NCBI GenBank assembly: GCA_022800525.1
Contig: JAAWQM010000031.1
Location: forward strand, 1 to 35,648
DNA length: 35,648 nucleotides
Direction: 5' to 3'
DNA from: Oscillospiraceae bacterium
Lineage (GTDB): Bacteria > Bacillota > Clostridia > Oscillospirales > Oscillospiraceae
In this document: positions 1-35,648 of the stretch, piece after piece
Numbering within the stretch: position 1 is the first letter of the stretch
Layout: each line of letters opens with the position of its first letter
The notes under the pieces: model-generated
What the model saw: only the letters and a program-made list of their open reading frames with translations
Told to the model about the DNA's origin: nothing
Databases searched by the model: none
Position numbers and translations under genes: made by a program

Positions 1-1
1 C

Positions 2-970
2 AACAAGGTGCAGGGCACCGGGCTGGGCATGGCCATCACCAAGAGCATCGTGGAGCTGATGGGCGGGACCATCGAGGTGTCCAGCCAGGTGGACCAGGGT
101 TCCCTCTTCCGGGTCGAGCTGGAGCTGCGCGTGCTGGAGGAGGCGGCGGACCGGCAGTTCTGGAGCAATCGGGGCATCTCCCGCATTCTGGCGGTGGGCG
201 GAGACGCGGAGAGCCGGGAGGACATCCTGTCCCGCATGCAGGATACGGGCGTCCAACTGGACACCGCCGTCAACGCGGAGGAGGCGCTGGAACAGCTTCA
301 AAGCGGCAAAACGTTCCAGCTTGCGCTGCTGGACTGGGAGGACGGCGGCCTGCCGGCGGCCAGGGCGCTGCGGGAGAGTCTTCCGGAGGCCGCGCCCCTT
401 CTGCTTCTGGCGGAATTTGACGCGCCGGACATGGAGGAGGCCCTTCAGTTCAGCCGCACGGATGCCCTCACGAAGCCCTTCTTCGTTTCCGCCCTCCGGA
501 CAAAGATCGAGGAGCTGTGGAACAAGCGGGAGCCCGTGCCGGACCAGGAGGAGGCCGGCGTCCTCAATGGAATGCGCTTCCTCGTCGCAGAGGACAATGA
601 GGTTAACGCGGAGATCCTGGCGGAGCTGCTGGAGCTGGAGGGAGCCGCCTGCGAGATTGCGGCCAACGGCCGTCTTGCGGTGGAGCGATTCCAGCGCTCG
701 GCCAGGGGCGAGTTTGACGCGATCCTGATGGACGTCCAGATGCCGGTGATGAACGGCCATGAGGCTACCCGGGCTATCCGCTCCCTGGACCGGGAGGACG
801 CGGGGCGGATTCCGATTGTTGCCATGACGGCCAACGCCTTCGTTGAGGATGAAAAGGCCGCGCTGGACGCCGGTATGGACGCTCACGTGCCAAAGCCCCT
901 GGATATGGCGCTTTTGAAAAAGGTTATCAGACAACATATCGGACGAAAGGACGGTCTACGAAGAATATGA
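2..970 (+). CDS. Hybrid sensor histidine kinase, C-terminal part (5' end outside window)
   Basis: The reading frame is already open at the window edge, so only the C-terminal 323 or so residues are present. The visible part starts in the HATPase domain, with the G2 box GTGLGMAI close to the edge. Two receiver-like domains follow. The first (about residues 57-170 from the GTG at position 8) keeps an Asp in LLDWEDG and a Lys in LTKP, but lacks a clear N-terminal acidic pair and the usual Thr/Ser, so it may be a degenerate receiver. The second (about 190-310) is canonical: AEDNE, phospho-acceptor Asp in ILMDVQMPVMNG, Thr in AMTAN and Lys in PKPLD. No HPt or output domain follows. The stop overlaps the ATG of the solute-binding lipoprotein gene, implying joint translation. 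Family assignment is firm; the stimulus is unknown. Confidence 0.88.
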   Translation, partial: NKVQGTGLGMAITKSIVELMGGTIEVSSQVDQGSLFRVELELRVLEEAADRQFWSNRGISRILAVGGDAESREDILSRMQDTGVQLDTAVNAEEALEQLQSGKTFQLALLDWEDGGLPAARALRESLPEAAPLLLLAEFDAPDMEEALQFSRTDALTKPFFVSALRTKIEELWNKREPVPDQEEAGVLNGMRFLVAEDNEVNAEILAELLELEGAACEIAANGRLAVERFQRSARGEFDAILMDVQMPVMNGHEATRAIRSLDREDAGRIPIVAMTANAFVEDEKAALDAGMDAHVPKPLDMALLKKVIRQHIGRKDGLRRI

Positions 971-2268
971 AGAGGCGCAAATGGATTTCTGCCTGTCTGG
1001 CGGCGCTGGCTGTTTTGTCGCTGTCATCCTGCGGCGGCCAGAGCGCCCCCAAGAACCTGATCCCCCAGGACAAGGAGGAGGAGCGGATCGTCAATCTGTT
1101 CAGCCCCATGGAAAAGACGGCCCCCGACGCGGAGAACGTGGCCCGGACCGCATCGGACCTGACGGTCGCAATCGCGGAGGAAGCGCTGGGCGTGACCATG
1201 GTATACAGAACGTATACGGCGGAGAACTACCAGGAAAAGACCTACGACGAGGTCTGCCTGGACCGGGCGCGGAACAATATGGACGATCTCTACCTGCTCA
1301 ACCCGGATACCATCATGGCCCTGGGGGCCGAGGGAAAGCTGATGGACCTGTCCGGGCTGGACAGCGCGAAGAACCTGCGGCAGGTCATCCGCACCGCCAA
1401 CACGGTGGACGGGAAGCTGGTGGCCATTCCCCAGGAGGTGGTGGCTTACGGCCTGTTCGTCAACGTGGACATGTTCCGGCAGTACGGCCTCGCCCTGCCG
1501 GAGACGCCGGAGGAGTTCCTTGCGTGCTGCCGGGTGTTTCAGGAGAACGGGATTGAAACGCCCATCGGGGCCAACCGCTGGTGGCTGGAGATCTTCGTTT
1601 TCGCGCAGGCCTACGCCGACCTGTACAACGGCGGGAACACGGAGGCGGAGATCGCGGCCCTCAACAGCGGCGAGGCCAGATACAGCGACTATATGCGCCC
1701 CGGCTTCGAGTTTCTTCAGACGCTCATTGATGAGGGCTATATTGACGCGGAGAAGGCCGCCGTCGGTGAAGCCATCGAGACGGAGGGGCCGGACTTCCTG
1801 GCGGGGAAGACCCCTATCGTCATGGCCTACTGGGGCGCGGCAAATACGGAGACCGCCTATGGCAAGACGGATTTTGAGATGCAGGTTATCGGTTTTCCCA
1901 GCAGCCGGGGCCAGATGCCGGTGATGCCCATGACGGGGTTCGCCGTGGGCGCCGGCGCGGAGCACCGGGAGGAAGCGGCTCAGGCTCTGGATATCATGGT
2001 CTCAGATGAGGCGCTCCGGATTTATTCGGAGACCAACCGGGTGATTTCCCCCTCGAAAAATGTAAAGGTGGATTGCATCCCCGCTTTAAAGCCCCTCAAT
2101 GACCGGATCGAGGAGGGGGTCTATGTGCTTGGCTCCAACGCCGGGATGAACGTGGAGCAGTGGGGGAACACCTGCCTGATTGTGCGGGAGCTGCTGGCCG
2201 GCGCGTCGGTGGACGAGTGCATGGCAGCCTTTGACGAGCTTCAGGACGCGGCGTTGGGCAAATCGTGA
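967..2268 (+). CDS. Extracellular solute-binding lipoprotein, family 1
   Basis: This 433-residue protein starts with a basic n-region, a hydrophobic stretch and the lipobox LSSC, with the lipidated Cys at residue 22. The rest reads as a periplasmic-binding-protein fold of the ABC carbohydrate-binding family 1 type: GKLVAIPQEV near residue 155, an FxxxxxxG-type helix, and the late segment PMTGFAVGAGAEHREEAAQAL. No permease or ATPase gene follows. The ATG overlaps the kinase stop (ATGA) and no good Shine-Dalgarno sequence precedes it, so translation is probably coupled to the kinase. I infer that it either presents a ligand to the sensor kinase or serves a transporter encoded elsewhere. The ligand cannot be told from sequence. 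Confidence 0.85.
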   Translation: MKRRKWISACLAALAVLSLSSCGGQSAPKNLIPQDKEEERIVNLFSPMEKTAPDAENVARTASDLTVAIAEEALGVTMVYRTYTAENYQEKTYDEVCLDRARNNMDDLYLLNPDTIMALGAEGKLMDLSGLDSAKNLRQVIRTANTVDGKLVAIPQEVVAYGLFVNVDMFRQYGLALPETPEEFLACCRVFQENGIETPIGANRWWLEIFVFAQAYADLYNGGNTEAEIAALNSGEARYSDYMRPGFEFLQTLIDEGYIDAEKAAVGEAIETEGPDFLAGKTPIVMAYWGAANTETAYGKTDFEMQVIGFPSSRGQMPVMPMTGFAVGAGAEHREEAAQALDIMVSDEALRIYSETNRVISPSKNVKVDCIPALKPLNDRIEEGVYVLGSNAGMNVEQWGNTCLIVRELLAGASVDECMAAFDELQDAALGKS

Positions 2269-2317
2269 ACGCCGTGTCTTTCATTCGGAAACAAGTTGAA
2301 TTTGATATAAGCCGGAA

Positions 2318-2352
2318 GGAGCCGCCCGCAGTCTGGGACTGCGGGCGGCTCC
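2318..2352 (+). terminator. Perfect 16-bp hairpin after the kinase/binding-protein pair
   Basis: A perfect inverted repeat, GGAGCCGCCCGCAGTC and its complement, surrounds a 3-base loop (TGG), about 50 bases after the upstream stop. No T-run follows, so it may act as an RNA end-protecting or Rho-assisted terminator rather than a classic intrinsic one. A weaker structure lies further on: AGCATC (2438-2443) with GATGCT (2461-2466) and then a T-run. The rest of the 2269-2525 gap is AT-rich and holds no gene I can support. Confidence 0.6.
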
Positions 2353-2541
2353 GCGTATCAATAGACCTGGTAATATGACCGATTCTATCATTAATATGAA
2401 TTTTATTCATGGTGAAAGAGAAAAAATATATCCTGCCAGCATCAAAAAAACGGCTGTGCAGATGCTTTTTTCGCCCGTTTTGTGTGGAATGGCAATAAAA
2501 CTGGTGGTTTATCCGCAATTAAATTGTGTATAGAATGACGG

Positions 2542-2570
2542 TTGACTTTTGGAGGATTAGGTTTTATCAT
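2542..2570 (+). promoter_or_regulatory. Sigma-A-type promoter of the branched-chain amino acid importer operon
   Basis: TTGACT, a 17-base spacer and TATCAT; each hexamer is one mismatch from consensus. The predicted transcript start is near 2577, giving a leader of about 60 bases before the ATG at 2640. Confidence 0.7.
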
Positions 2571-2639
2571 GAGGCTGTTCTTCCTCGGGGAGACATCCGT
2601 CCAGGAAGAGAAGTCAAACGTAAAAGGAGTAAGGATTCC

Positions 2640-3896
2640 ATGAAGAAGTTTCTTGCACTGCTTCTGGCTTTTGTCATGACCCTGGCCCTCGCAGCCTGCG
2701 GCGGCAATGACGATAACCAGAACAACAACAGCTCCGCTCCCGACGGGGCCCAGGGGGATACCCAGACACCCGGCAATGACCAGAGCGGCGACGCCCAGAC
2801 CCCCGGCGGCAGCCAGCCCAGCGGCGACGCTGTGACCATCAAGATCGGTGGCATCGGCCCCCTGACCGGCGACAACGCCCAATACGGTACCGCCACCTAC
2901 TGGGGCGCGGAAATCGCCGTAGAGGAGATCAACGCCCTGAACGGCCCAGTCAGGCTGGAGTTCAATTATCAGGACGACACTGGCGCGGCGGACACTGCCG
3001 TGTCCGCCTACAACACCCTGAAGGACTGGGGCGCCCAGGTGATTTATGGCTGCACCACCACGACGCCCTGCGTGGCCGTGGCTTCTGAGACGTACGCTGA
3101 CCGCTACTTCCAGCTGACGCCCTCCGCTTCCTCCCCCGAGGTGGTCAACGGCAAGGATAATGTGTTCCAGATGTGCTTCACCGACCCCTATCTGGGCACT
3201 GCCGGCGCCGACTATTTGAGTGAAAATAATCTGGGCACCAAGTACGGCGTCATCTACAACAACGGCGACGCCTACTCCACCGGCATTGCCGAGGCATTCC
3301 TGGAGGAGGCCAAGGCCAAGGGCATGGAGGTGGTCGCCACCCAGACCTATCCGGACGACACCACCACAGACTACACCGTACAGCTCAACGCCTGCAAGGA
3401 CGCCGGGGCCGACGTGGTGTTCCTGCCCATCTATTATACCCCCGCGTCTTTGATCCTGTCCCAGGCCAAGCAGATGAGCTACGCGCCCCTGTTCATCGGC
3501 GGCGACGGCATGGACGGTATGCTGGACATGGACGGCTTCGACAAGTCCCTGGCCGAGGGCCTGCTGCTGATGACCCCCTTCAGCGCCGGCGCGGAGGATG
3601 AGCGTACCAAGTCCTTTGTGGAAAAGTACCAGGCGGACCACGGCATTCTGCCCAACCAGTTCGCCGCTGACGGCTACGACTGCATGTACGCCATCTATGA
3701 GGCCTGCTCCCAGATTGACGGCCTTGCGGATATGGACCATGCCCAGCTGTGCGACGCTCTGGCCGCCCTCTTCGGCGGCGGCGGGTTCGCGGTGGACGGA
3801 CTCACCGGCAGCGGCATGACCTGGAAGGACACCGGTGAGATCTCCAAGTCTCCGCTGATCTTCAGGGTTGAAAACGGCGCCTACGTCGGCGCGTAA
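2640..3896 (+). CDS. livJ: ABC importer substrate-binding lipoprotein, branched-chain amino acid type
   Basis: The protein has 418 residues, with lipobox LAAC and Cys20. A low-complexity linker rich in Asn, Gln, Gly, Ser and Asp spans about residues 23-65. A type-I periplasmic-binding fold (Peripla_BP_6) follows, opening with IKIGGIGPLTGDNAQYG. AAGGAG at 2624-2629, ten bases upstream, fixes the start at 2640; an in-frame ATG further upstream (2526) would put extra residues before the signal peptide and lies upstream of the promoter. Permease and ATPase genes follow directly, so this is the external receptor of a HAAT-family importer. Such proteins bind Leu/Ile/Val, but relatives take other amino acids, urea or small amides, so the ligand is not settled. 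Confidence 0.9.
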   Translation: MKKFLALLLAFVMTLALAACGGNDDNQNNNSSAPDGAQGDTQTPGNDQSGDAQTPGGSQPSGDAVTIKIGGIGPLTGDNAQYGTATYWGAEIAVEEINALNGPVRLEFNYQDDTGAADTAVSAYNTLKDWGAQVIYGCTTTTPCVAVASETYADRYFQLTPSASSPEVVNGKDNVFQMCFTDPYLGTAGADYLSENNLGTKYGVIYNNGDAYSTGIAEAFLEEAKAKGMEVVATQTYPDDTTTDYTVQLNACKDAGADVVFLPIYYTPASLILSQAKQMSYAPLFIGGDGMDGMLDMDGFDKSLAEGLLLMTPFSAGAEDERTKSFVEKYQADHGILPNQFAADGYDCMYAIYEACSQIDGLADMDHAQLCDALAALFGGGGFAVDGLTGSGMTWKDTGEISKSPLIFRVENGAYVGA

Positions 3897-3922
3897 GCAG
3901 TACACATCCCAACCCCGGAAAA

Positions 3923-3954
3923 GGGCTGCCGGAGCGGTCCGGCAGCCCTTTTTT
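3923..3954 (+). terminator. Strong intrinsic terminator between binding-protein and permease genes
   Basis: An 11-bp perfect stem (GGGCTGCCGGA and its complement), a 4-base loop and then six T. It lies 26 bases after the binding-protein stop and about 90 bases before livH. With no obvious promoter after it, partial read-through would give more receptor than permease. Confidence 0.85.
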
Positions 3955-4045
3955 CCGGCCATGGCGGAGACAGGAGTCCGCCATGGCCGTATCGTGTTTT
4001 CCATCCCACGCAAGGAAAAGAGAGAGGAAACGTAGAGGTAAGTTT

Positions 4046-4924
4046 ATGTCGTTTTTGAATAACGTGATTACTGGCATCAGCCTGGGGAGCATCTACGCGA
4101 TCATCGCCCTGGGCTATACGATGGTGTATGGCATCGCCAAGATGCTGAACTTCGCCCACGGCGACGTGATAATGGTGGGCGCATATATGGTGTTTTTCGC
4201 CGCAGGCCGCTTTGGCCTTCCCTCTGTGGTGGGCGTACTGCTGGCAGTGGTGGTGTGTACTGTGCTGGGCGTAGTGATTGAGCGTCTGGCCTACAAGCCG
4301 CTGCGGCAGGCGCCGTCCCTGGCGGTGCTGATTACCGCTATCGGCGTCAGCTATTTTCTTCAAAACGGGGCGCAGATCCTCTGGGGCGCGGCAACCAAGC
4401 GCTTTACTCCCGTTGTGGAGGGGACTCTGGAACTGGTACCTGGGCAGCTGGGCATCTCCTATGTGGCAATTCTGTCGGTGGTCTGCTGTATCGCCGTCAT
4501 GGCGGCGCTGACGCTTTTCACCACCCGCACCAGGATGGGCAAGGCTATGCGGGCCTGCTCTGAGGACAAGGCCGCCGCGCAGCTTATGGGCATCAACGTG
4601 GACGCCACCATCTCCTCGACCTTCGCCATCGGTTCAGCCCTGGCGGCAGTAGCGGGCGTGCTGATGTGCTCGGCATACCCCGTGCTCTCCCCCACGACTG
4701 GTTCCATGCCCGGCATCCGCGCCTTCACCGCCGCGGTGTTCGGAGGCATTGGCTCCATTCCTGGGGCCTTGCTGGGAGGCATCCTGCTGGGCATCATCGA
4801 GACCTTTGCAAAAGCATACATTTCCACAGACCTCTCCGACGCGGTAGTTTTCGCGGTACTCATCGTCGTGCTGCTGGTGAAGCCCACCGGATTGATGGGC
4901 AGGTACGTTCCTGAGAAAGTGTGA
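4046..4924 (+). CDS. livH: Branched-chain amino acid ABC transporter permease LivH
   Basis: A 292-residue inner-membrane permease of the LivH/UrtB type. It has about eight hydrophobic segments and the family hallmarks GSIYAIIALGYTMVYG, MLNFAHGD near the N-terminus, and the cytoplasmic coupling loop around RTRMGKAMRACSEDKAAAQLMGIN. The ATG at 4046 follows GAGG at 4035-4038 and gives the normal family start; an upstream in-frame ATG at 3983 would add a basic, non-hydrophobic extension and sits just past the terminator. The gene is followed after 7 bases by livM. Confidence 0.93.
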   Translation: MSFLNNVITGISLGSIYAIIALGYTMVYGIAKMLNFAHGDVIMVGAYMVFFAAGRFGLPSVVGVLLAVVVCTVLGVVIERLAYKPLRQAPSLAVLITAIGVSYFLQNGAQILWGAATKRFTPVVEGTLELVPGQLGISYVAILSVVCCIAVMAALTLFTTRTRMGKAMRACSEDKAAAQLMGINVDATISSTFAIGSALAAVAGVLMCSAYPVLSPTTGSMPGIRAFTAAVFGGIGSIPGALLGGILLGIIETFAKAYISTDLSDAVVFAVLIVVLLVKPTGLMGRYVPEKV

Positions 4925-4931
4925 GGCGGCC

Positions 4932-5993
4932 ATGAAAAAGAAACTGAACAAAAATTCCTTGAATGGATTCATCAATTACGGCATCATCCTTGTCGTTTAT
5001 CTCGTTCTCCAGTTTCTCATTGGCGGCGGGATGGTATCCAACTCCCTCCAGAGCCTGCTGGTGCCTGCCTGCTGTTATGTGGTCATGGCAATGTCGCTGA
5101 ACCTGACGGTGGGCATCCTGGGCGAGCTGAGCCTGGGACACGCTGGCTTTATGAGCCTGGGTGCGTTCAGCGGCATTGTGACCTCCATCCTGCTTCAGAG
5201 CGTACTTCCTGCCGTGCCGTTGCGTCTGGCGGTGAGCATGGCCGCAGGCGCACTGGCGGGCGGGCTGGGCGGCGTAATCGTAGGCGTGCCGGTGCTTCGG
5301 CTCCGGGGCGACTATCTGGCGATTGTCACCCTGGCCTTTGGTCAGATCATCAAGAATATCATCATGGTACTCTACGTGGGTGTGGACGGCACGGGCCTCC
5401 ACGTCGCGCTCAACTCTGACCGTTTCATCCTGGCCGAGGACGGCACAACGATCATCAAGGGACCCATGGGCGCGGTAGGCGTCACCAAGCTGGCCAGCTT
5501 TACCGCCGGGTTCGTCCTGATCCTCATTACGCTGCTGGTGGTGCAGAATCTGGTGAACAGCCGGGCGGGCCGGGCGATCATGGCCCTGCGGGACAACCGC
5601 ATCGCCGCTGAGAGCGTGGGCATCAACGTCACCAAGTACAAGCTGATGGCCTTCGTGATTTCCGCCGCCCTGGCGGGGGCGGCGGGGGCGCTGTTCGGGC
5701 TGAACTACTCCTCCACCGTCGCCAGCAAGTTTGATTTCAACACGTCTATTCTGGTGCTGGTGTTCGTGGTGCTGGGCGGGCTGGGGTCCATCCGCGGCTC
5801 CATGATCGCCGCCGCGCTGCTGTACGTGCTGCCGGAGCTGCTGCGCAGCTTCGACATCGCTGAGTACCGGATGCTGATTTATGCCATCATCCTCATCCTG
5901 GTGATGCTGGCGACCAATAATCCGACGTTGAAGAACTTCTTTGGGTCTGTGTTCAAAAAGAAGAAAAAGCCGGCGTCAAGGACGTCAAAGTGA
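4932..5993 (+). CDS. livM: Branched-chain amino acid ABC transporter permease LivM
   Basis: A 353-residue permease of the LivM/UrtC type, expected to pair with LivH in the membrane. Family features are MAMSLNLTVGILGELSLGHAGFMSLGA, RLRGDYLAIVTLAFGQI, the coupling loop GRAIMALRDNRIAAESVGINV and LGGLGSIRGS. It has eight to ten hydrophobic segments and a lysine-rich cytoplasmic C-terminus. It is the third gene of the operon; the stop lies 16 bases before the livG start. Length and order (H-M-G-F) are typical. Confidence 0.93.
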   Translation: MKKKLNKNSLNGFINYGIILVVYLVLQFLIGGGMVSNSLQSLLVPACCYVVMAMSLNLTVGILGELSLGHAGFMSLGAFSGIVTSILLQSVLPAVPLRLAVSMAAGALAGGLGGVIVGVPVLRLRGDYLAIVTLAFGQIIKNIIMVLYVGVDGTGLHVALNSDRFILAEDGTTIIKGPMGAVGVTKLASFTAGFVLILITLLVVQNLVNSRAGRAIMALRDNRIAAESVGINVTKYKLMAFVISAALAGAAGALFGLNYSSTVASKFDFNTSILVLVFVVLGGLGSIRGSMIAAALLYVLPELLRSFDIAEYRMLIYAIILILVMLATNNPTLKNFFGSVFKKKKKPASRTSK

Positions 5994-6009
5994 AGGGGGG
6001 CGACGGTCA

Positions 6010-6870
6010 ATGAGCGAACAGAAGAAAAACAATTATCCTAAGCCGAAGCTGGTACCGGTCCCCAGCACCAACATCATCCCTGAGCGGGACGTGGACAAGC
6101 GGCCTATTCTCGAATGCCGCCATTTGGGCATCGACTTTGGCGGGTTGACTGCCGTGGACGATTTCAACATGGCCATCGGCCGGACCGAGATTGCGGGGCT
6201 CATCGGGCCCAACGGCGCGGGAAAGACCACGGTCTTCAACCTTCTGACGAAGGTCTATCAGCCCACCCGGGGCACCGTCATGATCGACGGCCGCGACACG
6301 GCGGGAAAGAACACCATTCAGGTCAACCACATGGGCGTAGCCCGGACGTTCCAGAACATCCGGCTGTTCGGCAACCTCACTGTGGAGGAGAATGTCAAGG
6401 TTGGGCTTCATGAGCGCATGAAGTACAGCGCGGTATCCGGCATTTTGCGGCTGCCCTCCTATTGGAAGAAGGAGAAGGAGGCCCACGAAAAAGCGCTGGA
6501 GCTGCTGAGTATTTTTGACATGCAGGACATGGCGGGGTATCAGGCGGGGAGTTTGCCTTACGGTGCGCAGCGGCGTCTGGAGATCGTGCGGGCGCTGGCG
6601 ACCAAGCCCAGTCTCTTGCTGCTGGATGAGCCTGCGGCGGGCATGAACCCCTCCGAAACGGCGGAATTGATGAATAATATCCGGAAAATCAGGGATACTT
6701 TCCAAATTGCGATTATGCTTATTGAGCATGATATGAACCTGGTGATGGGTGTCTGCGAGGGCATCTGCGTGCTGAACTTTGGCAGGATCATTGCCAAGGG
6801 TACGCCGGATGACATCCAGGCCAACCCGGCGGTCATCGAGGCTTACCTCGGGAAGCGGAAGGAGGCGTGA
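6010..6870 (+). CDS. livG: Branched-chain amino acid ABC transporter ATPase LivG
   Basis: A 286-residue ATPase. Visible motifs are Walker A GPNGAGKT, Q-loop region ARTFQNIRLF (typical of LivG), a signature in the form LPYGAQRRLEI in place of LSGGQ, Walker B LLLLDEPAAGMNP and a switch His in LIEHDM. The N-terminus carries an extra polar stretch of about 35 residues (Lys/Pro-rich) before the ABC domain. The start at 6010 is supported by a purine-rich AAGGGGGG just upstream; the in-frame ATG at 5941 lies inside livM. It should work as a heterodimer with LivF. Confidence 0.93.
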   Translation: MSEQKKNNYPKPKLVPVPSTNIIPERDVDKRPILECRHLGIDFGGLTAVDDFNMAIGRTEIAGLIGPNGAGKTTVFNLLTKVYQPTRGTVMIDGRDTAGKNTIQVNHMGVARTFQNIRLFGNLTVEENVKVGLHERMKYSAVSGILRLPSYWKKEKEAHEKALELLSIFDMQDMAGYQAGSLPYGAQRRLEIVRALATKPSLLLLDEPAAGMNPSETAELMNNIRKIRDTFQIAIMLIEHDMNLVMGVCEGICVLNFGRIIAKGTPDDIQANPAVIEAYLGKRKEA

Positions 6871-6871
6871 C

Positions 6872-7579
6872 ATGGCATTGCTGCAAGTTGAAGACATCCA
6901 TGTGTATTATGGCAGTATCCATGCTGTGAAGGGTGTTTCCTTCGAGGTCAACGAGGGTGAGGTCGTGACCCTTATCGGGGCCAACGGCGCGGGGAAGTCC
7001 ACCGTATTGAATACGGTCTCCGGGCTGCTGCACCCCCGGAGCGGATCGGTGCAGTTCATGGGGCAGGATCTGAAGGGCATTGCCGCCCATAAATTGGTCG
7101 AAAGAGGGCTGGCTCAGGTTCCGGAGGGACGGCGGATTTTCCTTCAGATGACAGTGGAGGAAAATCTGGAGATGGGGGCATACACGCAGGCGAATTCCTC
7201 CATCGCCCCCGGCATTGCGGACGTGTACAAGCGGTTCCCCCGGCTGGAGGAGCGGCGGAGGCAGATTGCCGGGACGCTCTCCGGCGGTGAGCAGCAGATG
7301 CTGGCGATGGGCCGGGCGCTGATGAGCAGGCCCAGGCTGCTGATGCTGGATGAACCGTCCATGGGACTGGCCCCTATACTGGTGGAGCAGATTTTTGACA
7401 TCATCAAGGAGCTGCATGAGGCCGGGACGACCATCCTGCTGGTGGAGCAGAACGCGCAGGCCGCTCTGTCGGTGGCCGACCGGGCCTACGTCCTGGAGAC
7501 GGGGCGGATCTCCCTCAGCGGCACCGGTGCGGAGCTGATGGCCAGCGATCAGGTGAGAAAGGCTTATTTAGGAGGCTGA
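6872..7579 (+). CDS. livF: Branched-chain amino acid ABC transporter ATPase LivF
   Basis: A 235-residue ATPase with Walker A GANGAGKST, the LivF-typical LVERGLAQVPEGRRIF, signature LSGGEQQMLAMGRALM, Walker B LLMLDEPSMGLAP and switch His region replaced by LLVEQNAQ, as is usual for LivF. The start at 6872 lies one base after the livG stop and follows AAGGAGG at good spacing. It completes the ATPase pair of the importer. Confidence 0.94.
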   Translation: MALLQVEDIHVYYGSIHAVKGVSFEVNEGEVVTLIGANGAGKSTVLNTVSGLLHPRSGSVQFMGQDLKGIAAHKLVERGLAQVPEGRRIFLQMTVEENLEMGAYTQANSSIAPGIADVYKRFPRLEERRRQIAGTLSGGEQQMLAMGRALMSRPRLLMLDEPSMGLAPILVEQIFDIIKELHEAGTTILLVEQNAQAALSVADRAYVLETGRISLSGTGAELMASDQVRKAYLGG

Positions 7580-7583
7580 CCGT

Positions 7584-7982
7584 ATGCCAACGATTGAAGA
7601 ACTGACCGCCCGCTTTCAGGCGGACCGCTTCGCTACCGAGGCGGCCGGAATTGTGATCCGCGAGGCGGAGCCGGGCAGGGCGCTGTGCGCCATGAAGCTC
7701 CGCCCCTGCCACATGAACGCCAACAACGTCCCCATGGGCGGGGCGGTCTTCACGCTGGCCGACTTCGCCTACGCCGTCGCGTCCAATGGGTTCACCGATA
7801 AAATTTCCGTCACCCAGCACGTGTCCATCACCTTCCTGTCTCCCGCAAAGGGGACGGAGCTGCTGGCGGAGGCCCGGTCCCTGAAGGACGGGCGGACGAC
7901 CTGTCTCTATGAGGTGGACGTCCGGGATGAGCTGGGGACCTATGTGGCCCACGCCGCAGTCAACGGCTTCACTGTAAAATAA
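7584..7982 (+). CDS. PaaI-family hotdog-fold acyl-CoA thioesterase
   Basis: A 132-residue single-domain hotdog protein. The helix-start segment NNVPMGGAVFTLADFAYAVASN matches the PaaI/YbdB active-site region, where family members carry N/HGGxxFxLAD; the acidic residue in LAD is the usual catalytic position. ISVTQHVSITFLSPAKG fits the following strands. It starts 4 bases after livF, with AGGAGG at 7570-7575, so it is the last gene of the importer operon. PaaI thioesterases hydrolyse aryl- or acyl-CoA esters. Its presence suggests that the imported compound is turned into a CoA ester, but that link is inference. Confidence 0.87.
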   Translation: MPTIEELTARFQADRFATEAAGIVIREAEPGRALCAMKLRPCHMNANNVPMGGAVFTLADFAYAVASNGFTDKISVTQHVSITFLSPAKGTELLAEARSLKDGRTTCLYEVDVRDELGTYVAHAAVNGFTVK

Positions 7983-8008
7983 ATTTCCCGGTTATGGGAA
8001 CCAGACAG

Positions 8009-8046
8009 CCTCCTTTTTCGTCCTAAGAACAGAAGGAAAAAGGAGG
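8009..8046 (+). promoter_or_regulatory. Hairpin that buries the ribosome binding site of the next lipoprotein gene
   Basis: CCTCCTTTTTC (8009-8019) is perfectly complementary to GAAAAAGGAGG (8036-8046), giving 11 bp with a 16-base loop. The right arm is the whole Shine-Dalgarno sequence of the gene at 8055. The structure could limit translation, or act as a weak terminator for the importer operon because the left arm ends in a T-run. Confidence 0.6.
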
Positions 8047-8054
8047 TTGCTGGT

Positions 8055-8585
8055 ATGAAAAGGATATTTGCCATACTGCTTGCCGTGTTGATGAGCCTGA
8101 CGGCCTGCGCCGCTGGAGGAGCGGACGTACCCCGGGAGCCGGAGAGCGGGCCTTCTGGCCCGGCAGCTGCGGTGGAGCCTGCTCCGGTGTCTCAGCCGGT
8201 CCCGCAGGCCCTGCCGGAGCTGGAAGCTGACTATGAACTGTACATTTCTGATGAACCGTTTCCGGCTGTGGATGGATGTATTGCGACAGACCGCCTGCCG
8301 GTGTATTTCATCAACAACACCGGCGAGGATGCGTATGTTCTGGACATTCCCCATCTGGAGAAGCTGAACGAGGACGGCGTGTGGAACGAGGTTCCCTACA
8401 AGGACGGCGTTGGCTTCTGCGGTACGCCCAGCTGTCTGCCAGCTGCGGGCAGGGAGTGGTCGGAGGATGTCTCCATGCTGTGGGACGATCTGGAGGAAGG
8501 GCGGTACCGGCTCAGCTACGCGGCCGGCCCCACCTTTGACACGGAGGAGACGGTTTCCGGCGAGTTCACCGTGCAGGCGCCGTAA
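8055..8585 (+). CDS. Small secreted lipoprotein, possible Ig-like domain
   Basis: A 176-residue protein with a signal peptide and lipobox LTAC (Cys18). A Pro/Glu/Ala linker spans about residues 25-55. The mature domain of about 115 residues is beta-rich, with LPVYFINNTGEDAYVLDIPHLEKL, two cysteines in GFCGTPSC and a closing YRLSYAAG...SGEFTV, which looks like the immunoglobulin-like folds found in many Clostridia lipoproteins. I do not recognise a specific function. A perfect AAAGGAGG lies 8 bases upstream, inside a hairpin. A bidirectional terminator follows. Confidence 0.8.
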   Translation: MKRIFAILLAVLMSLTACAAGGADVPREPESGPSGPAAAVEPAPVSQPVPQALPELEADYELYISDEPFPAVDGCIATDRLPVYFINNTGEDAYVLDIPHLEKLNEDGVWNEVPYKDGVGFCGTPSCLPAAGREWSEDVSMLWDDLEEGRYRLSYAAGPTFDTEETVSGEFTVQAP

Positions 8586-8610
8586 AGCTTCTGCCCGTCC
8601 GGGCCTCTCC

Positions 8611-8661
8611 AAAAGGAGCGCCGCTCTTCGGCCTTTGACGTCGAAAAGCGGCGCTCCTTTT
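8611..8661. terminator. Bidirectional terminator between convergent genes
   Basis: AAAAGGAGCGCCGCT (8611-8625) and its exact complement (8647-8661) form a 15-bp stem, extended by TTCG/CGAA towards the loop. A-runs and T-runs flank both sides, so it can stop transcription from the lipoprotein gene (plus strand) and from the nucleoside kinase gene (minus strand). Confidence 0.88.
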
Positions 8662-8663
8662 GC

Positions 8664-10334
8664 TCAGGCGAGGTAGCAGCCCCCGCCGATAAACTCCCGC
8701 ATCAGGGAGGTCTTGGGCACATTGTCCGCAGGAATGGGCAGGAAATAGTTCAGAAACTTCAGCAGCCGCTTGGCCTCGACATACTCCTCGCTGTCCTTTG
8801 GCACACCGAAGAGCAGAGGCTGCACATAGGGCTTCAGCAGGGCTGTCTCGTAAATCAGCGCCGAGTTGAAGACCATATCCGCGCTGTCCTGGTAGGGAAA
8901 GATATTGCTTTCCTCGCCCCGCCGGACGGAGGGCCACATCCTGATGGTGGCCTGGGCGCTGTAGCCCCGGGTCCGGGCGTCCCGCTCAATCCGACGCAGG
9001 AGGCGGGCGTCAGTGGTGGGGATGCGGTTGTGGTCGTCGATGCTCAGCGTGGTGAGGCAGCTGATGTAGATTCTGTACTTGCTCTCCTTGGGCAGGGAGT
9101 GGGTAAATTGATCGTTGAGGCAGTGGATGCCCTCAATGACCAGCACATCCCCCTCGCCCAGGGTCAGGAAATTGCCGTTATACTCCCGCGCGCCCTTCTT
9201 GAAATTGAAGGTGGGCAGATCCACCGTCTCTCCCTTCAGCAGACGGACCATATCCTTGTTGAACTGCTCCACATCCATGGCCCCCAGGCACTCAAAGTCG
9301 TATTGGCCGTTTTCATCCCTGGGGGTGTTCTCCCGATTGACAAAGTAGTTGTCTGTGGCGATGGCGTGCGGCCGCAGGCCGCAGGCCCGCAGCTGAGTGG
9401 ACAGGCGGTGGGAGAAGGTGGTCTTGCCGGAGGAGGAGGGGCCCGCGATCATGACGAAGCGGACGTCCTTCCGGGAAGCGATTTCCGCGGCGATGTCGCC
9501 AATCTTTTTCTCCATCATAGCCTCATTGGCCAGGATCATCGGAAGGGTGCCGCCCTGCGCAATCGTCGTGTTCAGCTCCGCCACATTAGAGACGTTCAGC
9601 GCCTCGGCGCGCCGCGTGGAGCCGCGCAGCTCCCGGAAGACCTTGGTGGAGGGGCGGAAGTCCCCCAGACGGTTGGGGTCCTTCTGGGTGGGGAGACGCA
9701 GGACGAAGCCGTTTTCAAACAGCTCCAGGCCGAAGCACCTGATGTAGCTGGTATCCGGAACCATGTAACCGTAAAAGTAGTCCACAAAGCCGTCCAGAGA
9801 GTAGACATTGACGTGGGAATTGATCCGGAAGCTGAGCAGCTGGGCCTTGTGGATCATACCGGCCCTGCAGAACATCTCCATGGCGTCGTCCGTGCTGAGA
9901 GACCGCTTCTCGATGAGCAGCGCCTGGGCGGACAGCTCCCGCATCCGGGCCTCCACCCGCTCCAGCAGGTCCTGGTCCAGGGTGAACGCCCCCCGCGCCA
10001 GAATGAAGAGGGCGCTGCTCAGGGAGTGCTCCACGGTGACGCGTTCCACATTCTCCCGGCCCACAATGTCATAAAAAGCCTTCAGCATCAGAAAGACCGC
10101 GCTGCGCTCATAGGTCTGGATGCCGGGCTTGTCCTGGGCCGTGACCATCTTCAGAGAGCAGTCCCGGTCCAGCGTCTTGTGAAGCTCGCAGAGCTTCCCG
10201 TCCCGGTTGACCAGCAGGATGTCGCAGGGAAACTGCTTCTGGAAATCCGCCGCAATGCTCTGATAGAGCGTTCCATGGGGGTAGGTATACTCTGCGCCGT
10301 TCACTGTGACCTTAATCATTCTCGTTTCTTCCAT
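8664..10334 (-). CDS. TGS-domain nucleoside (uridine) kinase-like protein
   Basis: A 556-residue protein of the clostridial/Thermotoga type that joins threonyl-tRNA-synthetase-like parts to a P-loop kinase. Residues about 5-65 read as a TGS domain (IKVTVNGAEYTYPHGT). Residues 70-230 resemble the ThrRS second additional domain, with a degenerate HSLSSALF in place of HxxxH. The kinase domain holds Walker A GPSSSGKTT near 296 and TDNYFVNRENTPRDENG, as in uridine kinases, followed by VIEGIHCLND. The ATG at 10334 has AAAGGAGG at 7 bases; the next Met, at residue 6, is too far from it. The stop lies beside the bidirectional terminator. Phosphorylation of a nucleoside is likely; the exact substrate is unknown. 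Confidence 0.85.
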   Translation of the reverse strand: MEETRMIKVTVNGAEYTYPHGTLYQSIAADFQKQFPCDILLVNRDGKLCELHKTLDRDCSLKMVTAQDKPGIQTYERSAVFLMLKAFYDIVGRENVERVTVEHSLSSALFILARGAFTLDQDLLERVEARMRELSAQALLIEKRSLSTDDAMEMFCRAGMIHKAQLLSFRINSHVNVYSLDGFVDYFYGYMVPDTSYIRCFGLELFENGFVLRLPTQKDPNRLGDFRPSTKVFRELRGSTRRAEALNVSNVAELNTTIAQGGTLPMILANEAMMEKKIGDIAAEIASRKDVRFVMIAGPSSSGKTTFSHRLSTQLRACGLRPHAIATDNYFVNRENTPRDENGQYDFECLGAMDVEQFNKDMVRLLKGETVDLPTFNFKKGAREYNGNFLTLGEGDVLVIEGIHCLNDQFTHSLPKESKYRIYISCLTTLSIDDHNRIPTTDARLLRRIERDARTRGYSAQATIRMWPSVRRGEESNIFPYQDSADMVFNSALIYETALLKPYVQPLLFGVPKDSEEYVEAKRLLKFLNYFLPIPADNVPKTSLMREFIGGGCYLA

Positions 10335-10402
10335 ATGGTGGCCTCCTTTATGTATGTCCCGCCGGGGAGGCGGGCTGCCTGGATTTTTGAACCTCTGTTT
10401 TT

Positions 10403-10431
10403 ATCATACGACATTTTCCGGGAAAATGCAA
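10403..10431 (-). promoter_or_regulatory. Promoter of the nucleoside kinase gene
   Basis: On the minus strand: TTGCAT (10426-10431), 17 bases, TATGAT (10403-10408). The predicted start is near 10396, giving a leader of about 60 bases. Confidence 0.65.
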
Positions 10432-10448
10432 GGCCGGGAAGCTGACGT

Positions 10449-10489
10449 CCATGGAAATCAATTTTGCAGGGGCGGATAGTATCCGCCCC
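10449..10489. repeat. Palindromic repeat family A, copy 1
   Basis: An AT-rich flank (CCATGGAAATCAATTTT, 10449-10465) is followed by GGGGCGGAT-AGT-ATCCGCCCC (10469-10489), a 9-bp stem with a 3-base loop. Related copies lie at 13908-13934, 16919-16979 and 22714-22832. The 17-base flank occurs again, exactly, at 35284-35300. Confidence 0.65.
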
Positions 10490-10564
10490 CACGATCACCG
10501 GCGGTTTTCGACAGAAGCGGCTCAAATCAAAGAGAAGGGCCGGGGATCGTTCCCAGCCCTTCTC

Positions 10565-12172
10565 TCACACCTCCCGCTTTCCCTTGCTCTGAGGCGGCAG
10601 GTACAGGCACAGGACGCTGCGGTCATCGTCGCCCTTCCGCCGCTGGTAGGCCTCGCGCAGCGTCAGGGAGGCCAGCACGTTGGGGTCCTCCCCTTGCCAG
10701 CCCGCCAGCAGGTCCTGGACCCACTGGTCGTCCCCGCTGTCGGCTACGCCGTCGCTGATCATCAGGATGAACGTGTTTTCCTCCAGGGGGAACCGGACGG
10801 CCTGGGGAGCGGCCCCGGCGTCCTGGAGTCCGGCGGGCAGGGCGGAGCCGGTAAGACGCCGCACCGCGCCGTGACGCTTGATGTAGGTGGGAGCCGCGCC
10901 GTACTTGTAGAGCGTGGCCTGCCGGGCGTTGAGGTCCGCAGCCAGGAGATCAATGGTGGTGAAGCTGCCCTGGTCGTCGCCCCGGAGGTTCAGGGCGGCG
11001 TTCAACGTTCGAAGGGCGGGCTCGGCGTCGATGCCGGCCTGCAAAAACTGCTCCAGCAGGCGCAGGGTCATCTGGCTCTCCCGCTGGGCCTCCCGGCCGC
11101 TGCCCATGCCGTCGCTAAGGATGAGATACAGCATGGAGCCTGTCCGGAACCAGGTCAGGCTGTCGCCGCACAGACGCTGGCCCTCCTTGGGCTCGGAGCC
11201 CATGGCCACCTCGTGGCACAGCTCCGCCCCGGTGGCAGCGGGGGGCTCGGTAACGGTCATGGCATGGGCTACCAGCTCGCCCAGCTGGACGTACTGTCCC
11301 CGGCTGCGTTCCCGCTCCCGGGCCAGCTGGCGGCGGTACTGCCGCCGCAGCAGGAGAGCGGTGACCTCGGTGTTGATGGCGGAGATCAGCTGGGGGAAAT
11401 GGATGCAACGGGAGGCGAAATGGACAGCGAAATCAGAGGCTTCCGCCCTGCCCCGCTCCAGCATGGCGGGGGTGGCGTCGTTGAAGGCGTTGAAGGTGGA
11501 GACGTATTCCTTGTTCCAGCACAGGTCCCGCAGGGCGCAGCCCCGGCAGACCACCTCCGCCGCCCGGTCGAAGATGACGGCGGGATTCTCCTCCTTCTGG
11601 GGCTGGGGGGCCGCGCCGAAGCTTTCGCTCAAGGCCCGCAGGGCCTGGGCGGAGAGGCGCAGGCGCTGGCGGAGGCTTTCCGCCTCCCGGGGGGCCTTCC
11701 GGCGGGGCAGGGAGGTCTCTCGCAGGATCAGGGCGCAGTAGTGGCACAGCACAGCGGATAGGGCCGTGCTGGCCGCAAGACGCAGGACGCCGGCTCCGTT
11801 CACTCCCACCTGCAGGACGTAGGCCAGTTCCACCGCCAGGGCCGCGCCTCCTGCGGCAGCGGGGCGGAACCAGGACTGCTGGGCCCATTTGGTCCCCTGA
11901 AAGGCGGCGAGCGCGGCATAGATCAGAACCAGTATCCCGCAGGCGCGCAGGGCGGGGCCGAAGGAGAGGAAGAGGAGGCATCCCGCGCACGTGCCGGTCA
12001 TGGCTGCGAGGGCGTTTTTTCCTGGTCCGCAGGCGGCAAGGAAGCCTGCGGACAGGGGGGCTCTGCCCTCCAGGCAGCAGCCGGAGGTGAAGAATCCGGC
12101 TGCTGCGTAGCCGGCGAGGCGGATGAGTTCGCCTCCGGCGGGGCGTGAGATGGTCAGTTTGGCAATCTTCAT
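10565..12172 (-). CDS. spoIIE: Stage II sporulation protein E-type serine phosphatase, short form
   Basis: A 535-residue protein. Residues about 20-155 carry several hydrophobic segments. The middle region has the cysteine cluster CRGCALRDLCW near 208-218, typical of SpoIIE. The C-terminal half is a PP2C phosphatase with LILSDGMGSGREA near 353, ISDGVADSGDD near 470 and DDRSVLCLYL near 514, all with metal-binding Asp residues. In Bacillus, SpoIIE sits at the asymmetric septum and dephosphorylates SpoIIAA to release sigma-F. That protein has about 827 residues and ten membrane segments, so this copy has a much shorter membrane region. A possible -10 (TACAAT, minus strand, 12209-12214) lies upstream, without a good -35. 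The start at 12172 opens a plausible N-terminus, but I see no perfect ribosome binding site. Confidence 0.85.
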   Translation of the reverse strand: MKIAKLTISRPAGGELIRLAGYAAAGFFTSGCCLEGRAPLSAGFLAACGPGKNALAAMTGTCAGCLLFLSFGPALRACGILVLIYAALAAFQGTKWAQQSWFRPAAAGGAALAVELAYVLQVGVNGAGVLRLAASTALSAVLCHYCALILRETSLPRRKAPREAESLRQRLRLSAQALRALSESFGAAPQPQKEENPAVIFDRAAEVVCRGCALRDLCWNKEYVSTFNAFNDATPAMLERGRAEASDFAVHFASRCIHFPQLISAINTEVTALLLRRQYRRQLARERERSRGQYVQLGELVAHAMTVTEPPAATGAELCHEVAMGSEPKEGQRLCGDSLTWFRTGSMLYLILSDGMGSGREAQRESQMTLRLLEQFLQAGIDAEPALRTLNAALNLRGDDQGSFTTIDLLAADLNARQATLYKYGAAPTYIKRHGAVRRLTGSALPAGLQDAGAAPQAVRFPLEENTFILMISDGVADSGDDQWVQDLLAGWQGEDPNVLASLTLREAYQRRKGDDDRSVLCLYLPPQSKGKREV

Positions 12173-12364
12173 GGCTTGTCCCCATTTCCTTTAGTTGGTA
12201 TTTCTGCCATTGTAGCAGGGATGCGAGGAAAAATACGTCGGGAAATAGGGGCGGCAGCCGCAAAGCATGGCGTAGGGCGGAGCGTATCTGTTTTTCCGTC
12301 AAACCGCACAAACCAGCCCCTCAAATTTTGTCAGCCTGCCAAACGGAAATTGCACAGATTTCCA

Positions 12365-12393
12365 TTGCAATCCTCCCGGAAGTCAGGTATAAT
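12365..12393 (+). promoter_or_regulatory. Promoter of the ssnA-ygfK operon
   Basis: TTGCAA, 17 bases, then a perfect TATAAT (12388-12393). The predicted start is near 12400, leaving a leader of about 143 bases. Between this promoter and the spoIIE start (12173-12364) I see only a GGGGCGGCAGCCGC stretch resembling the palindromic repeats. Confidence 0.78.
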
Positions 12394-12399
12394 GTCCTT

Positions 12400-12542
12400 A
12401 ATACAAATGAATATGGTGGTAGCTGTAACGAAGTGCTGTTGCGCACGGGCTGCAACTATCACTCAGGTCATGCTTGGGTGTTTCAAACCACACGGTTTGA
12501 AACATTTTTCTTTAGGAAGCAGCGGAAAAAGGAGGAAAAATT
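12400..12542 (+). ncRNA. Structured 5' leader of ssnA with intrinsic terminator; candidate cis-regulatory RNA
   Basis: The leader can form GTGGTAG (12416-12422) with CTATCAC (12456-12462, one G-U pair), enclosing a hairpin GTTGCGC-ACGG-GC(U)GCAAC (12438-12456). A competing pairing, CACTCA (12460-12465) with TGGGTG (12475-12480), shares bases with the first helix. These are followed by a 10-bp terminator stem and a U-rich tail, then AAAGGAGG (12528-12535) and the ATG. A folded domain followed by a terminator ahead of a metabolic gene is the layout of a transcription-controlling riboswitch or attenuator. I cannot match it to a named class: the purine riboswitch core bases are absent. All pairings were found by eye. 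Confidence 0.5.
12480..12513 (+). terminator. Intrinsic terminator in the ssnA leader
   Basis: GTTTCAAACC, loop ACAC and GGTTTGAAAC form a perfect 10-bp stem, followed by ATTTTTCTTT. It sits 30-60 bases before the ssnA ATG and downstream of the operon promoter, so it must be bypassed for the operon to be expressed. Confidence 0.75.
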
Positions 12543-13883
12543 ATGTATATTCTGGCAAACGGCAGGCTCATCACCCGCGACGGCGCAGTCCCCTGCCTAC
12601 CCGACGGCGGCGTCGCCATCGACGGCACAAAAATTGCCGCCGTGGGTTCAACGGCGGAGCTGAAAGCAAAGTACCCCGGCGCGGAATTCATTGACGCCAA
12701 GGGCGGCGTCATCATGCCCGGCCTCGTCAACGCCCACACCCACATCTATTCCGCCCTGGCCCGGGGCCTCAGTATCGAAGGCTTTCATCCCACCAATTTC
12801 TACGAGGTTCTGGACGGCCAGTGGTGGTACATCGACCGCCACCTGTCCCTCAAGGGCACCCGCGCCAGCGCCGACGCGCTGTACATAGACTGCATCAAGC
12901 AGGGCGTCACCACCATCTTTGACCACCACGCCTCCTTCGCCGAAATCCCCGGCTCCCTCTTCCAGATCGCGGACAGCGCAAAAGAATTCGGCATCCGCTC
13001 CTGCCTGTGCTACGAGGTCAGCGACCGGGACGGCGAGGAAAAAGCCAGTCAGGCCATTCAGGAAAACAAGGACTGGCTGGACTACTGCGAAAAGAACCCC
13101 AGCGACATGCTGGCGGCCATGTTCGGCGGCCACGCGCTGTTCACCATCAGCGATAAAACCTTTGAAAAGATGGCTGCGGCCAACAACGGACGTACCGGCT
13201 TCCACATTCATGTCTCCGAGGGCATGAACGATGTCTACGACAGCCTCCGGAACTACGGCCGCCGTCCCGTCCAGCGCCTGCAGGACCACGGCATCCTGGG
13301 CCCCAAGACCCTCCTGGGCCACTGCATCCACGTCAACACCGCCGAAATGGAGATCATCCAGGCCACCGGGACCATGTGCGTCAACAATCCTGAGAGCAAC
13401 ATGGGCAACGCCGTGGGCTGCTCCCCGGTCATTCAGCTCATGCAGCGGGGGATCACTGTGGGCCTGGGCACCGACGCCTATACAAACGACATGCTGGAGA
13501 GCCTGAAAGCGGCCCTGACCATCCAGCGGCACAACGCCTGCCTGCCCAACGTGGGCTGGGGCGAGGTCACCACGATGCTCTTCCAGAACAACCCCGCCAT
13601 CGGCGAAAAATACTTCGGCGTGCCTCTGGGCAGGCTGGCACCCGGTGCGGCGGCGGACGTGATCGTCATGGATTACAAGCCCTTCACGCCCTTCTCCGAT
13701 GCCAACATTGACGGCCATATGCTCTTCGGCATGACGGGCCGCCAGTGCCAGACCACCATCTGCAACGGCAAAGTCCTGATGAAGGACCGGGAGCTGGTGG
13801 GCGTGGACGAGGAGGCCGTCAACGCACACATCCTGGAGGAATCCAAAAAACTGTGGGGCGAATTGAACCACTGCGAATATTGA
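12543..13883 (+). CDS. ssnA: Putative aminohydrolase SsnA (amidohydrolase superfamily)
   Basis: A 446-residue metal-dependent amidohydrolase, close in length to E. coli SsnA (about 440). Metal ligands are visible: His65 and His67 in NAHTHIYS, a His in GFHIHVSEG, a His in LLGHCIHV and the catalytic Asp in GLGTDAYTNDM. The SsnA-type LARGLSIEGFHPTNFYEVLDGQWWYIDRHL follows the first motif. AAAGGAGG lies 7 bases upstream. The enzyme family deaminates guanine-like or chlorinated ring compounds; SsnA itself has no settled substrate but is tied to selenium-dependent purine and xanthine hydroxylase clusters. The ygfK neighbour downstream supports that role. Confidence 0.92.
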   Translation: MYILANGRLITRDGAVPCLPDGGVAIDGTKIAAVGSTAELKAKYPGAEFIDAKGGVIMPGLVNAHTHIYSALARGLSIEGFHPTNFYEVLDGQWWYIDRHLSLKGTRASADALYIDCIKQGVTTIFDHHASFAEIPGSLFQIADSAKEFGIRSCLCYEVSDRDGEEKASQAIQENKDWLDYCEKNPSDMLAAMFGGHALFTISDKTFEKMAAANNGRTGFHIHVSEGMNDVYDSLRNYGRRPVQRLQDHGILGPKTLLGHCIHVNTAEMEIIQATGTMCVNNPESNMGNAVGCSPVIQLMQRGITVGLGTDAYTNDMLESLKAALTIQRHNACLPNVGWGEVTTMLFQNNPAIGEKYFGVPLGRLAPGAAADVIVMDYKPFTPFSDANIDGHMLFGMTGRQCQTTICNGKVLMKDRELVGVDEEAVNAHILEESKKLWGELNHCEY

Positions 13884-13907
13884 ACGGCGGACGCCACATC
13901 ACCGTGC

Positions 13908-13934
13908 GGGCGGATGATATCCGCTTCTACAAAA
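13908..13934. repeat. Palindromic repeat family A, copy 2 (between ssnA and ygfK)
   Basis: GCGGAT-GAT-ATCCGC (13910-13924), preceded by GG and followed by TTCTACAAAATG. It lacks one C-run of the full element. It fills most of the 70-base gap inside the operon; the transcript would carry the hairpin. Confidence 0.55.
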
Positions 13935-13953
13935 TGATAAGGAGACACACATC

Positions 13954-16908
13954 ATGTCAGAACTGATGATCCCCATTCCCTTCAAAGAGCTGATGAACTG
14001 GATGACCGCCGAGTACGAGCGGGAGGGCGGCGTTTTCGGCGTCCACCGTCCCTACGTGGCGGGAGAAAAATCTCTGCCCATCTTTGGCGGCGAAAAAATC
14101 GAGACCCCCTTCGGTCCCGCGGCTGGCCCCAACACCCAGCTGGCCCAGAATATCATTGCCGCTTATTTCGGCGGCGCGCGGTTCTTTGAGCTGAAAACCG
14201 TCCAGAAGATGGACGGCGCGGAGCTGGCCGCCTGCATCAACCGTCCCTGCATCCTGGCTGAGGACGAGTGCTATAACTGCGAGTGGTCCACTGAGCTGTA
14301 CGTCCCCCAGGCGTATGAGGAGTACGTGAAGGCGTGGTTTGCCTGTAAGATTCTGGCGAAGGTCTGCGGCCTGGGCGACCCGGACGGCTTTGTTTTCAAC
14401 ATGTCTGTAGGCTACGACCTGGAGGGCATCAAAAGCCCCAAGATTGACAGGTATCTCAATGAGATGAAGGATGCCTCCCAGACGCCCATTTTCCAGGAGT
14501 GCAGGCGGGTCCTGAAGGAGATGTTCCCGGCGGAGCATCCGTTCATAGACACCATTGGCCCCCGGATTTCCGACAGCGTGACCCTCTCCACCCTCCACGG
14601 CTGCCCGCCGGACGAGATCGAGCGCATCGCCTCCTACCTCATTAAGGAAAAGCGCCTGCACACCTTCGTCAAATGCAACCCCACCATTCTGGGCTACCAG
14701 TCCGCCCGCTCCATTCTGGACGGCATGGGCTATGACTACATTGCCTTTGACGAGCACCACTTCAACGAGGACCTCCAGTATACCGACGCTGTTCCCATGT
14801 TCCGCCGCCTGCTGGCCCTGGCGGGAGAAAACGGCCTGGAGTTCGGCCTCAAGCTCTCCAACACCTTCCCTGTGGACGTGAAACAGAACGAGCTGCCCAG
14901 CGATGAGATGTACATGGCGGGCAAGAGCCTCTTCCCCCTGACTATCGAAATGGCCCGGCGCATCAGCAAAGAGTTCAGCGGAAAGCTGCGCCTGAGCTAT
15001 TCCGGCGGCGCGGACTACTTCAACATCGACAAGCTCTTCCAGTGCGGCATCTGGCCCATTACCATGGCGACCACTGAGCTGAAACCCGGCGGCTACCAGC
15101 GGTTCAAGCAGATCGGCGAGAGGCTGGAGAAGCTGAAATTCGAGCCGTTCACCGGCGTGGACGTGGAAAAGACGGAGGCCCTGGCTCTTGCCATCCGCAG
15201 CGACAAGTACCACGTCAAGGCCGTGAAGCCCCTGCCCCGGCGGAAGCTGTACGAAAAAGTCCCTCTGACCGACTGCTTCACCGCGCCCTGCAAGGGCGGC
15301 TGTCCCATCGGGCAGGACATCCCCGAGTACATCGAGCTTTGCCGCCAGGGCAGGTACGCCAAGGCGCTGGAGGTCATCCTGGAGAAGAACCCCCTGCCCT
15401 TTATCACCGGCACCATCTGCGCCCACCACTGCATGGACAAGTGTACCCGGAATTTCTACGACCGGTCCGTCCAGATTCGCGCCACAAAGCTGGTCGCGGC
15501 CCAGCGGGGCTATGGCCAGGCGCTGGCTTCCCTCAAGACGCCCACCCCCGTCCTGGATGGCAGGAAGGCCGCCATCATCGGCGGCGGCCCCACCGGCATG
15601 GCAGCGGCGTATTTCTGCGGCAGGGCCGGTATCCCCGTCACCATCTTCGAGAAGGAAGCCGCTCTGGGCGGCGTTGTCCGGCATGTGATCCCCAGCTTCC
15701 GGATCAGTGATGAGGCCATCGAGAAGGACGCGGCCCTCATGCGGAAAATGGGCGTGGAAGTGAAGCTGAACACCCCCGCTCCCTCTGTAGACGAGCTGAA
15801 AGCCCAGGGCTACACCCATATTTTCTTCGCCATCGGCGCGTGGAAGCCCGGGAAACTGGACATCCCCGGAAACGTCAAGCCTGTCATCGCCTGGATGCGG
15901 GACGTGAAGTCCGGCAGGACGGAGACGCTGGGCCATGTGGCTGTTGTGGGCGGCGGCAACACCGCCATGGACGCCGCGCGTCTGGCTCTCCGGGCTGGGG
16001 CGGAGAGCAGCACCCTGGTCTACCGCCGCACGAAGAAGTACATGCCCGCTGACGCGGAGGAACTGGAGCTGGCCATCGCGGACGGCGTGCAGTTCCTGGA
16101 GCTGGTGTCCCCCGTGGAGCAGAAGGGCGGAAAGCTCCTCTGTAAGAAAATGCGTCTGGGCGAGCCGGACGCCAGCGGACGCCGCTCCCCCGTGGAGACG
16201 GACGAGACCGTGGAAATCCCCTGCGATACCGTGATTTCCGCCGTAGGCGAGCGGGTGGACAGCGAATTCCTGACCGCCTGCGGTGTGGAGACCGGCAGGA
16301 AGGGCTGTCCGGACTTCAAAACCAACCTGGAGAACGTCTATGCGGGCGGCGACGCGTTCCGCGGTCCCGCCACGGTGGTGGAAGGCATTGCCGACGCCGC
16401 GGCCTTTGCCGAAGCGGTCATTGGCGCAAAGCATGAGGCCAGCATCCCCTGCCACGCCCGCGCCAGCCGTGAGGCCGCCATCGACAGAAAAGGCGTCCTC
16501 TGCGAGTCCGCCAAGTGCGAGGGCGACCGCTGCCTGAGCTGCAATGTGGTGTGCCAGACCTGCGCCGACGTGTGCCCCAACCGGGCCAACGTGGTGGTGA
16601 AGCTGCCGGACGGACGGGCGCAGATCCTGCACATGGACCGCATGTGCAACGAGTGCGGCAACTGCCGGGCGTTCTGTCCCTACGACAGCGCGCCTTACAA
16701 GGATAAATTCACGCTGTTCTATGACCGGGCGGGCTTTGAGGAAAGCCCGGACAACCAGGGCTTCCTGCCTCTGAGCGGCAGTAAGGTCCTGCTGCGGCTG
16801 AACGGCAGAGTGGAGGAGATCGATCTGGACGAGACCAACGATCTGCCCGCTGATATTGAAATCCTGATCTACACTGTACTGACCCGCTACCGCTATCTGC
16901 TCGGGTAA
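13954..16908 (+). CDS. ygfK: YgfK-type flavin/iron-sulfur oxidoreductase (putative selenate reductase subunit)
   Basis: A 984-residue protein; E. coli YgfK has 1032. The first 420 residues resemble a dihydroorotate-dehydrogenase-like barrel (ETPFGPAAGPNTQ near 50). Next come a cysteine motif CKGGCPIGQDIPEYIELC (near 446) and a glutamate-synthase-small-subunit-like core, with FAD site IIGGGPTGMAAAY (near 541) and NAD(P)H site VVGGGNTAMDAARLAL (near 664). Two C-terminal cysteine clusters follow, CLSCNVVCQTCADVCPN (near 861) and CNECGNCRAFCPY (near 897), fitting two 4Fe-4S clusters. The family is thought to pass electrons to or from selenium/molybdenum hydroxylases of purine breakdown; the name selenate reductase is historical. 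No hydroxylase subunit lies nearby, so its partner must be elsewhere. It forms an operon with ssnA. Confidence 0.92.
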   Translation: MSELMIPIPFKELMNWMTAEYEREGGVFGVHRPYVAGEKSLPIFGGEKIETPFGPAAGPNTQLAQNIIAAYFGGARFFELKTVQKMDGAELAACINRPCILAEDECYNCEWSTELYVPQAYEEYVKAWFACKILAKVCGLGDPDGFVFNMSVGYDLEGIKSPKIDRYLNEMKDASQTPIFQECRRVLKEMFPAEHPFIDTIGPRISDSVTLSTLHGCPPDEIERIASYLIKEKRLHTFVKCNPTILGYQSARSILDGMGYDYIAFDEHHFNEDLQYTDAVPMFRRLLALAGENGLEFGLKLSNTFPVDVKQNELPSDEMYMAGKSLFPLTIEMARRISKEFSGKLRLSYSGGADYFNIDKLFQCGIWPITMATTELKPGGYQRFKQIGERLEKLKFEPFTGVDVEKTEALALAIRSDKYHVKAVKPLPRRKLYEKVPLTDCFTAPCKGGCPIGQDIPEYIELCRQGRYAKALEVILEKNPLPFITGTICAHHCMDKCTRNFYDRSVQIRATKLVAAQRGYGQALASLKTPTPVLDGRKAAIIGGGPTGMAAAYFCGRAGIPVTIFEKEAALGGVVRHVIPSFRISDEAIEKDAALMRKMGVEVKLNTPAPSVDELKAQGYTHIFFAIGAWKPGKLDIPGNVKPVIAWMRDVKSGRTETLGHVAVVGGGNTAMDAARLALRAGAESSTLVYRRTKKYMPADAEELELAIADGVQFLELVSPVEQKGGKLLCKKMRLGEPDASGRRSPVETDETVEIPCDTVISAVGERVDSEFLTACGVETGRKGCPDFKTNLENVYAGGDAFRGPATVVEGIADAAAFAEAVIGAKHEASIPCHARASREAAIDRKGVLCESAKCEGDRCLSCNVVCQTCADVCPNRANVVVKLPDGRAQILHMDRMCNECGNCRAFCPYDSAPYKDKFTLFYDRAGFEESPDNQGFLPLSGSKVLLRLNGRVEEIDLDETNDLPADIEILIYTVLTRYRYLLG

Positions 16909-16918
16909 GGACGGCGGC

Positions 16919-16979
16919 GTTCAAAATCGTTGGCGCAAGCCCATAAGGGGCGGGTAATCATACCCGCCCCTTGTGGGCT
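16919..16979. repeat. Palindromic repeat family A, copy 3; also a hairpin after ygfK
   Basis: AAGGGGCGGGTA (16945-16956), loop ATCA, and the exact complement (16961-16972) form a 12-bp stem, extended by AGCCCA/TGGGCT outside (16938-16943 with 16974-16979). The left flank GTTCAAAATCG matches, in reverse, the CAATTTTGAAC beside copy 4. It lies just after the ygfK stop and could act as a T-less terminator or transcript-stabilising hairpin. Confidence 0.65.
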
Positions 16980-17007
16980 GCTGCATATCTTGCAGCTTCC
17001 AATACAT

Positions 17008-17047
17008 GCCATGTTTTGCGGCAGCTGCAAAACAGCTTAAATCGAAT
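17008..17047. repeat. Palindromic repeat family B, copy 1
   Basis: GTTTTGC (17013-17019) and GCAAAAC (17027-17033) form a stem with a 7-base loop, followed by AGCTTAAATC. A second copy with the same stem and a similar tail lies at 30734-30770. It overlaps the end of the broken GyrI-like gene. Confidence 0.55.
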
Positions 17048-17559
17048 GGTATGATTCCTGTGCGTCAACCTGGGAATCACACCGCCGTACCGGGCGCCGG
17101 ATCACCGTCTTCAGCTTTTCCGGCGCGGTTCGCCGGGGGTCGCCCAAGTAAATTTCATGGTGCTGCCGGACGGGGGAGAAGTCCGGCTCATACCCCTGCT
17201 CCCAGAGGAAGGCATCCAGGCGATCAATACTGGCGGGTTCCGCGTCGTAGGGCCCCACGTGGAGCAGGTGGGCGCACAGCCCCTCCTCCCACCGCCAGAA
17301 CCAGGCTCCGCCGTCCACCACAGGCCCTCCAGGGGCGGGACCACATACTCGAAATAGCCCTCCGGCTCCTCGCCGCCCATTTTGCTCATCTTCACTGTAA
17401 AGCTCAGGCCGTGCAGCAGCTCCATCGCCTCCGCGTAGGCCGGGGCGGTGTTGGGGTCCCCCTGGCCGTCCACGGCGAAGAACGACATCTCAGGCACCTG
17501 CACGATGGCTGGGGCCTTGGGAAGGCAGAGATGCTTTTCTGTTAGTCAATTCTGTCCAT
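17037..17559 (-). pseudogene. Broken GyrI-like small-molecule-binding domain protein
   Basis: Three stretches of one gene lie in different frames. An ATG at 17559 opens with MDRID and hits a stop at once. A second frame runs from about 17540 to the 17300s, with LPKAPAIVQVPEMSFFAVDGQGDPN in pieces and SFTVKMSKMGGEEPEGYFEYVVPPLEGLWW. A third frame, from about 17321 to 17037, gives WEEGLCAHLLHVGPYDAEP and HHEIYLGDPRRTAPEKLKTVIRRPVRR. Intact homologues of about 200 residues have about 50 more residues between LEGLWW and the EGLC segment. So there is an early frameshift, an internal deletion with a second frameshift, and a C-terminus running past the usual end. The ATG overlaps the TfoX-domain gene's stop, showing its former place in the operon. 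Sequencing error could explain a frameshift but not the missing segment. Confidence 0.75.
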
Positions 17560-17905
17560 TATGATTGCCTCTCTGCGGGGGGACGGTACGCCCCTGCGCC
17601 GCTTTCTTTTTTCCCGGCAACGCCGCGCAGGTCACCCGCACCAGCTCCGCCAGCGTCTCCCGGTCCTCCGCGTCCGGCAGGAACATCTCCCCGCCGCCCT
17701 CGTAGGGGATACCCCTGGGGCAGTCCGGCAGCAGCGCCTCCCCGGCGGGGGTGATTTTCACCAGCGCCCGGTCATTGCAGACCGCGCCGAAATACGTTCC
17801 GTCGCAGTACAGTCCGTATTCTCCGAACATCCGGCGGCAGGTGATGGCCCCCGCCCCGGACATCTGCTCCATGATGAATTCCACATAGCTCATGCTTGAG
17901 GCCAT
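17546..17905 (-). CDS. TfoX N-terminal domain protein
   Basis: A 119-residue protein opening MASSMSYVEFIMEQMSGAG, the standard start of stand-alone TfoX-N proteins. MFGEYGLYCDGTYFGAVCNDRALVK and the late LAELVRVTCAALPGKKK also fit. GGAGG sits 4-5 bases before the ATG at 17905. That start overlaps the DUF3795 gene by 16 bases; a later ATG at 17893 overlaps its stop as ATGA but lacks the conserved first residues. TfoX is a competence regulator in gamma-proteobacteria, but the role of isolated N domains in Clostridia is unknown. The C-terminal tail is Gln/Arg/Asn-rich and looks unconserved. Confidence 0.85.
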   Translation of the reverse strand: MASSMSYVEFIMEQMSGAGAITCRRMFGEYGLYCDGTYFGAVCNDRALVKITPAGEALLPDCPRGIPYEGGGEMFLPDAEDRETLAELVRVTCAALPGKKKAAQGRTVPPQRGNHNGQN

Positions 17906-18168
17906 AAATCCTCCTTCCGCCACCGGAGGCACTGCTCCAGCCTTGCTCCGCCGTCTCCCTGCGCAGGGTCAAAGGCAAAGCCCTCCAGAGTCCGGCACGG
18001 GAACACCCCGCACATGCCGCAATGGACCAGCGACCGCCCTTCGCAGCAGCTCTTCACCGGGCAGCTCTCGCCCCAGAAGGGCTTGTCAATTTTTACGCAT
18101 CCGGCGCAGCCCATGCTTTCCATGTATTCGCACTGGCTGCACAACAGTCCGCATCTGGATTCCTTCAT
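17890..18168 (-). CDS. Cysteine-rich DUF3795 protein
   Basis: A 92-residue protein with 12 or so cysteines, including CGLLCSQCEYMESMGCAGC, ESCPVKSCC and CGMCGVFPC. This pattern marks DUF3795, small proteins likely to bind zinc or an iron-sulfur cluster. The ATG at 18168 follows GAGGAG at 6 bases and overlaps the end of the WYL-regulator gene region by being only 10 bases after its stop. Function unknown. Confidence 0.85.
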   Translation of the reverse strand: MKESRCGLLCSQCEYMESMGCAGCVKIDKPFWGESCPVKSCCEGRSLVHCGMCGVFPCRTLEGFAFDPAQGDGGARLEQCLRWRKEDLWPQA

Positions 18169-18178
18169 GGATCGCTCC

Positions 18179-19141
18179 TCACTTTCCAGCTCCGTCAGAA
18201 GCCTGTCTGTCTCCATAATACGCCTCAAAACTGGACAACTGGCTGTCATATTTCCCATAAATTTTTTTGAGCCGCTCCACAAGCTCCCGCCGCAGCTCCT
18301 CCGGCTCCAGCAGCTCCGCCTGCTCCTGGAAGCTGAGCGCCCACCGCAGCAGCTCCTCCCTGTCCGGAAATCCACGGCGGAACAGCAGGGACCCGTCCGG
18401 CTCCTGGGTGAAGCTCCCGGCGCCGTACTCATCAATGAGCCGCCACCGGGCGGCGGGGGCGAAGCGGATGGCGGCCTGAAGCGCGTCCGGATAAATCCGC
18501 TCCGCAGGCGGGACGGGGTTAGGAACCGGCCTGGGCGGAAAGGTCTCCTCCAGGGTCTCCGGCTCCAGCATCCGGGTCAGCTTGAACATCCGCCAGTCCC
18601 GCCGCTCCCGGCACCAGCCGAAGAGATACCAGCTGGACCAGCGGAACACCAGCTTCGCCGGTTCTACCGTCCGCAGGCTGTCCCCGCCGGGGGCGCAGTA
18701 GGTAAAGCGCACCAGACGCCGCCGCAGGCAGGCGTCCTTCAATCCGGCCAGCCTGGGGGCCAACAGAGGGCCATACCAGGATGCCAGGTCGATGACCACG
18801 CAGTCGTCCGCCGCGACAGTTTCCGCCTGGGGGAGCTTTTCCATGAGCTGGCGGTAATAGCTGGTACCGGATACACTGTCCAGGCTGCGCAGTCCGGCCA
18901 GAATCGCTCCGCGGTCGGCGTTGGTGAGCATGGTCCTGTCCAGGCCATAGCCCTCCATGATGGAGACGCCGCCATGGATGCCCCGCTCTGTGCGCAGAGG
19001 AATGCCCGCCCGGCAGAGGCGGTCAATGTCCCGCTGGATGGTCCGTACGCTGACCTCGAAGCGGGCGGCCAGTTGGGGGGCCGTGGCCCGCTCCTCCCGC
19101 AGGAGGACGGCCAGGATGCCGATGAGACGGTCGATAGTCAT
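18179..19141 (-). CDS. WYL-domain transcriptional regulator (YafY type)
   Basis: A 320-residue regulator. Residues about 5-60 form a winged helix of the HTH_11 type, with LAARFEVSVRTIQRDIDRLCRAGIPL, and IHGGVSI follows. The WYL ligand-sensing domain lies at about 140-215, with FRWSSWYLFGWCRERRDWRMFKLTRM, and a WCX-like C-terminal part follows. AGGAGG lies 8 bases upstream. It heads the minus-strand cluster with DUF3795, TfoX-N and the GyrI-like pseudogene, and probably controls it. WYL regulators respond to small ligands or nucleic acids; the signal here is unknown. Confidence 0.9.
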   Translation of the reverse strand: MTIDRLIGILAVLLREERATAPQLAARFEVSVRTIQRDIDRLCRAGIPLRTERGIHGGVSIMEGYGLDRTMLTNADRGAILAGLRSLDSVSGTSYYRQLMEKLPQAETVAADDCVVIDLASWYGPLLAPRLAGLKDACLRRRLVRFTYCAPGGDSLRTVEPAKLVFRWSSWYLFGWCRERRDWRMFKLTRMLEPETLEETFPPRPVPNPVPPAERIYPDALQAAIRFAPAARWRLIDEYGAGSFTQEPDGSLLFRRGFPDREELLRWALSFQEQAELLEPEELRRELVERLKKIYGKYDSQLSSFEAYYGDRQASDGAGK

Positions 19142-19165
19142 GGATGGTTCCTCCTCAAAAAGCGG

Positions 19166-19190
19166 GCGGCGGGCCAGCCCGGCCCGCCGC
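19166..19190 (-). terminator. Hairpin after the M29 aminopeptidase gene
   Basis: A 10-bp perfect stem GCGGCGGGCC/GGCCCGCCGC with a 5-base loop, located between the aminopeptidase stop and the WYL-regulator start. On the minus strand it is followed within 5 bases by TTTTT, so it is a probable intrinsic terminator for the aminopeptidase transcript. Confidence 0.65.
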
Positions 19191-19214
19191 TTCTATGTTT
19201 TTTTCCGGACAGCC

Positions 19215-20444
19215 TTAAATCGCAAAATTGCCGTCGGTGAAGACAGCCACTTCTTTCCCCTCGCGGGTCCTGCCGGTGATGCGCAGGTCGGCGGTGCCCA
19301 CCATGAAATCCACATGGGTGATGGAGTCGTTGAGGCCGTGGGCCTTCAGCTCCTCCCTGGTCATGCTCTCGCCGCCCCTGATGCACTCGGGGTAAGCCTC
19401 GCCGAAGGCGAGATGGCAGGCGGCGTTCTCATCAAACAGCGTATTGTAGAACAGCAGATCCTGATTGCGGATGGGGCTGTCGTAGGGCACCAGGGCCACC
19501 TCGCCGAAATAGGACGCGCCCTCGTCCAGGGCGGTCTCCGCCTTCAGCTTCTCCTCGCCCACTTCGGCATGGACCTCCACAATCCTGCCCGCTTTGATGG
19601 CAAAGTGGAACTTGTCCACCAGCTCGCCGTTCAGCGACAGGGGCATGGCGGAGTAGACCACGCCGTCGATGCCGTCCCGCAGGGGCGCGGTGAAAATCTC
19701 CTCGGTGGGCATGTTGGCGATGAAGTGGACGCCGGCCTTGCTGACGCCGTCGCCGCCGCCCCACACATGGTCCTCCGGCAGGCGGATGGTCAGGTCGGTG
19801 CCCAGGCTGTTGGTATAGTGCAGGCTCTCCAGCCGCAGCTCGTTGAGTTTGTTGATGCGCACCTGCAAGGTGTCCAGATGCTCCTTCCAGCGCTGAACCG
19901 CGCTGCCGCTGCCATCCACGCGGACGGAGGTCAGGATGGCGTTCCACAGCTTCTCCATGGCCTCCTCCTCCGGGCAGCCGGGGAAGACCTTTTTCGCCCA
20001 GCTGGGGACGGGAATTGCCCCCACGCACCAGGGAATGGCGTTGGACATCTGGAGCTGGCGGTATTCCTCCAGGGCTTTTCCGCTGGCGCGGGAGGAGCGG
20101 ACCAGGCGGTCCTGCTCCACGCCCTTGAGCGCCTCCGGGTCAGAGCCGCCGATAAAGAGAAAGGCCGCGCCCTCCCTGGCATAGTCGGTACAGAAGCGGA
20201 CCCGCCACTCCGGGACGGCGTCAAAGACATCGCTGTCGGCATGGAGGTACTTCTCCCGGTTCAGCTGGTCGTCCCCCCAGCCCATGACGACCTCCCGGCA
20301 GCCCGCCGCGTAGGCGGCCTTCGCGCACAGCCGCGCGAACCAGGCGCAGTCCACCGGACAGTTGATAATCAGCGTCTGGCCCTTCTGGATATTGACGCCG
20401 ATTTCCACCAGCAGCTTCGCGTACTCCTCAAATTTCTTTTGCAT
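19215..20444 (-). CDS. M29-family metallo-aminopeptidase
   Basis: A 409-residue cytosolic aminopeptidase of the AmpS/PepS family, the usual length. The N-terminus FEEYAKLLVEIGVNIQKGQTLIINCPV is typical. Metal-site residues known from the family are present: Glu in MPTEEIF, Glu in YFGEVAL, His and Tyr in ENAACHLAFGEAY, and His and Asp in ITHVDFM (about 375-377). Such enzymes release N-terminal residues from peptides using two metal ions. It has its own promoter (20521-20549) and AAAGGAG upstream, and is not obviously tied to its neighbours. Confidence 0.93.
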   Translation of the reverse strand: MQKKFEEYAKLLVEIGVNIQKGQTLIINCPVDCAWFARLCAKAAYAAGCREVVMGWGDDQLNREKYLHADSDVFDAVPEWRVRFCTDYAREGAAFLFIGGSDPEALKGVEQDRLVRSSRASGKALEEYRQLQMSNAIPWCVGAIPVPSWAKKVFPGCPEEEAMEKLWNAILTSVRVDGSGSAVQRWKEHLDTLQVRINKLNELRLESLHYTNSLGTDLTIRLPEDHVWGGGDGVSKAGVHFIANMPTEEIFTAPLRDGIDGVVYSAMPLSLNGELVDKFHFAIKAGRIVEVHAEVGEEKLKAETALDEGASYFGEVALVPYDSPIRNQDLLFYNTLFDENAACHLAFGEAYPECIRGGESMTREELKAHGLNDSITHVDFMVGTADLRITGRTREGKEVAVFTDGNFAI

Positions 20445-20520
20445 CGTTGTTTTCTCCTTTCGGTTCGGAAGTAATCATAAATCAAGCAATAACTGAGGAC
20501 CTATTGAGGCCTGTCAGCCG

Positions 20521-20549
20521 ATTATATCACGGGTGCGCATCTGGTTCAA
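20521..20549 (-). promoter_or_regulatory. Promoter of the M29 aminopeptidase gene
   Basis: On the minus strand: TTGAAC (20544-20549), 17 bases, perfect TATAAT (20521-20526). The predicted start is near 20513, about 70 bases before the ATG. Confidence 0.75.
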
Positions 20550-20575
20550 CTCGTTTTTGTTCAATCAACGGCGTT

Positions 20576-20600
20576 GGCAGCCGCAAAGCGGCTTGAATCA
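20576..20600. repeat. Palindromic element resembling repeat family B, partial copy
   Basis: AGCCGC-AAA-GCGGCT (20579-20593) followed by TGAATCA. It shares GGCTTGAATCA with the family B copy at 30734-30770 but not the GTTTTGC stem. It lies between the acyltransferase stop and the aminopeptidase promoter. Confidence 0.35.
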
Positions 20601-20610
20601 GCGGACCTTG

Positions 20611-21654
20611 TCATGAGGGGACGCGCCGCTCCCGCCAGCCGGACGCCCGGTGGAACACATAATACAGCAGGAACGGAACCGTATAGCAGACCAGGAAGCG
20701 CGCGGCAAGAAGGACCGACAGCCTCGTGACCCCGGCGTTTTCCAGGCTTGCAGTTACCGCCGTCAGAAACAGGCAGTGGGACAAAAACACCGAAAAGGAG
20801 GCCCGGTGTACCCAGCCCAGCGCTCTGGTGAGAGGGCCGTCTGATTCCGTGAGCTTCAGCGCGGCCCCGTGGAGAAGGACGACTGACAGCAGGTCGGTAA
20901 AAATTTTGATCTGATCCAGGTCGAAAAGGGTCTCCCCGGTGACATACTCCCGCAGGGTGAGGCAGGCGTAAACGGCGACGGTCAGGATGCTGACGGCCTG
21001 GACAGGACGCTCCCGCGTGGTGGGCGTGAAGGCGTCATAGTACTTACCCGCATAGAGGCCAGCCACCCAGAAGACCAGATAAGCAGGGAAAATGCGGTTG
21101 GTATAGGGGAACTCGATCCCCAGACCGGTCAGAACCGCGGGGAGCTGGAGCATACACAGCCGGATCATCAGGCTGACGCCGATGGCGGCGTAGGCCCGGA
21201 CGTGCCGGAGCATCCAGACCCACAGCGGCATCAGCAGGTAAAACTGCATAATGACCACGACATAGTAGAACTGGGCGGACAGATTCCCGATCAGAAGATA
21301 GGACGCAAGCTCCCCGACGCCGCCCCGGACATAGCCGATCCGCAGAAAAAAGAGATAATAGACTACGACCCAGGCGGCGTATGGCAGATAGATCTTGGTG
21401 AACCGCCGCAGGATATACCGGAAATGCACCCCAGGGGTAAGCCGGGCGTCTCCGAACTGCCGGGCCATTTTCACCGCGCCCGTGTAGAGGAACATGGGGA
21501 CGGCGCAGGCGGCCAGCCGCCAGAGAAGGTATACCGCCGCTGCGAGCGGGGAGGAGCGGTCCGCTCTGTTCACGCCAATAGACAGCACATGGATCAGCAC
21601 CACCAGCAGGCAGCCTATGCCGTTCATATAATCCAGTTCTTTCTTATGCGCCAT
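20611..21654 (-). CDS. Acyltransferase 3 family membrane protein
   Basis: A 347-residue integral membrane protein with about ten hydrophobic segments. It opens with KELDYMNGIGCLLVVLIHVLSIG, the family's first helix with its conserved His, and contains VPMFLYTGAV, LRRFTKIYLPY and a late helix ASFSVFLSHCLF. The family (OafA/WecH-like) moves acyl groups such as acetyl or succinyl onto sugars of the cell surface. The substrate is unknown and no glycan gene is near. AAAGGTG precedes the start. A hairpin separates it from the SPFH gene. Confidence 0.88.
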   Translation of the reverse strand: MAHKKELDYMNGIGCLLVVLIHVLSIGVNRADRSSPLAAAVYLLWRLAACAVPMFLYTGAVKMARQFGDARLTPGVHFRYILRRFTKIYLPYAAWVVVYYLFFLRIGYVRGGVGELASYLLIGNLSAQFYYVVVIMQFYLLMPLWVWMLRHVRAYAAIGVSLMIRLCMLQLPAVLTGLGIEFPYTNRIFPAYLVFWVAGLYAGKYYDAFTPTTRERPVQAVSILTVAVYACLTLREYVTGETLFDLDQIKIFTDLLSVVLLHGAALKLTESDGPLTRALGWVHRASFSVFLSHCLFLTAVTASLENAGVTRLSVLLAARFLVCYTVPFLLYYVFHRASGWRERRVPS

Positions 21655-21677
21655 GGGAACTACACCTTTCCATAAGC

Positions 21678-21707
21678 GGGTAGGAGCGCCGGAAAGCGCT
21701 CCTACCC
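21678..21707. terminator. 12-bp hairpin between SPFH and acyltransferase genes
   Basis: GGGTAGGAGCGC, 6-base loop, exact complement. It lies 21 bases after the SPFH stop on the minus strand. There is no T-run in that direction (TTT on the plus side only), so termination strength is uncertain. Confidence 0.6.
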
Positions 21708-21728
21708 TTTATGCCGGAGTCCGGCGGA

Positions 21729-22628
21729 TCACTTGGGGTCATCCGCGCTGAAAATGGTCTTGACGCTGCCGGCCAGCCCCGCCAGCCCCTGGATTTCACT
21801 GGGGATGATGATTTTGGTGGCCTTGCCGTCGGCGGCGGCCTGGAATGCCTCCAGCGCCTTGATCTTCACCACCTGATCGTTGGGGTTGGCGCTGTTCAGC
21901 AGCTTGATGGAGTCCGCCAGGGCCTGCTGGACCTTGAGAATCGCTGCGGCCTGGCCCTCGGCCTCCAGGATGGCGGCCTGCTTGGCGGCGTCCGCGCGCA
22001 GGATGGCGGACTGCTTCTCGCCCTCAGCTACCAGAATCTGGCTCTCCTTCTGGCCCTGGGCCTGGAGGATGGCCTCGCGGCGCTCGCGCTCTGCGCGCAT
22101 CTGCTTCTCCATGGAGTCCTGAATGTCCCGGGGCGGAATAATGTTTTTCAGTTCCACGCGGTTGACCTTGATCCCCCAGGGGTCGGTGGCCTCGTCCAGG
22201 ATGGCCCGCATCTGGGTGTTGATGTGGTCGCGGCTGGTGAGGGACTGGTCCAGCTCCAGATCGCCGATGATATTGCGGAGGGTGGTGGCGGTCAAGTTCT
22301 CAATGGCGCTCATAGGGTGCTCCACGCCATAGGCGTACAGCTTGGGATCGATAATCTGGAAATAGATGACGGTGTCGATCTGCATGGTGACGTTGTCCTT
22401 GGTGATAACGGGCTGGGGAGCGAAGTCCACCACCTGCTCCTTCAGGCTGACCCGCTTGGCCACCCGGTCCACGAAGGGCAGCTTGATATGCAGTCCCACG
22501 CCCCAGGTGGTCTGGTACGCGCCCAGGCGCTCCACCACGAACGCGCGGGATTGCTGGACCACCTGGATGTTAGTGACCAGCAGGATCAGGATGATGACTC
22601 CGATAGCAGCCAGAATGTAGGGCATCAT
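21729..22628 (-). CDS. SPFH/band-7 membrane protein (stomatin/QmcA-like)
   Basis: A 299-residue protein with one N-terminal membrane helix (residues 3-22). An SPFH domain follows, with VVERLGAYQTTWGVGLHIKLPFVDRVAKRVSLKEQ and ITKDNVTMQIDTVIYFQI. Next is a long coiled coil rich in Ala/Glu/Gln (about 175-240), including KQAAILEAEGQAAAILK. Family members form ring oligomers in membranes and often partner with an NfeD protein or a protease, but no such gene is adjacent. GAGGAGG lies about 10 bases upstream of tandem ATGs (22628 and 22625). Confidence 0.92.
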   Translation of the reverse strand: MMPYILAAIGVIILILLVTNIQVVQQSRAFVVERLGAYQTTWGVGLHIKLPFVDRVAKRVSLKEQVVDFAPQPVITKDNVTMQIDTVIYFQIIDPKLYAYGVEHPMSAIENLTATTLRNIIGDLELDQSLTSRDHINTQMRAILDEATDPWGIKVNRVELKNIIPPRDIQDSMEKQMRAERERREAILQAQGQKESQILVAEGEKQSAILRADAAKQAAILEAEGQAAAILKVQQALADSIKLLNSANPNDQVVKIKALEAFQAAADGKATKIIIPSEIQGLAGLAGSVKTIFSADDPK

Positions 22629-22660
22629 AGGTTTTATACCTCCTCTTTTCTGATGCCCCC

Positions 22661-22689
22661 ATTATAACACATACGGGGAGGGTTTTCCA
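22661..22689 (-). promoter_or_regulatory. Promoter of the SPFH gene
   Basis: On the minus strand: TGGAAA (22684-22689), 17 bases, perfect TATAAT (22661-22666). The -35 matches consensus at four of six bases. Confidence 0.55.
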
Positions 22690-22713
22690 CTATAATTTTT
22701 CAGCGGCGGGAAC

Positions 22714-22832
22714 TCAATTTTCAGGCGCGGGCCCTGTAGGGGCGGATATCATCCGCCCGCTCTGCCGGAATGCACAGATGCCCTTGAGATGCGGGCGGGT
22801 AATACCCGCCCCTACATGGATTCTGCAATTTT
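22714..22832. repeat. Palindromic repeat family A, copy 4 (bipartite)
   Basis: Two stems lie 34 bases apart: GGGCGGAT-ATC-ATCCGCCC (22740-22758) and GGGCGGGTA/TACCCGCCC (22793-22811). The outer ends GTAGGGGCGG (22736-22745) and CCGCCCCTAC (22806-22815) are also exact complements, so the 80-base unit can fold as a whole. Flanks TCAATTTT (22714) and GCAATTTTGAAC resemble those of copies 1 and 3. It occupies most of the gap between the SPFH and blaI-like promoters. Confidence 0.7.
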
Positions 22833-22889
22833 GAACATGGTGCATCACAAAATAGATTTCCCGATGCAGGGCGCAGGATGTGTTCCCTC

Positions 22890-22918
22890 TTGACAAACGC
22901 CTCCTACAGATGTAGTAT
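22890..22918 (+). promoter_or_regulatory. Promoter of the BlaI/M56 operon
   Basis: A perfect TTGACA (22890-22895), 17 bases, TAGTAT (22913-22918). The left operator arm covers the spacer and the -10 box, so a bound repressor would block RNA polymerase. Confidence 0.85.
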
Positions 22919-22946
22919 GTTATCAGGATACTACATCTGTAGGAGG
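22900..22946. promoter_or_regulatory. BlaI/MecI-type double operator
   Basis: A perfect 19-bp inverted repeat: CCTCCTACAGATGTAGTAT (22900-22918) and its complement (22928-22946), separated by 9 bases. Each arm holds the TACAnnTGTA core bound by BlaI/MecI dimers. The left arm covers the -10 box; the right arm contains the AGGAGG ribosome binding site. The transcript starts near 22925, so it carries only the right arm. Confidence 0.85.
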
Positions 22947-22953
22947 TTTTCGT

Positions 22954-23319
22954 ATGACCAACTTATCAGACCGGGAGTGGACAGTGCTGGACGCGCTGTG
23001 GCGGACCGGAGGCGCGGCCCTGGGCGAGCTGACCGCCGCCCTGCGCGGGGAGACCGGCTGGAGCCGGAGCACAGTCCTGACCTACCTGACGCGCATGGAG
23101 GCCAAGGGGCTGGTCGCCATTGACAGCTCAGGCTATCCCAGACGCTACCGGGCGGCCCTGGACCGGGACGCCTGCCAGGCCCAGGCGCGGAAAAACTTCC
23201 TTCAGCAGGTGTACCAGGGAGCGACCGGGGACCTTGTGGCGGCGTTCCTGAAGGAAAAGCCCATCCCCGCCCGGGAGCGGGACGAGCTGCGCCGCCTGCT
23301 GGACGAAATGGAGGTGTAA
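22954..23319 (+). CDS. BlaI/MecI-family transcriptional repressor
   Basis: A 121-residue repressor of the usual length. LSDREWTVLDALWRTGGAALGELTAAL and WSRSTVLTYLTRMEAKGLV form the winged helix, with the family's typical recognition helix. The C-terminal half (QARKNFLQQVYQGATGDLVAAFL...ERDELRRLLDEME) is the dimerisation and cleavage region. The gene starts 7 bases after AGGAGG, downstream of its own palindromic operator, so it is autoregulated. The M56 protease gene follows after 5 bases, giving the usual repressor-sensor pair. Confidence 0.93.
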   Translation: MTNLSDREWTVLDALWRTGGAALGELTAALRGETGWSRSTVLTYLTRMEAKGLVAIDSSGYPRRYRAALDRDACQAQARKNFLQQVYQGATGDLVAAFLKEKPIPARERDELRRLLDEMEV

Positions 23320-23324
23320 GCCGG

Positions 23325-25283
23325 ATGCGTGATATCTGGTCCTTTCTGCTGCAAACCCTGACGGCCTCCGGCACGGCGGCGCTGCTGCTGGCGGTGAAGG
23401 CCATGTTCCGGGACAAGCTGTCCCCGCGCTGGCAGTTTGCCTCATGGGGCATTCTGGCGTTGGTCCTGCTGGTCCCGGCAGGACTGGGAGGACGCTATGC
23501 CCTGGTCAACTGGCCGTTCTATGTGGAGGCGGCCAGGTCCGGCCTCACCGGGGAGTTCGGCGCGCTGGCGAAGGTCATCGCGCCTGTGCCGCTGCCGTCC
23601 CTTACGCCGCCGCGCTCCGCCAGGGACTGGCTGTTCTGCCTCTACACCGCGGGAGCCGCGCTGCTCCTGCTCCGCTGCACCGTCTCCTATGCCTGCCTCC
23701 GGCTGGCCCTGCGGCGGGGGAGGCCGGCGGACGATGCGTCCATCCGCGCCGTGGCGGAGCGGTATCAGCTGCCCGTCTGTCCCGCCGTGGAGATCGACGG
23801 ACTGTCCTCCGCGCTGATCTGCGGCGTGTTCCGGCCTGTGCTGGCGCTCCCGGCGGGGGCGGCGGCGGATGAAAAAATCCTGCTCCATGAGCTGCTGCAT
23901 CTGAAATACCGCGACGCCGCCTGGGGACTGGTGATTGCCTTCTTCCGGTGCGTCCACTGGTGCAACCCGCTGCTGTGGCTGTGCGCCAACCTGGCGGGGA
24001 ACGACCTGGAATCCCTGTGCGACCAGCGCGTTTTGGAGCGGCTGGAGGGCGAGGACCGCCGGGATTACGGACGCATTCTGCTGGACATGGCGGACGAGAA
24101 GTACGCCCGCGCCCCCGGCACGTCCTCCATGGCCAACGGCGGCAGAAACATCCGCCGCCGCATTGAGGCCATCGCCCGCTTCAAGCGGTACCCCAAGGAC
24201 ATGGGGCTGGTGTCGGTGTGCGTCGTTCTGGTGCTGGCCGTGCCGCTGCTGGCGGGACAGCGGGCGAACGCGGTCCATGAGCATCCCCTGTTCGACAGCG
24301 CGGACGCCCTCATGGCCTCCGCCCGGACCACTTACTGCACCACTTACGCCGGGGCCTTTGACGCCTACGCCAAGGCGGTGCTGAAGGAGTATATCCCCTA
24401 CCGGGCCATGTGCGCCCCTCTGGCGCAGCAGAACGCGCTGGCAGCGGCCTACCGCCGGGAGGCGGAGCAGGGCACCTGGGGCTGGGAGGACGCGGGCCTG
24501 CCCGGCATGGCGGACATGAGCAAGGGCTATTACATCTACAACCTTGTCGAGGTGGAGAAAAATGTCTGGGAGGGCCTGCTGGCCGTGCAGCTCCAGGAAC
24601 CGCCGGAGGGAAAATCCACTGGCGAGGACTACTACGCCTGGGCGGCGGTCCAGAAGCTGCGGGCAGAAAAGGAGGGCAGCCGCTGGGTCATCCTGCCCCA
24701 GGGAGATTTTGAGGCGGTGCAGGCTTACGGGTGGGCAGATATCCCGCACCTCACCTTCACGGAGCTGCCCGCCTGGGTCTACGAGGCGGAGGCGGAGGAC
24801 TTTATTGTCCGGATGCGGCGGCAGACCAGCGCCTACGTCCTCAGCCAGGTCCAGACCGGCAGCGGATTTTTCACCAGCACCACCTTTGACGCCACGCCCA
24901 AGCCGGACGGGACCTTTTATATGTGCAGCGGCTTTGAGCTGCAAGCCATCTACACCGGCGACCCGGCGGACAAGGGGAAATACACCCACATCGGCGTGTC
25001 CTCGGTGCCCCTGCGGGAGGGGCAGGCGCGGCCCGTCATGGAAAATCCCGGCCTTTTGAACGGCGGCGGGAACTCCACCGACGGCAGCGGCTGGGGCGGG
25101 CAGTCCCTGGGCAGCTGGTGGCTGGAGGGGGACGGTACGGTCTTTCTTTCCGGCGGCGGGGCCGGAAACACGGGCGTTGAAAACCTCCCCGCCGCCTACG
25201 CGGTGAACCTGTACCTCAACGGCAAGCTGGCGGCTGAGCTGACCCTGCTGCCCACCCCGGAAGGAGGAATGAACTTTGACTGA
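23325..25283 (+). CDS. M56-family membrane sensor metalloprotease with unusual C-terminal domain
   Basis: A 652-residue BlaR1/MecR1-like protein. Membrane segments lie near residues 8-25, 38-58, 100-122 and 285-302. The zinc site HELLH is at about 189-193 and is followed by the NDLESLCDQRVLE segment typical of M56 proteases. In BlaR1 the external C-terminal domain is a penicillin-binding sensor. Here the region after about 305 (nearly 350 residues) shows no SxxK/SxN/KTG-like arrangement and is rich in Trp, Tyr and Gly, so it probably senses something else. The likely action is to cut the BlaI-type repressor on sensing a signal. The stop overlaps the next gene's start by 8 bases. Confidence 0.88.
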   Translation: MRDIWSFLLQTLTASGTAALLLAVKAMFRDKLSPRWQFASWGILALVLLVPAGLGGRYALVNWPFYVEAARSGLTGEFGALAKVIAPVPLPSLTPPRSARDWLFCLYTAGAALLLLRCTVSYACLRLALRRGRPADDASIRAVAERYQLPVCPAVEIDGLSSALICGVFRPVLALPAGAAADEKILLHELLHLKYRDAAWGLVIAFFRCVHWCNPLLWLCANLAGNDLESLCDQRVLERLEGEDRRDYGRILLDMADEKYARAPGTSSMANGGRNIRRRIEAIARFKRYPKDMGLVSVCVVLVLAVPLLAGQRANAVHEHPLFDSADALMASARTTYCTTYAGAFDAYAKAVLKEYIPYRAMCAPLAQQNALAAAYRREAEQGTWGWEDAGLPGMADMSKGYYIYNLVEVEKNVWEGLLAVQLQEPPEGKSTGEDYYAWAAVQKLRAEKEGSRWVILPQGDFEAVQAYGWADIPHLTFTELPAWVYEAEAEDFIVRMRRQTSAYVLSQVQTGSGFFTSTTFDATPKPDGTFYMCSGFELQAIYTGDPADKGKYTHIGVSSVPLREGQARPVMENPGLLNGGGNSTDGSGWGGQSLGSWWLEGDGTVFLSGGGAGNTGVENLPAAYAVNLYLNGKLAAELTLLPTPEGGMNFD

Positions 25284-25866
25284 CCGGGAAAATCTGTATA
25301 AAGGGCTTTCCCACGCGGCGTGGGGGTACTTCTTCCTGAATTTCGACTTCAATCTGGGAACCGTCAGCATCTTCCCCCGGTTCGCGGGATACCTCCTGTT
25401 CCTCAGCGCAATCGGGAAGCTGGCGGGGGAGCGGCGGGATTTGCTGTTGCTGCGGCCGCTGTGCGTACTGCTGGCGGTATGGAATGGTGGGGACTGGCTG
25501 CTGAGCTGGGGCGGCGGCGATATCGACGGACATGTGCTGTTCCTGGACCTGCTGATGGCGGCGGCGGGGCTGTACTTCCAGTTCCAGTTCCTCACAGACA
25601 TGGCGGCCCTGGCGGAGACGTACCGTCCGGCGGAGGACAACAACCTGGACGGGCGCCTGCGCCGCCGCAGGACGGCTTATATCGTGCTGGTGACGGTCAT
25701 CTCCCTGTTCTCCGCCGCGCCGGGACAGATCATGATCCTGGGGGACGGCTGGCGCACGGGCATTATACTGGGGCTGGCGGTGATTGCCTGTATCCTCTCA
25801 CTGATGATTATGGCGGGGCTGTTCGAGCTGCGGAAATTCTTTTTGCCGGGCGCGGCGGAAGTATAA
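25276..25866 (+). CDS. Uncharacterised membrane protein of the BlaI/M56 operon
   Basis: A 196-residue protein with about five hydrophobic segments: FPRFAGYLLFLSAIGKL, LLLRPLCVLLAVW, VLFLDLLMAAAGLYF, AYIVLVTVISLFSAA and a long last helix. It has a TTG start at 25276, because the only nearby ATG is in the protease frame, and AAGGAGG lies 8 bases upstream. It overlaps the protease gene by 8 bases, so it is co-translated. I do not recognise the family. Position suggests a target or accessory of the M56 sensor system. Confidence 0.8.
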   Translation: MTDRENLYKGLSHAAWGYFFLNFDFNLGTVSIFPRFAGYLLFLSAIGKLAGERRDLLLLRPLCVLLAVWNGGDWLLSWGGGDIDGHVLFLDLLMAAAGLYFQFQFLTDMAALAETYRPAEDNNLDGRLRRRRTAYIVLVTVISLFSAAPGQIMILGDGWRTGIILGLAVIACILSLMIMAGLFELRKFFLPGAAEV

Positions 25867-25945
25867 TTTCCCCTCTGCCGGGAAACACTGGAAATGATCC
25901 GGGCAAAGCCTGGAAAATCGAAGTGTCAGAGAGGAGCGGCGCACG

Positions 25946-26215
25946 ATGGTGAAAGGTACCTCCCGCCGGGTGATCGTAGTGGATTCCCCCGATCCCAAGC
26001 TGTTTGAACAGGCTATTTTTATTGTAAAGAACGACGCGTTTTCCCAGGAGGGAGTGACCTCCCAGCAGATTCTGGGGGAGGCGTGCCGCATTGCGCGGGG
26101 CTGCGCCTCCGCCCCCACGGCAAAGCCGCCCCTGTGGAGGCTGATCCCCCGGTGGGGCTGGGCGGCCCTGGGCGTGGCGGTTGCCGCGGCGGGCATTGCG
26201 CTGTGGCTTTTATAG
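25946..26215 (+). CDS. Small tail-anchored protein of unknown function
   Basis: An 89-residue protein. The N-terminal 55 residues are soluble (SRRVIVVDSPDPKLFEQAIFIVKND...GVTSQQILGEACRIA) and one hydrophobic helix ends the protein (about 69-89), so it should be anchored with the N-terminus in the cytosol. GAGGAG lies 9 bases before the ATG. The pattern VIVVxSPDPKLFEQAIFIV looks familiar from small conserved clostridial proteins, from memory only; no function is known to me. TATAAT at 25862-25867 might give it its own promoter, but no -35 is clear. Confidence 0.72.
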   Translation: MVKGTSRRVIVVDSPDPKLFEQAIFIVKNDAFSQEGVTSQQILGEACRIARGCASAPTAKPPLWRLIPRWGWAALGVAVAAAGIALWLL

Positions 26216-26228
26216 GGCGGGGCTTTGT

Positions 26229-26310
26229 GTTGGGCTTTGCCCAAACCCACCAGGGGCTTTGCCCCTGGACTCCACCACCCTTTGAAAAGGGTGGACCCAA
26301 ACTTTAATGT
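26229..26310. repeat. Triple-hairpin extragenic element
   Basis: Three stems in a row: TTGGGC-TTT-GCCCAA (26230-26244), CCAGGGGC-TTT-GCCCCTGG (26250-26268) and CCACCC-TTTGAAAA-GGGTGG (26275-26294), then ACCCAAACTTTAATG. The first two share a TTT loop. I recall near-identical stretches in several gut Clostridia genomes, so it is probably a dispersed repeat; this is memory, not a search. Confidence 0.6.
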
Positions 26311-26322
26311 TTTTAACGCGTG

Positions 26323-26360
26323 CAATCGGCCTCCGGAGTGGATGCTCCGGAGGCCGATTG
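26323..26360. terminator. Bidirectional terminator between convergent genes
   Basis: A perfect 16-bp stem, CAATCGGCCTCCGGAG and its complement, with a 6-base loop. TTATT follows on the plus side. It separates the tail-anchored protein gene (plus) from the transketolase genes (minus). Confidence 0.82.
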
Positions 26361-26369
26361 TTATTCGGT

Positions 26370-27311
26370 TTATTTGCCTAACAGGGCCTTGGTCTGTTTG
26401 ACGATGTTGTCCGCGCACAGGCCGAACTGCGCCAGCAGCGCGGCGGCAGGGCCGGAGTGTCCGAACTCGTCGTTGACGCCGACGCGCTTCACCGGCACGG
26501 GGGATTTCTCACTGACCAGCGCGCACACCGCCTCGCCCAGTCCGCCGATGACGCTGTGCTCCTCCACCGTGACGAGCTTCCCGCACTCCCTGGCGGCCTT
26601 CAGCACCAGCTCCTCGTCCAGCGGCTTGATAGTGGCCATATTGATGACCCGGACCTGGATGCCCGCTTCCGCCAGCATGTTCCCGGCCTCGATGGCCTCG
26701 GGGACCATGATGCCATTGGCGATAATGGCGGCGTCCGTCCCGTCCCGCAGGACCTCCCCCTTGCCGATTTCAAATTTGAAGTCCTCGCTGTGGAATACCG
26801 GCGTGGCGGCGCGGCCAAAGCGCATGTAGACAGGACCCTCCATCTCATAGGCGGCCTTCACCATCTGCCGGGCCTCCACGTCGTCGGCGGGACACATGAC
26901 GGTCATGCCGGGGATAGAGCGCATGAGGGCGAAGTCCTCACAGCACTGGTGGCTTGCGCCGTCCTCGCCCACGGAAATGCCGCCGTGGGTCGCGCCGATC
27001 TTCACGTTCAGATGGGGATAGCCGATGGTGTTTCGGACCTGCTCAAAGGCCCGTCCCGCGGCAAACATGGCGAAGGTGGAGGCGAAGGGCACCAGCCCCA
27101 TGGTCGCCAGCCCGGCAGCCACACCGGTCATGTTGGCCTCGGCAATGCCGCAGTCGAAATGGCGCTCGGGATAGGCTTTCTGGAACGTGGCGGTCTTGGT
27201 GGCGCCCGCCAGGTCCGCGTCCAGGACCACCAGATTCTCCGCGGTCGCGCCCAGCTCCTTCAGCGCGCTGCCATAGCTGTCGCGGGTCGCGATTTTCTTC
27301 ACATCTGCCAT
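26370..27311 (-). CDS. Transketolase, C-terminal subunit
   Basis: A 313-residue protein matching the pyrimidine-binding and C-terminal domains of transketolase. It has the catalytic Glu in CGIAEANM (about residue 58), ATHGGISVGEDGASHQ and the C-terminal VEEHSVIGGLGEAV. With the N-terminal subunit it would form a TPP-dependent transketolase of the non-oxidative pentose phosphate pathway, moving two-carbon units between sugar phosphates. It starts 3 bases after the N-terminal subunit's stop. Two-gene transketolases are common in Firmicutes and archaea. A DXS or other TPP enzyme is unlikely given this length and gene order. Confidence 0.92.
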   Translation of the reverse strand: MADVKKIATRDSYGSALKELGATAENLVVLDADLAGATKTATFQKAYPERHFDCGIAEANMTGVAAGLATMGLVPFASTFAMFAAGRAFEQVRNTIGYPHLNVKIGATHGGISVGEDGASHQCCEDFALMRSIPGMTVMCPADDVEARQMVKAAYEMEGPVYMRFGRAATPVFHSEDFKFEIGKGEVLRDGTDAAIIANGIMVPEAIEAGNMLAEAGIQVRVINMATIKPLDEELVLKAARECGKLVTVEEHSVIGGLGEAVCALVSEKSPVPVKRVGVNDEFGHSGPAAALLAQFGLCADNIVKQTKALLGK

Positions 27312-27314
27312 CTC

Positions 27315-28163
27315 TTACACCTCCAATGCCCTGCGGGCCCCGGCCAACTCGGCCATGCCCTTGGCGTACTCTTCATCATTGGGCGCTTTTCCGTGCCACC
27401 CGGCGTTGTCCTCCATATAGGAGACGCCCTTGCCCTTGGTGGTCTTCATGAGGATGCAGGTGGGCCTGCCGCCGCCCTGGTTGGCGTGGAACCGGGCGAA
27501 GGCGGACTCCATCTGCCCGAAGTCGTGGCCGTCGATTTTCACCACGTCGCAGCCGAAGGCGGCGAACTTCGCATCCACCGGCTCGGTGTTCATCACGTCG
27601 CTGGTGCGCCCGTCAATCTGGAGCCCGTTGATGTCCACGATGACGCACAGGTTGTCCAGCTTGTAGTGGGCGGCGAACATGACGGCTTCCCACACCTGGC
27701 CCTCGGCCAGCTCGCCGTCGCCCAGCAGGGCGTAGACGTTGACGTCTTTGTTCAGGAACTTGGCGCCCTTGGCCATACCGGCGGCGGCGGAGATGCCCTG
27801 GCCCAGGGAGCCGGTGGACATATCCACGCCGGGGACGGTGTTCATATTGGGATGCCCCTGGAGGTAGGAGTCGATATGCCGCAGCGTGGGCAGGTCCTCC
27901 ACTGGGAAGAAGCCCCGCTGCGCCAGAGCGGAATAGAGGCCCGGCGCGGTGTGGCCCTTGCTGAGGACGAAGCGGTCCCGGCCCTCCCACCTGGGATTTC
28001 CGGGATCAACGCGCATTTCCTTAAAATAGAGATAGGTGAACATGTCGGCGGAGGAGAGGCTGCCGCCGGGGTGGCCGGCCTTCGCGCCGTGGGTGCTGGT
28101 CAGGATGCCCTCCCGTACGCTGACGGCCGTCAGCTGCAGGGAGCGTTTTTCTTCTGGTGTCAT
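27315..28163 (-). CDS. Transketolase, N-terminal (TPP-binding) subunit
   Basis: A 282-residue protein with the transketolase motifs STHGAKAGHPGGSLSSAD (substrate His25 and His31), FVLSKGHTAPGLY and the TPP/Mg motif GDGELAEGQVWEA ending in VDINGLQIDG (about 146-175). KTTKGKGVSYMED fits the end of the domain. AAGGAGG precedes the ATG at good spacing, and a promoter lies at 28258-28286. It is the first gene of the two-gene operon. Confidence 0.93.
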   Translation of the reverse strand: MTPEEKRSLQLTAVSVREGILTSTHGAKAGHPGGSLSSADMFTYLYFKEMRVDPGNPRWEGRDRFVLSKGHTAPGLYSALAQRGFFPVEDLPTLRHIDSYLQGHPNMNTVPGVDMSTGSLGQGISAAAGMAKGAKFLNKDVNVYALLGDGELAEGQVWEAVMFAAHYKLDNLCVIVDINGLQIDGRTSDVMNTEPVDAKFAAFGCDVVKIDGHDFGQMESAFARFHANQGGGRPTCILMKTTKGKGVSYMEDNAGWHGKAPNDEEYAKGMAELAGARRALEV

Positions 28164-28257
28164 GAGGTTCCTCCTTACAAATATTTCTTCATTTGCTGAT
28201 ATGCTGCGGAGATCTGCGCCGTTTCCAGTCTCCCCTTTGCCGGGTTTTTCCTTTATC

Positions 28258-28286
28258 AGTATAGCTCATTTCCGCTTGGGATGCAA
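28258..28286 (-). promoter_or_regulatory. Promoter of the transketolase operon
   Basis: On the minus strand: TTGCAT (28281-28286), 17 bases, TATACT (28258-28263). The start is predicted near 28251, giving a leader of nearly 90 bases. Between this and the ptsH promoter (28287-28512) the sequence is AT-rich and shows no gene. Confidence 0.68.
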
Positions 28287-28512
28287 GACATTCGAGGCAA
28301 TTTCCGGCGGTCGGGCCGGCGGATTTTTCGGCGTTTTGCTAGTTTCTAAAGACATCCAATTGATAAAGATCAAATAATTGTAATGGATTTTCCTGGAAGG
28401 GGCTGATTTTTCCCTGTTAAGTCCGCCTCATTGTTTTTGTAGAATTGCACAAATTCATCGCTTCCAGGCCAAAAAACAGGCAAAATGCCAGAAAGCGGCA
28501 GCGAATCTACAC

Positions 28513-28542
28513 TTGAAAGTCCCATTTTGTTTGGTATATAAT
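28513..28542 (+). promoter_or_regulatory. Promoter of ptsH-ptsI
   Basis: TTGAAA, 18 bases, perfect TATAAT (28537-28542). The predicted start is near 28549. The leader of about 83 bases carries a small hairpin (CCGCC/GGCGG near 28570). Confidence 0.72.
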
Positions 28543-28631
28543 AGGTGCGGAAACCTGTAAAGGACGTCCTCCGCCTGGGCGGCGGGACGCCGCAGCTCCC
28601 GAATGAAATATCACAGAAGGAGATCTTGATT

Positions 28632-28895
28632 ATGAAGCAATTCACTTATACAATTACCGACGCCCTGGGCATCCACGCCCGCCCCGCCGGCCAGCTCGCC
28701 AAGCTGGCCAAGAGCTATGGCCCCGACACCACCGCCACCCTGACCAAGGACGGCAAGACGGTGAAGCTCAGCCAGCTGATGATGCTCATGGGCCTGGCCG
28801 TCAAGAAGGACCAGGAGGTCACTGTCAACGTGGAGGGCCCCGCCGAGGCGGAAGCCTGCGCCACTCTGGAAGCGTTTTTCAAGGAGAATCTGTAA
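28632..28895 (+). CDS. ptsH: Phosphocarrier protein HPr
   Basis: An 87-residue HPr, with the phosphate-accepting His15 in GIHARPAG and the usual fold pattern (FTYTITDALGIHARPA, GPDTTATLTKDGKTV, KKDQEVTVNVEGPAEAEA). It carries phosphate from enzyme I to sugar-specific EIIA proteins. The start at 28632 has AAGGAG at 9 bases; upstream in-frame starts lack this. The regulatory site is odd: aligned to GKTVNLKSIMGV of Bacillus, this protein reads GKTVKLSQLMML, so the usual Ser46 is Gln and a Ser stands one place earlier. Control by HPr kinase may be absent or altered. ptsI follows. Confidence 0.93.
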   Translation: MKQFTYTITDALGIHARPAGQLAKLAKSYGPDTTATLTKDGKTVKLSQLMMLMGLAVKKDQEVTVNVEGPAEAEACATLEAFFKENL

Positions 28896-28908
28896 TCCCA
28901 GGCCTTTC

Positions 28909-28949
28909 GGAGCGCCGCGCCCTTCTGAACACGGAATGGCCGGCGCTCC
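28909..28949 (+). terminator. Hairpin between ptsH and ptsI, possible attenuator
   Basis: GGAGCGCCG (28909-28917) and CGGCGCTCC (28941-28949) form a 9-bp stem with a 23-base loop, followed by a weak TTGCTGT. It lies 13 bases after the ptsH stop and could lower ptsI expression relative to ptsH. Confidence 0.5.
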
Positions 28950-28994
28950 TTGCTGTAAAAGCCGAACGAATAACATACAGGAGGAAATGAACTG

Positions 28995-30650
28995 ATGATT
29001 CTGATGCAGGGCAAGGGTGTGTCCACCGGCGTGGAGAGGGGTACCATCTACTTCTATCACCGCGCGGATGCCACGGTCGTCAAGCGCGCCGTGGAGGACC
29101 TGGAGGCGGAGAAGCTCCGTCTGACCGACGCCCAGAAGGCCGCCCAGGCGCAGCTTGAGGTCCTGGCGGAGAAGTGCCGGGAGGAGGCGGGGGACGAGTC
29201 CGCCGTCCTCTTTGAGACCCACGCCATGTTTGTGGAGGATGAGGACTATGTGGACGCCATCATAGGCGTGCTGGAGGAGGAGCGCTGCAACATCGAGTAC
29301 GCGGTGGAGCAGGCCGGCATCCGGTTCGCTGAGATGTTCGCCAACATGGACGACGCCTACATGCAGGCCCGGGCCGCCGACGTGCGGGACGTAAGCCGCC
29401 GCATCCTCAACAACCTTATGGGCATCGTGGCGGGGGGCATCGACTCCGAGGAGGCCGTCATCCTGGCCGCCGACGACCTGGCTCCCTCCGAGACCATCCA
29501 GCTGGACAAGAGCAAAATTCTGGCCTTCGCCACCCAAGGCGGCTCCGGCAACAGCCACACCGCCATCCTGGCCCGGACCATGGGCATCCCCGCCGTGTGC
29601 GGCCTGGGGGAAAACCTGAAGCCGGAATACGCGGGGCGCATGGCCTACATCGACGGCGAGACGGGCAGGCTGGTCATCGAGCCGGACGAGCTGACCCTGA
29701 CAGCCTTCAAGGACAAGCACGATAAGCAGGTGGAGATGAAGAAGCTCCTCCAGTCCATGAAGGGCCAGGAGGACGTGACCCTGGACGGCAAGCGCGTCAA
29801 CGTCTACTGCAACATCGGCTCCCCCGACGACGTGGCCGCCGTGCTGGCCAACGACGGGCAGGGCGTGGGCCTCTTCCGCTCCGAGTTCCTGTACCTTGCC
29901 ACAGACGACTATCCCACTGAGGAACAGCAGTTTGAGGCATACAAAACCGTGGCCTCCGCCATGAACGGCAAGCGGGTCATCATCCGTACCCTGGATATCG
30001 GCGCGGACAAGCAGGTGGATTACTTCCAGCTCAGCAAGGAGGAGAACCCGGCCATGGGTGTGCGGGCCATCCGCATCTGTCTGAACCGGCCCGAGGTGTT
30101 CCGCACCCAGCTCCGGGCCCTGTACCGGGCCTCCGCCTACGGCAAGGTGGCCATCATGTTCCCCATGATTACCTCCGTGTGGGAGCTGAAGGAGTGCCGC
30201 CGGGCCTGCATGAGCGTGATGCAGGAGCTCCAGGAGGAGGGCGTCCCCTTCAACGCCGACACCGAAATCGGCATCATGATCGAGACCCCCGCCTCCGTGT
30301 TCATCGCCGACGAGCTGGCCCAGCTGTGCGACTTCTTCTCCGTGGGTACCAACGACCTGACCCAGTACACCCTGGCCTGCGACCGGCAGTGCAACGACCT
30401 GGGCAAGTTCTTCGATCCCCACCACCCCGCCGTGCTGCGGGCGCTGAAGATGGCCGCCGACGCCGCCCACAGGAACGGCATCTGGATCGGCATTTGCGGC
30501 GAGCTGGGGGCGGATCTGACGCTGCTGCCCACTTTCCTCGCCCTCGGCATGGATGAGCTGAGCGTGTCTCCGTCCAGCGTGCTGCCCCTGCGGGCGGAGA
30601 TCCGCAAGAGCATCGCCAAGACCTGCGACCTGAAGCTGCTGGAGTGCTGA
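28995..30650 (+). CDS. ptsI: PTS enzyme I (phosphoenolpyruvate-protein phosphotransferase)
   Basis: A 551-residue cytosolic enzyme, slightly shorter than the usual 570-575. It takes phosphate from phosphoenolpyruvate and passes it to HPr. The phosphorylated His188 lies in GGSGNSHTAILAR. The C-terminal PEP-binding barrel shows LFRSEFLYL, TLDIGADKQVDYF, EENPAMGVRAIR, MFPMIT, EIGIMIETPASV, FFSVGTNDLTQYTLACDR and the late CGELGADL with the catalytic Cys. AGGAGG lies 10 bases upstream. It is co-transcribed with ptsH. Confidence 0.95.
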   Translation: MILMQGKGVSTGVERGTIYFYHRADATVVKRAVEDLEAEKLRLTDAQKAAQAQLEVLAEKCREEAGDESAVLFETHAMFVEDEDYVDAIIGVLEEERCNIEYAVEQAGIRFAEMFANMDDAYMQARAADVRDVSRRILNNLMGIVAGGIDSEEAVILAADDLAPSETIQLDKSKILAFATQGGSGNSHTAILARTMGIPAVCGLGENLKPEYAGRMAYIDGETGRLVIEPDELTLTAFKDKHDKQVEMKKLLQSMKGQEDVTLDGKRVNVYCNIGSPDDVAAVLANDGQGVGLFRSEFLYLATDDYPTEEQQFEAYKTVASAMNGKRVIIRTLDIGADKQVDYFQLSKEENPAMGVRAIRICLNRPEVFRTQLRALYRASAYGKVAIMFPMITSVWELKECRRACMSVMQELQEEGVPFNADTEIGIMIETPASVFIADELAQLCDFFSVGTNDLTQYTLACDRQCNDLGKFFDPHHPAVLRALKMAADAAHRNGIWIGICGELGADLTLLPTFLALGMDELSVSPSSVLPLRAEIRKSIAKTCDLKLLEC

Positions 30651-30671
30651 GGTCCCTTACCATACAGAAAA

Positions 30672-30704
30672 CGCCCCCGTTCAGCGGTTTGCTGAACGGG
30701 GGCG
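30672..30704. terminator. Terminator between ptsI and the XpaC-family gene
   Basis: A 14-bp perfect stem, CGCCCCCGTTCAGC and its complement, with a 5-base loop. On the minus strand it is followed by TTTTCT, so it ends the XpaC-family transcript. It also lies 21 bases after the ptsI stop and may stop ptsI too. Confidence 0.8.
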
Positions 30705-30733
30705 CGATTCTGCCCTTTGGTACGCAGGCGGGG

Positions 30734-30770
30734 CATGTTTTGCGGCGGCGGGCAAAACGGCTTGAATCAT
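30734..30770. repeat. Palindromic repeat family B, copy 2
   Basis: GTTTTGC (30737-30743) and GCAAAAC (30752-30758) with an 8-base loop, followed by GGCTTGAATCAT. Same stem, preceding CAT and similar tail as the copy at 17008-17047. It lies between the terminator and the end of the XpaC-family gene. Confidence 0.55.
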
Positions 30771-30825
30771 ATCTGTCCCTGCATGGTCTGTGCCGTGACC
30801 TGGATTCCGCCGTCCGGGAGACAGG

Positions 30826-32334
30826 TTACATGGCCTGGGTCTGGCCGCCCTTGTCCCTGCGGTCGCCATCAGGGTCCAGCGTCAGGTGCGGCCCGTCCCC
30901 GCCGTACCCGAAGTCCTTCGCCGTGGAGGCAGTATCCCGTTTCAGCATGGCCTCCATGACCTTGATATCGGTCGCCACGTCCATGGCGTCGGAGGAGTAG
31001 AGCTGGTCAAGCTGGTGCTCGAACCCGGACACAATCAGGTCCATGGTCTGCTCAATCCGGGACTTGGCCTCCCGCAGGTGCTCACCCTCCACGCCGGTCT
31101 CCTCAAAGTCGGCGTAGGTGTCCAGCAGCTTCTGGGTGGTGGGCAGGTAGTAGTCAAAGAAGGTGTGGATGGAGGCCCGTTTCTCCGGGTGCTCCTCCAC
31201 CTCCTTGAAAATCAGGCCGCTGATCTGCTCCAGCCGGTCAATCTTCCGGCTCAGCTCCGGGTCGGCAATGCGGTCGTTGGCATGGCGGATGTCCCGCAGA
31301 ATGCCGGAGTAGCCCTCCTGGGCCTCCTTGGGGGTGGGTGCAGGAGCGGGCTCGAAGGGGGCCTCCTCCTCTTCCTCCTCCAGAACAGCGCCGAAGCGCA
31401 GGAAGTAGCCCCGCTCGTGGTCGATGTAGGCGTCCTCGCCCAGATAGCCCTTGTCGATGAGCTTTTGCAGCTCCTTGATGGCCTGGGCGGGCTTGCGGTT
31501 GACCCGCTTGGCGATTTCCTCAATGGGCATGGCGTCCACGTTGCCGATGGCCAGGATATACCGCTGGCTGCGCCGGGACATCTTGTTGAGGTAGTGTCCA
31601 CGGAAGAACATCAGCGCCCCGGCGAACCCGAAGCCTGTGGCGGCGAAAAAGTTCTCCATATCAATATAGTAGCCGCTGACCACTTCGCTCAGGAAGTCCA
31701 GTCCAACCATGCCGGCCACGGCCATGAAGATAATGCCGATGAGCCGCAGCAGCACCCCGGCGGGCTTGGCCTTCTGCTTTTTCTGCTTGACAGGCTTGAC
31801 AGGTTTGACGGGGGGCGTGGGCCTGACGGGCGGCGGGGGCGGCACGCGGGAGGACCTCCCGGCCTGCTCCACCTGTCTGGCAGCGCGGTCCAGGGTGCGG
31901 CCCATCTGCTCCATAGCCCGCTCCACGGCCTGATCCACCTTGCTCTCGGCGCTGTCCATCCGGCTCTCGGCCTTGCGCATGGCCCGCTCCACGGCGCTCT
32001 CCGCCTGCTGCGTGTAGGCGCCGTGCTGCCGGTCGTAATTGGCGGAGCTGTCCCGCCGTCCACTGGCGCTCCGCTTTTTACTGTCCCCGAAGAGGTTGAA
32101 GAAGAGCAGCACCAGGGCGATGGGCCACACGCCCAGTGAGAACAGAATGATAATCACCGGCCAGCTGTACCAGCCGGAGTTGCCGCCCGGCTGTTTTGGC
32201 GGCGTACGTCCTCCCTGGGGCGGCGTCTGATAGGGCCGCCTGGGCGGGGGAGGAGGCGGCGTGGAGCGGCCGCTTCCGGCGGGATTGCGCCCGCCAGTGA
32301 ACTTTTCCTTATCATAGTATTCGCCCATTGTCAT
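30826..32334 (-). CDS. XpaC-family (5-bromo-4-chloroindolyl phosphate hydrolysis) membrane protein
   Basis: A 502-residue protein. The N-terminus is Pro-rich (PPPPPPRRP), then a hydrophobic segment (about 57-80), an Ala/Glu/Arg-rich coiled coil (about 105-165), a Pro/Lys linker, and two hydrophobic segments (about 196-240). After a small helical region with [24 protein letters not shown] comes the C-terminal XpaC-type helical domain ([41 protein letters not shown]). The family is named from a hydrolysis phenotype in Bacillus; true function is unclear, and TelA-like toxic-anion genes often neighbour it elsewhere but not here. The ATG overlaps the DUF896 stop. The tail is charged and looks unconserved. 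Confidence 0.85.
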
Positions 32335-32540
32335 TTGCCTTCTTTCTTCCGCAGTTTCGTTTTTCGGCCCTTTTCATCGACGATGCAGGTGTGTTCGAGC
32401 TGGCCCTTCAGACTGCCCACCACCGAGTCGATATATTCCCGCCGGAGCGCGGCCTGCTCAGCCTTCTCCGGTTCCGTCAGCGGCCCTGCCTTGGCCTTGT
32501 GGGCCAGCTCGTTGATCCGTTCGATTTTCTTCTGTTCCAT
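32331..32540 (-). CDS. DUF896 (YnzC-type) small protein
   Basis: A 69-residue protein. [35 protein letters not shown] in pieces is the DUF896 signature: two helices followed by a loose tail, with [23 protein letters not shown] at the end. The Bacillus relatives YnzC and YneA-operon proteins are linked to the SOS response by location; a role here is unproven. The stop overlaps the XpaC-family start (ATGA). Confidence 0.88.
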
Positions 32541-32591
32541 TGGCGTTACCTCTTACCTGTTATGCTGCTGATTTCAAGATGATGAATCCGG

Positions 32592-32623
32592 GCAGCCCTG
32601 GGGGACGGGCCTTCCAGGGCTGC
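32592..32623 (-). terminator. Hairpin after ylmH
   Basis: GCAGCCCTGG (32592-32601) and its complement (32614-32623) with a 12-base loop, 5-37 bases after the ylmH stop on the minus strand. No T-run follows. The sequence between it and the stop reads GTAGGGGCCG, close to the GTAGGGGCGG end of repeat family A, and the ylmH stop codon is part of it. Confidence 0.5.
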
Positions 32624-32628
32624 GGCCC

Positions 32629-33414
32629 CTACAGATACCGCTCCACCGTGATTCCGACGCGGCCCTTTTTGCTGAGGCCGCCCACCTGGGTGAGCTTCGC
32701 CTTCCCGAAGCCCCGGGCGGTGAGAACCGCCCCCTCCGCCACCGGCTTGTCTCCCTTCAGGCAGGGCACATGGTCCAGATTCACCTTCCCGGCGGCAATC
32801 AGCTCCGCCGCGCGGCCCCGGCTCATGGAGAACGCCGCCGCCGCCACCGCGTCCAGCCGCAGGGACGGCACCGTGTCCCGTATGACTTTCACCTGGGCCT
32901 GGGGCAAGCGGAGTTCCTCCCGCCCGATCTCCGTGACGGTCAGCTTCACCCGCCCCGCCTGGGTCCACTCCCGCAGGAAGAAGTCCCGGAGGGAGGGCGC
33001 GGCCACGATGTCCGCGCTGTGGGGGGATACCAGGATGTCCCCCACCCGCTCCCGGGTCACGCCCAGGCCCATCAGACTGCCTAAAATGTCCCGGTGGGTC
33101 AGGCTCTCCTCCCCGTGGAACGCGGCCCGCAGAAAGACCAGTTCATCCCCTGCGGGCTCCTCCATCCACGCCGGGAGGAAAACCAGGATCTTTCGCTCCG
33201 CCTCCCCGCAGCCCCCGTCGAACACATATCCCGTCCGGATTCCGGCGGCGTTCAGCATGGCCTGCGCGAGCCGCTGCTCCCTGGGCGAGAGGAACACGGT
33301 GGCGCTGGGGATGCTCCTGCGCTCCGTCTGTTCATATTTATCCCAGATCCGCGCCAGCAGGAGGCGGTCCTCCGGCTCCTGGGCGGTCCGGGTGATGATG
33401 ATATTCTTATCCAT
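32629..33414 (-). CDS. ylmH: YlmH-type S4-domain RNA-binding protein
   Basis: A 261-residue protein. The N-terminal two-thirds match the YlmH layout (RIWDKYEQTERRSIPSATVFLSPREQ, RDILGSLMGLGVTRERVGDILV). The S4 domain lies at about 183-240, with SLRLDAVAAAAFSMSRGRAAELIAAGKV in pieces. YlmH is encoded near the division genes in many Firmicutes and has been linked to the ribosome and to cell division. Here it follows an ABC exporter and overlaps it by 8 bases, away from any division cluster, so its location is unusual. Confidence 0.9.
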   Translation of the reverse strand: MDKNIIITRTAQEPEDRLLLARIWDKYEQTERRSIPSATVFLSPREQRLAQAMLNAAGIRTGYVFDGGCGEAERKILVFLPAWMEEPAGDELVFLRAAFHGEESLTHRDILGSLMGLGVTRERVGDILVSPHSADIVAAPSLRDFFLREWTQAGRVKLTVTEIGREELRLPQAQVKVIRDTVPSLRLDAVAAAAFSMSRGRAAELIAAGKVNLDHVPCLKGDKPVAEGAVLTARGFGKAKLTQVGGLSKKGRVGITVERYL

Positions 33415-35158
33415 GTAAATTCTGCGTCCTGTACAACTGCGCGTAATCTCCGTCCTTGGCCAGCAGCTCCTGGTGGGTGCCCGTCTCGCTGATGGAGCCG
33501 TCCCGGATAACGATAATGCGGTGGGCGTTGCGGACAGTGGACAGGCGGTGGGCGATAATCAGGGTCGTCCGGCCCTTTGCCAGCTCGTCAAAGGCTCTCT
33601 GGATTTTGGACTCGGTCACGCTGTCCAGCGCGGAGGTGGCCTCGTCCAGAATCAGTACCGGCGGGTCCTTCAGGAAAATCCGGGCGATGGACACCCGCTG
33701 CTTCTGTCCGCCGGACAGGAGCGTCCCCCGCTCGCCCACATAGGTCTCAAAGCCCTCCGGCATCGCCATGATGTCGTCGTAGATCTCCGCCCGTCTGGCG
33801 GCCTCAATTACCTCCGCCACCGTCGCGTCCGGGCGTCCGTAGCGGATGTTCTCCAGGATGCTGTCGGCAAACAGGAACACGTCCTGCTGCACCACGCCCA
33901 CGTTCCGCCGCAGGCTCCGCTGCTGCACGTCCCGCACGTCCAGACCGTCGATTCTGATGCTGCCCCCGCCCACGTCGTAGAACCGGGGGATGAGGCTGCA
34001 CAGCGTGGTCTTGCCGCCGCCGGAGGGCCCCACCACGGCGATGGTCTCGCCGGGGTCCACATGGATGGAGACGTGGTGCAGGACCTCCGTGTCGTCCCGC
34101 TCGTAGGAGAAGGACACGTCCTCCACGTCAATGCGGCCCTTCACGTTCTTCAGCTCCACGGCGTCCGGCTTGTCCTGGAGGTCCGGCTCCAGCCGCATCA
34201 GATCCACGAACCGCCGCAGCCCCGCGATGCCGTCCACCAGCATCTCAGACAGGTTGGACAGCTTGCGGATGGGGTTGATGAAGGTGCTGGTGTAGAGGCT
34301 GAAGGTGATGAGGTCGGCATAGTTCATCTCGCCCTCCATGATGAGCCATCCGCCCACGGCAATCACCGCCACCGGCATGATGCAGGTGAAGAACTCCATG
34401 GAGCACATGAACCAGCTCATAGCCTTGTAGCGGGCTTTCTTGGCGGTCTTGAACCGCTCGTTGGCGCCCAGGAACTTCTCAGTCTCCGCGTTCTCGTTGG
34501 AGAACGCCTTGGCGGTGCGCATCCCGGAGATGCTGGACTCGATGTCCGCGTTGATTCCGGCCATATTGGCCTTTACGTTCTCGGAGGCCCGCATCATGCC
34601 CACCCGGTTCAGGTTCACCACCACCAGGAACACCGGCACCAGAATCAGCATCACCAGCGCCAGCCTCCACTGGATGGTGAACATGATGGCGACAGCCCCC
34701 ACCAGGGTCACGCCGGAGATGAAGATGTCCTCCGGGCCGTGGTGGGCCAGCTCGGTGATATCGAACAGCTCCGCCGTCATCCGGCTCATGAGGTGGCCAG
34801 TGCGGTTCTTGTCGTAAAATCCAAAGGACAGGGTCTGAAGATGGGTGAACAGGTCCTGGCGGATGTCCGCCTCCACCAGCACGCCGAAGGTGTGGCCCCA
34901 GTAGCACACGATATATTGCAATCCCGCCCGCAGGACGTAGGCCGCCACGATGACGGCGATTACCGCGATGAACGCCTTGTACCGGGCCTCTGGGATCAGC
35001 TCGTACATACAGATGCGGGAGACGTAGGGGAATGAGAGGTCCACAATGGAGATCATCAGCGCACAGGCCATGTCCAGGGCGAAAAGCCCTATGTGGGGCC
35101 GGAAATAGCTGAGAAAGATGCTCAGCAGGCTCTGTTTGTGGAAATCGCGTGTCTTCAT
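33407..35158 (-). CDS. ABC exporter, fused membrane and ATPase domains
   Basis: A 583-residue half-transporter. Residues about 15-310 hold six membrane segments of the ABC exporter type I fold. The ATPase domain carries Walker A GPSGGGKTT (near 375), signature LSGGQKQRVSIARIFL (near 481), Walker B VLILDEATSALDS (near 497) and the switch His in IIAHRLS (near 533). It resembles lipid/multidrug exporters (MsbA/YfiB-like) and should act as a homodimer, since no partner half is adjacent. The ATG at 35158 is chosen because the first membrane segment follows and the promoter lies just upstream; the frame stays open to 35296 without a promoter. Its ribosome binding site is weak (AGGAT). The substrate is unknown. 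Confidence 0.93.
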   Translation of the reverse strand: MKTRDFHKQSLLSIFLSYFRPHIGLFALDMACALMISIVDLSFPYVSRICMYELIPEARYKAFIAVIAVIVAAYVLRAGLQYIVCYWGHTFGVLVEADIRQDLFTHLQTLSFGFYDKNRTGHLMSRMTAELFDITELAHHGPEDIFISGVTLVGAVAIMFTIQWRLALVMLILVPVFLVVVNLNRVGMMRASENVKANMAGINADIESSISGMRTAKAFSNENAETEKFLGANERFKTAKKARYKAMSWFMCSMEFFTCIMPVAVIAVGGWLIMEGEMNYADLITFSLYTSTFINPIRKLSNLSEMLVDGIAGLRRFVDLMRLEPDLQDKPDAVELKNVKGRIDVEDVSFSYERDDTEVLHHVSIHVDPGETIAVVGPSGGGKTTLCSLIPRFYDVGGGSIRIDGLDVRDVQQRSLRRNVGVVQQDVFLFADSILENIRYGRPDATVAEVIEAARRAEIYDDIMAMPEGFETYVGERGTLLSGGQKQRVSIARIFLKDPPVLILDEATSALDSVTESKIQRAFDELAKGRTTLIIAHRLSTVRNAHRIIVIRDGSISETGTHQELLAKDGDYAQLYRTQNLHG

Positions 35159-35206
35159 AGCGTTGCCATCCTGTTCTCTGATTTTCTGATATGCATACTT
35201 GTCCTT

Positions 35207-35235
35207 ACTATACCATATTCGGAAGGTGGATGCAA
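35207..35235 (-). promoter_or_regulatory. Promoter of the ABC exporter-ylmH operon
   Basis: On the minus strand: TTGCAT (35230-35235), 17 bases, TATAGT (35207-35212). The start is predicted near 35200, about 42 bases before the ATG at 35158, which supports that start choice. Confidence 0.7.
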
Positions 35236-35283
35236 CGGGTGGAATCTTTAATTTTTTGGAGATGCGGCGCAGAGGACAAGCGG

Positions 35284-35553
35284 CCATGGAAATCAATTTT
35301 CACGGCACGAGGCTTGCCGGGGATATTTGTTCACCCTGAAATCTGCGAATCTATAAATTGACAGTGGCGGTCAAACGGAATCAGCGCAGGGTATTTGAAT
35401 GAGTGAACAAGCTGTGAATAAAACAGGTATAGAGCACCAGAGAGTCATATCTCTGAGACCGGATTCCACCTTAGCTTGCATAAAATACCCAGTTGTTTAG
35501 AATTTTTATTTGCTCTGACCATGACAATTGCGACTTTGTTCATAGTTTGTTAA
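35284..35553. other. AT-rich stretch without a convincing gene
   Basis: It begins with a 17-base copy of the flank found beside repeat family A at 10449-10465. A 33-codon frame (35399-35500) opens with MSEQAVNKTG but has no good ribosome binding site or promoter. Base composition drops clearly below that of the rest of the window, hinting at a foreign or non-coding stretch. Confidence 0.4.
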
Positions 35554-35648
35554 GGAACCTCTGAAAAAAGCCCATATCAAAAGGCATGAAGGCAAAGGGC
35601 GAAGAAGCAGGCCGGAATTCAGCCAATTTCTTCGCCCTAACGCTGGCT
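35554..35648. mobile_element. Possible terminal part of an insertion sequence, cut by the window edge
   Basis: GGAACCTCTGAAAAAA at 35554-35569 resembles the end sequences of some IS5/IS1182-like elements, as I remember them. AGGGCGAAGAA (35596-35606) and TTCTTCGCCCT (35628-35638) form an 11-bp stem next to it. No transposase gene is visible in the 95 bases available, so this is a weak call. Confidence 0.25.

Follow-up and report, generated by a model that had tools for sequence, protein, structure and literature searches.

A transcription terminator lies between the promoter and the first gene of the ssnA-ygfK operon of an Oscillospiraceae bacterium, and the question this locus raises is what lets RNA polymerase through to the genes. 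The stretch of DNA analysed, hereafter the window, spans 35,648 nucleotides. The sequence-only reading of it had described a promoter, some 143 untranslated nucleotides, a terminator, a ribosome binding site and the two genes, and all of these were found:

12365-12393, plus strand: promoter TTGCAA-17-TATAAT, sigma-70-like, with the -35 element at 12365-12370 and the -10 element at 12388-12393
12476-12507, plus strand: intrinsic terminator (T), core 12480-12489 paired with 12494-12503, up to 14 bp, U-rich tail to 12513
12531-12535, plus strand: ribosome binding site GGAGG, from sequence reading
12543-13883, plus strand: ssnA, aminohydrolase, ATG at 12543, TIGR03314 match
13954-16908, plus strand: ygfK, flavin/Fe-S reductase, TIGR03315 match

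The promoter matches at 10 of 12 positions (shuffles of the region yield 0.4 on average), and relatives are enriched in a -10 element at the corresponding position. In 51/159 of their leaders, an exact TATAAT stands 12-50 nt 5' of the RNA core described below, against 5.7 expected from shuffles; with no more than one mismatch it occurs in 109 leaders, in 59 of which it begins 29 nt 5' of the core. With the start point taken from this promoter, the untranslated leader measures about 143 nt, and its fold of -41.8 kcal/mol (z -3.06) was equalled in stability by 1 of 200 shuffles. The terminator does have its 10-bp stem, which lengthens to 12-14 bp. The gene names hold as well, the SsnA protein reaching 550 bits (cut-off 455.5) and YgfK 1300 bits (cut-off 835.3). 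Divergent from the leader lies a gene for a protein with a SpoIIE-like C-terminal part (window 10565-12172, minus strand), which scores 214.6 bits against TIGR02865, under the cut-off of 490.8.

The leader had been left without a named class and was put forward as a candidate new riboswitch or attenuator. A scan of the window with Rfam covariance models supplies the name: the cis-regulatory family RF03031, ssnA RNA, is the only match at the gathering threshold, scoring 58.8 bits where 37.3 are needed. The match covers the full model (1-48) and sits within the 5' leader of ssnA, as the position of the family requires. Its parts are as follows:

12413-12461, plus strand: ssnA RNA (RF03031), aptamer core and flanks
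12420-12424, plus strand: P1 5' strand, paired with 12448-12452
12425-12432, plus strand: GUAACGAA, the conserved internal-loop side of 8 nt that faces G12447
12433-12446, plus strand: P2 hairpin, 12433-12436 paired with 12443-12446, loop UGUUGC at 12437-12442
12448-12452, plus strand: P1 3' strand, paired with 12420-12424

The architecture of the family, with a P1 of 5 bp, an 8/1 internal loop and a P2 of 4 bp, is present throughout. The window leader is the same in kind as RF03031; it has a 6-nt P2 loop (GUGC-UGUUGC-GCAC), whereas 5 nt are commoner in the family, and it carries an expression platform of the type composed of helices P0, M and T. We conclude with near certainty that it belongs to the ssnA RNA family, of which, the family being already catalogued, it is one further member. 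The epithet "new" is lost in this way, and so is a hairpin with an ACGG loop: these letters (12445-12448) complete P2 on its 3' side, supply the unpaired G that is conserved and begin the 3' strand of P1, and UGUUGC is the loop that the family model places at the apex. An attenuator driven by ribosomes on a leader peptide is unlikely, given that the ATGs of the leader (12407 and 12413) share a frame open to 12694. What survives of the original proposal is a structured leader with a terminator.

Conservation of the core was judged on 45 rows, namely 44 found by the model plus the diverged locus L222, because loci collected by an exact pattern (at least 118) would bias any estimate of invariance. 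In these rows, P1 and P2 are paired in 97.3% of cells, compared with 21-55% for slid strands, and G, AA and A of the internal loop are invariant together with the single G opposite. Two-sided changes affect three of nine pairs and 10 cells; shuffles average 2.9, and 114 of 500 also reach three such pairs. The case for P1 and P2 thus appears to come mainly from conservation, with modest covariation. In L222 (2423-2451, minus strand), an ssnA RNA upstream of ssnA has diverged to below gathering and has three inner P1 pairs changed with pairing kept; the family may accordingly extend beyond the Rfam model. At another locus, L044, an aptamer half-copy, GGCTGCAAGGAAGTGCTATGCGC, begins about 45 nt 5' of the core at 1510, perhaps as a decayed tandem aptamer. 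A 6S RNA gene stands immediately 5' of ssnA RNA, on the same strand, in 2 of 11 scanned loci:

L131, 1992-2190, plus strand: 6S RNA gene upstream of ssnA RNA
L192, 1655-1851, minus strand: 6S RNA gene upstream of ssnA RNA

The genome of the window has one RF03031 match. Across its family, matches at E<=0.001 occur in 78 of 300 genomes and matches above gathering in 71. Searches of the order (8/245 genomes), class (6/391) and phylum (4/398) returned few matches: those in the order all come from the same genome or family, the class has nothing above gathering except the window's own genome, and the two above gathering in the phylum are this genome and G1253. An exact-pattern scan of named genomes gave at least 118 stretches; the 80 matches listed come from Oscillospiraceae, Ruminococcaceae or unclassified Clostridia, with genera such as Flavonifractor, Oscillibacter, Intestinimonas and Gemmiger among them. 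A fuzzy core search of 204 loci produced 196 matches, representing 160 distinct instances. It found no core in eight loci of 23-26 bits, below gathering (L039-L043 from the class, L045 and L046 from the phylum, L203 from the family), which were dropped; a family-search match of 24.3 bits in G221 was left out of the locus set.

The association with ssnA is tight. For 70 of the 72 above-gathering motifs in the 300 family genomes, SsnA follows on the motif's strand within 600 nt (as a partial row in two cases), and so the leader is conserved in close relatives, where a lack of conservation had been set as a refutation. The remaining two are in G214, which has a partial SsnA on another contig, and G287:C126. 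Seen from the gene side, a motif at E<=0.001 accompanies 72 of the 90 SsnA genes and is missing from 18. Counted by genome, a motif above gathering and SsnA above cut-off occur together in 68 and neither occurs in 208; SsnA stands alone in 21 and the motif in three, each with a partial SsnA row. Upstream regions were examined for 17 of the 18 motif-less genes, and one has a diverged motif, that of L222; G095 was left out, since its SsnA begins close to the end of a contig and its genome carries a weak motif at the end of a contig elsewhere.

In the 160 instances, which were gathered by motif and not by gene, SsnA follows within 700 nt in 150. Six of the other ten have at most 250 nt of sequence, and four, all above gathering, precede other genes: a hydantoinase in L062 (TIGR02033, 552 bits), a PyrK-like subunit followed by GltA in L084, and a YczE-like DUF6198 membrane protein in two loci (its family checked on L145):

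L124, 1741-1788, minus strand: ssnA RNA ahead of a YczE-like DUF6198 gene
L145, 2846-2893, plus strand: ssnA RNA ahead of a YczE-like DUF6198 gene

A protein similar to the latter comes after ygfK in L089, and our guess is that it is possibly a transporter of the pathway. L062 and L089 share one MAG bin, with motif copies ahead of hydantoinase and ssnA; L084 and L097 share another, with copies ahead of the PyrK-like gene and ssnA. YgfK comes next in 67 loci, many loci ending short of that position. More than 500 nt follow YgfK in 24 loci, 13 of which carry another same-strand ORF (hydantoinase five, xanthine dehydrogenase (XDH)-like three, YgeX-like one, YgeY-like one, no assignment three). 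Two hydantoinases, two Se-dependent XDHs and one YgeY were confirmed; the YgeX fragment, at 213 bits, is under the cut-off. To judge from these family assignments, genes for part of the reductive uric acid route lie in the operons, namely those of SsnA, YgfK, hydantoinase, Se-dependent XDH, YgeX and YgeY.

As for the terminator, a hairpin and U tract precede the gene in 148 of 158 leaders, and the leader very probably controls transcription termination. Two platform designs can be told apart. The 69 leaders outside the window type include 43 with a U tract no more than 61 nt from the core. In 24 of these short leaders, the 5' strand of the terminator recruits at least three core bases, and 21 of the 24 overlapping hairpins outdo shuffled spacers at p<=0.05 (irregular ones, in L084 and L198, are among them); 22 of the 43 show no overlap at this level. 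In L116, for example, the terminator pairs the aptamer stretch GCGCACGGGC with GCCCGUGCGC. L037, L160 and L192 are further cases seen by eye, missed by the script because the stem ends short of the U tract, and a Flavonifractor-type group has its terminator distant from the core. An earlier test of complementarity between the 3' end of the core and the 3' strand of the terminator was weak, with 9/58 at p<=0.05 (3/90 in leaders of the window type); a short stretch of the core went into it, and the shuffled-spacer test took its place. Since aptamer and terminator share bases in these overlapping leaders, the two cannot coexist there, and a factor that holds the aptamer would let polymerase through.

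The window-type design was studied in 90 leaders, clustered to 73 alignment rows; the sorting rule leaves all other leaders without the CUAUC strand of P0. Two further helices define it:

12415-12463, plus strand: P0, 12415-12422 paired with 12456-12463, 8 bp, sharing 12420-12422 with P1 and 12460-12463 with M
12460-12480, plus strand: M, proposed antiterminator, 12460-12467 paired with 12473-12480, 8 bp; 12476-12480 also belong to the longest form of T

The four helices P1, P0, M and T form a chain of successive overlaps that is retained in relatives: UAG is common to P0 and P1, the P0 3' strand overlaps the M 5' strand, and the M 3' strand is the foot of T. The competing helices of the sequence-only reading are therefore there, as P0 against M with 12460-12463 in common, and its picture stands: a structured leader, conserved as it turns out, whose helices exclude one another and which serves a purine-catabolic operon. 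Paired cells amount to 90.0% for P0, 84.1% for M and 90.5% for T. Covariation, which that reading had proposed to look for, is clear in T (two-sided changes at 11 of 12 pairs, 67 cells versus 16-44 in slid controls) and, as stated above, modest in P1/P2; P0 and M do no better than slid controls, with 16 cells versus 30 (+3) and 33 cells versus 38 (-1) and 41 (-2), respectively. Covariation of P0 and M is weak, and they stand out from slid controls solely by their paired share. Pair columns 7/54 of P0 are unpaired in 47 of 73 rows, and one sub-group pairs M in a different register.

In 84 window-type leaders (those with terminator-core overlap or a U tract more than 75 nt away being excluded), enforcing the aptamer raised the median P(M) from 0.01 to 0.23, with shifts above 0.1 upwards in 45 leaders and downwards in one, and lowered P(T) from 0.96 to 0.68, with a fall in 44 leaders and a rise in one. 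Coupling was calculated for 77 of the 90 leaders, after exclusion of terminator-core overlap or P(T) <0.05. Its median was 1.09 kcal/mol, compared with 0.20 for 462 chimeras (p 6e-6, the chimeras not being independent); values >0.5 kcal/mol were reached by 47/77 natives and 190/462 chimeras, and values < -0.5 kcal/mol by 4/77 and 83/462. Given the chimera counts, part of this signal is unspecific. When both types are taken together (148 leaders), aptamer and terminator are exclusive in 30, anti-cooperative (>0.5 kcal/mol) in 57, neutral in 39 and cooperative in 22, some leaders of the last two groups having doubtful terminator calls. For the window leader itself, P(T) drops from 0.93 to 0.76 (0.98 to 0.87 by a second measure) and P(M) rises from 0.01 to 0.14, the 10-bp terminator core persisting alongside M; here, energy alone would favour a switch weakly.

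The terminator is predicted in nearly all molecules of the window leader, aptamer or not, as would be expected of a constitutive weak terminator next to an incidental conserved hairpin, with no regulation at all. We consider this highly improbable, since the core is conserved although platforms change and since relatives retain the mutually exclusive helices. A conserved aptamer thus appears to be coupled to an expression platform, as expected of a riboswitch, with coupling predicted to be weak in the window leader, and we infer that a small molecule binds the RNA and would let polymerase through in doing so.

The scenario we propose is that the orphan ssnA RNA would act in cis on ssnA-ygfK by controlled termination. 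With no ligand, P0 (12415-12422/12456-12463) would form and occupy the M strand, and T would halt RNA polymerase. A ligand would hold the aptamer together, that is, P1, P2 and the internal loop of GUAACGAA and G; P1 would capture 12420-12422 from P0 and release the M strand, and M would pair with the foot of T, so that the operon is read. In both designs, formation of the aptamer goes with loss or weakening of the terminator, which makes an ON switch probable. The opposite sign, in which the ligand-bound aptamer retains the outer part of P0, blocks M and favours termination, draws on the possible partial coexistence of P1 with the outer P0 pairs and on the 22 cooperative leaders of 148. It seems unlikely to us: the CUAUC strand of P0 is missing from leaders outside the window type, 21 of which share bases between terminator and aptamer, T falls far more often than it rises when the aptamer is enforced in window-type leaders, and a catabolic operon reported elsewhere as induced by uric acid suits an ON switch better.

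A protein, rather than a small molecule, might bind the conserved hairpin and antiterminate in the manner of LicT/BglG proteins on RAT hairpins. RAT antiterminators likewise have a short hairpin with an asymmetric internal loop that adjoins and competes with a terminator but, unlike the mechanism proposed for ssnA RNA, are bound by protein. The CAT_RBD domain of the LicT/BglG family has one copy in the window genome and is commoner in genomes with above-gathering motifs (15/71) than in others (11/229; joined by eye), but 56 of the 71 motif genomes, some of them incomplete, have no match, and we rejected this family as a general partner. In 38 of 153 motif loci, ssnA has as divergent neighbour a gene for a YheO-like PAS/HTH regulator, but this applies to 37 of 67 loci of other types and just 1 of 86 of the window type, and the regulator's HTH_22 domain suggests DNA binding. 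Judged from these two protein families, control by a protein looks improbable. Relatives of the regulator occur in that divergent position in 9 of 17 motif-less loci as against the 38 of 153, and protein and RNA control may partly substitute for one another. In the window genome, a YheO-like PAS_6/HTH_22 regulator (contig C61; L211:7565-8224, minus strand) lies divergent from ygeY-ygeW-carbamate kinase.

Returning to a small molecule that opens the switch, we may ask which one it could be. According to a report that assigned a pathway to the SsnA/YgfK enzymes only in 2025, XDH of the reductive uric acid pathway makes 2,8-dioxopurine (yanthine), which is reduced and ring-opened by YgfK with SsnA, and hydantoinase and the Yge enzymes complete the route (PMC12507026). 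Induction by uric acid has been reported in gut bacteria for ssnA, ygfK, ygeX, ygeY and ygeW (PMC12990295). The window genome encodes most of this gene set, as far as profile matches tell: Se-dependent XDH (1306 bits), hydantoinase (540 bits), YgeW (770 bits), YgeY, carbamate kinase and four Xan_ur_permease proteins. A search of it for YgeX (TIGR03528) gave nothing above the cut-off; a diverged PALP-like enzyme, under the Pfam cut-off, adjoins the ygeY-ygeW operon. Because the commonest targets of the motif are enzymes acting together on yanthine, it is tempting to see uric acid or yanthine as the natural inducer, and one of these is our leading guess for the putative ligand, though it falls just short of probable.

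A general purine, a signal of the selenium or molybdenum cofactor, or a late product of the pathway is conceivable instead, if less so. The family names of SsnA and YgfK refer to selenium metabolism, and XDH in some operons is of the Se-dependent type. Yet the motif-gathered instances precede ssnA in all but ten cases, four of these preceding hydantoinase, PyrK-like or YczE-like genes and six being too short, and a selenium or cofactor signal is less likely since no cofactor gene is found among the first genes behind the motif.

The ssnA motif was reportedly named in a 2017 survey, which may already describe part of the platform logic. Like ssnA RNA, NMT1, the xanthine riboswitch, was an orphan of that survey, and both are tied to oxidised purines. 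The two cores differ, and the NMT1 covariance model gave no match in 12350-12580 up to E=10, so membership of the leader in that class was rejected. The NMT1 motif binds xanthine and uric acid (PMC7373994; PMC8266621), occurs in Proteobacteria and is an OFF switch that probably works via translation (PMC7373994).

A search of one literature collection for a ligand or mechanism of ssnA RNA returned no report. Taken as a whole, our explanation, an ssnA RNA that controls termination as an ON switch for a purine of the uric acid pathway, is one we hold to be somewhat favoured. A bolder and rather doubtful possibility is that ssnA RNA would be the first riboswitch class to antiterminate as an ON switch for uric acid or, in a more daring version, for yanthine. 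With two concrete ligands and a predicted ON sign, this orphan RNA is open to direct test. If urate or yanthine were bound, this could explain how urate breakdown is induced in Oscillospiraceae and would offer a ready urate sensor; ssnA RNA would then be the means by which these gut bacteria sense the urate of their host.
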